From the NCBI RefSeq assembly GCF_004023625.1, contig NZ_RPDJ01000007.1, forward strand, positions 1 to 64,000: a stretch of 64,000 nt of DNA. The letters are read 5' to 3'. A program made the position numbers and the translations under genes. Positions within the stretch are counted from its first letter, which is position 1; the number at the start of each line of letters is the position of its first letter. This DNA comes from Streptomyces cavernae (lineage in GTDB: Bacteria; Actinomycetota; Actinomycetes; Streptomycetales; Streptomycetaceae). This document shows, piece by piece, positions 1 to 64,000 of the stretch. The notes under the pieces are model-generated. The model made no database searches and was not told where the DNA came from. It worked only from the letters and a program-made list of their open reading frames with translations.

Positions 1-1862
1 GCCCCGCCCGGCGCCCCACCGCGCCCCGCCCCGCCGCGCCGCGCCCGCTGCGCCTCGGCAGCCCCCGTCCCCGGCTGCGCATGGTCGGCCTGGCGCTCAC
101 CCTGGTGCTGCTCGCGTTCGTGGTACGGCTGCTGCAGGTACAGGCCGTGGACGCCGACACCTATGCCGCCAAGGCCCAGCAGAACCGCTATCTGACCCAC
201 ACCCTGGCCGCCGAGCGCGGCGGCATCACCGACCGCAACGGCGTGGAACTCGCGACCAGCGTGGACGCGTACGACATCACGGCCGACCCCACGATGTTCA
301 CGAGGAAGGCGCTCGAGGTCGGCGACGGACCCGAACAGGCCGCGGCGCTGCTCGGCCCCATCCTCGGCCAGGACACCGCCGAGCTGACCAGGAAGCTGAA
401 GACCCGGGACACCCAGTACGTGCTGCTGGCCCGGCGGCAGACCCCCCAGGTCTGGAAGCAGATCAAGGACCTGAAGAGCACCCTCGCCGACAAGGCGCAA
501 GCGGACCCCGACACCGCCAACGTCCTCGCGGGCGTCTTCCAGGAACCCACCAGCAAGCGCGTCTACCCGGGCGGCGACCTCGCCGCCGCGCTGCTGGGCT
601 GGGTCAACGCCGACGGCAAGGGCGGCGGCGGCCTCGAGGCGCAGCTGAACGAGGAACTGACCGGCAAGGACGGCAAGATCCGGTACGCCCAGTCCGGCGG
701 ACGCCAGGTGCCCACCGCCGGCTCCACCGAGACCCCCGCCGTACCGGGGGAGGAGGTCGAGCTCACCCTCGACCGGGACATCCAGTGGGCCGCGCAGAAC
801 GCCATCACCGACCAGGTGAAGAAGTCCAAGGCGGACCGCGGGTACGTGATCGTGCAGGACACGAGGACCGGCGAGGTCCTCGCCATGGCCAACGCACCCG
901 GCTTCGACCCCAACGACCTGTCGACGGCCGACGCGGACGCCCTGCGCAACGCGGCCGTCGAGGACGCCTACGAGCCCGGCTCCACCGCCAAGGTCATGTC
1001 GATGGCCGCCGTCCTGGAGGAGAACGCGGCGACGCCCGCCACGCACGTCACCGTGCCCAACCGGCTGCAGCGCGGCGACCGGCTCTTCAAGGACGACATC
1101 GAACACCCGACCTGGTACCTGACCCTCAACGGTGTCCTCGCCAAATCCAGCAACATCGGCACCATCCTGGCCACCGGCCAGCTGGGCGAGACCCAGCCGC
1201 AGGCCAACCGGGTCCTCCACTCGTACCTGCGCAAGTTCGGCATCGGCAGGCCCACCGGACTCGGCCTCCCGGGGGAGACCTCCGGCATCCTCGCGGCCCC
1301 CGACAAGTGGTCCACCTCACAGCAGTACACGATCCCCTTCGGACAGGGCGTGTCGATCAACGCCATGCAGGCGGCCTCCGTCTACTCGACGATCGCCAAC
1401 GGCGGCGTACGTGTCGAACCCACACTGGTGCGCGGCACCAAGGGACCCGACGGACGTTTCACACCCGCACCCAAGCCCGGGAAGACCAGGGTCGTCAGCG
1501 AGAAGACGGCGAAGACCCTCGCGCAGATGTTGGAGTCCGTCGTGGACGACCAGGAGGGCACCGGCACCAAGGCCCGTATCCCCGGCTACCGGGTCGCGGG
1601 CAAGACGGGTACGGCCAACCGCGTGGATCCGGCCACCGGCAAGTACCGCGGTTACACGTCCTCGTTCGCGGGGTTCGCCCCGGCGGACAACCCGCGGATC
1701 ACCGTCTACTGCGCGATCCAGAACGCCACCAAGGGCAGCTACTTCGGCGGTCAGATCTGCGGACCCGTGTACAAGCAGGTGATGGAGTTCGCCCTGAAGA
1801 CGCTTCAAGTACCACCGACCGGTGCCAAGCCCGCCCGGCTGCCCGTCACCTTCACCCCCTGA
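1..1862 (+). CDS. ftsI: FtsI (PBP3-type) division transpeptidase, 5' truncated
   Basis: Septal peptidoglycan D,D-transpeptidase of the divisome, working with FtsW at the membrane. The reading frame (codons from base 3) is open to the window edge and encodes a Pro/Arg-rich cytoplasmic tail before the membrane anchor, so the true start lies upstream; the first internal ATG is at 81. Numbered from that ATG, the anchor is about residues 2-20, and the three transpeptidase motifs are visible: STAK at 301-304 (catalytic Ser301), SSN at 356-358 and KTG at 508-510. It heads the wall-synthesis operon and is followed by murE. Just after the stop, an imperfect direct repeat of about 24 bp (1887-1910 and 1920-1942) fills the spacer. 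Confidence 0.95.
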   Translation, partial: PARRPTAPRPAAPRPLRLGSPRPRLRMVGLALTLVLLAFVVRLLQVQAVDADTYAAKAQQNRYLTHTLAAERGGITDRNGVELATSVDAYDITADPTMFTRKALEVGDGPEQAAALLGPILGQDTAELTRKLKTRDTQYVLLARRQTPQVWKQIKDLKSTLADKAQADPDTANVLAGVFQEPTSKRVYPGGDLAAALLGWVNADGKGGGGLEAQLNEELTGKDGKIRYAQSGGRQVPTAGSTETPAVPGEEVELTLDRDIQWAAQNAITDQVKKSKADRGYVIVQDTRTGEVLAMANAPGFDPNDLSTADADALRNAAVEDAYEPGSTAKVMSMAAVLEENAATPATHVTVPNRLQRGDRLFKDDIEHPTWYLTLNGVLAKSSNIGTILATGQLGETQPQANRVLHSYLRKFGIGRPTGLGLPGETSGILAAPDKWSTSQQYTIPFGQGVSINAMQAASVYSTIANGGVRVEPTLVRGTKGPDGRFTPAPKPGKTRVVSEKTAKTLAQMLESVVDDQEGTGTKARIPGYRVAGKTGTANRVDPATGKYRGYTSSFAGFAPADNPRITVYCAIQNATKGSYFGGQICGPVYKQVMEFALKTLQVPPTGAKPARLPVTFTP

Positions 1863-2141
1863 GCCGGGAACCAGCCACGAACAGCCGGGGAAGCAGTCCG
1901 GGAACCCACCGGAAACCCCGGGGAGCAGTCCGGAAACCCACCAGGTACAGCCAACGACGCCCTCAGGAACCAGCTCGTGACAACGAATACCCCCGACCCC
2001 GGGAACCACGGCACGCAACCCGCCCCGCCCGCGCCGGACAGCGCTCCGCGCGGGCGACCGTTTAGCTCCGGCGGGGGTGCGCCCGGTACGCTCACCGCCG
2101 TGCCACACGCTGATCAGTCCCCCACCCCCCAGAAGGCTCCT

Positions 2142-3662
2142 GTGACGTTCCCGGGACCGCCACGGCCGGTCCGGGTCTCCGCAACACCCCTCGCGGAGCT
2201 CGCCGATCAGCTGGGTGCCGCCGAGCCGGAGGGAACCGCCGAGGTCACGGGCATCACCCATGACTCACGCGCGGTGCGCCCAGGCGACCTGTACGCCGCG
2301 CTGCCCGGCGCCCGTCTGCATGGAGCCGACTTCGTGACCCAGGCGGCCGGCCTCGGCGCCGCCGCCGTGCTCACCGACCCGACGGGCGCCGAACGCGCCG
2401 CGGCCACCGGACTGCCGGTCCTCGTCGTGGACGACCCGCGGGGGCGGATGGGCGAGCTGGCGGCCACGATCTACGGACACCCCGGACGCGATCTCCTCCA
2501 GATCGGCATCACCGGTACCTCCGGCAAGACCACCACCGCCTATCTCGTCGAGGGCGGTCTGAAGACCTTCCGCAGCACCGGGCTGATCGGCACGGTCGAG
2601 ATGCGCATCGGCGACGAACGCATCAAGTCCGAGCGCACCACCCCCGAAGCCACCGATCTGCAGGCCCTGTTCGCGGTCATGCGTGAGCGCGGGGTGGACG
2701 CCGTGGCGATGGAGGTGTCCAGTCACGCCCTGGTCCTCGGCCGGGTCGACGGCTGTGTCTTCGACATCGCCGTCTTCACCAACCTCAGCCCGGAACACAT
2801 GGAGTTCCACTCCGACATGGAGGACTACTTCCGGGCCAAGGCGCAGCTGTTCACGCCGAAACGCAGCCGGCAGGGCGTGGTCAACTTCGACGACGAGTAC
2901 GGGCGCAGGCTCGTCGAGGAAGCCACCGTCCCCGTGGTGACGTTCTCCGCGGAGGGCCACCCGGACGCCGACTGGCGGGCCGAGGACGTCCAGGTGGGAC
3001 CCCTGGACTCGGCGTTCACCGTCGTCGGCCCGAAGGGCGAGCGGATCACGGCGAAGTCGCCCCTCGCCGGTCCCTTCAACGTCGCCAACACGCTCGCCGC
3101 GATCGTCGCCCTCGCCACCGCCGGACTCGACCCGCAGCACGCCGCCGACGGCGTAGCCGCCGTACCGGGCGTCCCGGGCCGGCTGGAGCGTGTGGACGCC
3201 GGCCAGCCGTATCTCGCGGTCGTCGACTACGCGCACAAGACCGACGCGGTGGAATCCGTCCTGCGGGCCCTGCGCAAGGTCACCGAGGGCAGGCTGCACG
3301 TCGTGCTCGGCTGCGGCGGCGACCGTGACAGGACCAAGCGGATGCCGATGGGCGCGGCCGTGGCACGGCTCGCCGACACCGCCGTACTGACCTCCGACAA
3401 CCCCCGCTCCGAGGATCCGCTCGCGATCCTCGCCACCATGCTCGCGGGCGCGGCCGAGGTGCCGGCGCACGAGCGCGGCGAGGTACAGGTCTTCGAGGAC
3501 CGGGCCGCCGCCATCGCCGCCGCCGTGGCCCGTGCCCGGCCCGGTGACACGGTGCTGGTCGCGGGCAAGGGCCACGAGCAGGGCCAGGACATCGCCGGCG
3601 TGATTCGTCCCTTCGACGACCGCCAGGTGCTTCGCGAAGCTATCCAGCAGACCCAGGGATGA
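2142..3662 (+). CDS. murE: UDP-MurNAc-tripeptide synthetase MurE
   Basis: Adds the third-position diamino acid to UDP-MurNAc-L-Ala-D-Glu in the cytoplasm; in streptomycetes this is LL-diaminopimelate. From GTG 2142 (506 aa) the Mur-ligase ATP loop GITGTSGKTT is at residues 122-131 and the diaminopimelate-recognition motif DNPR at 419-422. The start is ambiguous: the frame is open back to GTG 1977 (561 aa), but the extra 55 residues are Pro/Gly-rich, whereas GTG 2142 has AGAAGG five bases upstream and gives a length close to the family norm. A possible -10 box TACGCT (2087-2092) would place a promoter between the two starts. murF begins 4 bases after the stop. Confidence 0.95.
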   Translation: MTFPGPPRPVRVSATPLAELADQLGAAEPEGTAEVTGITHDSRAVRPGDLYAALPGARLHGADFVTQAAGLGAAAVLTDPTGAERAAATGLPVLVVDDPRGRMGELAATIYGHPGRDLLQIGITGTSGKTTTAYLVEGGLKTFRSTGLIGTVEMRIGDERIKSERTTPEATDLQALFAVMRERGVDAVAMEVSSHALVLGRVDGCVFDIAVFTNLSPEHMEFHSDMEDYFRAKAQLFTPKRSRQGVVNFDDEYGRRLVEEATVPVVTFSAEGHPDADWRAEDVQVGPLDSAFTVVGPKGERITAKSPLAGPFNVANTLAAIVALATAGLDPQHAADGVAAVPGVPGRLERVDAGQPYLAVVDYAHKTDAVESVLRALRKVTEGRLHVVLGCGGDRDRTKRMPMGAAVARLADTAVLTSDNPRSEDPLAILATMLAGAAEVPAHERGEVQVFEDRAAAIAAAVARARPGDTVLVAGKGHEQGQDIAGVIRPFDDRQVLREAIQQTQG

Positions 3663-3666
3663 ACTT

Positions 3667-5082
3667 GTGATCGCCCTCTCTCTCGCCGAGATCGCAGCTG
3701 TCGTCGGCGGGCAGACGCACGACATACCGGATCCGGAGTCCGTACATGTCACCGGACCTGTCGTCCGGGATTCCCGTGAGGTGGAACCGGGGTGCCTCTT
3801 CGTCGCCTTCGTGGGCGAGCGCGTGGACGGCCACGACTTCGCCGCGGCCGTTGTCGAGGCGGGTGCGGCAGCCGTGCTGGCGTCCCGCCCCGTCGGTGTG
3901 CCCGCCGTCGTCGTGGACGACGTCCAGCGGGCCCTGGGGGCACTGGCACGCCATGTCGTGGCGCGGCTCGGCACGACCCTCATCGCCCTCACCGGCTCCG
4001 CGGGCAAGACCAGCACCAAGGACCTGATCGCGCAGGTGCTGCGGCGCAAGGCGCCGACGGTCTTCACCCCCGGTTCGCTGAACAACGAGATCGGGCTGCC
4101 GCTGACGGCGCTCAGTGCCACCGAGGAGACGAAATTCCTCGTCCTGGAGATGGGCGCCCGGGGCATCGGCCACATCCGCTACCTCACGGACCTGACGCCC
4201 CCGAAGGTCGGCCTGGTGCTCAACGTCGGCACCGCCCACATCGGCGAGTTCGGCGGCCGCGAGCAGATCGCCCAGGCGAAGGGCGAACTGGTCGAGGGCC
4301 TCCCCGAGGACGGCGCGGCGATCCTCAACGCCGACGATCCGCTCGTCCGCGCCATGGCCTCGCGGACCAAGGCCCGGGTGATCCTCTTCGGTGAGTCCGG
4401 CGAAGCGGACGTACGCGCCGAGAACGTACGTCTCACAGAGGGCGGACAGCCCGCCTTCACGCTTCACACACCCTCCGGGTGCAGTGACGTGACCATGCGC
4501 CTGTACGGTGAGCACCACGTGTCGAACGCGCTCGCCGCGGCCGCCGTCGCCCATGAGCTGGGCATGTCCGCAGACGAGATCGCCGTCGCGCTCTCCGAGG
4601 CGGGCTCCCTCTCCCGCTGGCGGATGGAGGTCACCGAGCGCCCGGACGGCGTGACGATCGTCAACGACGCCTACAACGCGAACCCCGAGTCCATGCGGGC
4701 CGCCCTCAGGGCGCTGGCGGCCATGGGCAAAGCCGCACAGGCACGAGGGGGCCGCACGTGGGCGGTGCTCGGCAAGATGGCCGAGCTCGGGGACGAGGCG
4801 CTCGCCGAGCACGACGCGGTCGGACGGCTCGCCGTCCGGCTCAACGTCAGCAAGCTCGTCGCGGTCGGGGACAGGGAAGCGTCCTGGCTGCAACTGGGCG
4901 CATATAACGAGGGTTCGTGGGGTGAGGAGTCGGTGCACGTGTCCGACGCACAGGCGGCGATCGACCTGTTGCGCAGCGAGTTGCGCCCGGGCGACGTCGT
5001 GCTCGTGAAGGCGTCCAGGTCGGTCGGACTTGAAGGAGTGGCGCAGGCGCTCCTCGAGAGCGGCGCCGAGGGTGAGGTCTGA
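3667..5082 (+). CDS. murF: UDP-MurNAc-tripeptide:D-Ala-D-Ala ligase MurF
   Basis: ATP-dependent cytoplasmic ligase that completes the UDP-MurNAc-pentapeptide. GTG start, 471 aa, a normal family length. The N-terminal uridine-binding region is followed by the Mur-ligase P-loop TGSAGKT at residues 109-115, the central-domain EMGARG segment and the NDAYNANPES motif of the C-terminal domain. It starts 4 bases downstream of murE and is followed 6 bases later by mraY, so the genes are almost certainly cotranscribed. Confidence 0.96.
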   Translation: MIALSLAEIAAVVGGQTHDIPDPESVHVTGPVVRDSREVEPGCLFVAFVGERVDGHDFAAAVVEAGAAAVLASRPVGVPAVVVDDVQRALGALARHVVARLGTTLIALTGSAGKTSTKDLIAQVLRRKAPTVFTPGSLNNEIGLPLTALSATEETKFLVLEMGARGIGHIRYLTDLTPPKVGLVLNVGTAHIGEFGGREQIAQAKGELVEGLPEDGAAILNADDPLVRAMASRTKARVILFGESGEADVRAENVRLTEGGQPAFTLHTPSGCSDVTMRLYGEHHVSNALAAAAVAHELGMSADEIAVALSEAGSLSRWRMEVTERPDGVTIVNDAYNANPESMRAALRALAAMGKAAQARGGRTWAVLGKMAELGDEALAEHDAVGRLAVRLNVSKLVAVGDREASWLQLGAYNEGSWGEESVHVSDAQAAIDLLRSELRPGDVVLVKASRSVGLEGVAQALLESGAEGEV

Positions 5083-5088
5083 CGCCCG

Positions 5089-6162
5089 ATGATGAAGCAG
5101 ATCCTGTTCGCAGGAGTCATTGGCCTCTTCCTGACCCTCGTCGGCACCCCGCTGCTGATCAAGCTGCTGGCCCGCAAGGGCTACGGCCAGTACATCCGCG
5201 ACGACGGCCCGCGCGAGCACCACCACAAGCGCGGTACGCCGACCATGGGTGGCATCGCCTTCATCCTCGCCACGGTCGCCGCCTATTTCCTGTCCAAGCT
5301 GATCACGGGCTACACACCGACCTTCTCGGGTCTGCTGGTGCTCGGGCTGATGGCGGGCATGGGCCTGGTCGGCTTCCTGGACGACTACATCAAGATCGTC
5401 AAGCGGCGTTCGCTGGGTCTGCGGGCCAAGGCGAAGATGGCCGGACAGCTGATCGTCGGTGTCGCCTTCGCGGTCCTCGCCCTGCAGTTCGAGGACGCCC
5501 GGGGCCAGACACCGGCCTCCACGAGGCTCTCCTTCGTGCAGGACTTCGGCTGGACCATCGGCCCCGTGCTGTTCGTGATCTGGGCGCTGTTCATGATCCT
5601 GGCGATGTCGAACGGCGTGAACCTGACCGACGGCCTGGACGGCCTCGCCACCGGTGCCTCCGTGCTGGTCTTCGGCGCGTACACCTTCATCGGCGTCTGG
5701 CAGTTCCAGGAGTCCTGCGCCAACACGGAGACGCTGACCAACCCGTCCGCCTGTTACGAGGTGCGAGATCCGCTGGATCTCGCCATCGTCGCCTCCGCGC
5801 TCATGGGCGCCTGTCTCGGCTTCCTGTGGTGGAACACCTCACCGGCGAAGATCTTCATGGGTGACACCGGTTCGCTGGCCCTCGGCGGCGCGCTCGCCGG
5901 CCTCGCGATCTGCTCCCGCACGGAGCTGCTGCTCGCCCTCCTCGGCGGTCTGTTCGTCCTGATCACCATGTCGGTCGTCATCCAGGTCGGCTCCTTCCGC
6001 CTCACCGGCAAGCGCGTCTTCCGCATGGCACCGCTCCAGCACCACTTCGAGCTCAAGGGCTGGTCGGAGGTGCTCGTGGTGGTCCGCTTCTGGATCATTC
6101 AGGGCATCTGTGTGATCGTCGGACTTGGCATCTTCTACGCGGGATGGGCGGCCGACAAGTGA
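5089..6162 (+). CDS. mraY: Phospho-MurNAc-pentapeptide transferase MraY
   Basis: Integral membrane enzyme that transfers phospho-MurNAc-pentapeptide to undecaprenyl phosphate, forming lipid I. 357 aa with about ten hydrophobic segments. Diagnostic motifs are the Asp pair D98-D99 in GFLDDYIK, the NLTDGLDGL loop (D181, D184) and the late PLQHHFE motif on a cytoplasmic loop. GGTGAGG at about 5070-5076 is the likely ribosome site; a second ATG follows immediately at 5092. murD overlaps its stop codon. Confidence 0.97.
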
Positions 6163-7586
6163 CCGACTGGCAGGGGAGCGACTGGGCGGGCAGGCACGTC
6201 ACCGTCGCCGGGCTCGGCGTCTCGGGCCTCCCGGCGGCCAAGGTGCTGCACGGCCTCGGCGCCGTCGTCACGGTCGTCAACGACGGCGACGACGACCGCG
6301 CCCGGGCACAGGCCGAGGAACTCCAGGCGCTCGGGGTCACCGTGCGTATTGGCGACGGCGCGACCCTGCCCGAGGGCACCGAACTGATCGTGACCGCTCC
6401 CGGCTGGCGGCCGGACAAGCCGTTGTTCGCGGCGGCGGAGGCGGCCGGCGTGCCGGTCTGGGGCGACGTGGAACTCGCCTGGCGGCTCAGGGGGCCCGAC
6501 GCCCCGCCCTGGCTCGCCGTCACCGGCACCAACGGCAAGACCACCACCGTGCAGATGCTCGCCTCGATCCTGAAGGCGGCCGGGCTGCGCACGGCGGCCG
6601 TCGGCAACATCGGCGTCTCACTGCTCGATGCCGTGCTCGGCGACGAGACCTACGACGTCCTGGCCGTCGAGTTGTCGAGCTACCAGCTCCACTGGGCTCC
6701 CTCGCTGCGCGCCCACTCGGCGGCCGTGCTCAACCTCGCCCCCGACCACCTCGACTGGCACGGCTCCATGGAGGCCTACGCCACCGACAAGGGCCGTATC
6801 TACGAGGGCAATCGCATCGCCTGCGTCTACAACACGGCCGACAAGGCCACCGAGGACCTGGTGCGCGAGGCGGACGTCGAGGAGGGCTGCCGGGCCATCG
6901 GCTTCACGCTCGGCACGCCCGGACCCTCCCAACTCGGCGTCGTCGACGGCATCCTGGTCGACCGCGCGTTCGTGGAGAACCGGCAGAAGAACGCCCAGGA
7001 ACTCGCCCACGTCTCCGACGTCAACCCGCCCGCGCCGCACAACATCGCCAACGCACTGGCCGCGGCCGCGCTGGCCCGCGCCTACGGGGTGCCCGCACAG
7101 GCCGTACGGGACGGCCTCAGGGCCTTCACCCCCGACGCCCACCGGATCGCACACGTCGCCGACATCGACCAGGTCGCGTACGTCGACGACTCCAAGGCCA
7201 CCAACACCCATGCCGCGGAGGCCTCCTTGGCGGCGTATCCGTCGATCGTGTGGATCGCGGGCGGGCTCGCCAAGGGGGCGACCTTCGACGAACTGGTCGC
7301 CAAGTCGGCAAAGCGACTTCGCGGGGCGGTGCTGATCGGCGCGGACCGCGCGCTGATCCGCGAGGCGCTCGCGCGACACGCGCCCGAGGTACCCGTGGTG
7401 GACCTCGAGCGGACCGACACTGGGGCGATGCTCGCGGCTGTCCGGGAGGCCGCGCGGATCGCTCGCGCGGGCGACACGGTGCTGCTGGCGCCCGCCTGTG
7501 CCTCCATGGACATGTTCGTCAACTACAACCAGCGCGGGGACGCGTTCGCGGATGCCGTTCGTGAGCTCGGCTCCGCAAGCGCCTGA
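6159..7586 (+). CDS. murD: UDP-MurNAc-L-Ala:D-Glu ligase MurD
   Basis: ATP-dependent ligase that adds D-glutamate to UDP-MurNAc-L-Ala. The Rossmann-like start ([15 protein letters not shown]), the P-loop TGTNGKTTT and the DDSKATN motif near the C-terminal domain identify it. I choose GTG 6159, which overlaps the mraY stop as GTGA and has GGGATGGG about ten bases upstream, giving 475 aa; an in-frame ATG at 6144 would add five residues and a longer overlap. The overlap implies translational coupling to mraY. A 187-base spacer separates it from ftsW. Confidence 0.96.
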
Positions 7587-7773
7587 CGGCGGGGCCGAGC
7601 CGGTCCGGGCGCGCCCGGGACCCTGTGGGAGGGACGCGTGACGCCATCGTGGTCGGTGCTTCGGGGACGGCTGCCCGCGGGCCGCACGGCGCCGGCCCGG
7701 CCCTCCACCGAGCCCGCACGGGCCGGCGCGGCGGTCACCCCGGATCGCACCCGCGCGGTGGACAGGGGCGCTG

Positions 7774-9129
7774 ATGGCCAGTAGCCGTACCGGCCGTCCC
7801 CCGGCTCCGCGCGCCTCCGGACGGTCCGCCACGCCCCGCACGCCGGGCGAGAACCCGGTGCGGCGGCTGGTCCTGCGGGCCCGGCGTGCCTGGGACCGGC
7901 CGCTGACCGCTTACTACCTGATCCTCGGCGGCAGTGTGCTGATCACCGTGCTCGGACTGGTGATGGTGTACTCGGCGTCGCAGATCAAGGCCCTGCAACT
8001 GTCGCTGCCGGGGTCGTACTTCTTTCGCAAACAGTTCCTGGCCGCCGTTCTCGGGGCCGTGCTGCTGCTGATCGCCTCGCGGATGCCGTCCAAGCTGCAC
8101 CGGGCGCTGGCCTATCCGATACTCGCGGGATCCGTGTTTCTCATGGTGCTGGTGCAGGTGCCGGGGATAGGGATGTCCGTCAACGGCAACCAGAACTGGA
8201 TCTCCATCGTCGGCCCCTTCCAGCTCCAGCCCAGTGAGTTCGGCAAGCTGGCGCTCGTCCTGTGGGGCGCGGACCTGCTCGCCCGCAAGCAGGACAAGCG
8301 GCTGCTGACCCAGTGGAAGCACATGCTGGTGCCGCTGGTTCCGGCGGCGTTCCTGCTGCTCGGGCTGATCATGCTCGGCGGCGACATGGGAACGGCGATC
8401 ATCCTGACCGCCATCCTGTTCGGCCTGCTGTGGCTGGCGGGGGCGCCCACCCGGCTCTTCGTCGGGGTGCTGGCCGTGGCCGCGCTGATCGGCGCACTGC
8501 TGATCAAGACCAGCTCCAACCGCATGGCCCGGCTCGCCTGCATCGGCGCCACCGACCCCGGCCCGAACGACCAGTGCTGGCAGGCCGTGCACGGCATCTA
8601 CGCCCTGGCCTCCGGCGGACTCTTCGGTTCCGGTCTCGGTGCCAGTGTGGAAAAATGGGGCCAACTCCCGGAAGCACACACCGACTTCATCTTCGCCGTC
8701 ACTGGTGAGGAACTGGGCCTCGCGGGGACGCTGTCGGTGCTGGCCCTGTTCGCGGCCCTAGGCTATGCGGGTATCCGCGTGGCCGGACGCACGGAGGACC
8801 CCTTCGTGAGGTATGCCGCGGGAGGCGTGACCACCTGGATCACCGCTCAGGCGGTGATCAACATCGGTGCGGTGCTCGGTCTGCTGCCGATCGCCGGTGT
8901 CCCGCTCCCGCTGTTCTCCTACGGGGGCTCCGCCCTGCTGCCGACCATGTTCGCCATCGGGTTGCTGATCGCCTTCGCGCGCGAGGACCCCGCTGCGCGG
9001 GCCGCGCTTGCGATGCGGCAACCTCGCTTTGGTAGAAAGCGGGCTGGAGGCTCCGGGAGAAACCGGAGTCCTCGGAGCTGGAACACGATGCGACGGCGCG
9101 CACCCGCGCGTTCGTCCGGAGAGCGGTGA
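7774..9129 (+). CDS. ftsW: FtsW, SEDS-family septal glycosyltransferase
   Basis: Polytopic membrane glycosyltransferase that polymerises lipid II at the septum with FtsI. 451 aa. A basic cytoplasmic tail of about 45 residues precedes about ten membrane segments. The family signature is seen in the GGLFGSGLG and EAHTDFIFAVTGEELG stretches and in the closing PLPLFSYGGSALLPTM segment. ATG 7774 has AGGGGCG upstream. A separate 48-codon ORF with a better ribosome site (7638-7784, other frame) overlaps this start by 11 bases. murG follows after 6 bases. The position in the dcw cluster favours FtsW over RodA. Confidence 0.96.
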   Translation: MASSRTGRPPAPRASGRSATPRTPGENPVRRLVLRARRAWDRPLTAYYLILGGSVLITVLGLVMVYSASQIKALQLSLPGSYFFRKQFLAAVLGAVLLLIASRMPSKLHRALAYPILAGSVFLMVLVQVPGIGMSVNGNQNWISIVGPFQLQPSEFGKLALVLWGADLLARKQDKRLLTQWKHMLVPLVPAAFLLLGLIMLGGDMGTAIILTAILFGLLWLAGAPTRLFVGVLAVAALIGALLIKTSSNRMARLACIGATDPGPNDQCWQAVHGIYALASGGLFGSGLGASVEKWGQLPEAHTDFIFAVTGEELGLAGTLSVLALFAALGYAGIRVAGRTEDPFVRYAAGGVTTWITAQAVINIGAVLGLLPIAGVPLPLFSYGGSALLPTMFAIGLLIAFAREDPAARAALAMRQPRFGRKRAGGSGRNRSPRSWNTMRRRAPARSSGER

Positions 9130-9135
9130 ATTTCG

Positions 9136-10230
9136 GTGCATGTCGTACTCGCCGGTGGGGGAACCGCCGGCCACATCGAGCCCGCGCTCGCCCTCGCGGA
9201 CGCCCTGCGCAGGCAGGACCCGACAGTGGGCATCACGGCCCTGGGCACGGAGCGCGGCCTTGAGACACGTCTCGTACCCGAGCGTGGCTACGAACTCGCG
9301 CTGATCCCCGCCGTTCCCCTGCCGCGCAAGCCCACCCCCGAGCTGATCACCGTCCCCGGACGGCTGCGCGGCACGATCAAGGCGGCCGAGCAGATCCTGG
9401 AGCGCACCAAGGCGGACGCCGTCGTCGGCTTCGGCGGCTACGTCGCCCTGCCCGGCTACCTCGCGGCCAAGCGGCTCGGTGTCCCGATCGTCGTCCACGA
9501 GGCCAACGCCCGGCCGGGCCTGGCCAACAAGATCGGTTCGCGGTACGCAGCCCAGGTCGCCGTCTCCACGCCCGACAGCAAGCTGCGCGACGCCCGTTAC
9601 ATCGGCATCCCGCTGCGCCGCTCCATCGCCACCCTCGACCGTGCGGCGATGCGCCCCCAGGCCCGCGCCGCCTTCGGCCTCGACCCCAACCTGCCCACGC
9701 TGCTGGTCTCCGGCGGCTCGCAGGGCGCCCGGCGGCTCAACGAGGTGATCCAGCAGGTCGCCCCGCTGCTCCAGCAGTCCGGCATCCAGATCCTGCACGC
9801 GGTCGGCCCGAAGAACGAACTGCCGCAGGTGCAGCAGATGCCGGGCATGCCCCCGTACCTGCCGGTACCGTATCTGGACCGGATGGACCTCGCGTACGCC
9901 GCCGCCGACATGATGCTCTGCCGCGCGGGCGCGATGACCGTCGCGGAGCTTTCCGCCGTGGGACTGCCGGCGGCCTACGTCCCGCTGCCCATCGGCAACG
10001 GCGAGCAACGGCTGAACGCCCAGCCGGTGGTCAAGGCGGGCGGCGGACTGCTGGTCGACGACGCGGAACTGACGCCGCAGTGGGTGCAGTCCCAGGTGGT
10101 GCCCGTGCTCACCAATCCGCACCGGCTGTACGAGATGTCCCGCGCCGCAAGCGAGTTCGGCCGCCGGGACGCCGACGACCTGCTTGTCGGCATGGTGTAC
10201 GAGGCGATCGCCTCGCGCCACCGTCGTTAG
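9136..10230 (+). CDS. murG: MurG, lipid II-forming GlcNAc transferase
   Basis: Membrane-associated GT28-type transferase that moves GlcNAc from UDP-GlcNAc onto lipid I. GTG start, 364 aa. The N-terminal lipid-acceptor loop GGGTAGHIEPAL lies at residues 7-18; the C-terminal nucleotide-sugar domain shows VSGGSQGA and the CRAGAMTVAE segment, both typical of MurG. It starts 6 bases after ftsW. An 85-base gap precedes ftsQ. Confidence 0.97.
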   Translation: MHVVLAGGGTAGHIEPALALADALRRQDPTVGITALGTERGLETRLVPERGYELALIPAVPLPRKPTPELITVPGRLRGTIKAAEQILERTKADAVVGFGGYVALPGYLAAKRLGVPIVVHEANARPGLANKIGSRYAAQVAVSTPDSKLRDARYIGIPLRRSIATLDRAAMRPQARAAFGLDPNLPTLLVSGGSQGARRLNEVIQQVAPLLQQSGIQILHAVGPKNELPQVQQMPGMPPYLPVPYLDRMDLAYAAADMMLCRAGAMTVAELSAVGLPAAYVPLPIGNGEQRLNAQPVVKAGGGLLVDDAELTPQWVQSQVVPVLTNPHRLYEMSRAASEFGRRDADDLLVGMVYEAIASRHRR

Positions 10231-10315
10231 CACGTCGGCGAGTGAGCCTCAGGGGCCGCCTGGACACCGGCACAAGCGCCCCGGAGGCGAACCGAGCCTG
10301 AAATGGGAGGGCAGC

Positions 10316-11104
10316 GTGGCCGGACCGACGACCGCCGAGCGCGGTGAACGGCAGCAACTCGATTCCGGCCCGCCCCGGCCGCCCCGTATCGGGTGGCCAC
10401 CCCTCTCCCGAACTCGTGTGATTGTCATCCTGGTTGGCCTCACGCTGCTGGCCGGGGGCACCCTGTGGACGCTCTACGGCTCGCAGTGGCTGCGGGTGGA
10501 GCGTGTGACCGTCTCCGGCACGGACGTGCTCACGCCCGCCCAGGTGCGGGAGGCCGCCGACGTGCCGATCGGATCGCCCCTGATTTCCATCGACACCGAT
10601 GCGATTGCGGACCGACTCCGGCGAAAATTGCCCCGGATTGACTCGATTGATGTCACCCGTTCCTGGCCTGATGGAATCGACCTGAAAGTGACGGAGCGCA
10701 AGCCGGTCCTGGTTGTGGAAAAGGGGGGCGAATTCGTCGAAGTGGATGACGAGGGCGTGCGATTCGCGACCGTCAGGACCGCGCCGAAGGGTGTTCCCAC
10801 GCTGGAAATCACCCGGGGCCCCGCAGCCAGTCTGCGCCGCTTCGGGACCGAGCGGCTGGCCCGGGAGGCGGTGCGCGTCGTGGCCGTCGCTCCAGCCGCC
10901 GTGGGGCGCGACCTACGGACCGTCAAAGTCCGCTCGTACGACTCCATCTCGCTGGAGTTGAGCGGGGGACGGACCGTGGACTGGGGCAGCAGCGAGAAGA
11001 GCCGCGCGAAGGCGGCGACACTCAAGGCTCTCATGAAAGCCTCCCCCGGCGCGCGGCACTTCGACGTGAGCGTCCCCACCGCCCCCGCGTCATCGGGAAG
11101 TTGA
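10316..11104 (+). CDS. ftsQ: FtsQ/DivIB, POTRA-domain division protein
   Basis: Bitopic divisome protein that links FtsI/FtsW with the rest of the machinery. From GTG 10316 it is 262 aa: a Pro-rich cytoplasmic tail, one membrane span at about residues 33-54, then an extracytoplasmic POTRA domain (VERVTVSGTDVLT) and the FtsQ domain. The frame is open further upstream to 10184, but GGGAGG at 10305-10310 sits five bases before this GTG and the added residues would overlap murG. Codons between about 10620 and 10760 are less GC-rich than the surrounding genes. It is followed by the 276-base ftsZ regulatory region. Confidence 0.94.
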   Translation: MAGPTTAERGERQQLDSGPPRPPRIGWPPLSRTRVIVILVGLTLLAGGTLWTLYGSQWLRVERVTVSGTDVLTPAQVREAADVPIGSPLISIDTDAIADRLRRKLPRIDSIDVTRSWPDGIDLKVTERKPVLVVEKGGEFVEVDDEGVRFATVRTAPKGVPTLEITRGPAASLRRFGTERLAREAVRVVAVAPAAVGRDLRTVKVRSYDSISLELSGGRTVDWGSSEKSRAKAATLKALMKASPGARHFDVSVPTAPASSGS

Positions 11105-11194
11105 CGGGTATCCGCGCAGGCCAGCACCCTGGTTGGGCACCGCTATGGCTGATCACATAGGGTGAAAAGAAAAACGGGAGGTTCGGCGTGTTCG

Positions 11195-11224
11195 TTGAAC
11201 GTGCGCCACTTGTCGACTTAGTGT
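11195..11224 (+). promoter_or_regulatory. Candidate ftsZ promoter
   Basis: TTGAAC (11195-11200) and TAGTGT (11219-11224) are spaced by 18 bases, a reasonable vegetative-type promoter with expected transcription start near 11231 and a leader of about 150 nt before ftsZ. Streptomyces ftsZ is known to have several promoters including a sporulation-induced one; which one this is cannot be told from sequence. Confidence 0.55.
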
Positions 11225-11254
11225 CCTGTTCCGAAGAGTCCAAGGAACAGACAC
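11221..11254. promoter_or_regulatory. Near-palindrome with paired GACAC (WhiA-type) motifs
   Basis: GTGTCCTGTTCC (11221-11232) faces GGAACAGACAC (11244-11254); the arms match except for one extra C. Each outer end is a GACAC pentamer, the core of the WhiA recognition sequence, in opposite orientation, and the left one overlaps the candidate -10 box. A third GACAC is at 11350-11354. WhiA with WhiB is known to activate ftsZ in Streptomyces; binding here is inferred. Confidence 0.5.
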
Positions 11255-11259
11255 ACTGG

Positions 11260-11280
11260 TAACCCTAAACTTCAGGGTTA
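11260..11280. promoter_or_regulatory. Perfect 7-bp dyad in the ftsZ leader
   Basis: TAACCCT (11260-11266) and AGGGTTA (11274-11280) form a perfect inverted repeat around a 7-base centre, just downstream of the candidate promoter and GACAC palindrome. The right arm runs on into a second copy of GGGTT. It could be an operator or a leader hairpin. Confidence 0.4.
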
Positions 11281-11380
11281 GGGTTCGGGTCGGCGTTCGG
11301 AACCGTCCCATTCGGCATCAGTCGTCGGATCGCTCCCATGCGAGGCGGCGACACGTAACTCGAGGCGAGAGGCCTTCGAC

Positions 11381-12574
11381 GTGGCAGCACCGCAGAACTA
11401 CCTCGCAGTCATCAAAGTCATCGGTGTCGGCGGCGGTGGTGTCAATGCCATCAACCGGATGATCGAGGTCGGTCTCAAGGGCGTCGAGTTCATCGCCATC
11501 AACACCGACGCGCAAGCTCTGTTGATGAGCGACGCCGACGTCAAGCTCGACGTCGGCCGTGAACTCACCCGCGGACTCGGCGCCGGAGCCAACCCGGCCG
11601 TCGGCCGCAAGGCCGCCGAGGACCACCGCGAGGAGATCGAGGAGGTCCTCAAGGGGGCCGACATGGTCTTCGTGACGGCCGGTGAGGGCGGCGGCACCGG
11701 AACCGGCGGCGCGCCCGTCGTGGCCAACATCGCGCGTTCGCTCGGCGCCCTCACCATCGGCGTGGTCACCCGCCCGTTCACCTTCGAGGGACGGCGCCGC
11801 GCCAACCAGGCCGAGGACGGCATCGCCGAACTCCGCGAGGAGGTCGACACCCTCATCGTCATCCCGAACGACCGGCTGCTGTCCATCTCGGACCGCCAGG
11901 TCAGCGTCCTCGACGCCTTCAAGTCCGCCGACCAGGTGCTGCTCTCGGGTGTCCAGGGCATCACCGACCTGATCACCACGCCCGGCCTGATCAACCTCGA
12001 CTTCGCCGACGTCAAGTCCGTGATGTCCGAGGCCGGTTCGGCCCTCATGGGCATCGGCTCGGCCCGCGGCGACGACCGCGCGGTGGCCGCCGCCGAGATG
12101 GCGATCTCCTCCCCGCTCCTCGAGGCCTCCATCGACGGCGCCCGGGGCGTCCTGCTGTCCATCTCCGGCGGCTCGGACCTCGGCCTGTTCGAGATCAACG
12201 AGGCCGCCCAGCTGGTGAGCGAGGCCGCGCACCCCGAGGCCAACATCATCTTCGGCGCGGTCATCGACGACGCCCTCGGCGACGAGGTCCGGGTCACCGT
12301 GATCGCGGCCGGCTTCGACGGCGGCCAGCCGCCCGCCAAGCGGGACAACGTGCTCGGCTCGTCCTCGGCCCGGCGCGAGGAGCCGACTCCGGCCCGTCCC
12401 GCCGAGCGCCCCTCCTTCGGCTCGCTGGGCAGCGTGACCCCGAAGGAGGCGCCGGAGCCGGCGCCCGCCCCCGAACCGGTGAACGAGATCCCGGTCGCGC
12501 CGCCGGTGCCGCCGTCGCGTTCCTACTCCGACAGCGCGGCCGAAGAGCTTGACGTCCCGGACTTCCTCAAGTGA
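11381..12574 (+). CDS. ftsZ: FtsZ, tubulin-like division GTPase
   Basis: Cytoplasmic GTPase that polymerises into the Z-ring or, in sporulating hyphae, Z-ladders. 397 aa from GTG 11381, with GAGAGG eight bases upstream. The tubulin/FtsZ G-box GGGTGTGG is at residues 103-110 and the T7-loop region includes NLDFADVK. After about residue 315 comes a Pro/Ala/Glu-rich linker, ending in the conserved tail DVPDFLK that binds partners such as SepF. The long, dyad-rich upstream region suggests its own promoters in addition to readthrough from ftsQ. Confidence 0.99.
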
Positions 12575-12590
12575 TCCCGGGCCTCCTGAA

Positions 12591-13328
12591 GTGATAGGGC
12601 AGCACTACACGACGGGTACCGCAGGCGGCGCGCACTTCGCCTTCACCGACCGGTGGGGCGGGGTGAGCGCCGCTCCGTACGAGGAGCTCAACCTGGGGGG
12701 CGCGGTCGGTGACGACGCGGACACCGTCCGCACCAACCGCGAACTTGCCGCCAAGTCGCTGGGACTCGACCCGGCCCGGGTGGTCTGGATGAACCAGGTG
12801 CACGGCCGTGACGTCGCCGAGGTCGACGGGCCGTGCGGGGAGGGTCCGGCGGCCGAGGTCGACGGAATCGTCACCGCGCGGCGTGGACTCGCGCTCGCCG
12901 TGCTCACCGCAGACTGCGTCCCCGTCCTGCTCGCCGACCCCGTCGCCGGGGTGGTGGCGGCGGCCCACGCGGGCCGGCCGGGCATGGTCGCCGGGGTGGT
13001 ACCCGCCGCCGTCGAGGCGATGGCCCGGCTGGGCGCCGACCCCGCCCGGATCGTCGCCCGCACCGGGCCCGCCGTCTGCGGACGCTGCTACGAGGTCCCC
13101 GAGGCCATGCGCACCGCGGTCGCCGCTGTGGAGCCCGCGGCGTTCGCCGAGACCGGCTGGGGAACTCCCGCCGTCGACGTGGCCGCCGGGGTGCATGCGC
13201 AACTGGAGCGGCTCGGGGTGCGCGACCGGGAGCGGTCACAGGTGTGCACCATGGAGTCGGAGGACCACTTCTCCTACCGCCGGGAGGGCACCACCGGGCG
13301 GCTCGCGGGATATGTGTGGCTGGACTGA
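12591..13328 (+). CDS. pgeF: PgeF/YlmD-like laccase-domain protein
   Basis: Member of the YfiH/YlmD family, shown in other bacteria to be a purine-nucleoside-processing enzyme and linked to removal of mis-incorporated residues in peptidoglycan precursors. 245 aa from GTG 12591. Family landmarks include FTDRWGGVS near the N-terminus, WMNQVHG, the ADCVPVLLADP segment and AAHAGRPGM, which carry the conserved Cys/His residues of the metal centre. It starts 16 bases after ftsZ without a strong Shine-Dalgarno; the next gene starts 5 bases after its stop. An upstream in-frame start at 12549 would overlap ftsZ and is less likely. Confidence 0.9.
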   Translation: MIGQHYTTGTAGGAHFAFTDRWGGVSAAPYEELNLGGAVGDDADTVRTNRELAAKSLGLDPARVVWMNQVHGRDVAEVDGPCGEGPAAEVDGIVTARRGLALAVLTADCVPVLLADPVAGVVAAAHAGRPGMVAGVVPAAVEAMARLGADPARIVARTGPAVCGRCYEVPEAMRTAVAAVEPAAFAETGWGTPAVDVAAGVHAQLERLGVRDRERSQVCTMESEDHFSYRREGTTGRLAGYVWLD

Positions 13329-13333
13329 TCGGA

Positions 13334-14053
13334 ATGACGGAGCGCAGGGAACAACTCACCCGGAATCTGGCGGGTGTTGAGGAGCGCATCGCGGCGGCGT
13401 GCTTGGCGGCGGGCCGCAAGCGCGATGAGGTGACGCTGATCGTGGTCACCAAGACCTATCCCGCGAGCGACGTGCGGATCCTCTCCGAGCTCGGGGTGCG
13501 GCACGTCGCCGAGAACCGGGACCAGGACGCGGCACCCAAGGCTGCCGAATGTTCGGATTTGCCCATCAGTTGGCATTTTGTCGGTCAACTGCAGACCAAC
13601 AAGGTTCGATCCGTGGTCGGTTATGCGGATGTGGTGCAATCCGTCGACCGTGCCCGGCTTGTCACCTCCTTGTCGAAAGAGGCCGTGCGGGCCGGGCGGG
13701 AGATCGGCTGTCTGATCCAGGTCGCGCTGGACGCGGAGGAGAGCGGCCGGGGGGAGCGCGGTGGCGTGGCGCCCGGCGGGATCGAGGAGTTGGGTGAACT
13801 CGTGGCCGGGGCTCCCGGGCTGCGGCTCGACGGACTGATGACCGTGGCGCCGCTCGCCGGGGAGTACGCGGGACGGCAACGGGCGGCCTTCGAGCGGTTG
13901 ATGGATTTGTCGACCGACCTGCGCCGTGCTCATCCGGCTGCCAACATGGTCTCCGCAGGGATGAGTGCGGACCTCGAGGAGGCCGTGGCGGCAGGGGCGA
14001 CACATGTACGCGTCGGCAGCGCGGTACTCGGAGTCCGGCCCAGGCTCGGGTAA
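13334..14053 (+). CDS. YggS/YlmE family PLP-binding protein
   Basis: Small fold-type III PLP protein of the YggS/PROSC family, involved in PLP homeostasis and present in the dcw cluster of Gram-positives as ylmE. 239 aa from ATG 13334, 5 bases after the preceding stop. The PLP lysine is in the VTKTYP segment near residue 37; the HFVGQLQTNK and SAGMSADLEEAV motifs are family hallmarks. Location between pgeF and sepF matches other actinobacteria. A 130-base gap follows, with a short dyad CCCGC/GCGGG at 14095-14109. Confidence 0.92.
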   Translation: MTERREQLTRNLAGVEERIAAACLAAGRKRDEVTLIVVTKTYPASDVRILSELGVRHVAENRDQDAAPKAAECSDLPISWHFVGQLQTNKVRSVVGYADVVQSVDRARLVTSLSKEAVRAGREIGCLIQVALDAEESGRGERGGVAPGGIEELGELVAGAPGLRLDGLMTVAPLAGEYAGRQRAAFERLMDLSTDLRRAHPAANMVSAGMSADLEEAVAAGATHVRVGSAVLGVRPRLG

Positions 14054-14183
14054 CGTCGCCAGGAAGTCGGACCACAGCAGAAAATATGGTCATTCCCGCT
14101 GATCGCGGGCATAACGGCCTCGTGGATGGCGGACACTTGGGAAGTCGTCAGCCGATTCACCACAGAGCGGAGGACTCAGAGCA

Positions 14184-14825
14184 ATGGCCGGCGCGATGCG
14201 CAAGATGGCGGTCTACCTCGGCCTCGTGGAGGACGATGGTTACGACGGCCGGGGTTTCGATCCCGACGACGACTTCGAGCCCGAGCTGGACCCGGAGCCC
14301 GAGCACGACCGGCGGCGGCACGAGCCGTCGCACCAGTCGCACAGTCCCCACCAACCTCAAAGGGATGAATCGGTACGAGTGGTGCAACCGCCCGCACAGC
14401 GCGAGCCGGTGGCCCATTCCGCCCCGCTTCCCCTCGAATCCGGCCGCCCGGCGCGCATCGCTCCCGTGGCATCCATCACACAAGAACGTCAGTCCCTCGA
14501 GAAGAACGCACCGGTGATCATGCCCAAGGTCGTGTCCGAGCGAGAGCCGTACCGGATCACCACGCTCCACCCTCGGACCTACAACGAGGCCCGTACCATC
14601 GGGGAACACTTCCGTGAAGGCACCCCGGTGATCATGAACCTCACGGAGATGGACGACACCGACGCGAAGCGACTTGTCGACTTTGCCGCCGGTCTCGTCT
14701 TCGGCCTGCACGGAAGTATCGAGAGGGTGACGCAGAAGGTGTTCCTGTTGTCGCCTGCTAACGTCGATGTCACGGCGGAGGACAAGGCCCGCATCGCAGA
14801 GGGCGGGTTCTTCAACCAGAGCTGA
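14184..14825 (+). CDS. sepF: SepF, FtsZ membrane anchor
   Basis: Cytoplasmic division protein that binds the FtsZ tail and the membrane. 213 aa with GGAGG ten bases before ATG 14184. An N-terminal helix ([14 protein letters not shown]) is the expected membrane-binding part, followed by an acidic, His/Gln-rich linker and the C-terminal SepF domain from about residue 115 ([25 protein letters not shown]). Streptomycetes have extra SepF-like proteins elsewhere; this dcw-linked copy should be the main one. Confidence 0.95.
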
Positions 14826-14875
14826 GATGTACCACCGGAAATCGGGCACGGAACGGGGAGAGGGAAGCACGGATC

Positions 14876-15160
14876 ATGGGCGTGGTCTTGGATGTCATCT
14901 ATATCGCGCTGATGTGTTTCCTCATCGTGCTGATCTTCCGGCTGGTGATGGACTACGTCTTCCAGTTCGCCCGCTCATGGCAGCCCGGCAAGGCCATGGT
15001 GGTAGTTCTGGAGGCCACCTACACTGTCACCGATCCACCGCTCAAGCTTCTGCGGCGGTTCATTCCGCCGTTGCGTCTCGGGGGCGTGGCGCTCGACCTG
15101 TCCTTCTTCGTACTGATGATCATCGTCTACATCCTGATCTCCGTCGTGAGCCGGCTGTGA
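14876..15160 (+). CDS. sepG: SepG/YlmG (YGGT family) membrane protein
   Basis: Small membrane protein of the YGGT family. In Streptomyces the dcw-encoded member, SepG, helps localise SsgB at sporulation septa. 94 aa with two hydrophobic segments, about residues 5-25 and 65-90, joined by the amphipathic stretch containing VTDPPLKLLRRFIPPLRLGG, a YGGT hallmark. GAGAGGG lies shortly before ATG 14876. It lies between sepF and divIVA. Confidence 0.9.
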   Translation: MGVVLDVIYIALMCFLIVLIFRLVMDYVFQFARSWQPGKAMVVVLEATYTVTDPPLKLLRRFIPPLRLGGVALDLSFFVLMIIVYILISVVSRL

Positions 15161-15215
15161 ACGATACGGTCTTGCCGAACGCCGACGATGCCGACGACTA
15201 CGTTGAGGTGAAGAG

Positions 15216-16484
15216 ATGCCGTTGACCCCCGAGGACGTGCGGAACAAGCAGTTCACGACCGTCCGCCTCCGAGAAGGCTATGACGAGGACGAGGTCGATG
15301 CCTTCCTCGACGAGGTCGAAGCCGAACTGACCCGCCTGCTCCGCGAGAACGAGGACCTGCGCGCCAAACTGGCCGCGGCGACGAGGGCCGCCGCGCAGAA
15401 CCAGCAACAGGGCATGCGCAAGCCTCCCGAGCCCCAGGATCAACAGCAGCAGGGCATGCCGCAACAGGGCATGCCCCAGCAGGGCATGCCCCAGCAGGGC
15501 ATGCGCGGTCCGGGCGGTCCGGTACCCGCCGGCATATCGGGCCCGCCGCAGCAGCAGATGGGTGGCCCCATGGGTGGCCCGCCCCAGCTGCCGAGCGGTG
15601 CTCCCGCGCTGCCCGCCGGCCCCGGCGGTCAGGGTGGTCCGCAGGGTCCCGGCCCGATGGGTCAGGGTCCGATGGGGCAGGGCCCCATGCAGGGGCAGGG
15701 TCCTATGCAGGGGCAGGGTCCGATGCAGGGCCAGGGTCCGATGCAGGGACAGGGCCCCATGCAGGGACAGATGGGCCAGGGTCCGGGTCCGATGCAGGGG
15801 CAGATGCAGCCGCAGATGGGTGGCCCGATGGGCGGTCCCATGGGTGGCCCGATGGGCGGCCCCATGGGCGGTCCCGGTCAGGGTCCCGGCGGCGACAGCG
15901 CCGCGCGCGTGCTCTCGCTGGCCCAGCAGACCGCCGACCAGGCGATCGCCGAGGCGCGTTCCGAGGCCAACAAGATCGTGGGCGAGGCGCGCAGCCGCGC
16001 CGAGGGTCTGGAGCGTGACGCCCGTGCCAAGGCCGACGCCCTGGAGCGGGACGCGCAGGAGAAGCACCGCGTCGCGATGGGTTCGCTGGAATCCGCCCGC
16101 GCCACGCTGGAGCGCAAGGTCGAGGACCTGCGCGGCTTCGAGCGCGAGTACCGCACGCGTCTGAAGTCGTACCTCGAGTCCCAGCTGCGTCAGTTGGAGA
16201 CCCAGGCGGACGACTCGCTGGCTCCGCCGCGCACCCCCGCGGCCCCGTCGCTGCCGCCGTCCCCGGCGCCTTCGATGGCACCGGCCGGTGCGAGCGCCCC
16301 GTCGTACGGCGGCAACCAGTCCATGGGTGGCCCGCCCCCGTCCGCGCCCTCCTATGGCGGCCAGCAGCAGATGTCGCCGGCCATGACCCAGCCGATGGCT
16401 CCCGTCCGTCCGCAGGGTCCCTCCCCGATGGGCCAGGCGCCGTCGCCGATGCGTGGCTTCCTCATCGACGAGGACGACAACTGA
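15216..16484 (+). CDS. divIVA: DivIVA, polar growth determinant
   Basis: Coiled-coil protein that marks growing hyphal tips and recruits wall synthesis, essential in Streptomyces. 422 aa with a strong GAGGTGAAG ribosome site. The N-terminal DivIVA domain (about residues 1-60, with the membrane-binding [16 protein letters not shown] loop) is followed by a long Gln/Gly/Met/Pro tandem-repeat linker (about residues 75-225), a second coiled coil rich in Ala/Glu/Arg (about 230-335) and a disordered Pro/Ser/Gly tail. The linker is unusually repetitive at both DNA and protein level. It is the last gene before a strong terminator. Confidence 0.97.
15447..15875 (+). repeat. Tandem repeats inside divIVA
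   Basis: Three repeat blocks occur. At 15447-15506 there are four 15-bp copies encoding QQGMP. At 15657-about 15804 there are related 15- to 18-bp units encoding GQGPM and QGQGPM. At 15816-15875 there are five 12-bp copies encoding MGGP. All stay in frame, so copy number can change without breaking the gene. Confidence 0.9.
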
Positions 16485-16520
16485 CGGGCTCTAATACGCC
16501 GTAGGCGTCGGCAGCGTTCA

Positions 16521-16562
16521 GGGCGAGGCCCCCGGATTTTCCGGGGGCCTCGCCCTTTTGTT
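16521..16562 (+). terminator. Strong intrinsic terminator after divIVA
   Basis: A perfect 16-bp stem (arms 16521-16536 and 16540-16555) with a TTT loop is followed by TTTT. It closes the division gene cluster. Confidence 0.9.
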
Positions 16563-16634
16563 CGTGTTGTCCGGTATGGGGGTGCAGTTGTGGGGGTGAT
16601 GTGGCGAAGGACACATTCTGGTGCGGGCACGGGT

Positions 16635-16667
16635 GAGGGCCCGGTCCGTCGGAAGGACCGGGCCCTC
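16635..16667 (-). terminator. Hairpin terminator after ileS
   Basis: A 13-bp perfect stem (arms 16635-16647 and 16655-16667, 7-base loop) lies 35 bases beyond the ileS stop. It lacks a clear U-tract, as is common in this GC-rich group. Confidence 0.6.
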
Positions 16668-16701
16668 TTGGGTCGGTTGCGGTCTGCGGCCTCGCCGGGC
16701 G

Positions 16702-19851
<3,150 letters not shown>

Positions 19852-20157
19852 CAGCGAGCTTCCTCCGGCGGACTTGCTGCCTTCCGTCCGGAGGGACGAG
19901 AGCCTGTTGCTGTCCACGCCGTGTGCGGCGCGCTCCCGCGGTACCACCCTCCTTGGCCCTCCGGTGCGCCCTGTGCTCCGGTGAGCCCTCTCATTGGGGT
20001 CGCGATGCCGGGTCTACTGACCGTTGCGGTGTCGCTCCGGTGTTCTTCCGGCGGCTCCGGGGTGATCTTCACGTCGCGCTCGCCCCCGGGCTTCCACCGC
20101 CCCCGGGTCGCTCTTGGCCGCGTACGCCGCTACTCGTCCCCATCCACGCTTTTCGCT
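19852..20157 (-). promoter_or_regulatory. T-box riboswitch, ileS leader
   Basis: The leader on the minus strand carries the conserved T-box sequence GGUGGUACCGCGG (+ strand 19936-19946 holds its core) that pairs with uncharged tRNA acceptor ends. In the Stem I region an AUC isoleucine specifier is visible at 20066-20064 within GAAGAUCACC, along with GACGAGUAGCG near the 5' end, as in other actinobacterial ileS T-boxes. Close to the gene, CCUCCGG (minus strand, 19894-19888) is complementary to CCGGAGG (19868-19862), which contains the ribosome site. This predicts translational control: the hairpin hides the ribosome site unless uncharged tRNA-Ile binds. Boundaries are approximate. Confidence 0.85.
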
Positions 20158-20163
20158 CCGACC

Positions 20164-20169
20164 AGTGTA
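20164..20169 (-). promoter_or_regulatory. Candidate -10 box for ileS
   Basis: TACACT reads on the minus strand just upstream of the T-box and would start the transcript near 20157. No convincing -35 hexamer is seen. Confidence 0.4.
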
Positions 20170-20466
20170 CGGCGCCGGGCCCATGGCGGCCGACCGGTTT
20201 TCGCGGACCGCCCGCGCGGGGGTGCGCGGGCCCCGCTGGTGCTGTCCGGAGTGACCCGAATGGGCAGGCGCCGATGTTCGTATTCTGGGACGTCCGGCTT
20301 GTCGGAATACCTGCCGAAGAGCTGGGCACAACGCATGCAGACCTGGTCCCCGGCGCCCGCGGGGCGGGCGGAACGGTGACTCGCCCCGTTGCCGCGGGCC
20401 CCAAGTCGATTTATCGTCCCAGCACGATTTGCATACAAGATCACAATATGCGAAGGGGCCGCGGCC

Positions 20467-22086
20467 ATGGTGGGTAAGAAGACCGCCGTACAGCGCTCGG
20501 CGTCCGGGAGACCTACGGATGCCGCGGCCAAGGACGCGAGCGGCAAGAAGAGCACGCGGGCGCCCCTGGGCCGCGGTACCAAGTCCGTGAAGAGGCTGCA
20601 TGCGGCTGCCTCCGCGGCGAAGACGGGTGCGGGCGCCGCCGGCAAGTCGGCGGCGGCGAAGAAGAGGGCGGTTTCCGGGAAGACCGCGGGGGAGACGGCC
20701 GGCACTGGGAAGAAGGCTGCCGCGAGGGTTGCTGGTGGGGCTGGAGAGCCTGGTGAAGCCACTGGTACGCGGGCGCCTGCTTCCGCGGCGACCGCCGGGG
20801 GAACCGCTGCTGAGAAGGCGGCGACGGTTCCGAAGGCGGGCGCCTCGAAGAAGGGCGCGGTCCGTGCAGCGACTGCCGGCCCGGGCGCCTCGAAGGCGGC
20901 CGTTGCGGAGACTGCCGAGACTGCCGAGACTGCCGAGAGGGGCGCGGCGAAGGGCGCTGCGGGCGGTGTGAAGGTCGCTGCCGGCGGTGCGCAGGGCGCC
21001 GCGGGCGGTGTGAGGGGCGGCGCCGCCGGTGGGACGGCTGCCGAGGAAAGCGCTGCGACCAAGACGGGTCGGAAGAAGGCAGGCACGAGAAAGACCGCTT
21101 CCGGGGAGGCGGGCGCTCAGAGAGCGGGCGCCGGGAAGACGGGCGCCCGGAAGGCGCGCGCCGGGCAACCGGGCGCTGAGGAGACGGCCGCAAGGAAGAC
21201 GGCGACCAAGGACAGGGCAGGCAAGAAGGCCGCTGCCAAGGAGGCGGCCGGGGGTAAGGCTGCTGCCAAGGAGGTGGCCGGGGACAAGGCCGCTGCCAAG
21301 GAGGCGGGCAGGGGTAAGGCCGGCACCAAGGGAGCGGGCGAGGACAAGGTCGTCGGCAGGGGAGCGGGCGGTGAGCGAGCCGCTGCTGGGAAGGGCCCCC
21401 CTGGGAAGCGTGGGGCGATGAGGAGTGGCGCGGCGAAGGGCGGCAACACGGAGAAGGCCGCTACGGCTACGGGTACGCCCCAGCGTGCCGCCGCGGCGAG
21501 GGGCACCACTGAGCGGGCCGCTGGGGCGGGCGGCGCCAAGAAGAGCACTTCCACGAAGAGTGCGGCCAAGAAGAGCCCGGCCGCGAAGACGACGGGAGCT
21601 ACGACGGTGGTTGCTAAGAAGACTCCTGGCACGGCCACGGCGGAGAGCGAACCCACCGCCGTCCCCAAGGCACGGTTCAGCGCGGTGGAGCCCGGTGAAC
21701 TCGCGGTGCGTCCCGGCGAGGACCCCTGGTCGGAGGAGGAGGTCGCCGAGGCCCGGGCGGAACTGCAGTCGGAGTCCGTGCGGCTGAGTACCGAGATCAC
21801 GTCGTCAGAGCAGGCGCTCGCGGGTCTCATGCGGGACTCCGGGGACGGCGCGGGAGATGACCAGGCCGACACCGGCACGAAGAACATCACGCGCGAGCAC
21901 GAGATGGCGCTCGCCGCCAACGCGCGCGAGATGCTCATCCAGACCGATCGCGCCCTGGAGCGCCTGGACGCCGGCACCTACGGGCTCTGCGAGAACTGCG
22001 GCAACCCCATCGGCAAGGCCCGGATGCAGGCCTTCCCGCGGGCGACCCTGTGTGTGGAGTGCAAGCAGAAGCAGGAACGCCGCTAG
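20467..22086 (+). CDS. Histone-H1-like tail fused to TraR/DksA zinc-finger domain
   Basis: 539 aa from ATG 20467, eight bases after AAGGGG. The first 400 or so residues are low-complexity Ala/Lys/Gly/Thr sequence with many KKAAAK-like and (G/A)KAAAKEA repeats, like bacterial histone-H1-like proteins. The last 110 residues form a TraR/DksA module: a coiled-coil-like stretch (WSEEEVAEARAELQSE and onward) and a four-Cys zinc finger at Cys508, Cys511, Cys529 and Cys532. DksA-family proteins bind RNA polymerase; the basic tail suggests DNA binding. The role is not established here. Codon bias in the tail is compatible with its neighbours. An AT-rich patch at about 20405-20450 may contain the promoter. 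Confidence 0.85.
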   Translation: MVGKKTAVQRSASGRPTDAAAKDASGKKSTRAPLGRGTKSVKRLHAAASAAKTGAGAAGKSAAAKKRAVSGKTAGETAGTGKKAAARVAGGAGEPGEATGTRAPASAATAGGTAAEKAATVPKAGASKKGAVRAATAGPGASKAAVAETAETAETAERGAAKGAAGGVKVAAGGAQGAAGGVRGGAAGGTAAEESAATKTGRKKAGTRKTASGEAGAQRAGAGKTGARKARAGQPGAEETAARKTATKDRAGKKAAAKEAAGGKAAAKEVAGDKAAAKEAGRGKAGTKGAGEDKVVGRGAGGERAAAGKGPPGKRGAMRSGAAKGGNTEKAATATGTPQRAAAARGTTERAAGAGGAKKSTSTKSAAKKSPAAKTTGATTVVAKKTPGTATAESEPTAVPKARFSAVEPGELAVRPGEDPWSEEEVAEARAELQSESVRLSTEITSSEQALAGLMRDSGDGAGDDQADTGTKNITREHEMALAANAREMLIQTDRALERLDAGTYGLCENCGNPIGKARMQAFPRATLCVECKQKQERR

Positions 22087-22099
22087 ACGGACCTGAGTA

Positions 22100-22160
22100 C
22101 GGACAGGAGCGGACAGGAGCGGACGGGAGGCGGACAAGAGCGGACGGGAGCGGACGGTAA
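22100..22160. repeat. 10-bp tandem repeat upstream of lspA
   Basis: About six degenerate copies of CGGACAGGAG (starting at 22100, 22110, 22120, 22131, 22141 and 22151) fill the gap after the TraR-type gene. GGAG occurs in most units, but no start codon of a gene follows closely. Confidence 0.7.
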
Positions 22161-22254
22161 CGGGAGCGTGACGACAGGGCCCGGGAGGCGCGTGGTCCCG
22201 CGCGGCGGTGCCGTAACCTCGTCCTCAGTCAGGCACCTAGGTTGAGGGATTCAC

Positions 22255-22860
22255 GTGGCAGAGGCGGAGCGCATCATCGGTACGCCGGACATCCCGGAGG
22301 GGGCAGAGGCCGAGCCGGAGCACGACGAGGGCGCGGCGGCCGGGCACGTGGCCGAGGAGCCGGCACGGCCGAAGGGCAAGCGCCGGATCGCGGTGCTCTT
22401 CGCCGTGGCCGCCTTCGCCTACCTTCTCGACCTGGGCAGCAAGATGCTGGTGGTCGCGAAGCTGGAGCACCACGCCCCCATCAACGTCATCGGTGACTGG
22501 CTGCGGTTCGAGGCGATCCGAAACGCGGGCGCCGCCTTCGGGATCGGCGAGGCGTTCACGGTGATCTTCACGGTGATCGCCGCGGCTGTGATCGTGGTGA
22601 TCGTCCGGCTCGCCCGCAAGCTGTACAGCCTCCCCTGGGCGATCGCCCTCGGTCTGCTGCTCGGCGGCGCGCTGGGCAACCTCACCGACCGGATCTTCCG
22701 CTCGCCGGGCGTCTTCGAGGGCGCGGTGGTGGACTTCATCGCGCCCAAGGGCTTCGCGGTCTTCAACCTGGCCGACTCGGCGATCGTGTGCGGCGGCATT
22801 CTGATCGTGCTGCTGTCGTTCCGCGGGCTGGACCCCGACGGCACCGTCCACAAGGGCTGA
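22255..22860 (+). CDS. lspA: Lipoprotein signal peptidase LspA
   Basis: Membrane aspartyl protease that cleaves prolipoprotein signal peptides after Lgt has added the lipid. 201 aa from GTG 22255, with an acidic N-terminal extension of about 40 residues before four membrane spans. Family blocks seen are [17 protein letters not shown] and FNLADSAI; the catalytic Asp pair lies in the last two. Lgt, the preceding enzyme of the pathway, is encoded far downstream at 61063. The next gene starts about 95 bases later. Confidence 0.95.
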
Positions 22861-22954
22861 GCCCGCCGAAGATCCGTCCCGCGGGCGGCAGATGGGCCGG
22901 GGCCGCCGAGGCTCGCGTACGGGGCTGTCGGACCCGTCCGGCATACTCGACCGA

Positions 22955-23899
22955 GTGAGCACGCTTCCCGAGATCCGCACCCTGCCCGTACCCGACGGCC
23001 TGGAGGGCGAGCGCGTCGACGCCGCCATCTCCCGGATGTTCGGGTTCTCCCGTACGAAAGCCGCCGAGCTGGCCGCGGCGGGCAAGGTGCTGGTGGACGG
23101 CGCGGCGGTGGGCAAGTCGGAGCGGGTGCGCGGCGGCGCCTGGCTCGAGGTGGAGATGCCGCAGGCGCCCGCGCCCGTACAGATCGTCGCCGAGCCCGTC
23201 GAGGGCATGGAGATCGTGCACGACGACGATGACGTGGTCGTCATAGTGAAGCCGGTCGGTGTGGCCGCGCATCCCAGCCCCGGCTGGACCGGGCCGACCG
23301 TGATCGGCGGGCTCGCCGCCGCCGGGTACCGCATCTCGACGTCGGGCGCCGCCGAGCGCCAGGGCATCGTGCACCGCCTGGACGTGGGCACATCGGGCCT
23401 GATGGTGGTGGCCAAGTCGGAGTACGCGTACACGTTCCTCAAGCGCCAGTTCAAGGAGCGCACGGTCGACAAGCGCTACCACACCCTGGTTCAGGGCCAC
23501 CCGGACCCGACGAGCGGCACGATCGACGCCCCCATCGGCCGGCACCCGAACCACGACTACAAGTGGGCGGTCACGGCCGACGGCAAGCCCTCGGTCACGC
23601 ACTACGACCTGGTGGAGGCGTTCCGCGCGGCCTCGCTGCTCGACATCAAGCTGGAGACGGGGCGCACCCATCAGATCCGCGTTCACATGGCGGCCCACCG
23701 CCACCCGTGCGTGGGCGACCTGACGTACGGCGCGGACCCGACGCTCGCGAAGCGGCTCGGCCTGACCCGTCAGTGGCTGCACGCCGTACGCCTCGGCTTC
23801 GAGCACCCCGCCGACGGCCGGTGGGTGGAGTTCGGGAGCGACTACCCCGAGGACCTCCAGAAGGCACTGGACCGGGTGCGCGAGGAGACCTACGCGTGA
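22955..23899 (+). CDS. RluD-type pseudouridine synthase
   Basis: RluA-family enzyme that isomerises uridines in 23S rRNA. From GTG 22955 it is 314 aa: an S4 RNA-binding domain (about residues 15-75, with [18 protein letters not shown]) and the catalytic domain with [10 protein letters not shown], whose Asp143 is the nucleophile. The frame is open upstream to 22892, but GTG 22955 gives the usual start, and CATACT at 22942-22947 just before it suggests a nearly leaderless transcript. The following GNAT gene overlaps its stop by GTGA. Confidence 0.92.
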
Positions 23900-24387
23900 G
23901 CCGTGAGCCAGGCCCGAACAGGGGCCCGTCGTACGAGGTACGCGTCGCCGAGGACCCCGCCGACCGCGAGGCGTGCTTCGCGGTGCGCAAGGAGGTCTTC
24001 GTCGTCGAGCAGCACGTCCCCGAGGACATCGAGTACGACGCCTACGACCCCGGTGCGCTGCACGTGCTGGCGATCCGTGCCGACGGCGTGCCGCTCGGCA
24101 CCGGCCGGCTGCTGTACGGCGCGGAGGCGGCCGCCAAGACCGGCGGCGACCTCACGGTGGGTTCCCTGGGGCGGCTGGCGGTGGCCCGGGAGGCGCGCGG
24201 GCTGGGTGTCGGCGTCGCGCTGGTGGGCGCCATCGAGGAGGCGGCACGCGCGCGTGGGCTCGCCGCCGTCGACCTGCACGCGCAGACACACGCGCTCGGC
24301 TTCTACGAACGGCTGGGGTACGTGACGTACGGGCCGGAGTTCCCCGACGCCGGGATACCGCACCGGGCCATGCGCAAGGACCTCTGA
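23896..24387 (+). CDS. GNAT-family acetyltransferase (ElaA-like)
   Basis: 163 aa from GTG 23896, which overlaps the upstream stop (GTGA), so translation is probably coupled to the pseudouridine synthase. The GNAT fold is visible: [13 protein letters not shown] near the N-terminus, the acetyl-CoA loop region [11 protein letters not shown] (motif A) and the [14 protein letters not shown] end. The first segment resembles ElaA-type proteins. Substrate unknown. Confidence 0.85.
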
Positions 24388-24426
24388 CCCCGCCCGTTCT
24401 GACGGGCCCCCACGGGCCGTGGTCCG

Positions 24427-24432
24427 TAGGAT
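24427..24432 (+). promoter_or_regulatory. -10 box of a leaderless promoter (SDR gene)
   Basis: TAGGAT ends six bases before ATG 24439, so transcription should begin at the A of the start codon. No Shine-Dalgarno is present, consistent with a leaderless mRNA. Confidence 0.55.
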
Positions 24433-24438
24433 CGGTTC

Positions 24439-25179
24439 ATGACGCGCAACGTGGTGATCAGCGGTGGTGGCACGGGCATCGGGCTGGCCACGGCGCGGTC
24501 CTTCGCGGCCCACGGTGACCAGGTGCTGCTGCTCGGGCGGCGTGCCGAGGTGTTGCGGGACGCGGAGGTGCCGGGCGCGCTGACGTACGCCGCCGACCTC
24601 AGCGAGCCCGGCGCGGTGCGGGGCGTCGCCGAGTTCGTCGGAAGGGAACTGGGCGCGGTCGACGTGCTGGTCCACAGTGCGGGCGGGGCGGGGCATCTGG
24701 AGCCCGGGGCAGGCACCGACGATCCGATCGAGGCGGCTGCGTACGACTGGAGCCTCAACTTCCGGCTCAACACGCTGACCGCCGTGCTGCTCACCGAGGC
24801 GCTGCGGGACCGGCTCGCCACCCCGGGCGGGCGGTTGCTGTTCCTCAGTTCGATCGCCGCCTACCGGGGGTCGGGGGTGGTGTCCTACGCCGCGGCCAAG
24901 GCGGCCCTGCATCCGTATGCCTTCGCCCTGGCACGGGAGTTGGGGCCGCGGGGGATCACCGTGAACGTCGTGGCGCCCGGTTATGTGCAGGACACGGAGT
25001 TCTTCGGCGACCACATGGACGAAGCGCGGCGCGAGCGGTTGATCGCGGAGACCTCCACCGGGCGGGCCGGTACCCCCGCGGATGTCGCCGCCACCCTGCA
25101 CTGGCTCGCCTCCCCGGGGGCGGCGCACATCACGGCCCAGGTGATCCAGGTCAACGGTGGCGCGGAGCGGGGCCATTGA
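24439..25179 (+). CDS. SDR-family oxidoreductase
   Basis: Short-chain dehydrogenase/reductase, 246 aa. The N-terminal cofactor motif is SGGGTGIG (TGxxxGxG type), the active site shows LSS (Ser about 137) and Tyr150-xxx-Lys154, and the C-terminus ends with the usual QVIQVNGG. Substrate is not evident. It has its own promoter with a leaderless start and is followed by a 120-base gap before a convergent gene. No operon partner suggests a pathway. Confidence 0.88.
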   Translation: MTRNVVISGGGTGIGLATARSFAAHGDQVLLLGRRAEVLRDAEVPGALTYAADLSEPGAVRGVAEFVGRELGAVDVLVHSAGGAGHLEPGAGTDDPIEAAAYDWSLNFRLNTLTAVLLTEALRDRLATPGGRLLFLSSIAAYRGSGVVSYAAAKAALHPYAFALARELGPRGITVNVVAPGYVQDTEFFGDHMDEARRERLIAETSTGRAGTPADVAATLHWLASPGAAHITAQVIQVNGGAERGH

Positions 25180-25299
25180 GCCGGTGACGAGGCGCCTGCT
25201 CGCGCTGCGCCACGGCCGATCGCGTGCGCTGTGGCCGGTGGCGTCCGCTCCGCGGCCGATGCGTGTGCGCTGTGCGATGCGCGTGCTCCGCGGCCGGCG

Positions 25300-26451
25300 T
25301 CACCTCCGCTCCGTACCCGGTGCCTGATGGGCGCGGTGGGTGCGGGGCCTCGGGACCTCGCCGTCCGGGGACGCGGTGGGCCGGTGGCCGTCCGGGCGGT
25401 GGCCGTTGCCGTGGACGGGCGGCAGTACCGCTTCCGCGGTGTTCACCCGGGGCAGGGAGTGGGGGTGCTCGTTCGCGAGCCAGGCCATGAGCTGCTCGCG
25501 GACGGTGACGCGCACGGTCCAGATGTCGTCCGGGTCCTTCGCCGTGACCAGGGCACGGACCTGCATGGTGTTGGGTGTGGAGTCGGTGACCGACAGGTCC
25601 CAGGCCCGGCCGTCCCAGGCGGGACACCGGCGCAGGATGTCGCGGAGCTTCTCGCGCATCTCCGGGATCGGTGTGCTGTGGTCGACGTGCAGGAAGACCG
25701 TGCCGGTCATCTGCGCGCCGCCGCGCGACCAGTTCTCGAAGGGCTTGCTGGTGAAGTACGACACCGGCATCGTGATCCGCCGCTCGTCCCAGGTCCGCAC
25801 GGTGAGGTGGGTCAGCGTGATCTCGTCGATGGTCCCCCACTCGCCGTCCACCACCACGACGTCACCGAGCCGCACCGTGTCGCCGAAGGCGATCTGCAGC
25901 CCCGCGAAGAGGTTGCTCAGCGTGGACTGGGCGGCGACACCGGCGATCGCGGCGATGATGCCTGCCGAGGCCAGCAGCGAGGCACCGGCGGCCCGCATCG
26001 CGGGGAAGGTGAGCAGCATCGCCGCGACCGCGACCACCCCGATGATGGCGGCGACCACCCGCATGATGAGCGTCACCTGCGTGCGCACCCGGCGGACCCG
26101 GGCCGGATCGCGGTGGGCGTGTGCGTAGCGGGTGAACGAGGTCTCGACGATCGCCGCCGCGACCCGTATCGCCAGCCACGCGGCCGAGCCGATCAGCACC
26201 AGGGTCAGCGCTCTTCCCACGCCGACCCTGTAGCCGTCCAAGATGTTCGCCTGGTCGTAGGAGCCTCTGAGCAGGGCGGCGCACAGCACGAGTTGGAAGG
26301 GGATGCGGGCACGGCGCAGCAGACCCCACAGCGGGGTCTCGCGGTGCCGTTCGTCGGCCTTCCGCATCAGGCGGTCGACCGCCCACCCCACAACCAGCGT
26401 GAGGACGACCGAACCACCGATGACGATCAGCGGACGCAGTACGTTCTCCAT
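25300..26451 (-). CDS. MscS-family mechanosensitive channel protein
   Basis: 383 aa from ATG 26451. Three or four N-terminal membrane spans (first at about residues 5-22) precede the MscS pore helix and beta domain, recognised by GIIAAIAGVAAQSTLSNLFAGLQ, GDVVVVDGEWGTIDEI and the TWDERRITMPVSYF segment. The last 45 residues are His/Pro/Arg-rich and variable. Such proteins release solutes on osmotic downshift. It is divergent from the hydrolase-like gene at 26536 and convergent with the SDR gene. GAAGG is only one base from the ATG, so the exact start is uncertain. Confidence 0.9.
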   Translation of the reverse strand: MENVLRPLIVIGGSVVLTLVVGWAVDRLMRKADERHRETPLWGLLRRARIPFQLVLCAALLRGSYDQANILDGYRVGVGRALTLVLIGSAAWLAIRVAAAIVETSFTRYAHAHRDPARVRRVRTQVTLIMRVVAAIIGVVAVAAMLLTFPAMRAAGASLLASAGIIAAIAGVAAQSTLSNLFAGLQIAFGDTVRLGDVVVVDGEWGTIDEITLTHLTVRTWDERRITMPVSYFTSKPFENWSRGGAQMTGTVFLHVDHSTPIPEMREKLRDILRRCPAWDGRAWDLSVTDSTPNTMQVRALVTAKDPDDIWTVRVTVREQLMAWLANEHPHSLPRVNTAEAVLPPVHGNGHRPDGHRPTASPDGEVPRPRTHRAHQAPGTERR

Positions 26452-26535
26452 GCCTTCGACGGTAACCAGTCCCGGCCCGCTCCGAACATACGGGTTGGAA
26501 CGGGCACTGTCGGTGACGGCTGGCACGATGGCCTC

Positions 26536-27105
26536 ATGAACATCATGCTGTTCCATTCGACGTACGGGCTCCGGCCCGCGGTGCGCGCGGCGGCGGACCG
26601 GCTGCGCGGGGCGGGCCACGAGGTGTGGACGCCCGACCTGTACGAGGGGCGCACCTTCGGGACCGTCGAGGAGGGCATGGCCTTCAAGGACGAGATCGGC
26701 AAGGAGGAGCTGCTCAAGCGTGCCGTCCTGGCCGCCGCGCCGTACTCCGAGCGCGGTCTCGTCTACGCGGGGTTCTCGCTGGGCGCGTCCGTCGCCCAGA
26801 CCCTCGCGCTCGGCGACCACAAGGCGCGCGGGCTGCTGCTCCTGCACGGCACGTCCGACATCGCGGCGAGCGCGTCGGTGGACGAACTGCCGGTCCAGCT
26901 GCATGTGGCGGAGCCGGACGTGTTCGAGACGGAGGACTGGCTGAGCGCCTGGTACCTGCAGATGCGCCGGGCCGGAGCGGACGTGGAGATCCACCGCTAT
27001 CGCGGGGCGGGGCACCTCTACACCGACCCGGACCTCCCCGACTATGACGAGGAGGCCGCCGAGGCCACCTGGCGGGTGGCGCTCGGCTTCCTCGACACTC
27101 TGTAG
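26536..27105 (+). CDS. Dienelactone-hydrolase-like alpha/beta hydrolase
   Basis: 189 aa from ATG 26536, the shortest sensible start giving the typical opening MNIMLFHSTYGLRP. The nucleophile elbow is GFSLGAS, with Ser in place of the Cys found in classical dienelactone hydrolases, and the catalytic His is in GAGHLY near the C-terminus. The small size matches the DLH family. The substrate cannot be inferred. The gene is convergent with the PhoD gene, 32 bases away. Confidence 0.85.
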   Translation: MNIMLFHSTYGLRPAVRAAADRLRGAGHEVWTPDLYEGRTFGTVEEGMAFKDEIGKEELLKRAVLAAAPYSERGLVYAGFSLGASVAQTLALGDHKARGLLLLHGTSDIAASASVDELPVQLHVAEPDVFETEDWLSAWYLQMRRAGADVEIHRYRGAGHLYTDPDLPDYDEEAAEATWRVALGFLDTL

Positions 27106-27137
27106 TCCGCGCTCCGCGGCCCGCTCGCGGGAGGGTG

Positions 27138-28832
27138 TCAGCGCACCGGCGCGTTCACCCGCTCCACCTTCTGCGTTCCGGTCCGCGTCCGGTACGAACG
27201 CGCCCAGGTCGAGGTCGCCGTGGGGCTCGTGCGGCTGGACAGGACGTAGTAGTCCATCTGCGCGCGCTCCGCGGTGAGGTCCAGGACGCCGTAGCCGTGG
27301 CGGTCGGTGTCGACCCAGTGGACGTGCCGGTTGGCGGCCCGGATCAGCGGGGCGGCCACGGCGGAGACGGTGCCCTCGGGGACCTTGAGGATGTCGTCGA
27401 GGTTGTCGGAGGTGACCGAGGTGACCACGAACTCCGTGGCGGCCGACGCGGACAGCGGGTAGGTGCCGGCGTCCAGCGGCACGTCGTTGGCCCACGCCAT
27501 GTGGATGTCCCCGGTGAGGAAGACGGTGTTGCGGATGGCGTTGTCGCGCAGGTGGGCGAGGAGTTCGCGGCGGTCGTCGGTGTAGCCGTCCCACTGGTCG
27601 GTGTTGAGGGCGAGGCCCTCCTGCGGCAGTCCCAGCAGCTTGGCGAGCGGCCTGAGCAGGTCCGCGGAGAGCGAACCGATGGCGAACGGCGCGATCATCA
27701 CCGAGTTGCCGACCAGCCGCCAGGTGGCGCCGGAGGACTTCAGCCCGGCCTTCAGCCAGTCGAGCTGGGCGCGGCCGGTGAGCGTACGGCTGGGGTCGTC
27801 GACCGAGCCGCTGCCGGTGCTCACCTGCTGGGAGCGGAAGGTGCGCAGGTCGAGCAGGGAGAGGTCGGCGAGCTTGCCGAAGCGCAGCCTGCGGTAGGTG
27901 GTGCCCTCGACGGCGGGGCGGACCGGCATCCACTCGAAGTAGGCCTGCCTGGCGGCGGACTGACGCGCCGACCAGGTGCCCTCGGCGCCCTCGGTGTGGT
28001 TCTCGGCGCCGCCGGACCAGGCGTCGTTGGCGATCTCGTGGTCGTCCCAGATGGCGATGGCGGGGGCGGCCCGGTGCAGGGCCTGCAGGTCCGGGTCGGT
28101 CTTGTAACGGCCGTGCCGGGCGCGGTAGTCGGCGAGGGTGACTGTTTCGTGCGTGGGGACGTGCGGGCGGACGACGGTACCGCGCGTTCCGTACTCACCG
28201 GTCGGGTACTCGTAGATGTAGTCGCCGAGGTGCAGCCAGGCGTCCAGGTCGCCGCGTGCGGCCAGGTGCCGGTAGGCGCTGAAGTAGCCGGCCTCCCAGT
28301 TGGAGCAGGAGACCACGCCGAAGCGCAGGCCCGTGACTGCGGCGTCGGCGGCCGGGGCGGTGCGGGTGCGGGCGACGGGTGAGTCGGCGCCCTCGCAGGA
28401 GAAGCGGAACCAGTAGTCGGTGGCCGGCTTCAGGCCCCGGATGTCCGCCTTGACGGTGTGGTCGGTGGTGGCCGACGCCTTGGTGGAGCCCTTGGCCACC
28501 ACGTCGGTGAACGCCTTGTCGGTGGCGACGGTCCAGCTGACCTCGGTGTCCGGGCCGAGCCCGGAGCCCGGAACCGCGTCGGCGGTGGGTGTCACCCGGG
28601 TCCACAGCAGGATGCCGTCGGGCAGCGGGTCACCGGAGGCCACACCGTGCTGGAAGGCGGGGACCTCGGCGGCGCGGGCGGGTACGGCGGTGGCGAGGGG
28701 CGCGAGGGCCGCGGTCGCGGCGGCGGCCTTGACGACCGTGCGGCGGCGGGGTGCGAGCAGCTCCCCGGAGCGCGAAGAGCCGTTGGGCTCGGCCGAGTTG
28801 GGGTTATCGGATGATCTGTATCCACTGGTCAC
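27138..28832 (-). CDS. PhoD-type alkaline phosphatase/phosphodiesterase, Tat-exported
   Basis: 564 aa from GTG 28832. Residues 29-31 are Arg-Arg-Arg followed by [18 protein letters not shown], a Tat signal peptide ending near PARAA, so the enzyme is exported folded. An N-terminal Fn3-like domain (LWTRVTP) precedes the metal-binding PhoD core with [20 protein letters not shown] and GDIHMAW, the Fe/Ca ligands of this family. It releases phosphate from phosphoesters outside the cell. TAATCT at 28846-28841 (minus) suggests a near-leaderless transcript. No clear PHO-box repeats were seen upstream. Confidence 0.92.
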
Positions 28833-28861
28833 GAGCGATCAGATTACTGATCAGTACGATC

Positions 28862-28898
28862 GAAGAGCGGGCGAACTCGTAAAGTTCGCCCGCTCTTC
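28862..28898 (-). terminator. 16-bp hairpin between DsbA-like and phoD genes
   Basis: Perfect arms 28862-28877 and 28883-28898 around a 5-base loop. It lies beyond the stop of the DsbA-like gene and before the phoD start, separating the two minus-strand units. No U-tract follows. Confidence 0.75.
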
Positions 28899-28956
28899 TC
28901 CTCCCAGTACTCCGGCTCGTACTCCGGCTCGTGCCCCGGCTCGTTTTCCGGCGCCG

Positions 28957-29766
28957 TCAGGCCTTGAGCGCCTTGTCCAGCGCCGCGTTGAACTCCGCCA
29001 CGGTCATCGGCGGGTTGTCCCCGGTGCCGGTGAGCGTCTTGCCGTCCATCTTCAGGGTCGGGGTCCCCTGCACGCCGCTGTCGTCGAACTTGGCGGACAT
29101 CTCCAGCGCCCACTTGTCGTAGGTGCCGTTCTTCACCGCGGTCTCGAACTCCTTGTTGTTCTTCAGCGCGGGCACGGTGTCGGCGACCTCGATCAGATAC
29201 GCGTCGTCCTTGAACTTGTCCTCGCTCTCCTCCGGGTGGTACTTCACCGAGTAGAGCGCGGTCTTGTACTCGAGGAAAGCGTCGGTGCTCACGTTCAGCG
29301 CGGCGCCCATGGCGCTCAGCGCGTTCTTGGAGCCCTCGCCGTTGGTGTTCCGGTCGATGAACGAGGCGCCTATGTACTGGACCTTGAACTTGCCCTCCTC
29401 GACGTCCTTGTCCACGGTCGAGCCGACGGTCTGCTCGAACTGCGCGCAGACCGGGCAGCGCGGGTCCTCGTAAAGCTCCAGCGTCTTCTTGGCGCCCGCC
29501 TTGCCGATGACGACGGTCGTGCCGTTCTCGCCGCTGGTGTTGGCCGGCTTGACCAGCTTGTCGTTCTTGGCCTCCTCCCAGTAGCCGGGCTTGTTGGCCT
29601 GGACGACGGCGTAGCCGACACCGCCGGCCGCGGCGAGCACGCCGACGATGGAGCAGGCGACGATGATCTGCCGCTTGGCCTTGGCCTTCTTGGCCTGGCG
29701 CTCGCGCTCCTGACGCAGCCGCTCACGGGCCGCCGTCTTCGCCGCCTGGCTGTTCCTCTTGCTCAT
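28957..29766 (-). CDS. Membrane-anchored DsbA-like thioredoxin-fold protein
   Basis: 269 aa from ATG 29766, with GGAGAAG upstream. A basic cytoplasmic head (residues 1-32, Lys/Arg/Gln-rich) is followed by one membrane span (about 33-54) and an extracytoplasmic thioredoxin-fold domain with CPVC at Cys104-Cys107 and a GTPTLKMDG cis-Pro loop. It probably handles disulfides of exported proteins. A paralogue with the same layout is at 60217. The upstream gene on the same strand encodes a membrane protein with two cysteines, a possible redox partner (inference). Confidence 0.87.
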   Translation of the reverse strand: MSKRNSQAAKTAARERLRQERERQAKKAKAKRQIIVACSIVGVLAAAGGVGYAVVQANKPGYWEEAKNDKLVKPANTSGENGTTVVIGKAGAKKTLELYEDPRCPVCAQFEQTVGSTVDKDVEEGKFKVQYIGASFIDRNTNGEGSKNALSAMGAALNVSTDAFLEYKTALYSVKYHPEESEDKFKDDAYLIEVADTVPALKNNKEFETAVKNGTYDKWALEMSAKFDDSGVQGTPTLKMDGKTLTGTGDNPPMTVAEFNAALDKALKA

Positions 29767-29840
29767 GATCGTTCTTCTCCGTGGATGATGACACGCACGC
29801 GTAGTGCGCGAAGGACGTGGACGGATGGTGGATGTGCTGC

Positions 29841-30527
29841 TCAGGCGAATACGGCCGAGCAGGGCGGTCCACGCCGTCCCACGGAGTGCACGAAGAGGCG
29901 GCCGCGGGTGGTGCGCGCGCGGCACACGGGGCGCGGCAGCCGGCGAACGGGCGTCAGCCGCACCGTCACCACGGCGACCGCGACCAGCAGCGGGCGGAAG
30001 GTCGAGACGGCCACCGCGGCCAGCACCTGGGCCAGCGCCCGCTCGCCGCGCCGCAGCCAGCCCGCCGCGATCAGGCCCACGCCGACGTGCGCGGCGAGCA
30101 GCAGCCAGGCGGCGGAGGCGTCCGCGTGCGCCAGGAGCGTGGCGGCCCGGTCCGGGCTGCCGCCGGCCATCCGGGCCAGCGGGGTGCCCGTGCTGCCGCC
30201 GGCGCACAGCACATCCAGGCCGACCGAGCGCAGCGGGCCCGCGACGGGGCCGCCCGCCCTGCCGTAGCAGGAGTACTGGCCCGTGGTGAACACCGTGTCG
30301 GCGGCCAGCTCCAGCGGGATCAGCACCGCGGCGATCCGCCCGAAGCCGCGCTCGCGGCCCGCGAGCGCGAACGCGACGACGAAGACGGCGGCGCCGACCG
30401 CGGCCACCGTGCCCAAGGGCAGGGGTACCCGGGACAGCAGCACGTGCGACGCGGTGGAGAGCGTCATCACGAGCGCCGTGAAGAGAGCCGCGCGGAGGGC
30501 TCTGAACTGGGTCCCGGATATGTCCAT
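29841..30527 (-). CDS. Conserved-type integral membrane protein, unknown function
   Basis: 228 aa from ATG 30527, no recognised family. Five or so hydrophobic segments are visible (about residues 10-30, 35-55, 65-85, 135-160, 165-190). The central loop has GQYSCYG and VLCAGG, two cysteines of possible functional interest because a DsbA-like gene follows 74 bases downstream on the same strand. It could be a quinone- or thioredoxin-linked redox partner, but no VKOR or CcdA motif is evident. No Shine-Dalgarno is visible, so the start may be leaderless. Confidence 0.65.
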   Translation of the reverse strand: MDISGTQFRALRAALFTALVMTLSTASHVLLSRVPLPLGTVAAVGAAVFVVAFALAGRERGFGRIAAVLIPLELAADTVFTTGQYSCYGRAGGPVAGPLRSVGLDVLCAGGSTGTPLARMAGGSPDRAATLLAHADASAAWLLLAAHVGVGLIAAGWLRRGERALAQVLAAVAVSTFRPLLVAVAVVTVRLTPVRRLPRPVCRARTTRGRLFVHSVGRRGPPCSAVFA

Positions 30528-30549
30528 GGCGGTGGAGAGTGTCGCACGT

Positions 30550-30594
30550 GCTCCCGTAAACGCCCCTTAAAGGGTTGCTGTGCGTCACGGGAGC
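30550..30594 (-). terminator. Possible weak terminator after the DUF2252 gene
   Basis: GCTCCCGT (30550-30557) and ACGGGAGC (30587-30594) form an 8-bp stem with a long loop that itself contains CCCTTAAAGGG. It lies between two minus-strand genes. Confidence 0.35.
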
Positions 30595-30652
30595 GTTGTA
30601 CGACGGGGTCGAAGGGCTTCCTCTGCGGGGTGTCGAAGGCTTTCGTTACGGG

Positions 30653-32050
30653 TTACAGGCCGGGGATCCGGCCGTTGCGGAACAGGTCCACGAAGATCTG
30701 GTGATCGGCACGCGCGCGTGCGCCGTAGTCGTGCGCGAAGTCCACCAGGAGCTCACCGAAGCCGTCCTCGTCGGCCGCGATCGCCGCGTCGATGGCCCGC
30801 TCCGTGGAGAACGGGACCAGCTCCGAGTGGCCGCTGTCGTCGTCCGCGGCGGCGTGCATCGTCGCCGTCGCCCGGCCCAGGTCCGCGACGACCGCGGCGA
30901 TCTCCTCGGGATCGGAGATGTCGCCCCAGTCCAGGTCCACGGCGTACGGCGAGATCTCGGCGACCAGCTGTCCCGCGCCGTCCAGCTCCGTCCAGCCCAG
31001 CCAGGGGTCGGCGTGCGCCTGCAGCGCGCGCTGGGAGATCACCGTGCGGTGGCCCTCGTGCTGGAAGTACTCCCGGATCGCCGGATCGGTGATGTGCCGG
31101 GAGACGGCCGGGGTCTGGGCCTGCTTGATGTAGATCACCACATCGTTCTCCAGGGCGTCGCTGTGGCCCTCGAGGAGGATGTTGTACGACGGCAGACCGG
31201 CGGAGCCGATGCCGATGCCGCGACGGCCGACGACGTCCTTCACCCGGTAGGAGTCCGGGCGGGCCAGCGATGTCTCCGGCAGCGTCTCCAGATAGCCGTC
31301 GAAGGCCGCCAGCACCTTGTAGCGGGTTGCCGCGTCCAGCTCGATGGAGCCGCCGCCCGGGGCGAAGCGGCGCTCGAAGTCACGGATCTCGGTCATCGAG
31401 TCCAGCAGCCCGAAACGGGTCAGCGAGCGGGCGTCGCGCAGAGCGTCCAGCAGCGGGCCCTCAGCCGTGTCCAGGGTGAACGGCGGCACCTCGTCGCTCT
31501 TGGCGCCCGTGGCGAGCGCGTGGATGCGCTCGCGGTACGCCGCCGCGTAGACCTGGACCAGCTCGGTGATCTGCCGGTCGCTGAGCGCCTTCGCGTACCC
31601 GATCAGCGCCACCGACGCGGCCAGCCGCTTGAGGTCCCAGGTGAAGGGGCCGACGTAGGCCTCGTCGAAGTCGTTGACGTTGAAGATCAGGCGGCCGTTG
31701 GCGTCCATGTACGTGCCGAAGTTCTCGGCGTGCAGATCGCCGTGGATCCACACGCGCGAGGTGCGCTCGTCCAGGTAGGGGCCACGGCTCACCGTCCCGC
31801 CGCCGCGCACGGCGTTCTCGGGGTTCACGCCGGTCTCGGGGTTCACGCCGTTCACGCCGTTCTCGGCGTCGAGGTCGTGGTAGAAGAGGCACGCCGTACC
31901 CCGGTAGAAGGCGAAGGCCGAGGCCGCCATCTTCCGGAACTTCACACGGAAGGCAGCCGGGTCGGCGGCCAGGAGCTCGCCGAAGGCGGTGTCGAAGACG
32001 GCGAGGATCTGCTCGCCGCGTTGCTCGGCGCTGAGCTGCGGGACCGACAT
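30653..32050 (-). CDS. DUF2252 family protein
   Basis: 465 aa from ATG 32050, with AGGAGGC nine bases upstream. The sequence matches the DUF2252 type: RKMAASAFAFYRGTACLFYHDL, WIHGDLHAENFGTY and FNVNDFDEAYVGPFTWDLKRL resemble the catalytic-loop region of kinase-like aminoglycoside-phosphotransferase folds. Function is unknown. An in-frame repeat of Asn-Gly-Val and Asn-Pro-Glu units (about 31808-31868) lies between the two blocks, probably a surface loop. It is divergent from dnaE. Confidence 0.82.
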   Translation of the reverse strand: MSVPQLSAEQRGEQILAVFDTAFGELLAADPAAFRVKFRKMAASAFAFYRGTACLFYHDLDAENGVNGVNPETGVNPENAVRGGGTVSRGPYLDERTSRVWIHGDLHAENFGTYMDANGRLIFNVNDFDEAYVGPFTWDLKRLAASVALIGYAKALSDRQITELVQVYAAAYRERIHALATGAKSDEVPPFTLDTAEGPLLDALRDARSLTRFGLLDSMTEIRDFERRFAPGGGSIELDAATRYKVLAAFDGYLETLPETSLARPDSYRVKDVVGRRGIGIGSAGLPSYNILLEGHSDALENDVVIYIKQAQTPAVSRHITDPAIREYFQHEGHRTVISQRALQAHADPWLGWTELDGAGQLVAEISPYAVDLDWGDISDPEEIAAVVADLGRATATMHAAADDDSGHSELVPFSTERAIDAAIAADEDGFGELLVDFAHDYGARARADHQIFVDLFRNGRIPGL

Positions 32051-32329
32051 CGCTGGGTGCCTCCTGGTGCTTCGTGTGGGACGGCGTTTTCCGTCAGTTT
32101 CATCCGTCGGATCCAACGGACGACGGTGCACGGGAGTGCCCGCGAACCCTCGCATGAAGGTACGGGGGAGAGGCCCCTTAGTGTCAGTGTCGAGGCATAG
32201 ACTTCGACGCTGTCCGCCAGACTGTCCGCAGCCGGTAGCGGACTCGTCGATGCCTGCCCGCCCGTCACCCGACCACCGCCCCTCAACGAGGCGCTTCGCG
32301 CCGCACCTGTTCCACTGGAGGCCGAAACC

Positions 32330-35869
<3,540 letters not shown>

Positions 35870-35897
35870 CGCCGGACGGCCAGAGGACGACATGAGC

Positions 35898-35928
35898 GAG
35901 GGGCGCGCCCGGGACAAGCGCGCCCCTC
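35898..35928 (+). terminator. Hairpin terminator after dnaE
   Basis: An 11-bp GC-rich stem (35898-35908 and 35918-35928, 9-base loop) lies 29 bases after the dnaE stop and 37 bases beyond the stop of the convergent small gene, so it may serve both. Confidence 0.65.
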
Positions 35929-35964
35929 CGTGCTGCCGGAACTCAACGGCCCACGGTGAACGCC

Positions 35965-36144
35965 TCAGTTGTGGCCGAAGCGCTTCTGCTGTCTACGGGC
36001 CATGTCGGCCGGGCTGCCCTGCCCGGACGACATCGGGGACTGACGGTCCTCCGTGGTCGTCGTCCGCGCCGGTTCCTGTGCCTGCCCGGCCTGCGAGGAA
36101 CGGCTCTTCTTCGGCTCGCGTTCCCTGTTCTTGTTCTTGGCCAT
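35965..36144 (-). CDS. Small basic hydrophilic protein, 59 aa, unknown function
   Basis: A 59-codon ORF with a strong CAGGAGGC ribosome site eight bases before ATG 36144 and a possible -10 box TAGAAC just upstream. The product starts MAKNKNREREPKKSRSS, is rich in Lys/Arg/Gln and Ser, has no hydrophobic segment and ends in RRQQKRFGHN. The composition is that of a disordered, possibly nucleic-acid-binding protein. It is convergent with dnaE across a terminator. Confidence 0.75.
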   Translation of the reverse strand: MAKNKNREREPKKSRSSQAGQAQEPARTTTTEDRQSPMSSGQGSPADMARRQQKRFGHN

Positions 36145-36414
36145 GGTGATCTGCCTCCTGGGGAGTTCTAGGGGCCAGGGCCGGGATCAGATTCACATAC
36201 GGCAACAAAGGGCGCATTTCAGAGAATTACCGTGCGTAATAAGCGCTGCCGGGAAGCGATCTCCCGATACGCCACGCCGAAGATCGAGTTCCGGCCGTTA
36301 ACCCCCGCGAGGTCGGGCAGACTCGAAGGAAGCCCGCAGTCGTCGAAGCCGCACCGGACTCTCCGACACGGTTGTGTGGATCCCCGGAGAAGTCCAGGAA
36401 AGAGGGTGGATCGC

Positions 36415-37635
36415 GTGGACCGCTGCATCGTCCTGGTGGACGCCGGATATCTGCTGGGGGCCGCCGCGAGTCTGCTCGCAGGTGAACCCTCCCGGTCCCG
36501 GATCACCATCGATCACACCGCCCTCGTCCACGGGCTGCGAGAACGCGCCGAATCCGACACGGAACGGCCGCTGCTGCGCATCTACTGGTTCGACGGCGCC
36601 CCCGACCGGGTGCCGCAGCCCGAGCACCGCCGGCTGCGCGTGATGCCCCGGGTCACCGTCCGGCTGGGCGCACTGACCCGTAGCGACGGGCGATGGGCGC
36701 AGAAGGGCGTGGACGCCGCGATGCACGCCGAACTGACCGAACTGGCCCGCAACCGCGCCTGCTCGGACGTGGTGCTGGTGACCGGCGACGGGGATCTGCT
36801 GCCGGGCATGATGGCCGCGAAGGAACACGGGGTCGCCGTGCACCTGTGGGCGGTGCAGGCAGCCGACGGCGACTACAACCAGTCCGAGGACCTCGTCGCC
36901 GAGGCCGACGAGCGGCGCGTGCTCGACCGGGCCTGGATCACCAAGGCCGTCCGCGCCAAGGAACTCGGCGGGGTGTGCGCGCCGCCGCCCGCCCCCCGCC
37001 CGGAGATCGCCGCGATCCTCTCGGCCCCGCTGCCGGACTCTGCCCTCACCGCCGAACGCACCCCCGAGGGCTCCACCGGCGTGCGCCACGGACGGGCGGC
37101 CGGCGATGAGGACGGCGCACCGGAGCGGGTGCCGACCGCGAAGGGCGTGCCCACACCCAAGGACCTCGCGGCACTACGGGGCCCCGGAGCGCAGGTCGCA
37201 CAGCAGCCCGCGAACGCGACGCTGCGGTGGTCCTCCGACAAGGGATGGGTCGACCGTCCCGGCGTCGTCCCCGAGCCACCGGAGGCCGCCTCACTGCCGA
37301 CGCTCGCCCAGCTCACCACGGCCGAACAGCGGTGGGCCGACCGCGAGGAGGACATCACGGCCGTGGGCGGAGACCCCTACGAGGTGGGACAGGTCTTCGC
37401 GCGGCGCTGGATGGAACGGCTGCCGGACCAGAGCCATCTGCAGAAACTGTCCACCATGTACCCGCGGATCCCGCACCGCGTCGACGGCGAGCTGCTGCGC
37501 TACGCCGCCCGGTTCGGGCTGCTCGCCCACAAGGACGACCAGATCGACGAACACGACCGGTACGCGATCCGGGCGGGGTTCTGGCGGGAGATCGACGTAC
37601 GGACGGCCGCTGAGCACGCTCCCGCGGGGGAGTGA
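36415..37635 (+). CDS. NYN-domain (PIN-like) ribonuclease-type protein
   Basis: 406 aa from GTG 36415, eight bases after AGAGGG; a GTG at 36406 would add three residues. The N-terminal NYN domain has the acidic residues of PIN-like nucleases in LVDAGYLLGA, KGVDAAMHAEL and VTGDGDLLPGM. A Pro/Ala-rich linker and a C-terminal domain of about 90 residues (QVFARRWMERLPDQ, YPRIPHRVDGELLRY) follow, the latter unrecognised. Likely an RNA-processing or RNA-degrading enzyme; the target is unknown. A 400-base repeat-rich gap follows. Confidence 0.85.
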   Translation: MDRCIVLVDAGYLLGAAASLLAGEPSRSRITIDHTALVHGLRERAESDTERPLLRIYWFDGAPDRVPQPEHRRLRVMPRVTVRLGALTRSDGRWAQKGVDAAMHAELTELARNRACSDVVLVTGDGDLLPGMMAAKEHGVAVHLWAVQAADGDYNQSEDLVAEADERRVLDRAWITKAVRAKELGGVCAPPPAPRPEIAAILSAPLPDSALTAERTPEGSTGVRHGRAAGDEDGAPERVPTAKGVPTPKDLAALRGPGAQVAQQPANATLRWSSDKGWVDRPGVVPEPPEAASLPTLAQLTTAEQRWADREEDITAVGGDPYEVGQVFARRWMERLPDQSHLQKLSTMYPRIPHRVDGELLRYAARFGLLAHKDDQIDEHDRYAIRAGFWREIDVRTAAEHAPAGE

Positions 37636-37640
37636 GGCGG

Positions 37641-37854
37641 GCGCTGCGCGGCTGTGCGGGTGTGGCTCTCGTAGTGTGTTCTCGCCGCTGCGCGGCTTGC
37701 CCCCGTAGTGCGTTCTCGCCGCTGCGCGGCAAGGGCTGCTCGCCGCTGCGCGGCTGCGTTCCCCGCAGTGAGGTCTCGCCGCTGCGCGGCGTCATTCCCA
37801 CCCACCCGCCCTTTTTGCCCGTTTCGCGGGCATGGAGGAGCGCCGCTGCGCGGC
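37641..37854. repeat. Cluster of short hairpin repeats GCCGCTGCGCGGC
   Basis: The 403-base gap between the NYN gene and the ABC transporter gene contains five exact copies of GCCGCTGCGCGGC (37684, 37718, 37742, 37778, 37842) and a sixth lacking one base at 37641. Each is a 5-bp stem with a TGC loop. A related hairpin GCCCGTTTCGCGGGC lies at 37818-37832. No gene is supported in this stretch. Confidence 0.85.
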
Positions 37855-38024
37855 TTCGTGCCCGCTTCGGGGGCGCCGCCGGGTGGCTGTCTGCTCGTTT
37901 CGCGGGCCCTGATTTCGCCACTGGGCGGCTGCCTGGCTGTCTGTCCGTCCTGCGGGCTGTGTTGCGCCGTCGTGGGGCGGGGCCCTTGCGGTGACCCGGG
38001 AACGGTGTTGGGTGCGGGACCCCG

Positions 38025-38030
38025 TAGGCT
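38025..38030 (+). promoter_or_regulatory. -10 box of a leaderless promoter (ABC ATPase)
   Basis: TAGGCT ends eight bases before GTG 38039, with no Shine-Dalgarno between. The same TAGGCT-N8-GTG arrangement precedes the LON-domain gene at 42427. Confidence 0.45.
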
Positions 38031-38038
38031 CGTTCCTC

Positions 38039-39058
38039 GTGAGTACGCGCAACGCACCGACAGCTTTCCGGCCCCGGGGCGATGTCGTGTGTCTCGTGCG
38101 GGAACTCACCAAGGTCTATCCCGCCGTGCGAGGGCGCCGCGGGGCGCCGGACTCGCCTGCCGTGAGGGCCACGGACGGAGTGGGGCTGGAGATCCGACGC
38201 GGTGAGATCTTCGGGCTGCTCGGGCCGAACGGCGCCGGAAAGTCCACACTGGTACGGCAGTTGACGGGGCTGATGCGGCCCGACAGCGGCAGCGTGGAGA
38301 TCCTCGGGCACGATGTCGTACGGCATCCCGAGCGCGCCGCGCGCATCCTCGCCTACCTCGGACAGGAGTCCAGCGCACTGGACGAGCTGACCGTGTCGCT
38401 CGCCGCCGAGACCACCGGCCGGCTGCGCGGGCTCGAGGCGCGGCACGCGCGGGCGGAGCGGGACGCCGTGCTGGAGGAGCTCGGTCTCACCGCCATCGCC
38501 GGGCGGCCGATCAAGAAGCTCTCCGGCGGCCAGCGCCGGCTGGCGTGCTTCGCCGCCGCGCTGGTCGGCGAGCGCCCGCTGCTCGTCCTCGACGAGCCCA
38601 CCACCGGAATGGATCCGATCGCGCGCCGCGCCGTGTGGTCCGCCGTCGACCGGCGCCGTGCGGAGCAGGGCACCACCGTGCTGTTGGTCACCCACAACGT
38701 CATCGAGGCGGAGACGGTCCTGGACCGGGTGGCCGTGCTCGACCGGGGCCGGGTCATCGCCTGCGACACGCCGGCCGGACTCAAGGAGAGGGTCGCGGGT
38801 GAGGTAAGGGTCGAGCTCGTCTGGCGCGACCGGCCGCCGCTCGACGTGCCCGAGGTCGCCGTGCTGCGGTCGCGTGCCGTGGAGTCCGGGCGGCGCTGGA
38901 CGCTGCGGCTCGGCCCCGAGGAGGCCCGGGCCGCCGTCGGCGCGGTCACCGGGGGTGACGCCTTCGCCGCCCTGGACGACTTCACCCTCGCCACACCGAC
39001 CCTGGAGGATGTCTACCTGGCCCTGGGCGGCGATGCGCAGGGGTTGGTCAAGGCATGA
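38039..39058 (+). CDS. ABC transporter ATP-binding protein (DrrA-like)
   Basis: 339 aa from GTG 38039. Walker A GPNGAGKST at residues 62-70, signature LSGGQ at 161-165, Walker B LLVLDEP at about 181-187 and the switch His in VTHN are all intact. The C-terminal 80-residue extension is typical of DrrA-type exporters that pair with ABC-2 permeases. The partner permease follows, joined by a bridging mini-ORF. The cargo is unknown. Confidence 0.92.
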   Translation: MSTRNAPTAFRPRGDVVCLVRELTKVYPAVRGRRGAPDSPAVRATDGVGLEIRRGEIFGLLGPNGAGKSTLVRQLTGLMRPDSGSVEILGHDVVRHPERAARILAYLGQESSALDELTVSLAAETTGRLRGLEARHARAERDAVLEELGLTAIAGRPIKKLSGGQRRLACFAAALVGERPLLVLDEPTTGMDPIARRAVWSAVDRRRAEQGTTVLLVTHNVIEAETVLDRVAVLDRGRVIACDTPAGLKERVAGEVRVELVWRDRPPLDVPEVAVLRSRAVESGRRWTLRLGPEEARAAVGAVTGGDAFAALDDFTLATPTLEDVYLALGGDAQGLVKA

Positions 39059-39159
39059 GTCGCACCGGGGACGGAACCCCGCAGGACATGAGCACGGCGG
39101 CGGCCGCATCCGTACCGAACAGGACGGCAGCCGGAGCGAAGAGGAGCAGCTCGACGTGA
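39055..39159 (+). CDS. 34-codon bridging mini-ORF between ABC genes
   Basis: ATG 39055 overlaps the ATPase stop (ATGA) and its own stop at 39157-39159 overlaps the permease GTG (GTGA). The 34-aa product is polar and Ser/Thr/Ala-rich with no recognised domain. It may be a real peptide or only a path for ribosomes from one gene to the next. No separate ribosome site is visible. Confidence 0.35.
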   Translation: MSRTGDGTPQDMSTAAAASVPNRTAAGAKRSSST

Positions 39160-39974
39160 GTGTCGTACCCGCTGAGGTCCTGCCGGGCAGTGCCCTGCCC
39201 GTGGACGAGGCCCCCACCGCGGCCGAGCTGGGCCCGCGCGCGCGGCTGCTGCCCGCGCTCTGCGCCGTGTACCGGGCGCAGCTGTCCCGGGCCCGGGTGG
39301 CCCGGATCCCACTGCTGTTCGTGGCCACGTTCCAGTCGATCGGGATCATGGTCCTGATGCGCGGGGTCGTCGACGGCGGGGGAGAGGCCCGGGCGGTGGT
39401 GGCCGGCTCCGCGGTGCTCGTGGTCGCCTTCGTCGCGCTGAACCTGCTCGCCCAGTACTTCGGACAGCTGCGGGCCGACGGCGGCCTCGACCACTACGCC
39501 ACGCTTCCGGTGCCGCCCGCTTCGGTGGTGCTGGGAGCGGCCGCCGCGTACGCCTCGTTCACCGTGCCCGGGACGGTCGTCACCGCGGTCGTCGGCTGTG
39601 TGCTCTTCCAGCTGCCGCTGGCCCATCTGTGGGTGCTGGCCGCGGTGATCCCGGTGGCCGGGGCCGCGCTCGCCGGGCTCGGGGCCGCGCTCGGGCTCCT
39701 CGCGCCCCGGCCGGAGCTCGCCACGCTGCTCGGGCAGCTGGGCATGTCGGCGGCGCTGCTGCTCGGGGTGCTGCCGCCGGACCGGCTGCCCGAGGTGGTG
39801 CGGTTCGCCCGCGATCTGCTGCCCTCCACCTATGGAGTGGAAGCTTTCGCGCTTACGTTCGACGAACATCCGGACTGGGCCGTGGTCCTCGCCGATCTCG
39901 GGGTGTGCGCCGCGGTCGGGGTCGCCTCACTGGCCGTGGCGACCTGGGCCTACCGCCGGGCGGCCGTCCGGTGA
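39156..39974 (+). CDS. ABC-2 type permease
   Basis: 272 aa from GTG 39156, nine bases after GAGGAGC. Six hydrophobic segments are visible from about residue 45 onward, the layout of ABC-2 permeases of drug and polysaccharide exporters. It forms a two-gene exporter with the ATPase at 38039. GVLPPDRLPEVVRFARDLLP is the conserved loop of this subfamily. Substrate unknown. Confidence 0.85.
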   Translation: MSVVPAEVLPGSALPVDEAPTAAELGPRARLLPALCAVYRAQLSRARVARIPLLFVATFQSIGIMVLMRGVVDGGGEARAVVAGSAVLVVAFVALNLLAQYFGQLRADGGLDHYATLPVPPASVVLGAAAAYASFTVPGTVVTAVVGCVLFQLPLAHLWVLAAVIPVAGAALAGLGAALGLLAPRPELATLLGQLGMSAALLLGVLPPDRLPEVVRFARDLLPSTYGVEAFALTFDEHPDWAVVLADLGVCAAVGVASLAVATWAYRRAAVR

Positions 39975-40000
39975 CGCGGCCCGCGGAAGATCCTGGCACG

Positions 40001-40657
40001 ATGGGCAGGGTGACGGCTCCGCTGAATCCGACTCCGCATCCGCATCCGCAGTCCCCCCAGGACGCCTGGCAGGTACCGCCCGGCGGGGGATACGCCACGT
40101 ACGACCAGGACGGCCCTGGGATGAAGACCGAAGTGCGGCAGGCCGCAGTGATCACGGTGGCAGTCGCCCTCGGGGGGCTGCTGCTCGGCGTGCTGTGGTG
40201 GCGGCTCGCGCCGAACGTGCCGCTGGTCGCGGACGGTCAGGCCGTGTACCTGAAGGACACCGAGGGGGAGCAGGCCGTCGGAGTGGACGGTACGTTCACT
40301 CTGCTCGCGTTGGCGTTCGGCCTGGTCAGTGCGGTCGTCGTGTTCCTGGTCCGGCGGCGGGGCGGGGTGCCGCTGGTGATCGGGCTCACGGTGGGCGGGC
40401 TGCTCGGTGCGGTGCTCGCGTGGCGGTTCGGGGTGTGGCTCGGGCCCACGAGCGATGTGGCCGCGCGGGCGCGGGAGGTCGGGGAGGGGGTCACCTTCTC
40501 CGGTCCGATCGAGCTCAAGGCGAAGGGTGCGCTGTTGGCGTGGCCCATAGCCGCGCTTCTGGTCCACCTCGGCCTTACGGCTCTGTTCGGGCCGCGTGAT
40601 CCTGACCCGTACGCGGAGGGCGGTTATCCGCCGCCTCCGGCGCCGCCGGTTTCCTAG
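40001..40657 (+). CDS. Membrane protein, possibly DUF2567-like
   Basis: 218 aa from ATG 40001; a GTG at 40010 is an equal alternative. A Pro/His/Gln-rich cytoplasmic head (residues 1-40) precedes four hydrophobic segments (about 47-65, 98-118, 122-142, 180-200) and a Pro-rich tail. It starts 26 bases after the ABC permease and may be cotranscribed. The layout resembles the actinobacterial DUF2567 family, an assignment made from memory of the family and not certain. Confidence 0.6.
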   Translation: MGRVTAPLNPTPHPHPQSPQDAWQVPPGGGYATYDQDGPGMKTEVRQAAVITVAVALGGLLLGVLWWRLAPNVPLVADGQAVYLKDTEGEQAVGVDGTFTLLALAFGLVSAVVVFLVRRRGGVPLVIGLTVGGLLGAVLAWRFGVWLGPTSDVAARAREVGEGVTFSGPIELKAKGALLAWPIAALLVHLGLTALFGPRDPDPYAEGGYPPPPAPPVS

Positions 40658-41054
40658 AGCCTGGGGTACCTGGGCCGTTGCGCGCTCTCGGGTATTAGGT
40701 GTGCGGGGTGCCTGGTGGGGGGTGGTTCGCCCCCTCCGCCCCTACCCGTCCCGTCCCCGGGGGCCGGCCCCGGAGCCCCGTCGAGGGCTGCCGTCCCCGG
40801 ACCCCCGCTATCGGCCTGAACGGCCTCGTCCTCAAACGCCGGACGGGCTGGACAACGCGGCCAGACCGCGACGGCAGACGGGTCCTGAACAACGCAGCCC
40901 AGACCGTACCGGACGGTCAGGACAACGCAGCTCAGACCGTCAGGCCGAGAGCCTCAGGGAGCTGGTTTGCGGAGCCGGGGCCGGGGCGGAAGCCCCGGGT
41001 GGAAGAGGCTCACGCGCACGGGTGAGTTAACCCCGTGCCGGGCATCGGTGTGGC
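40658..41054. other. Repeat-bearing intergenic region
   Basis: No gene is supported. The stretch contains one copy of a dispersed repeat (40728-40858), three degenerate copies of GACAACGCAGCCCAGACCGT (from about 40851), one of which forms a GACCGT/ACGGTC hairpin, and a 7-bp stem with a GGAA loop (40981-40998) that could end the bL37-like transcript. Confidence 0.6.
40728..40858. repeat. Dispersed intergenic repeat, copy 1
   Basis: A Pro-codon-like CCCCTACCCGTCCC block is followed by the well-conserved core GTCCTCAAACGCCGGACGGG (40828-40847). A second copy is at 57634-57767. I recall this core as very common between genes in Streptomyces genomes. Confidence 0.75.
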
Positions 41055-41129
41055 CTACGACGGCCTGTGGCCGTGGTTGGCCCTGTGCTTGCGGACGCGC
41101 CACTTGCGCTTGCGGGTTTTCTTCGACAT
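41055..41129 (-). CDS. 24-aa basic protein, bL37-like ribosomal protein
   Basis: A 24-codon ORF starting MSKKTRKRKWRVRKHR and ending ANHGHRPS, with 12 Lys/Arg residues. The ANHG-x-RP tail and length match ribosomal protein bL37, first seen in mycobacterial 50S structures. A TAATAC -10 box lies six bases before the ATG, so the mRNA would be leaderless, which is common for small actinobacterial genes. It is upstream of no obvious operon partner. Identification rests on the tail motif and composition only. Confidence 0.7.
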   Translation of the reverse strand: MSKKTRKRKWRVRKHRANHGHRPS

Positions 41130-41135
41130 ATGTCC

Positions 41136-41141
41136 GTATTA
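41136..41141 (-). promoter_or_regulatory. -10 box of a leaderless promoter (bL37-like gene)
   Basis: TAATAC reads on the minus strand six bases before ATG 41129, placing the transcription start at or next to the A of the start codon. Confidence 0.55.
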
Positions 41142-41168
41142 GCCGAAGAGTCCGCTCTCGTCGAGTGC

Positions 41169-41669
41169 TCACGCACGGGCGATCGGGGCAACCACCGCGT
41201 CCGTGAGGCCGGCCAGGTCGGTGGGGGAGAGCTCGACCTCCAGGCCCCGGCGGCCCGCCGAGACGCAGATCGTGGGGTGGGACTTCGCCGAGTCGTCCAG
41301 GACCGTGCGCAGCTTCTTGCGCTGGCCCAGCGGGGAGATGCCGCCGCGCACGTAGCCCGTGGTGCGTTCCGCGAGCGCCGGGTCCGCCATCGCCGCGCGC
41401 TTGCCGCCCACCGCCGCCGCCAGCGCCTTGAGGTCCAGCGAGCCCGCGACCGGAACCACCGCGACCGTCAGCTCGCCGTCGACATCAGCGATCAGCGTCT
41501 TGAAGACCCGTTCGGGTGAGACCCCCATGGCCTCGGCCGCCTCCTCGCCGTACGAGGGGTGTGCGGGGTCGTGCTCGTACGCGTGGACCGTGAACTCGAT
41601 GCCCGCGGAGGTCAGGGTCACCGTCGCGGGCGTCCCGCCGGGCTGCTGGGACCGCTTCTTCTTCGCCAA
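41169..41669 (-). CDS. ybaK: YbaK/EbsC aminoacyl-tRNA deacylase
   Basis: Cys-tRNA(Pro)-type editing deacylase, 166 aa. The YbaK domain is recognised by VHAYEHDP, GVSPERVFKTLIADVDGELT, the GSLDLKALAAAVG segment and GYVRGGISPLGQRKKL. The only start that keeps the basic head AKKKRSQQPGG is TTG 41669; no ATG or GTG occurs in frame between the upstream neighbour and residue 48. TAAGG at about 41677 may be the ribosome site. It starts 17 bases after the LON-domain gene, so the two are likely cotranscribed. Confidence 0.9.
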   Translation of the reverse strand: MAKKKRSQQPGGTPATVTLTSAGIEFTVHAYEHDPAHPSYGEEAAEAMGVSPERVFKTLIADVDGELTVAVVPVAGSLDLKALAAAVGGKRAAMADPALAERTTGYVRGGISPLGQRKKLRTVLDDSAKSHPTICVSAGRRGLEVELSPTDLAGLTDAVVAPIARA

Positions 41670-41686
41670 GGTGTCAGACGCCTTAC

Positions 41687-42427
41687 TCAGTTGAGGCTGG
41701 TGGGACTGCGCGTCAGCTCCGTCGCGGGCAGCGACGGGAGGCTGCGGATGATCGCCGTCTCGGTGCGCAGCAGCTTCAGCTCGTCGCGCAGCCGGGACGC
41801 GGTGTCCGGTGCCTGGAGCAGCCGCTGCTTCGACGGCACGTCCAGCATCGCCGCCGCCGCGACGAGGTACGAGACCACCGATGGTTCGTCGGGCAGTTCC
41901 GTCCCGGTGGACAGCGACCGCTCCCGGGCGCCGGCCAGCCGCTTCTGGTACTGCCGGAAGGCGCGCAGCACGCCCTCGGCGAGCGCGCCGGCCTCGTCCC
42001 CTGGGTCCTCGGGCAGTTCCTCCAGTTCGGCCGTCAGGAACTCGCCGGAGGCGTCCACCGAGCGCAGGCGCACGCGGGTGGTCCCGGTGGCCAGCACCTC
42101 GAAGGTGCCGTCCTCGCGTTCCCGGATGGTGGCCGCGTCGGCGATACAGCCGACCTCGTGGAACGCGTTGACGGGATCGTCGCCGAACCCGGCCGCGGGA
42201 CCGCGCTGCACGGCGGTGGTGGGATCGGGCATGCCGGGCGCGCTGGGCGCCACCTCGTGGCCGTCGCGGATGGCGACGACCGCGAACCGGCGCGGCTCGT
42301 CCTCGGGGGTCTTCAGCAGTTCGCGCATCATGGCGCGGTAGCGCTCCTCGAAGACGTTCAGCGGGAGGACGAGTCCCGGGAACAGCACCGAGTTCAGCGG
42401 GAAGAGCGGGAGACGGACGGTGGTCAC
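41687..42427 (-). CDS. LON substrate-binding-domain protein
   Basis: 246 aa from GTG 42427. The sequence opens with VRLPLFPLNSVLFPGLVLPLNVFEERY cut into two recognisable parts, LFPLNSVLFPG and LPLNVFEERY, diagnostic of the LON N-terminal substrate-binding domain; no ATPase or protease domain is present. A helical C-terminal half follows. Stand-alone LON-domain proteins are widespread and poorly understood. The gene has a leaderless-type promoter inside the end of the upstream gene. Confidence 0.88.
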   Translation of the reverse strand: MTTVRLPLFPLNSVLFPGLVLPLNVFEERYRAMMRELLKTPEDEPRRFAVVAIRDGHEVAPSAPGMPDPTTAVQRGPAAGFGDDPVNAFHEVGCIADAATIREREDGTFEVLATGTTRVRLRSVDASGEFLTAELEELPEDPGDEAGALAEGVLRAFRQYQKRLAGARERSLSTGTELPDEPSVVSYLVAAAAMLDVPSKQRLLQAPDTASRLRDELKLLRTETAIIRSLPSLPATELTRSPTSLN

Positions 42428-42435
42428 GACGCAGA

Positions 42436-42441
42436 AGCCTA
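42436..42441 (-). promoter_or_regulatory. -10 box of a leaderless promoter nested in a stop codon
   Basis: TAGGCT (minus 42441-42436) ends eight bases before GTG 42427. Its first three bases are the TAG stop of the preceding gene (42441-42439). Confidence 0.5.
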
Positions 42442-43461
42442 GTGGTCCGCGGGGCGCACGGGTCCGCGTTGCCCACTCCGTGGATGCAGGGGCAGCCGCG
42501 AGGCGACCTCGAGGCGTACCCCGTCGCGCAGTTCGAGGAACTGTCCGAGCGGGTCGTCGGAGATGCGATCCCAGGGGAACGAGGTGGCGTACGGGCCGAT
42601 CAGACGCAGCTGACGCAGGGCGTCGTCCCAGCGTTCGAGGCGGACCAGGACGTAGGTGAGCAGGTTCCGGATCTCGGCGGGCCACGGGTCGGCGGGGTGG
42701 TACCGGTCGGAGACCGCGATCGCGAGGTCGGCCGCCGCGTCCAGGCGCTCCCGGCCCACGGTCGCCCGGGTCCCGGCCGCGGTGAGGTACGCGAACGCGG
42801 CGCGGGCCGGCAGCGCCTGCACCAGCGAGCCGGGCAGCGCGTCCTGGGCGGCCCGCTCGGCGAAGTCGAAGCACTCGCGGTGCGAGCCGTACCAGGCGGC
42901 CGAGAGGTACTGCAGGGCCGCCACATGGCAGCCGTAGTGGTGCGGGGAGCGGCGGACGGCCTCGCCCCACAGCTTCTCGAACTCGGTGTGCGAGGCGTTG
43001 GTGCCGCGGGCGTGGTCCAGCGCGACCCGCCAGGGCACCGGGTCGCGGGAGTCGCCCTCCGCGGCGGCGGTGATCAACGGGGTGACCTCGCGCAGGAGTT
43101 CGGCGCGGGCCGGGGACTCCCAGCCGCGGCGCACGGCGAGCTCGGCCTTCACCAGGAGGGCGTCCGGGTCGTGGGGGGCCGAGGACTGCCAGTGCTCGAA
43201 CCACTCGGGGCGGGAGCGCGCGAAGGCGGCGAGACGGATCACGTGCCGGTCGCGGCTCTCCCATTCGCCGGCCTCGCGGGAGGTGGCAAGCAATTTGGCC
43301 GCCGGGCCGTACTCGCCGCGGCCCGCCGCGACCAGGGCGGGTCCCAGCTGGTCGTCGGGGGCGTCGAGCAGTATCTCGTCGTCGGGGGGGAGGCCGAGGG
43401 CGAGGCGGGGGGTGTTCCTGGTCATCCGGGCGGTGCGGATGAGGGCGCTCAGCAAAGCCAT
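42439..43461 (-). CDS. Helical (TPR-like) repeat protein, unknown function
   Basis: 340 aa from ATG 43461; ATG 43473 would add four residues, and neither has a clear ribosome site. After MALLSALIRTARMTRN the sequence is almost all amphipathic helix with Trp/Ala/Leu periodicity (ESRDRHVIRLAAFARSRPEW, DALLVKAELAVRRGWE), like tetratricopeptide-type scaffolds. No catalytic motif. Upstream, a 155-base gap includes TTGACT near 43555 as a possible -35. Confidence 0.7.
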   Translation of the reverse strand: MALLSALIRTARMTRNTPRLALGLPPDDEILLDAPDDQLGPALVAAGRGEYGPAAKLLATSREAGEWESRDRHVIRLAAFARSRPEWFEHWQSSAPHDPDALLVKAELAVRRGWESPARAELLREVTPLITAAAEGDSRDPVPWRVALDHARGTNASHTEFEKLWGEAVRRSPHHYGCHVAALQYLSAAWYGSHRECFDFAERAAQDALPGSLVQALPARAAFAYLTAAGTRATVGRERLDAAADLAIAVSDRYHPADPWPAEIRNLLTYVLVRLERWDDALRQLRLIGPYATSFPWDRISDDPLGQFLELRDGVRLEVASRLPLHPRSGQRGPVRPADH

Positions 43462-43616
43462 GGTGGGAACCATTGAAAAGCGCAGGTGGGAGCTGGGCCA
43501 GAGGGTGCGCGGTGACGCTTTTGTAACCGCACTTTGGTTGTACGGAGATAAGTCAAGGCTAGGTAAAAGACGACAGTTGTTCAGCTGTGCGGGTGCTGTT
43601 CGCCGCCCCGGCGGAT

Positions 43617-45191
43617 TCAGCTCCGGCGCAGCATCCGCGTGGCTCCCGCCGCCACCGTCGTCGCCAGGATCCAGCCGAGGACGATCACTATGGCGGCCGC
43701 CCACTGCCAGCCGCCGCGCAGACGCCAGTGACCCGCCTGACCCAGGTCGATCACCGGGATCAGCAGGTCGAGGGCGAAGAGCGCTGCGTTCCAGTTGGGA
43801 CCCTCGCCGGGTTTCAGCGGGGGGTGGTCCGCGTGGGCGAACGCCACCGAGCTCGCCGCCCACAGCACCGCCATCCACACCGCCGCCCGCCCGGGGCGGT
43901 ACCCGTACGCGACCGTCCAGTCCTGTGCGTACCCCCACAGCTTGCCCGCGAGCGGCAGCGTCTCGCGGCGCCGCCGCTGCTTGGCCAGCAGGACCTCCCG
44001 GGCGTCCGCGTCCTCACCGCCGTTGCGCAGGACCGTGGCCAGGCGCTCGTACGGCTCCGGGTTGTACTCGGCGGTCGCCGCGGACACCCACTTCAGCCGC
44101 TCCGCCAGCGGGAAGCGTCCCCGGGGCACGAGGCTGTCGTAGCTGAAGCCCCCCATGTGCAGATTGCCGGGCCCCGGCCAACTGGAGACCTTGTCGACCA
44201 GGTTGCCGACCCGCGCCCCGGACAGCACGACCTTGCCGCGCTGCGGCCGCTCGCCCAGGAAACGCAGCTCGGGCGTCTGGATCCGGCGCAGCGACACCTC
44301 CTGGTCGTCGCCGAGGTCGAACCGGGCCCGGTCGAGGTCGAGCGCGTCCCCGAACCTTCCGTCGTCCAGGCGTATCCCGCCCTGGCACTCGAAGCGCTGC
44401 ACCCGGGTGCCGCGGGCCGGTGTGGTGCCGCTGGTCAGCAGCGGGTTGCCGACGCCGGCGGGGGTCAGGTGCAGGGTGCGTTCCACGGTCAGCTGCGGTG
44501 CGTTCAGCGCCCGCTTGCCGTAGGGATTCGCCAGTTTGGCGCCGCGCAGACTCAGCGACACGCCGACCTGCGCGCCGCGCAGACTCAGCTCCCCGTGCGA
44601 CTCCAGCATCTCCGCCTGCAGGTCCTGCCCCACCGTCATGCCGTCGCCGGTGATCGAGCGCCCGCGCCGGTCCCGGTAGACCACGGCCTGGTTGAGCATC
44701 AGGTCCGTGCCGATGTGCGCGTCGGTGAGCCGGGCGCCGTTGTGGAAGCGGCAGCGCGGCAGATGCAGATCGCCCTCGGTGCGCACCCGGGCCGCCTCCA
44801 GCCGCGGCACCGAGCAGTCCACCAGCCGTACCGTGGTGAACCTGGCCTCCGGCAGCAGGATCTCCTTCTCGAAGCGGCAGCCCTTCAGCTCCACGTACGG
44901 CACGATCGTGCCGCCCGCGAGATCCAGCACGTCCGTGATCAGCACGCCCTGGAGCTTCAGCGACGACACCCGGCCCGCCAGCGCGGGCGGCCCGTCCAGC
45001 AGCAGCCAGCACACGATCCGGGCCCGCACACTGCGCTCCGGCCCCCATGGGTGCCCGCCGTGCGGATCGTCCACGTCGGCGTCCCCGCTCCGGAGGTCGT
45101 ACACGCTGCCGTTGCGGAACGCCTGCCACATGCCCGCCTCGGTGGCGGTCAGTCCGTCCGGCAGTTCCCCGCTGCCGGCGCCGTCGGTCAC
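43617..45191 (-). CDS. Membrane-anchored beta-helix-like protein, unknown function
   Basis: 524 aa from GTG 45191, seven bases after GGGAGAAGAGAG; the frame is open 16 codons further. Residues 90-330 consist of short strands with a spacing suggesting a right-handed beta-helix or pentapeptide-like solenoid ([36 protein letters not shown]). Three membrane spans follow at about 430-445, 470-485 and 500-515. Database entries for such Streptomyces proteins are sometimes called oxidoreductases, but no cofactor motif is visible here. Divergent from hisD. Confidence 0.7.
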
Positions 45192-45292
45192 AGTTCTCTC
45201 TTCTCCCTCTGCTACTCGGTGGTTCGTACAACCGTTCATGCCCGCTCGGTGACGAAGCGAACGCTAGTAGTGAAGGGGATCTTCCGGGGCGC

Positions 45293-45309
45293 GTATCAGC
45301 AACTGATAC
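45293..45309. promoter_or_regulatory. Perfect palindrome before hisD, candidate operator
   Basis: GTATCAG-CAA-CTGATAC is a 7-bp perfect inverted repeat with a 3-base centre, 41 bases before the hisD start and in the space shared with the divergent membrane-protein gene. The geometry fits a dimeric repressor. Confidence 0.45.
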
Positions 45310-45350
45310 AAGCCACCGGCGCCCGATGCGGGTCTGAGAGAATTGATGCC

Positions 45351-46691
45351 GTGCTGCAATCTCTCTCGCTGGCCCGAATCGATCTGCGCGGCGACGCCCT
45401 CCCCGAGGGCGCGGCCCTGCGCGACCTGCTGCCCCGTGCCGACTTCGACGTCGCGTCCGCCCTGGAGAAGGTGCGGCCGATCTGCGAGGCCGTCCATCAT
45501 CGGGGCGACGCGGCACTGATCGACTACGCGGAGAAGTTCGACGGGGTCAGGCTCGACCAGGTCAGGGTGCCCGCCGCGGCGCTCGCCCGCGCCCTGGAGG
45601 AACTCGACCCGGCCGTGCGCGCGGCCATGGAGGAGTCCATCCGCCGCGCCCGTCTGGTCCACCGCGAGCAGCGCCGCACCCCGCACACCACCCAGGTCGT
45701 GTCCGGCGGCACGGTCACCGAGAAGTGGGTGCCGGTCGAGCGGGTCGGGCTGTACGCACCCGGCGGCCGGTCCGTCTACCCCTCCTCGGTGATCATGAAC
45801 GTGGTTCCGGCGCAGGAGGCCGGCGTCGGCTCCGTCGCCCTCGCCTCGCCGGCCCAGGCCGAGTTCGGCGGGCTGCCGCACCCGACCATCCTCGCCGCCT
45901 GCGCGCTGCTCGGCGTCGACGAGGTGTACGCGGCGGGCGGCGCTACCGCCGTCGCGATGTTCGCGTACGGCACCGAGTCCTGCGCGCCCGCCAATATGGT
46001 CACCGGGCCCGGCAACATCTGGGTCGCCGCGGCCAAGCGCTACTTCACCGGGAAGATCGGCATCGACGCCGAGGCCGGCCCGACCGAGATCGCCGTCCTC
46101 GCCGACGAGACCGCCGACCCGGCGCACATCGCGTCCGACCTGATCAGCCAGGCCGAGCACGACCCGCTGGCCGCCGCCGTCCTCGTCACCGACTCGGTGG
46201 GCCTGGCCGACGCGGTGGAGAAGGAGCTTCAGCCGCAGATCGCGGCCACCAAGCACATCGAGGACCGGATCCGCCCGGCCCTCGCGGGCAGGCAGTCCGC
46301 GATCGTGCTCGTCGACGGCATCGACGAGGGACTGCGGGTCGTCAACGCCTACGGCGCCGAGCACCTGGAGATCCAGACGGTGGACGCCGCCGCCGTCGCG
46401 GAACGGGTCGTCAACGCGGGGGCGATCTTCGTCGGCCCCTGGGCGCCCGTCTCGCTCGGCGACTACTGCGCGGGCTCCAACCACGTTCTGCCCACCGGCG
46501 GCTGCGCCTGCCACTCCTCCGGACTGTCCGTCCAGTCCTTTCTGCGCGGCATCCACATCGTCGACTACACACAGGACGCCCTGGCCGAGGTCGCCCACCA
46601 CGTGGTGACGCTCGCGGAGGCGGAGGACCTGCCGGCGCACGGCGCGGCGGTCAAGGCGCGGTTCGGATGGAAGGTGCCCGAGAACAAGTGA
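45351..46691 (+). CDS. hisD: Histidinol dehydrogenase
   Basis: Zinc enzyme performing the last two oxidations of histidine synthesis, histidinol to histidine. 446 aa from GTG 45351. Landmarks are [15 protein letters not shown] at the start, [13 protein letters not shown], the [15 protein letters not shown] cofactor region, [12 protein letters not shown] and [13 protein letters not shown] near the metal site. GAGAAT at 45338-45343 may be a -10 box giving a leaderless start. The frame is open far upstream, but that part is antisense to another gene. hisC overlaps the stop. Confidence 0.96.
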
Positions 46692-47818
46692 CCGGTAACC
46701 CCGCAGCGTCCCCCTGGGACGAACTCCCCGTCCGCGACGAGCTGCGCGGCAAGTCCCCCTACGGCGCACCCCAGCTCGACGTCCCCGTCCGGCTGAACAC
46801 CAACGAGAACCCCTACCCGCTGCCGGAACCTCTCGTCGAACGCATCGCCGAACGGGTGCGCGAAGCCGCGCGGAACCTCAACCGCTACCCCGACCGGGAC
46901 GCGGTGGAACTGCGCACAGAACTCGCCAAATACCTGACGAAGACCGGCGGGCACCGCGTCGGCCTCGCGAACGTCTGGGCCGCCAACGGCTCGAACGAGG
47001 TCATCCAGCAACTGCTGCAGACCTTCGGCGGACCGGGGCGCACGGCGATCGGCTTCGAGCCGTCGTACTCGATGCACGGCCTGATCGCGCGCGGCACGGG
47101 CACCGGCTGGATCTCCGGACCGCGCGGCGACGACTTCTCCATCGACGTCGCCGCCGCCGAGAAGGCGATCGCCGAGCACCGGCCCGACGTCGTCTTCGTG
47201 ACCACCCCCAACAACCCCACCGGCAACGCGGTCCCGCGGGAGACGGTCCTCGCCCTGTACGAGGCGGCCCAGGCGGCGAAGCCCTCAATGGTGGTGGTGG
47301 ACGAGGCGTACATCGAGTTCAGCCACGGCGACTCGCTGCTGCCGCTGATCGAAGGACGGCCGAATCTCGTCGTCTCACGGACCATGTCCAAGGCGTTCGG
47401 CGCGGCCGGCCTGCGCCTCGGCTACCTCGCCGCGCACCCCGCCGTCGTGGACGCGGTGCAGCTGGTACGGCTGCCGTACCACCTCTCGGCCGTCACCCAG
47501 GCCACCGCCCTCGCCGCCCTGGAGCACACCGATACGCTGCTGGGATACGTCGAGCAGCTGAAGACCGAGCGGGACCGCCTGGTCACCGAGCTGCGGGCGA
47601 TCGGCTACGAGGTGACGGAATCGGACGCCAACTTCGTGCAGTTCGGCCGGTTCCCCGACGCCCACGAGGCCTGGCAGAAGATCCTCGACCGGGGCGTCCT
47701 CGTCCGCGACAACGGTGTACCGGGGTGGCTGCGGGTCTCCGCGGGAACTCCGGAAGAGAACGACGCGTTCCTCGACGCGGTACGTGAGTTGAAGAAAGAG
47801 CAGGAGCAGATCGCATGA
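46688..47818 (+). CDS. hisC: Histidinol-phosphate aminotransferase
   Basis: PLP aminotransferase for imidazole-acetol phosphate. 376 aa from GTG 46688 overlapping the hisD stop (GTGA). Fold-type I features include [11 protein letters not shown], the NPTGN loop, VVDEAYIEF and the PLP lysine in [16 protein letters not shown] substrate-binding Arg lies near the C-terminal GWLRVSAGT. The gene is also coupled to hisB by an ATGA overlap. Confidence 0.97.
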
Positions 47819-48408
47819 GCCGCGTAGGACGCGTGGAGCGCACCACCAAGGAGACCTCGGTGCTCGTCGAGATCGATCTCGACGGCTCCGGAAAGGTCGA
47901 CGTGTCTACGGGCGTCGGCTTCTACGACCACATGCTCGACCAGCTCGGCCGGCACGGTCTGTTCGACCTGACCGTGAAGACCGAGGGCGACCTGCACATC
48001 GACTCGCACCACACCATCGAGGACACCGCGCTCGCCCTCGGCGCCGCCTTCAAGCAGGCGCTCGGCGACAAGGTGGGGATCTACCGCTTCGGCAACTGCA
48101 CGGTCCCGCTGGACGAGTCGCTCGCCCAGGTCACCGTCGACCTCTCCGGCCGCCCCTACCTCGTGCACACCGAGCCCGAGAACATGGCGCCGATGATCGG
48201 CGAGTACGACACCACGATGACCCGGCACATCCTGGAGTCCTTCGTCGCCCAGGCGCAGATCGCGCTGCACGTGCACGTGCCGTACGGCCGCAACGCCCAC
48301 CACATCGTGGAGTGCCAGTTCAAGGCGCTCGCCCGCGCCCTCAGGTACGCCAGCGAGCGCGACCCGCGCGCGGCCGGCATTCTTCCGTCCACGAAGGGCG
48401 CGCTGTAA
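47815..48408 (+). CDS. hisB: Imidazoleglycerol-phosphate dehydratase
   Basis: Manganese-dependent dehydratase, 197 aa, without the phosphatase domain fused in enterobacterial HisB. ATG 47815 overlaps the hisC stop (ATGA). The two metal-binding motifs are present as DSHHTIED and [11 protein letters not shown] four-base gap separates the stop from the following small membrane-protein gene. Confidence 0.97.
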
Positions 48409-48412
48409 ACCC

Positions 48413-48577
48413 ATGAACGGTCTTTCCACCGTCCTGATCGTCGTCGGCCTCTTCCTGGTCGGCGGGATCATCTCCTTCGCCAAGCAGCAGATGCCCAAGG
48501 GGCTGATCGCGCTGCTCTCCATCGGCGCCGCGATGTGCCTCGTGGCAGGCGTCCTGAGGCTGGAGGTGTGGAATTGA
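48413..48577 (+). CDS. 54-aa membrane protein in the his operon
   Basis: [18 protein letters not shown] opens a 54-residue product with two hydrophobic segments (about 5-22 and 31-48) joined by KQQMPKG, a small hairpin membrane protein. ATG 48413 is four bases after hisB, and the stop overlaps the TTG start candidate of hisH (TTGA). It is too short for most automated gene calls. No function is known; the placement suggests translational coupling from hisB to hisH. Confidence 0.75.
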
Positions 48578-49215
48578 GCACTCCCAAAAGCGTGGTCGTC
48601 TTCGACTACGGCTTCGGCAACGTACGGTCCGCCGAGCGTGCCCTCGCCCGCACCGGCGCGAACGTCGAGATAACGCGCGACTTCGACAAGGCCATGAACG
48701 CCGACGGACTGCTGGTGCCCGGTGTCGGCGCCTTCGCGGCCTGCATGAACGGGCTGCGCGAGGCCCGCGGCGACTGGATCGTCGACCGCCGGCTGGCCGG
48801 CGGTCGCCCGGTGATGGGCATCTGCGTCGGCATGCAGATCCTCTTCGCGCGCGGCATCGAGCACGGAGTGGAGAGCGAGGGCCTCGCCGAGTGGCCCGGC
48901 GCGGTCGAGCCGCTGCAGGCGGACATCGTCCCCCACATGGGCTGGAACACCGTCGAGGCGCCCGCGGACTCGCAGCTCTTCGCCGGCCTGGACGCGGACG
49001 CGCGGTACTACTTCGTGCACTCCTACGCCGTCCACGACTGGAGCCTGGAGACGCACAACCCGGCCCTGACCGCGCCCCTGGTCAGCTGGTCCACGCACGG
49101 CAAGCCCTTCGTGGCGGCCGTCGAGAACGGCGCCCTGTGGGCCACGCAGTTCCACCCCGAGAAGTCCGGCGACGCCGGAGCGCAGCTGCTCACCAACTGG
49201 ATCGAGACCCTGTAG
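48574..49215 (+). CDS. hisH: Imidazole glycerol phosphate synthase, glutaminase subunit
   Basis: Supplies ammonia from glutamine to HisF. Class I glutamine amidotransferase with nucleophile Cys in GICVGMQ and the His-Glu of HPEKSG near the C-terminus. TTG 48574 has GGAGGTG five bases upstream and overlaps the previous stop, giving 213 aa; GTG 48568, two codons earlier, is the alternative and may be the conventional annotation. PriA follows after 11 bases. Confidence 0.96.
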
Positions 49216-49226
49216 GGATGTCCTCT

Positions 49227-49952
49227 GTGTCGCACAAGCTCGAACTCCTCCCCGCCGTCGACGTCCGCGACGGGCAGGCCGTCCGCCTGGTCCACGGCGA
49301 GTCCGGTACGGAGACCTCGTACGGCTCCCCGCTGGAGGCCGCCCTCGCCTGGCAGCGGTCGGGCGCCGAGTGGCTGCACCTGGTCGATCTGGACGCCGCG
49401 TTCGGCACCGGGAACAACCGCGAGCTGATCGCCGAGGTGGCCGGGGCGATGGACATCAAGGTGGAGCTGTCCGGCGGCATCCGCGACGACGACACGCTCG
49501 CCGCCGCCCTCGCCACCGGCTGCACCCGGGTGAACCTCGGCACGGCCGCCCTGGAGACCCCCGAATGGGTCGCCAAGGTCATCGCCGAGCACGGCGACAA
49601 GATCGCGGTGGGCCTGGACGTGCGGGGCACCACGCTGCGGGGCCGCGGCTGGACCCGCGACGGCGGAGACCTCTACGAGACGCTGGAGCGCCTCAACAAG
49701 GAGGGCTGCGCACGGTACGTGGTCACGGACATCGCCAAGGACGGCACCCTGCAGGGCCCGAACCTGGAACTGCTGAGGAACGTCTGCGGGGCGACGGACC
49801 GCCCGGTGGTGGCCTCCGGCGGTGTGTCGTCGTTGGACGACCTCAGGGCGATCGCCGGTCTCGTGCCCCTCGGTGTCGAGGGCGCGATCGTCGGGAAGGC
49901 CCTGTACGCGAAGGCGTTCACCCTGGAAGAGGCCTTGGAGGCTGTTTCATGA
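49227..49952 (+). CDS. priA: PriA, bifunctional HisA/TrpF isomerase
   Basis: (beta/alpha)8 isomerase acting on both ProFAR (histidine) and phosphoribosyl-anthranilate (tryptophan), as proven for Streptomyces and Mycobacterium PriA. 241 aa from GTG 49227, eight bases after AGGGA; ATG 49218 is an alternative with the AGGG directly against it. Catalytic Asp residues are in [10 protein letters not shown] (first strand) and VVTDIAKDG (second half), with the GGIRDDD phosphate loop. The trp genes in this window have no trpF, consistent with dual function. Confidence 0.95.
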
Positions 49953-49981
49953 CTGTCCTGAAGACGGGTGCGGTGTCATGA
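49949..49981 (+). CDS. 10-codon bridging mini-ORF between priA and the Rid gene
   Basis: ATG 49949 overlaps the priA stop (ATGA), the product is [10 protein letters not shown], and its stop at 49979-49981 overlaps the ATG of the next gene (ATGA). Both ends are stop-start overlaps, which would let a ribosome pass from priA into the Rid gene. The peptide itself may be meaningless. Confidence 0.35.
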
Positions 49982-50370
49982 CGTCCGAAGCCGTGCGGCG
50001 CGTGCAGGGCGGAAGCCCCTGGGAGGAGTCCTTCGGTTTCGCGCGTGCCGTCGCGGCGGGCGACCGTGTGCTGGTGGCGGGCACGACGGCCTTCAAGGGT
50101 GACGTGCTGTACGGGGAGGGCGACCCGTACGAGCAGGCCAAGATGGCCTTTTCCACCGCGGTGGAGGCGCTCGGCGAGTTCGGGCTCGGTGCCGAGTCCG
50201 TGATCCGGACGCGGATGTATCTGACCCACGCGCGGGACGTGGAGGAAGTGGGCCGGGCCCACAAGGAGTTCTTCGACTCCGTGCGCCCGGCAGCGACCAT
50301 GCTGGTCGTGGACGGCTTCGTCGACCCGCGCATCCTGGTCGAAGTGGAACTGGAAGCCTTCCGGGGCTAG
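49978..50370 (+). CDS. Rid (YjgF) family protein
   Basis: 130 aa from ATG 49978. The Rid family is recognised by [12 protein letters not shown], the [20 protein letters not shown] stretch and the closing [13 protein letters not shown] with the conserved acidic residue; the RidA arginine is in IRTRMYL. RidA-type proteins remove reactive enamine/imine intermediates made by PLP enzymes. Its place between priA and hisF suggests a role in amino-acid synthesis. hisF starts 26 bases later. Confidence 0.88.
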
Positions 50371-50396
50371 AAGAACACAAAAGGAGCCGTGGATTC

Positions 50397-51152
50397 ATGA
50401 CCCTGGCGGTCCGAGTCATCCCCTGCCTGGACGTGGACAACGGCCGGGTCGTCAAGGGTGTCAACTTCCAGAACCTGCGGGACGCCGGCGATCCCGTCGA
50501 GATGGCCAAGGTGTACGACGCCGAGGGCGCGGACGAACTGACTTTCCTGGACATCACCGCCTCCTCCGGCAACCGGGAGACCACCTACGACGTGGTTCGT
50601 CGTACGGCCGAACAGGTCTTCATCCCGCTGACGGTCGGCGGTGGCGTGCGCACCGCCGAGGACGTGGACAGGCTGCTGCGGGCCGGGGCGGACAAGGTCG
50701 GGGTGAACACGGCCGCGATCGCCCGCCCCGACCTGATCCGCGAGATCGCCGAGCGCTTCGGCCGCCAGGTCCTGGTCCTCTCCGTGGACGCGCGGCGCAC
50801 GGAGTCGGGCTCCTTCGAGGTCACCACCCACGGTGGCCGCCGCGGCACCGGCATCGACGCGGTCGAGTGGGCGCACCGGGCGGCGGAACTGGGCGCGGGA
50901 GAGATCCTGCTCAACTCGATGGACGCCGACGGCACGAAGGACGGCTACGACCTGGAAATGATCGCGGCGGTCCGCAAGCACGTCACGATCCCCGTCATCG
51001 CCTCCGGCGGCGCGGGCAAACTGGCCGACTTCGCCCCGGCGATCACCGCGGGCGCGGACGCGGTCCTCGCGGCGTCCGTCTTCCACTTCGGCGATCTGCG
51101 GATCGGCGAGGTGAAGGAGGCACTGCGGGGGGCGGGGCACTGCGTGCGCTGA
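50397..51152 (+). CDS. hisF: Imidazole glycerol phosphate synthase, cyclase subunit
   Basis: Partner of HisH that closes the imidazole ring and releases AICAR. 251 aa from ATG 50397 with AAAAGGAG upstream. A (beta/alpha)8 barrel with catalytic Asp residues in [11 protein letters not shown] and [10 protein letters not shown], and phosphate loops FLDITASS and [11 protein letters not shown]. It ends the his block on this strand; a 228-base gap of imperfect CCGAGTGCCTCAG repeats precedes the convergent gene. Confidence 0.97.
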
Positions 51153-51380
51153 CCTTGTGACCTTCCGGCGTTTCCGGCGTTCCGGGACGTCCCTGGTCGA
51201 GCCCCGGCGTTGGTGGCCGGGGCTCCGGGTCGGCTCGTACTCGGGTCTGATCCAATGGTCCGTCCCCGAGCTGTCTCAGATCCTCGACTGTCTTCGGATC
51301 CCTCGCTCGGCTGCTCGAGATCCTCAGCTGCGTCGAATACCGAGTGCCTCAGGTACCCAGTGGCCTCAGGTCCGAGTGCC

Positions 51381-52016
51381 TCAGATACCGAGTTGCTTCG
51401 CCTCGTGCAGGGCGGCGATCGCGCTCTTGTCGCCGTCCAGCTCCACATCGGCCGCGTTCTGCCGACCGTACGTGAACAGCAGCAGTTCCGACGGCTCCCC
51501 GGTCACCGTCACCACCGGGGTGCCCTTGTGTGCGACGGCCGTCTGACCGTTCGGACGCCGCAGCACCAGACCGGTGGGCGCTCGGCGGCCCATAAGACGG
51601 GCCGTGCGCTCCAGCCGGGACCACAGGGCGTCCTGGAACACCGGATCCAGCGTGCGCGGCGCCCAGTCGGGCTGCGCACGCCGCACGTCCTCCGTGTGGA
51701 CGTAGAACTCCACCGTGTTCGACGCCTCGTCGATCTGCTTGAGGGAGAAGGGCGACATGCGGGGCGGGCCGGTGCGGATGAGCTGGATCAGTTCCTCGTA
51801 CGGCTTGGCGGTGAACTCCGCCATCGCCCGCTCCAGCCGCGGCGCCAGCTGCTTGATCAGTATCCCGCCGGCGGCGTCCGGACGGCGCTCGCGCACCACC
51901 ACGTGCGCCGCCAGGTCCCGCGTGGTCCAGCCCTCGCACAGAGTGGGGGCGTCCGGGCCCTCGGCCTCCAAGATATCGGCCAGAAGGAGTCGTTCACGCT
52001 TCGCATGGGTCGACAT
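51381..52016 (-). CDS. TIGR03085-type DinB/MDMPI metal-binding protein
   Basis: 211 aa from ATG 52016. The opening [21 protein letters not shown] and [21 protein letters not shown] are typical of the mycothiol-dependent maleylpyruvate-isomerase/DinB-like fold, with an early His ligand, and [15 protein letters not shown] carries the second conserved His. The family is actinobacterial with unknown substrate; a mycothiol role is inferred. It lies between hisF and hisI on the opposite strand. Confidence 0.82.
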
Positions 52017-52201
52017 GGGGTCAGCCTACGACCGGGCACCGGGTCCGCACAGGGGACACCTCGGCGGACGGCGCGCGGCTGATTACTGACTGTTCCGGCC
52101 GGCGCCTTACCGACCGTCCCGGCCTGCGCCTCAGCAGCCGTCCCGGCCCGCGCCGACGGTCCGGCCTGTGGACAACCGCGGGTCCCGTCCGCGGCTCGCG
52201 G

Positions 52202-52207
52202 CACAAT
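52202..52207 (+). promoter_or_regulatory. -10 box of a leaderless promoter (hisI-trpE)
   Basis: CACAAT ends six bases before ATG 52214. The region just upstream contains the short inverted repeat CCGCGG-N7-CCGCGG. Confidence 0.5.
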
Positions 52208-52213
52208 GGCCCC

Positions 52214-52627
52214 ATGACCAGCACGCCCCCACCCAGCAGCCCCGGTGGCCTCGACCCGGAGATCGCCGCCCGCCTCAAGCGCAGCGCCGACGGGCTCCTG
52301 CCCGCCATCGCCCAGCAGTACGACACCGGGGAGGTGCTGATGCTCGGCTGGATGGACGACGAGGCCCTGCACCGCACGCTGACCACGGGCCGCTGCACGT
52401 ACTGGTCGCGCAGCCGTCAGGAGTACTGGGCCAAGGGGGACACCTCCGGCCACGTCCAGCTGGTGAAGTCGGTGGCGCTGGACTGCGACGCCGACGCGGT
52501 GCTGGTGCGGGTGGACCAGGTGGGCGCGGCCTGCCACACCGGCGACCGCACCTGCTTCGACGCCGACGTCCTGCTGAAGGACGCCGGGCCGGAAGTACCG
52601 TCGGACGCACCCGCACAGGATCAGTAA
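52214..52627 (+). CDS. hisI: Phosphoribosyl-AMP cyclohydrolase
   Basis: Zinc/magnesium enzyme of early histidine synthesis. 137 aa without the HisE domain fused in enterics. The sequence [34 protein letters not shown] and the Zn-ligand cluster with three Cys in [11 protein letters not shown] and [10 protein letters not shown] identify it. Probably leaderless. trpE starts 11 bases after the stop, so one transcript serves both pathways. Confidence 0.96.
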
Positions 52628-52638
52628 GGTCAGCCGCC

Positions 52639-54126
52639 ATGGACCTCGAGACGTTCCGCAAGCTGGCCACCGACCGCCGTGTCATCCCCGTCAGCCGCAA
52701 GCTCCTCGCCGACGCCGACACCCCGGTCGCGCTCTACCGCAAGCTCGCCGCCGAGCGCCCCGGCACCTTCCTGCTGGAGTCCGCGGAGAACGGCCGTTCC
52801 TGGTCCCGGTACTCCTTCGTGGGCGTCCGCTCGGCCGCCACGCTCACCGAGCGAGACGGCCAGGCGCACTGGCTGGGCGCCCCGCCGGTCGGCGTCCCCG
52901 TCGGCGGCGACCCGCTGGCCGCCCTGCGTGCCACCATCGAGGCCCTGCACACCCCGCACGGTGAGGGCCTGCCCCCGTTCACCGGCGGCATGGTCGGCTA
53001 CCTCGGCTACGACATCGTGCGCCGCCTGGAGAAGATCGGCCCCGGTGAGCGGGACGATCTCAAGCTGCCCGAGCTGACCATGCTGCTCACCTCCGACCTC
53101 GCCGTCCTCGACCACTGGGACGGCACGGTCCAGCTGATCGCCAACGCGATCAACCACAACGACCTCGACACCGGTGTCGACGAGGCGTACGCCGACGCGG
53201 TCGCCCGCCTCGACGCCATGGAGGCGGACCTCGCGCGCCCCGTCTCGGGGCCCCCGGCCGCCCTGCCCCCGTCCGAACTGCCCGAGTACACGGCCCTGTG
53301 GGGCGGCCCGGACTTCCGGGAGGCGGTCGAGGACATCAAGGAGCGCATCCGGGCGGGCGAGGCCTTCCAGGTGGTGCCCTCACAACGGTTCGAAACCCCG
53401 TGCACGGCGAGCGCGCTCGACGTCTACCGGGTGCTGCGGGCGACCAACCCGTCGCCGTACATGTACCTCTTCCGTTTCGACGAGTTCGACGTGGTGGGCT
53501 CCTCCCCGGAGGCGCTCGTCAAGGTCGAGGACGGGCAGGCCATGGTCCATCCCATCGCCGGGACCCGGCCGCGGGGCGCGAGCCCGCAGGAGGACCAGGC
53601 CCTCGCCGACGAGTTGCTCGCCGACCCCAAGGAGCGGGCCGAGCACCTGATGCTGGTCGACCTCGGGCGCAACGACCTGGGGCGGGTCTGCGAACCCGGC
53701 TCGGTCGAGGTCGTGGACTTCATGTCCATCGAGCGGTACTCGCACGTGATGCACATCGTCTCGACGGTCACCGGGCGGGTGGCGGCGGGGCGCACCGCCT
53801 TCGACGTGCTCACCGCATGCTTCCCGGCAGGCACCCTGTCCGGGGCGCCGAAGCCACGAGCGATGCAGATCATCGACGAACTCGAGCCGTCCCGGCGCGG
53901 GTTGTACGGCGGCTGCGTCGGCTATCTGGACTTCGCGGGCGACTCCGACACCGCGATCGCCATCCGCACCGCGCTGCTGCGCGACGGCACGGCGTATGTG
54001 CAGGCCGGAGCCGGCATCGTCGCCGACTCCGACCCGGTCGCGGAGGACGCCGAGTGCCGCAACAAGGCCGCGGCCGTGCTCCGCGCCGTCCACACGGCCA
54101 ACCGGCTCGGCGGAGCAGCCGATTGA
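52639..54126 (+). CDS. trpE: Anthranilate synthase component I
   Basis: Converts chorismate to anthranilate using ammonia from a glutaminase subunit (TrpG, not in this window). 495 aa from ATG 52639. The tryptophan feedback site is seen as FLLESAENGRSWSRYSF; the catalytic domain has NPSPYMYLF, IAGTRPRGA, MLVDLGRNDLGRV and PAGTLSGAPK. It lies 11 bases after hisI, apart from trpC-trpM-trpB-trpA. No leader peptide with Trp codons was seen in front of it. Confidence 0.95.
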   Translation: MDLETFRKLATDRRVIPVSRKLLADADTPVALYRKLAAERPGTFLLESAENGRSWSRYSFVGVRSAATLTERDGQAHWLGAPPVGVPVGGDPLAALRATIEALHTPHGEGLPPFTGGMVGYLGYDIVRRLEKIGPGERDDLKLPELTMLLTSDLAVLDHWDGTVQLIANAINHNDLDTGVDEAYADAVARLDAMEADLARPVSGPPAALPPSELPEYTALWGGPDFREAVEDIKERIRAGEAFQVVPSQRFETPCTASALDVYRVLRATNPSPYMYLFRFDEFDVVGSSPEALVKVEDGQAMVHPIAGTRPRGASPQEDQALADELLADPKERAEHLMLVDLGRNDLGRVCEPGSVEVVDFMSIERYSHVMHIVSTVTGRVAAGRTAFDVLTACFPAGTLSGAPKPRAMQIIDELEPSRRGLYGGCVGYLDFAGDSDTAIAIRTALLRDGTAYVQAGAGIVADSDPVAEDAECRNKAAAVLRAVHTANRLGGAAD

Positions 54127-54535
54127 CGGTCCGGCAGCCGGGCGGCTCGACGATCCTGTCGATCCGTCAGCTGTTGGAATCCGACTGTTGGTGCGGTCCG
54201 TCGGCTGGTGCGGTGGGGCTGTTGGTGCGGTCCGTCAGCTGGTGCGACGATGGGGCCTGTTGGTGACGTTCGTCAGCCGGTGCGGTCCGGAACCGGTGCG
54301 GTCCGCCGGTCGGTCCGGCAGGTCAGCCGGTTCGGTCCTGGAGTCGGTTCGGGCGCGTCAGCCGGTTCGGTCCTGTAAGCCGGTTCCGTCCGGTCGGCTC
54401 GCCCCGTCCGGTCGGCTCGCCCCGTCCGGTCGGCTCGCCCCGTCCGGTCGGCTCGCCCCGTCCGGTCGGCTCGCCTCGTCCGTCCGGTCCGCCCCGGCCG
54501 TTCGGTCCGTCGGCCGTGGCAGCCGGTGGCTGATA
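54127..54535. other. Repeat-dense gap between trpE and the next gene
   Basis: No gene is supported. The first half has degenerate repeats of GGTGCGGTCCGTCAGCTGG (about 54190-54300); the second contains an exact 18-bp minisatellite (54386-54475). The promoter of the following gene lies at the end. Confidence 0.65.
54386..54475. repeat. 18-bp minisatellite, five exact copies
   Basis: CCGTCCGGTCGGCTCGCC is repeated five times head to tail without a single change (units start at 54386, 54404, 54422, 54440, 54458). Degenerate copies continue on both sides. Exact identity suggests recent expansion. Confidence 0.95.
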
Positions 54536-54544
54536 TGGCCCCGG

Positions 54545-54575
54545 TTGACTCGCGTCGCCTGCCGCGCGCGATAGT
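54545..54575 (+). promoter_or_regulatory. Promoter of the TIGR02234-type gene
   Basis: TTGACT (54545-54550) and GATAGT (54570-54575) are spaced by 19 bases. The start point would fall at GTG 54583, giving a leaderless mRNA. Confidence 0.55.
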
Positions 54576-54582
54576 GGGACAC

Positions 54583-55227
54583 GTGACTGCCGCTCCCCGC
54601 CCTCGCCCCGAAGCCGAAGCCGAAGCCGCCGGACCCGGCCGTTCCGGTCGCCGCAGCCTCGCGGTCGCCCTGTTGTGCGGCGCCGCCGGCGCGGCCGTCG
54701 CGCTGCTCGCCTCCCGGCAGGGGTGGTCCGAGGGCACCGCCTCCGTTGCGGGCGGTGACCTCCCGCTCACAGCCAAGGGCAGCGATGTCACGGGCGTTCC
54801 CGCCGCCCTCGCGGTCGTGGGCCTCGCCGCGCTCGTCGCCGTCTTCGCCGTGCGCCGCGCGGGCCGTTCCCTGGTCGCGGGACTGCTCGCGCTGTCCGGA
54901 GCCGGGACGATGGCGGCGGCGCTGGTCGGCGCCGGGGACGGCACGGCACTGGACGAGAAGGCGGCCCAGGTCTCCGGTGACACCTCGGCCACGGCCGACG
55001 CGCTTACCCACACGGCCTGGCCCTACGTCGCCGCCCTCGGCGGCTTCCTGATCCTGCTGGCCGGGCTGCTCGCACTGCGGTACGGCAAGCTGTGGCCCTC
55101 GATGTCGGGACGCTACGAACGGGACGGCAGCCCCCGCACGCGCCGTGTCCGGCCGGTGGCCGACCCCGACCGGCCCGAGGACATCTGGAAGGCGCTGGAC
55201 CGGGGAGAGGACCCGACGGGCGCTTAG
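54583..55227 (+). CDS. Trp-locus membrane protein (TIGR02234-type)
   Basis: 214 aa from GTG 54583. Four hydrophobic segments (about residues 24-42, 68-88, 92-112, 148-170) with a short polar tail rich in Arg/Asp. Actinobacteria typically carry such a membrane protein beside trp genes, defined as TIGR02234; function is unknown. The stop codon TAG is formed by the TTA flank of the MITE-like element and its first base. Confidence 0.75.
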   Translation: MTAAPRPRPEAEAEAAGPGRSGRRSLAVALLCGAAGAAVALLASRQGWSEGTASVAGGDLPLTAKGSDVTGVPAALAVVGLAALVAVFAVRRAGRSLVAGLLALSGAGTMAAALVGAGDGTALDEKAAQVSGDTSATADALTHTAWPYVAALGGFLILLAGLLALRYGKLWPSMSGRYERDGSPRTRRVRPVADPDRPEDIWKALDRGEDPTGA

Positions 55228-55316
55228 GGCTTGCCGGGATACAACTTGCGTGCTCCGGGTCTTGACACTGCAGCTCAGGACAGATGCTCGCCGACGATTT
55301 ATTTCCCGGCAAGCCC
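55227..55316. mobile_element. 90-bp MITE-like element or IS remnant
   Basis: A 12-bp perfect terminal inverted repeat GGGCTTGCCGGG (55227-55238) / CCCGGCAAGCCC (55305-55316) encloses 66 bases without coding capacity and with lower GC than its surroundings. TTA stands directly outside each end (55224-55226 and 55317-55319), matching the 3-bp TNA target duplication of some IS5-group elements. Removing one TTA and the element rejoins the flanks without changing the stop codon of the upstream gene. A fold-back transcription terminator is the alternative. Confidence 0.6.
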
Positions 55317-55486
55317 TTAGCCGGGCGACGGGGGTGGACCCGTCCCAGCCGGGTGCCTGAACTGGGGTTCGGTTCTGTGGCGGAGGTCGCACGGGCACCC
55401 CGCGGTCACCCCCTAGCCTGGGTGCGGGACAATGGGCCGGGAGCATCGGACTCTCGGACGACGTAGACAGCAACGAGGAGCAAGTC

Positions 55487-55753
55487 ATGGCGGGCAGCAG
55501 CCACGGACACACCCCGGCCGCCTGGACCGGTGTCACCATCATGTTCATCGGTTTTTGCGTCGCGGGTGCCTTCATGGTGATGGCCAACCCGTTGGGCTTC
55601 TGGGCCGGCATGGTGATCGTGGCCCTCGGCGGGGTCGTCGGCTGGGCGATGAGCGCCGCGGGGCTGGGCCAGCCGAAGAGCGCACAGCAGCCCGTCGTGA
55701 CCGCCGCCGCCGCGGAGAAGGGCGCTCCGGAGCCGGTCAGCGTGGAGAGCTGA
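55487..55753 (+). CDS. HGxxPAAW-motif small membrane protein
   Basis: 88 aa from ATG 55487 with GAGGAG upstream. The opening MAGSSHGHTPAAW carries the HGxxPAAW motif that names an actinobacterial family, followed by two membrane spans (about 14-34 and 37-57) and an Ala/Glu/Val-rich tail. Function unknown; it is regularly found beside trp genes. GACAAT at 55428-55433 may be its -10 box. A terminator follows at 55816. Confidence 0.85.
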   Translation: MAGSSHGHTPAAWTGVTIMFIGFCVAGAFMVMANPLGFWAGMVIVALGGVVGWAMSAAGLGQPKSAQQPVVTAAAAEKGAPEPVSVES

Positions 55754-55815
55754 GCCGCGCACGAGCTTGAGCCGCACGCGCGCACGAGCATGAGCCGCGC
55801 ACGAGCGTGGCCCGT

Positions 55816-55852
55816 GGAGGCGGCCCCGGCCACACCGGCCGGGGCCGCCTCC
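55816..55852 (+). terminator. 16-bp hairpin terminator
   Basis: Perfect arms 55816-55831 and 55837-55852 around ACACC, about 60 bases after the HGxxPAAW gene. Just before it, GAGCCGCGCACGAGC-like units are repeated three times (55746-55808). Confidence 0.75.
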
Positions 55853-55910
55853 TTCGCTGTCGGCGCGGTGGGCGGTCGCGGGGGCGCGAAGAACCCGCGG
55901 CAAGGGGAGA

Positions 55911-56399
55911 ATGCATGGGGTGAACGCCGAACATCAGGTGAGCCGGGCGCCCACGGTTCCCGTCGCCGCGGCGGGGCCCGTCCCGGGCGCGCCCGGTCGT
56001 GGCACGGCCGTGCGCCGGCTGGCGCTCCCCGCGGGGGTGCTGGGGGCCGTCGTCGGGGCCTTCGCGTATGTCGGCGCCGTCGATCCGAACGAGCCCGGCC
56101 ACTACCCCGTCTGTCCGCTCCTGCACTACACAGGCGTGTACTGCCCGGGCTGCGGCGGATTGCGCAGCGCGTACGCCCTCGTGCACGGAGATCTCATCAC
56201 CGCGCTGCACGCCAACGCACTCGCCGTCGCCGGATACGTCGTGTTCGCCGCGGTGTGGACCGTCTGGGTGGTCCGGGCGGCCCGGGGGCGGCCCCTGCGC
56301 ATCGACCTCGGGCCGGTACGGATGTGGAGCATCGGCGTCCTCCTGGCGCTCTTCACGGTTGTCCGGAACCTGCCGTTCGGTGGCTGGCTCCACCCTTGA
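55911..56399 (+). CDS. DUF2752 family membrane protein
   Basis: 162 aa from ATG 55911; GTG 55920 has a better-spaced AAGGGGAG. Three or four hydrophobic segments are visible and the DUF2752 hallmark YCPGCGGLRSAYALVHGD, with preceding CPLLHYTG, lies at about residues 68-92. The conserved cysteines suggest metal or redox binding. Function unknown. It precedes the trpC leader by about 80 bases. Confidence 0.85.
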   Translation: MHGVNAEHQVSRAPTVPVAAAGPVPGAPGRGTAVRRLALPAGVLGAVVGAFAYVGAVDPNEPGHYPVCPLLHYTGVYCPGCGGLRSAYALVHGDLITALHANALAVAGYVVFAAVWTVWVVRAARGRPLRIDLGPVRMWSIGVLLALFTVVRNLPFGGWLHP

Positions 56400-56477
56400 T
56401 CAACCCATGAACGTCCAGTTAGTGGGACCGCCGTCAACCGGATGCGAGGGCTCTGCCCACCTCCGGATACCATCGCA

Positions 56478-56514
56478 GTGACCACGGAAGCCGCCCGGAG
56501 CGGCTCACGGTCAC
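56478..56514 (+). promoter_or_regulatory. Interrupted hairpin in the trpC leader
   Basis: GTGACC/GGTCAC (56478-56483, 56509-56514) enclose AGCCGC/GCGGCT (56489-56494, 56500-56505), followed 10 bases later by a small AGCA/TGCT stem and TTTTT. This could be a transcription-attenuating or protein-binding leader structure for the trpC operon. Confidence 0.4.
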
Positions 56515-56564
56515 AAGCACCATCTGCTTTTTGACCGCCAACCGTCAGGAAGGGGGCCGCTCGC

Positions 56565-57374
56565 GTGAGTGTGCTCGACGAGATCATCGACGGAGTCCGT
56601 GCCGACCTCGCGGAGCGGCAGGCACGCGTCAGCCTCGACGAGCTCAAGGAACGCGCGGCGAAGGCCCCCGCCGCCAAGGACGGCGTGGCTGCCCTGCGCG
56701 GTGACGGCGTCAAGGTGATCTGCGAGGTGAAGCGGTCCAGCCCGTCCAAGGGCGCGCTCGCGGCGATCGCCGACCCGGCCGGGCTCGCCGCCGACTACGA
56801 GGCGGGCGGCGCGGCGGTCATCTCGGTCCTCACCGAACAGCGCCGCTTCGGCGGCTCGCTCGCCGACCTCGAGGCGGTCCGCGCCCGCGTGGACATCCCC
56901 GTCCTGCGCAAGGACTTCATCGTCACCTCCTACCAGCTGTGGGAGGCCCGGGCCTACGGGGCCGACCTGGCACTGCTGATCGTGGCGGCGCTGGACCAGC
57001 CCGCGCTGGAGTCGCTGATCGAGCGCGCCGTCTCCATCGGCCTCACCCCGCTCGTCGAGGTGCACGACGAGGACGAGGTGGAGCGGGCGGTGGACGCCGG
57101 AGCCAAGGTGATCGGCATCAACGCGCGCAACCTCAAGACGCTCGAGGTGGACCGCACGACCTTCGAACGGGTCGCCCCCGAGATCCCGGGCGGCCTCATC
57201 AAGGTCGCCGAGTCCGGCGTGCGCGGCCCCCACGACCTCATCGCGTACGCCAACGCGGGCGCCGACGCGGTCCTCGTGGGCGAGTCGCTGGTCACCGGGC
57301 GCGACCCCAAGACGGCGGTCTCCGACCTCGTGGCGGCCGGGGCCCACCCCGCGCTGCGGCAGGGGCGGGGCTGA
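56565..57374 (+). CDS. trpC: Indole-3-glycerol phosphate synthase
   Basis: (beta/alpha)8 enzyme closing the indole ring; 269 aa, not fused to TrpF. GTG 56565 follows AGGAAGGGGG. Recognised by [15 protein letters not shown] (catalytic Lys), [20 protein letters not shown] with the general-acid Lys, and [14 protein letters not shown]. It starts the trpC-trpM-trpB-trpA unit. Confidence 0.97.
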
Positions 57375-57380
57375 GCACTC

Positions 57381-57623
57381 ATGACCCTGCGCCGCGTCGT
57401 GGCCCGACACCGGACGAGCCTCCGCTCGACCGGTGCGGTGGCCTGCGCGGCGCGGCCCCTCGACCCCTATGCGCGGTTGGCCCGGGGGTGCCGGCCCCGT
57501 GGGTGCCGTGCACCCGCGCGGCGCGTGCACGGGCGGCGCGTGCGTTATGTGATCGGCGATGAGCCGGGTCAGGTGAACGGCATGCGATGGCGCGCCGGTC
57601 TGTGCGCCGCGGCCGGGGCCTGA
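57381..57623 (+). CDS. trpM: TrpM-like small protein
   Basis: 80 aa from ATG 57381, 6 bases after trpC. The product is Arg/Ala/Cys-rich with the C-terminal block RRVRYVIGDEPGQVNGMRW that characterises TrpM (formerly TrpX) encoded between trpC and trpB in S. coelicolor, where it affects growth and differentiation; its molecular action is unknown. The ragged N-terminal half looks poorly conserved. A 411-base repeat-bearing gap separates it from trpB. Confidence 0.8.
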   Translation: MTLRRVVARHRTSLRSTGAVACAARPLDPYARLARGCRPRGCRAPARRVHGRRVRYVIGDEPGQVNGMRWRAGLCAAAGA

Positions 57624-57633
57624 GGCAGCCTTT

Positions 57634-57767
57634 CTCGCCCCCGCCGCTCCTACCCTTCCCATCCCCAGGGGCTGCCGCCCCTTCAACCCCGCTCCCGGGC
57701 TGCCGCCCCGGACCGCGCGTCGGACATCGGCCGGGCGGCCCCGTCCTCAAACGCCGAGCGGGCTGGA
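57634..57767. repeat. Dispersed intergenic repeat, copy 2
   Basis: TCGCCCCCGCCGCTCCTACC leads into the conserved core GTCCTCAAACGCCGAGCGGG (57743-57762), which differs from copy 1 (40828-40847) by two bases. Confidence 0.75.
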
Positions 57768-57819
57768 TCCGAGCTGACCCGCGCTGTTGCGTGTGGGCAG
57801 GTGGGGGCGCGTCCCGTCA

Positions 57820-57859
57820 GGGGCGCGGGGAACCACGCGATCAGTCACAGGCGGCCGGC
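57820..57859. repeat. GGGGCGCGGGGAAC-type Streptomyces repeat
   Basis: GGGGCGCGGGGAACCACGCG followed by ATCAGTCACAGGCGGCCGGC resembles a sequence I recall as abundant between Streptomyces genes. Only one copy was seen in this window. Confidence 0.5.
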
Positions 57860-58034
57860 ACTGTGGGGTCGAAGGGCAGCGCCCTGGCGATGGGACGGGT
57901 AGAGGCGGCGGGGGCGGCGGGAGCGCGGCAAAGCAGCCTGTCACCCACCGCACCGGCCTCCCGCCGCAGCGCACAAACGCGACTACCGTCAATCCCACCA
58001 AGAGTTCGGGGCGCACGCCCCTGTGAGGTATCGG

Positions 58035-59321
58035 ATGTCCAGCGAGTTCTTCATCCCAGACCCGGACGGTCACGTTCCAAGCGCCGAGGGCTACTTCGGC
58101 GCGTTCGGCGGCAAGTTCATCCCGGAGGCCCTCGTCGCCGCCGTGGACGAGGTCGCCGTCGAGTACGACAAGGCCAAGACCGACCCCGAGTTCGCACGCG
58201 AGCTCGACGACCTGCTCGTCAACTACACCGGTCGGCCCAGCGCCCTCACCGAGGTGCCCCGGTTCGCCGGGCACGCCGGGGGCGCCCGTGTCTTCCTGAA
58301 GCGGGAGGACCTCAACCACACCGGCTCACACAAGATCAACAACGTGCTCGGGCAGGCCCTGCTCACCAAGCGCATGGGCAAGACCCGCGTCATCGCCGAG
58401 ACCGGCGCGGGACAGCACGGTGTGGCCACCGCCACGGCCTGCGCCCTCTTCGGGCTCGACTGCACCATCTACATGGGCGAGATCGACACCCAGCGGCAGG
58501 CCCTCAACGTGGCCCGGATGCGGATGCTCGGCGCCGAGGTCATCGCCGTGAAGTCGGGCAGCCGGACCCTCAAGGACGCCATCAACGAGGCGTTCCGGGA
58601 CTGGGTCGCCAACGTCGAGCACACCCACTACCTCTTCGGGACGGTCGCCGGGCCCCACCCCTTCCCGGCCATGGTGCGCGACTTCCACCGTGTCATCGGC
58701 GTCGAGGCGCGGCGGCAGCTCCTGGAGCGCGCCGGGCGGCTCCCGGACGCCGCCATCGCCTGCGTCGGCGGCGGCTCCAACGCCATCGGCCTCTTCCACG
58801 CCTTCATCCCGGACGCCTCCGTCCGCCTCATCGGCTGCGAGCCGGCCGGGCACGGGATCGAGACCGGCGAGCACGCGGCGACCCTCACCGCGGGGGAGCC
58901 AGGCATCCTGCACGGGTCCCGGTCCTACGTCCTGCAGGACGACGAGGGCCAGATCACCGAGCCGTACTCGATCTCGGCCGGACTCGACTATCCGGGCATC
59001 GGGCCGGAGCACTCGTACCTGAAGGACTCCGGCCGCGGCGAGTACCGCGCGGTCACCGACGACGCGGCCATGCAGGCCCTGCGCCTGCTGTCGCGGACCG
59101 AGGGCATCATCCCGGCGATCGAGAGCGCCCACGCGCTCGCAGGCGCCTTGGAGGTGGGCCGCGAGCTGGGCCCGGACGGGCTGATCGTGGTCAACCTCTC
59201 CGGCCGCGGGGACAAGGACATGGACACCGCCGCACGCTACTTCGGCCTCTACGACACCGACGCGGCCGTCGCCGCGGACGCCGACGCCGACACCGCCGAG
59301 ATCGAAGGGGACGCCAAGTGA
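58035..59321 (+). CDS. trpB: Tryptophan synthase beta subunit
   Basis: PLP enzyme that condenses indole with serine. 428 aa from ATG 58035, six bases after GTGAGG; GTG 58023 is an in-frame alternative. The PLP lysine is in [11 protein letters not shown], with [10 protein letters not shown] and the GGGSNAIG phosphate loop. An acidic tail of about 20 residues ([20 protein letters not shown]) extends beyond the usual end. trpA overlaps the stop by GTGA, as expected for the alpha-beta complex. Confidence 0.97.
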
Positions 59322-60133
59322 GCGGGAACATCCAACTGCTGACCGACACCCTCGCCGGCGCCAGGGCCGAGGGCCGGTCCGCGCTCATCGCCTACCTCCC
59401 GGCAGGCTTCCCGACCGTGGACGGCGGCATCGACGCCATCAAGGCCGTCTTCGACGGGGGAGCGGACGTCGTCGAGGTGGGACTGCCGCACAGTGACCCC
59501 GTCCTCGACGGGCCCGTCATCCAGACCGCCGACGACATCGCCCTGCGCGGCGGAGTAAAGATCGCGGACGTGATGCGGACCGTCCGCGAGGCGCACGCGG
59601 CCACCGGGAAGCCGGTGCTCGTGATGACGTACTGGAACCCGATCGACCGCTACGGCGTCGAGCGGTTCACCGCCGAGCTCGCCGAGGCGGGCGGGGCCGG
59701 GTGCATCCTGCCGGACCTGCCGGTGCAGGAGTCGGCGCTGTGGAGGGAGCACGCCGAGAAGCACGGTCTCGCCACCGTCTTCGTGGTCGCGCCCAGCAGC
59801 AAGGACGCCCGGCTCGCCGAGATCACCGCGGCCGGCTCCGGCTTCGTCTACGCGGCCTCCCTGATGGGCGTCACCGGCACCCGGGAGTCCGTGGGCGCGC
59901 AGGCGCAGGACCTGGTGGAGCGCACGCGGGCCACCACCGCCCTGCCGGTCTGCGTCGGGCTCGGCGTCTCCAACGCGGCGCAGGCCGCCGAGGTCGCGGG
60001 CTTCGCAGACGGGGTGATCGTCGGTTCGGCGTTCGTCAAGCGGATGCTGGACGCGCCGGACGAAGCGGCGGGCCTGGAGGCCGTACGGGAGCTGGCGGCC
60101 GAACTCGCGAAGGGCGTGCGCGGCACCGCGTAA
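59318..60133 (+). CDS. trpA: Tryptophan synthase alpha subunit
   Basis: Cleaves indole-3-glycerol phosphate and passes indole through a tunnel to TrpB. 271 aa from GTG 59318 overlapping the trpB stop (GTGA). The fold is shown by [11 protein letters not shown] with the catalytic Glu replaced in position by [21 protein letters not shown], the catalytic-Asp region [11 protein letters not shown] and [12 protein letters not shown]. It ends the trp unit; a hairpin follows. Confidence 0.96.
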
Positions 60134-60174
60134 CGTCACAGAACAACCGCTCACCCGAACGAGTGGACCTGGGA

Positions 60175-60201
60175 CCGGGGAGGCGCGCTGGGCCTCCCCG
60201 G
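60175..60201 (+). terminator. Hairpin after trpA
   Basis: A 10-bp stem (60175-60184 and 60192-60201, 7-base loop) followed by a T-rich TTCGTTCT lies between trpA and the DsbA-like gene and probably ends the trp transcript, at least in part. Confidence 0.6.
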
Positions 60202-60216
60202 TTCGTTCTGCCCGAT

Positions 60217-60990
60217 GTGAGCGAGAGAAACCGTGAGGGAAAGCGCACCGCCCGGGAGCGGCTGGCGGCGGAGCGGGCGAAGCAGCAGGCGGCGAACAAG
60301 CGCCGCCGCACACTGATCGTGGGCGCCGGTGTGGTCTGCGTGCTGGGCCTGGCCGCGGTGATCGGTGTGGTGGCGGCCAACGCCGGCAAGGACGAGGGGG
60401 ACGCGTCGGGCCCGCTCATCACCCCGTCCGGAGCGACCGGCAAGGACGGCCTCGCCATCCCCGTCGGCAGGGGCGCCGCGCAGTCGACCCTCGTCGTGTG
60501 GGAGGACTTCCGCTGCCCGGCCTGCAAGAGCTTCGAGGACAGCTACCGCTCGGCGATCCACGAGCTGACCGAAGCGGGGCGGCTGAAGGTCGAGTACCAC
60601 CTCGCGACGATCATCGACGGGAACATGGGCGGCAGCGGCTCACGGCGCGCGGCGAACGCGGCGGCGTGTGCCCAGGACGCCGGAAAGTTCGTGCCGTACC
60701 ACGACGTCCTGTTCCAGAACCAGCCCCCTGAGCCGGACGACGCCTACGGCAACGACGCGAAGCTCAAGGAACTGGCGCGCAAGGTCGACGGCCTGGCGGG
60801 CCCCGCCTTCGACAAGTGCGTGGACGAGGGCAGGCACAACGCCTGGGTCGCCAAATCGGCCGACGCCTTCCTCAAGGGCGGCTTCCGCGGCACGCCGGCC
60901 GTGTTCCTCAACGGCAAGGACCTCTTCGCGGACCGCGGTATGACTCCGGAGAAGTTCAAGCAGATGGTGGAGACGGCGGACCAGGCCTGA
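60217..60990 (+). CDS. Membrane-anchored DsbA-like thioredoxin-fold protein
   Basis: 257 aa from GTG 60217, with no strong ribosome site; GTG 60163 is an in-frame alternative. A Lys/Arg-rich head (residues 1-32), one membrane span (about 32-52) and a thioredoxin-fold domain with FRCPACKSF as the redox pair and GGFRGTPAVFLNG as the cis-Pro loop. It has the same layout as the protein encoded at 28957-29766 and may be a paralogue with a separate substrate set. It lies upstream of lgt. Confidence 0.87.
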   Translation: MSERNREGKRTARERLAAERAKQQAANKRRRTLIVGAGVVCVLGLAAVIGVVAANAGKDEGDASGPLITPSGATGKDGLAIPVGRGAAQSTLVVWEDFRCPACKSFEDSYRSAIHELTEAGRLKVEYHLATIIDGNMGGSGSRRAANAAACAQDAGKFVPYHDVLFQNQPPEPDDAYGNDAKLKELARKVDGLAGPAFDKCVDEGRHNAWVAKSADAFLKGGFRGTPAVFLNGKDLFADRGMTPEKFKQMVETADQA

Positions 60991-61062
60991 CGGCCCGTTA
61001 TCGAGCCGTAGTCCGGGGCGGCTGCCCGCCCGGGCGCCCGGCAGGGTAGCGTCGTGCCTGCC

Positions 61063-62160
61063 ATGGAACTTGCCTTCATTCCCAGCCCGTCGCGCGGTGT
61101 GGTCAATCTCGGCCCCATCCCGCTGCGCGGATACGCGTTCTGCATCATCATCGGCGTGTTCGTTGCCGTCTGGCTCGGCAACAAACGCTGGATCGCCCGC
61201 GGCGGACGGCCCGGCACGGTCGCGGACATCGCCGTGTGGGCGGTGCCGTTCGGCCTCATCGGCGGGCGGCTCTACCACGTGATCACGGACTACGAGCTGT
61301 ACTTCAGCGAGGGCCGCGACTGGGTCGACGCGTTCAAGGTCTGGGAGGGCGGCCTCGGCATCTGGGGCGCGATCGCACTCGGCGCGGTCGGCGCGTGGAT
61401 CGGCTGCCGGCGCCGGGGCATCCCGCTGCCGGCGTGGGCCGACGCGGTCGCCCCCGGCATCGCGTTCGCGCAGGCGATCGGTCGCTGGGGCAACTGGTTC
61501 AACCAGGAACTGTACGGACGCGCCACCGACCTCCCCTGGGCCCTGGAGATCACCTCCTCGGACGACGGGCGGGTGCCCGGCACCTACCACCCGACGTTCC
61601 TGTACGAGTCGCTGTGGTGCATCGGCGTCGGTTTCCTGGTGATCTGGGCGGACCGCCGCTTCAAGCTGGGGCACGGGCGGGCGTTCGCGCTGTACGTCGC
61701 CTCGTACTGCGTGGGCCGCTTCTGGATCGAGTACCTGCGGGTGGACGAAGCACACCAGATCCTGGGTCTGCGCCTGAACAACTGGACCTCGGTCGCGGTG
61801 TTCCTGCTCGCCGTGCTCTACCTGGTGCTGTCCGCCCGGACGCGACCGGGCCGTGAGGAGATCGTCGAGCCGGCGGCCGTCGAACCGTCCGACGAGAGCG
61901 CCTCCGACGAGAGCGCCGCCGGTAAGGGCGCCGCCGACGAGAGCGCCTCCAGTGGGGCGACCGAGGCCTCCGCCGACTCCTCCGGCTCCCCCGGCAAGGA
62001 CGCCGTCGGCAAGAAGGACGCCGTCAGCACAGAGAAGGACGCGGAGACGAAGGGTTCTTCCGCGCAGGCGAAGGCGGAGGCGGCGAAGGAGTCCGAGCCG
62101 GAGTCCGAGTCGGAGCCGGAGAAGGCCAAGAGCGAGGCCGAGTCGGCCAAGAAGGGCTGA
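61063..62160 (+). CDS. lgt: Prolipoprotein diacylglyceryl transferase Lgt
   Basis: Integral membrane enzyme attaching diacylglycerol to prolipoproteins, the step before LspA. 365 aa from ATG 61063; GTG 61054 is three codons earlier. TAGCGT at 61047-61052 suggests a nearly leaderless start. Seven hydrophobic segments are visible; the Lgt signature is FAQAIGRWGNWFNQELYG, and HGxLYHV-like residues appear as GGRLYHVI. The last 100 residues (about 265-365) are an Ala/Ser/Glu/Lys-rich acidic tail, long compared with E. coli Lgt. Confidence 0.95.
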   Translation: MELAFIPSPSRGVVNLGPIPLRGYAFCIIIGVFVAVWLGNKRWIARGGRPGTVADIAVWAVPFGLIGGRLYHVITDYELYFSEGRDWVDAFKVWEGGLGIWGAIALGAVGAWIGCRRRGIPLPAWADAVAPGIAFAQAIGRWGNWFNQELYGRATDLPWALEITSSDDGRVPGTYHPTFLYESLWCIGVGFLVIWADRRFKLGHGRAFALYVASYCVGRFWIEYLRVDEAHQILGLRLNNWTSVAVFLLAVLYLVLSARTRPGREEIVEPAAVEPSDESASDESAAGKGAADESASSGATEASADSSGSPGKDAVGKKDAVSTEKDAETKGSSAQAKAEAAKESEPESESEPEKAKSEAESAKKG

Positions 62161-62173
62161 CCCTCCCGTCGGT

Positions 62174-62198
62174 CGCCCGGGCCTTCACGGCCCGGGCG
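62174..62198. terminator. Bidirectional hairpin terminator
   Basis: A 10-bp perfect stem (62174-62183 and 62189-62198) with a TTCAC loop sits 13 bases after lgt and 17 bases after the convergent CitE-like gene, so it can serve both. Confidence 0.7.
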
Positions 62199-62214
62199 GG
62201 ACTGCTGGGAACGC

Positions 62215-63099
62215 TCAGGGCCGTCGGTGGGCCAGGGCGAGCGTGCGGTGGGCGCCCGCGACGATCGCCGCGTCCACGAAACGTCCGTCGGGCAGCGCCA
62301 GGGCGCCGCCGCCGACGACGGCCGCCTTCGCGATCTCCTCGGCCGCCTCGATCTCCTCGGTGGTCGGCGCGTACGCGCGTTCGATCACCGGTAGCTGGCG
62401 CGGATGGATCGCGGCTCGCCCGAGGAAGCCCAGCGCCTTCCCGTGGGCGCACGACTCGGCCAGTCCGGCGAGATCACGCACGTCGGGGTAGACCGACTGC
62501 GCGGGGGAGGGCAGCCCGGCCGCCCGCGCCGCACACACCACCCGGCTGCGCATCCAGTCGAGCCCGCTGTCAGCGACACCCAGCTCCGCCCGCAGATCGG
62601 CCTCCCCGAGCGAGACACCGCGCACCGCCGGATGCGCGCCGGCCAGGGCGTAGGCGTTCTCGATCCCGCGAGCCGATTCCAGCAGGACGTGGAGGGGGAG
62701 CGCGGTGCGCTCCGCGACCCTCACGACCTCGGCCGGCGCACTGACCTTGGGCAGCCGCAGCCCCGACAGACCTCGCAGGGCCGACAGCGCGGCCAGGTCG
62801 GCCTCCGACGCGGGGCTGCCGAGGGCGTTGACGCGGACGTGCACGGGGACGGGGGGCTCGGCCGTGAGCAGTTCGGCGGTCGCCGCGCGGGCGTACTCCT
62901 TGCGGTCGGGAGCCACCGCGTCCTCCAGGTCGATCAGGACGACGTCGGCCCCGGCCGCCAGTGCCTTCGCCACCACGGAGGGGCGGTCGCCCGGTACGTA
63001 GAGCCAGGTGAGGGGCATGGGCGCGGGGGCGGTGGGCCTTGCCGGCCCCGCGGGCCGTGTCGGCCCCCTCGGCCCCGTCGGCCCCTCAATGGTGTTCAT
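62215..63099 (-). CDS. HpcH/HpaI aldolase/citrate lyase family protein (CitE-like)
   Basis: 294 aa from ATG 63099, eight bases after GGAGGG and overlapping the upstream stop (ATGA). A Pro/Gly/Arg/Thr-rich head of about 27 residues precedes the core opening MPLTWLYVPGDRPSVV; a start at that Met is possible but has no ribosome site. The metal-binding acidic residues are in IDLEDAVAP and VSLGEADLRAELG, with LLESARGIENAY between. Such enzymes cleave or form CoA esters (for example malyl-CoA type). Coupled to a CoA-transferase gene, it probably belongs to an organic-acid pathway. Confidence 0.88.
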   Translation of the reverse strand: MNTIEGPTGPRGPTRPAGPARPTAPAPMPLTWLYVPGDRPSVVAKALAAGADVVLIDLEDAVAPDRKEYARAATAELLTAEPPVPVHVRVNALGSPASEADLAALSALRGLSGLRLPKVSAPAEVVRVAERTALPLHVLLESARGIENAYALAGAHPAVRGVSLGEADLRAELGVADSGLDWMRSRVVCAARAAGLPSPAQSVYPDVRDLAGLAESCAHGKALGFLGRAAIHPRQLPVIERAYAPTTEEIEAAEEIAKAAVVGGGALALPDGRFVDAAIVAGAHRTLALAHRRP

Positions 63100-64000
63100 A
63101 CGGCACCCTCCGCTCTCAGTGCTGCGATCTCCGCAGCGTCCAGTCCGAGTTCGGTGAGCACGGCCTCCGTGTCCGCCCCGTGCGGGCGCCCCGGCCAGCG
63201 GATCCCGCCCGGGGTCTCGGTCAGCCGGAAGAGGACGTTCTGCATGCGCAGCGGGCCGAGCTCGGGATCGTCGACCGTGGTGACCGTGTCCAGCGCCGCG
63301 TACTGCGGATCCGCCATGACGTCCCGTACGTCGTACACCGGCGCCACCGCCGCCTCCGCCTTCTCGAACGCCGCCAGCACCTCGGACCGGCTGTGCCGCT
63401 CGATCCAGGAGCCGACCGCGTCGTCCAGGACGTCCGTGTGCCGGGCCCGGTCCGCACCCGTGGCGAACCACGGTTCGTCGATCAGCTCCGGCCGCCCCAC
63501 CAGGCGCATCACCCGCTCCGCGACCGACTGCGCCGAGGTGGACACCGCGACCCAGGTTCCGTCCGCCGTGCGATAGGTGTTGCGCGGTGCGTTGTTCGCC
63601 GAACGGTTGCCGGTCCGCGGCTGCACATGACCCAGCTGGTCGTACCAGAGCGGCTGCGGGCCGAGCACGGTCAGGATGGGTTCGATGATCGCCATGTCGA
63701 CGACCTGTCCGCGGCCGGTGCTCTGCCGGGCGGTCAGCGCCGTCATCACCGCGTACGCCGTCGCCAGACCCGCGATCGAGTCGGCCAGCCCGAACGGCGG
63801 CAGCGTCGGCGGCGCATCCGGCTCACCCGTGATCGCCGCGAAGCCGCTCATCGCCTCGGCGAGCGTGCCGAAGCCGGGGCGGTGGGCGTAGGGGCCGAAC
63901 TGGCCGAAGCCGGTGACCCGGGCCAGCACCAGCCGGGAGTTGGCCGCGGACAGTTCGTCCCATCCGAGGCCCCATCGCTCCAGGGTGCCCGGGCGGAAGT
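63096..64000 (-). CDS. CaiB/BaiF family CoA-transferase, 5' end outside window
   Basis: The frame remains open to the window edge, so the N-terminal part is missing; 301 codons are present. ARVTGFGQFGPYAHRPGFG and the GRGQVVDMAIIEPIL segment are typical of family III (formyl-CoA/carnitine) CoA-transferases; the catalytic Asp is in VVDMAIIE. It is coupled to the CitE-like gene by an ATGA overlap, suggesting that one activates an acid to its CoA ester and the other acts on the product. Substrate unknown. Confidence 0.88.
   Translation of the reverse strand, partial: FRPGTLERWGLGWDELSAANSRLVLARVTGFGQFGPYAHRPGFGTLAEAMSGFAAITGEPDAPPTLPPFGLADSIAGLATAYAVMTALTARQSTGRGQVVDMAIIEPILTVLGPQPLWYDQLGHVQPRTGNRSANNAPRNTYRTADGTWVAVSTSAQSVAERVMRLVGRPELIDEPWFATGADRARHTDVLDDAVGSWIERHSRSEVLAAFEKAEAAVAPVYDVRDVMADPQYAALDTVTTVDDPELGPLRMQNVLFRLTETPGGIRWPGRPHGADTEAVLTELGLDAAEIAALRAEGAV

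Follow-up and report, generated by a model that had tools for sequence, protein, structure and literature searches.

The element described here lies in the 64,000-nucleotide stretch of Streptomyces cavernae DNA that was analysed (the window), at the stop codon of a gene for a tryptophan-associated transmembrane protein (Table 1). The frame of this gene, whose true start may be later than position 54526, ends in GCT TAG, and the element begins with this final G. Further upstream lies a frame that we take, from its translation, to be trpE-like, and beyond the next gene downstream, profile matches identified a DUF2752 gene and an indole-3-glycerol phosphate synthase gene. The space between the trpE-like frame and the host gene is occupied at 54386-54505 by an 18-bp tandem array (6.7 copies, 92% match), which is preceded by weaker 16- to 35-bp arrays.

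An earlier sequence-only reading had described a 90-bp MITE-like insertion at the stop codon of a membrane-protein gene, with 12-bp perfect terminal repeats and TTA direct repeats, and these features were all confirmed. GGGCTTGCCGGG occupies 55227-55238, and 55305-55316 carries its exact reverse complement, with the perfect match running on to 13 bp, and an inverted repeat of 23 nt (87% complementary) spans 55222-55321. An alternative reading of the direct repeat is CTTAG. The same reading correctly held that the insertion rebuilds TAG and leaves the gene unaltered: because the element starts with G, a TTA followed by it still supplies a TAG, and a TAA remains TAA.

Table 1. Features of the window element and of the adjoining genes
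Feature	Position	Strand	Basis
90-bp non-autonomous element (MITE), type A of two subtypes	55227..55316	+	26 own-genome places, flank alignment
Left terminal inverted repeat, GGGCTTGCCGGGA	55227..55239	+	13-bp perfect complement of right end
Right terminal inverted repeat	55304..55316	-	perfect complement of left end
Left target-duplication copy TTA, inside CTTAG 55223-55227	55224..55226	.	23/25 copies with identical TTA or TAA flanks
Right target-duplication copy TTA, inside CTTAG 55316-55320	55317..55319	.	copy alignment
Central conserved core TCTTGACACTGCAGCTCAG, element positions 34-52	55260..55278	+	conservation among family members
Host gene, TIGR02234/Trp_oprn_chp tryptophan-associated transmembrane protein	54526..55227	+	profile matches
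HGxxPAAW family protein, next gene downstream	55487..55753	+	NF041681

Copies, empty sites and relatives of the element

A search for further copies, as had been proposed, located the element at 26 places in the 10.4-Mb, 131-contig draft of its own genome, the window copy included. One of these copies (L026) is cut by a contig end and was left out of the counts. Both ends are present in the remaining 25, of which 24 are exactly 90 bp long and one, which retains the core, is 74 bp long. In 23 of these 25 copies the same three bases, either TTA or TAA, flank the element on each side, mostly within CTWAG. Of the two subtypes, type A includes five letter-for-letter identical copies, the window copy among them, and the other subtype includes six copies identical to each other. 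Some of the places are not independent insertions, since at least two pairs have flanks in common beyond those contributed by a second repeat family, M2 (see below): a long flank is the same in L016 and L026, as is the left flank in L005 and L011. Given the 26 places and an RNA fold of -41.6 kcal/mol, which lies 4.67 s.d. below shuffles (z -4.67), the window element is not a product of chance.

A search of 392 genus genomes found the host gene itself in 377. The element was found in none of the 29 best orthologous loci, each read across the stop codon, and after 11 loci had been added, a scan with a covariance model of the family detected it in 0/40 orthologous loci from 38 genomes. Its presence at the same place in all relatives, which had been named as the sign of a terminator, was therefore not seen. 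The host gene of the nearest relative among those sampled is 82% identical, so that the empty sites seen are all from other species. With its 90 bp, terminal inverted repeats, target duplication, dispersed copies and an empty site in relatives, the window element is firmly identified as a MITE; at this length it is too short to contain a transposase gene.

The family extends beyond this genome. A covariance model built from ten members, applied with a cut-off of E <=1e-3, matched 27 of the 392 genomes of the genus, the own genome included, and was more sensitive than a plain DNA search of 295 genus genomes, which returned the own genome and one other (G019). The best match was 88-90 bp long in 21 of the 27 genomes, and 85, 87 or 105 bp in the others except for three 40-bp palindromes, which may be something other than the 90-bp family. 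These near-perfect palindromes (L188, L189 and L190) have the family's ends and are flanked by TAA on one side and TTA on the other, or by CAA and TTA in L190. In a class-level sample of 394 genomes from 137 genera, screened with filters that lose weak matches, the own genome alone matched.

Relatives were also found on six Streptomyces plasmid records and one viral contig. The window copy as query gave no plasmid and no phage match; the viral copy matched five plasmid records and no phage, and a copy from NBC_00178 matched one more plasmid record, again with no phage. On one of the six, plasmid NZ_CP108509.1 of Streptomyces sp. NBC_01237, the copy is identical to that on the second contig of G019 and has the same coordinates. 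Another plasmid, NZ_CP109406.1 (L160), carries two relatives in the same orientation at 1793-1882 and 4239-4328, about 2.4 kb apart and with equal model scores. An annotated ISAs1 transposase gene lies between them, and the two could act as a composite unit.

For comparison, members were sorted into a near class (19 chosen members) and a second class (13 members). The 105-bp L176 and the palindromes L188-L190 were left out, as were additional copies from genomes already represented and weak matches that had no locus. In the near class, 17/19 members are exactly 90 bp long and flanks match in 13/19, while in the second class 10/13 are 89 bp long and flanks match in 9/13.

Ends, target and the probable ISAzo13-family driver

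Taken together, the ends and the target suggest that an ISAzo13-family DDE transposase acts in trans on the ends of this MITE and inserts it at CTWAG, a reading to which we assign a probability of about 0.86. Scanning for TWA followed by a 17-base end pattern yielded 73 stretches in genome_contigs (84,980 species) and one in viral_contigs. Four of these 74 matches had fewer than 60 bp behind the end and were dropped, leaving 70 ends, only 56 of them with at least 400 bp. Fifteen of the 70 run into a frame for an ISAzo13-family transposase, which mostly starts about 50-80 bp inside; all 15 come from actinobacterial records, and a single Trebonia genome accounts for two of them. The remaining 55 ends, which include the viral relative of the 90-bp element, gave no match to two actinobacterial ISAzo13 queries, and many of them come from distant phyla. 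Several end matches of the same type occur in a Methanosarcinales MAG (DAOVGE01; L115, L121, L147 and others) and in a Deltaproteobacteria MAG (L077, L079, L125, L143 and L145), where those followed by 60 bp or more likewise did not match the actinobacterial ISAzo13 queries. Such ends in archaea and other phyla are possibly related elements.

Four complete elements were recovered (1,752, 1,754, 1,706 and 1,699 bp), with matching TWA flanks in three of the four. One with matching TWA, the Nonomuraea element L090, has ends that agree in only 11/17 bases, and its protein matches NF033519 (ISAzo13 family; E 1.2e-176) and PF07592 (1e-144), with the IS630 model below its cut-off. Another Streptomyces genome, G166, contains 17 full-length PF07592 frames. 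Among them are six copies, four of them with matching TWA flanks, of a 1,697-bp element that has GGGCTTGCAGATCATYA ends and contains a 544-aa frame, as well as uninterrupted 1,760-bp copies with matching TAA flanks in 2/2; these flank counts exclude seven further full-length frames. By eye, the G166 ends have 11-12 of 17 bases in common with the window copy. A 90-bp relative directly adjoins one of the 1,697-bp copies in this genome, and one TAA is common to both. In G066, a single 1,694-bp copy has differing flanks. The outermost 18 bp of the left end in type B and of the right end in type A are identical to the end of a broken copy in S. viridosporus; the right half of this broken element was not found in its locus.

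The distribution of the two kinds of element was also compared across the genomes of the genus. PF07592 is present in 12/12 genomes with the strongest family-model matches, a cut (E <=1e-9) that was set after seeing the match list, versus 137 of 380 others (Fisher p 7e-6). It is found at background level in the weaker model-positive genomes (5/15). Over all model-positive genomes the count is 17/27, versus 132/365 for the others.

In the examples found, ISAzo13 elements (NF033519, PF07592) resemble the 90-bp element in having ends of the type GGGCTTGC-G and a TWA duplication at CTWAG, but they carry a transposase gene, which the 90-bp element lacks, and there is no firm likeness beyond about 18 bp. 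When the interior was compared with seven ISAzo13 elements (28 comparisons each of four kinds), no firm similarity was detected: no more than 25 of 500 shuffles reached the observed value in 1/28 left-left, 4/28 right-right, 1/28 left-right and 0/28 right-left comparisons, and for the best right-right comparison 3/500 did so. Since the compared sequences are related to each other, this signal is at most a hint, and we do not claim that the interior derives from an ISAzo13 element.

In its own genome, the element is accompanied by ISAzo13 pieces with other ends. The sequence-only reading had suggested looking for a host insertion sequence with the same ends, and none was recognised: no autonomous element with GGGCTTGCCGGGAAATAA ends was seen in the 131-contig draft at up to one mismatch in 14 bases. 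Four unpaired end matches (contigs 28, 13, 64 and 25) were considered as an autonomous copy and rejected, having no common repeat and no partner end nearby. What the draft does contain are five PF07592 pieces, most of them at contig ends, with ends of the GGGCCTGTCGATGAATTAGT type where these are readable. MITEs are often found without a cognate autonomous element in the same genome. One ISAzo13 copy of the own genome is split by a group II intron. The transposase pieces on contigs 34, 52, 65 and 90 (L154-L157) are interrupted after DTKKKE and at PPGT/SKWN, Rfam detected group II intron signatures in contig 65, and L130 has a similar break at PPGT.

Because no autonomous element with the exact ends was found in the draft and the host ISAzo13 pieces have other ends, we infer the driver of the window copy from the elements of other genomes, and an ISAzo13-family enzyme is probably that driver. 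Such a transposase would recognise the ends in trans and insert the element at CTWAG with duplication of the central TWA, moving it either by cutting or by copying. The source of the enzyme, which might be a plasmid or a copy that was lost or is missing from the assembly, would have, or would have had, ends closer to the 90-bp element than those of the ISAzo13 pieces in the host assembly.

The closest known kind of element is the ordinary bacterial MITE, of which MITEAba12 of Acinetobacter is an example (PMC6382973). Like the 90-bp element, bacterial MITEs are short, contain no gene, have terminal inverted repeats, a target duplication and many copies, and are thought to be moved in trans; the 90-bp element differs in its probable ISAzo13 driver and in a length of about 90 bp and a central core that are kept between species. 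Neither an ISAzo13 MITE nor a Streptomyces MITE was found in the titles, the opening parts of abstracts and the passages of PMC9208149 that were covered. For Streptomyces, the 90-bp element is a clearly delimited miniature element for which a driver family is probable, the target is defined and the interior can be tested, and it could serve as a small substrate for studying ISAzo13 transposases.

The central core and alternative readings

Conservation within the element is uneven. In the near class, mean conservation is 0.87 at positions 1-18, 0.895 at 19-25, 0.61 at 26-34, 0.90 at 35-52, 0.71 at 53-56, 0.905 at 57-66, 0.86 at 67-72 and 0.85 at 73-90. Identity between the classes is 0.75 at 1-18, 0.55 at 19-25, 0.39 at 26-33, 0.77 at 34-41, 0.61 at 42-52, 0.49 at 53-72 and 0.67 at 73-90, with 0.68 over the whole core (34-52). 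Judged by conservation both within and between classes, the CTTGACA of the core consensus CTTGACA-N7-TCA is therefore held like the ends, while the linkers are not. A core as conserved as the ends is unexpected for a plain deletion derivative, and we regard it as a candidate binding site for the transposase or for a host protein. Its TTGACA was also considered as a promoter element, a reading rejected after no sigma-70-like site was found.

These observations raise the possibility that the element is mobile but has a functional interior (a protein-binding dyad, a small RNA or a part of the transpososome), which would make it a specialised element rather than a plain deletion derivative and would be compatible with an ISAzo13-family driver. 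The nearly invariant length in the near class fits this idea, as do the contrasts between the core and its neighbours, namely 35-52 against 26-34 and 53-56 within the near class and 34-41 against 26-33 between classes. However, the inner stretches 19-25, 57-66 and 67-72 are conserved in the near class as well, so that much of the conservation of the core may reflect common ancestry and spread by horizontal transfer. The dyad TGAC-N7-GTCA, moreover, is exact in only 7/13 second-class and 2/19 near-class members and not in the window copy, and no known factor was matched to it. We consider a functional interior possible but rather unlikely.

The IS5-type enzyme that the sequence-only reading had proposed to act in trans did not find support. 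Some IS5 groups duplicate TNA targets. IS5-family transposases are also annotated near two of the plasmid relatives, which would fit a MITE of an IS5-family insertion sequence. Nevertheless, a single IS5 query (the first open piece of the F41 plasmid gene) matched 0/70 end stretches versus 15/70 for ISAzo13; although one query says little about the IS5 family as a whole, the ends and target point to ISAzo13-family elements, and we regard an IS5 origin as very improbable. A structural RNA, terminator or attenuator of a local transcript, suggested by the strong fold and by changes on both sides that keep the pair in 5/25 predicted pairs, can be practically dismissed, as the window element has no Rfam match up to E 1 and no terminator-like site, is absent from all 40 orthologous loci and stands at 25 other places of the own genome with target duplications, and as a transposon with one enzyme binding both of its ends would be just as likely to show paired changes there.

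Landing sites in stop codons and at M2 repeats

For a MITE that mostly lies at CTWAG, the rarity of this target in the GC-rich genome bears on where copies are found. The window contains five CTWAG sites, two of which are the flanks of the window element, versus 18.9 expected from dinucleotides. Six of the 25 copies are located exactly in the stop codon of a GC3-rich frame. Free CTWAG sites were counted in the window and 16 further stretches of the own genome (144,539 bases), leaving out sites near either repeat family; three of the ten sites seen are at the stop of a GC3-rich frame and one is inside such a frame. With 6/25 copies versus 3/10 free sites, a small sample, insertion into stop codons fits target availability without a special preference.

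Most copies have a second association: 17 of the 25 directly adjoin a copy of M2. This MITE-like family, exemplified in the own genome by L224-L243, has 116 matches to its ends GGGTCCTTKCACTATG, or about 58 copies, and its flanks are mostly of the CTNAG type and often, though not always, alike on both sides. CTWAG is present at 13 of the 40 ends of 20 M2 copies that lack the 90-bp element. As a rough estimate, about 17 of 45-50 CTWAG edges of M2 are used, versus eight of about 730 other sites. Neutrality of these sites, a local preference or joint movement might each lie behind this association. The element is an example of how mobile DNA can occupy stop codons and the borders of other repeats without harm to a GC-rich genome.

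A broader and more speculative reading, which we hold to be doubtful, is that the 90-bp family is a specialised minimal Streptomyces transposon and not a decayed insertion sequence. CTTGACA-N7-TCA, at a fixed distance from both ends, might then serve the assembly of the transpososome or recruit a host factor. The family might spread between species via plasmids and phage-like elements, and it might tend to land at the edges of another MITE as safe landing pads where CTWAG is rare. M2 is itself similar to the 90-bp element in being MITE-like with short flanking repeats, and some of its copies have one CTWAG in common with the 90-bp element, but its ends are different and its length varies from about 50 to 360 bp.
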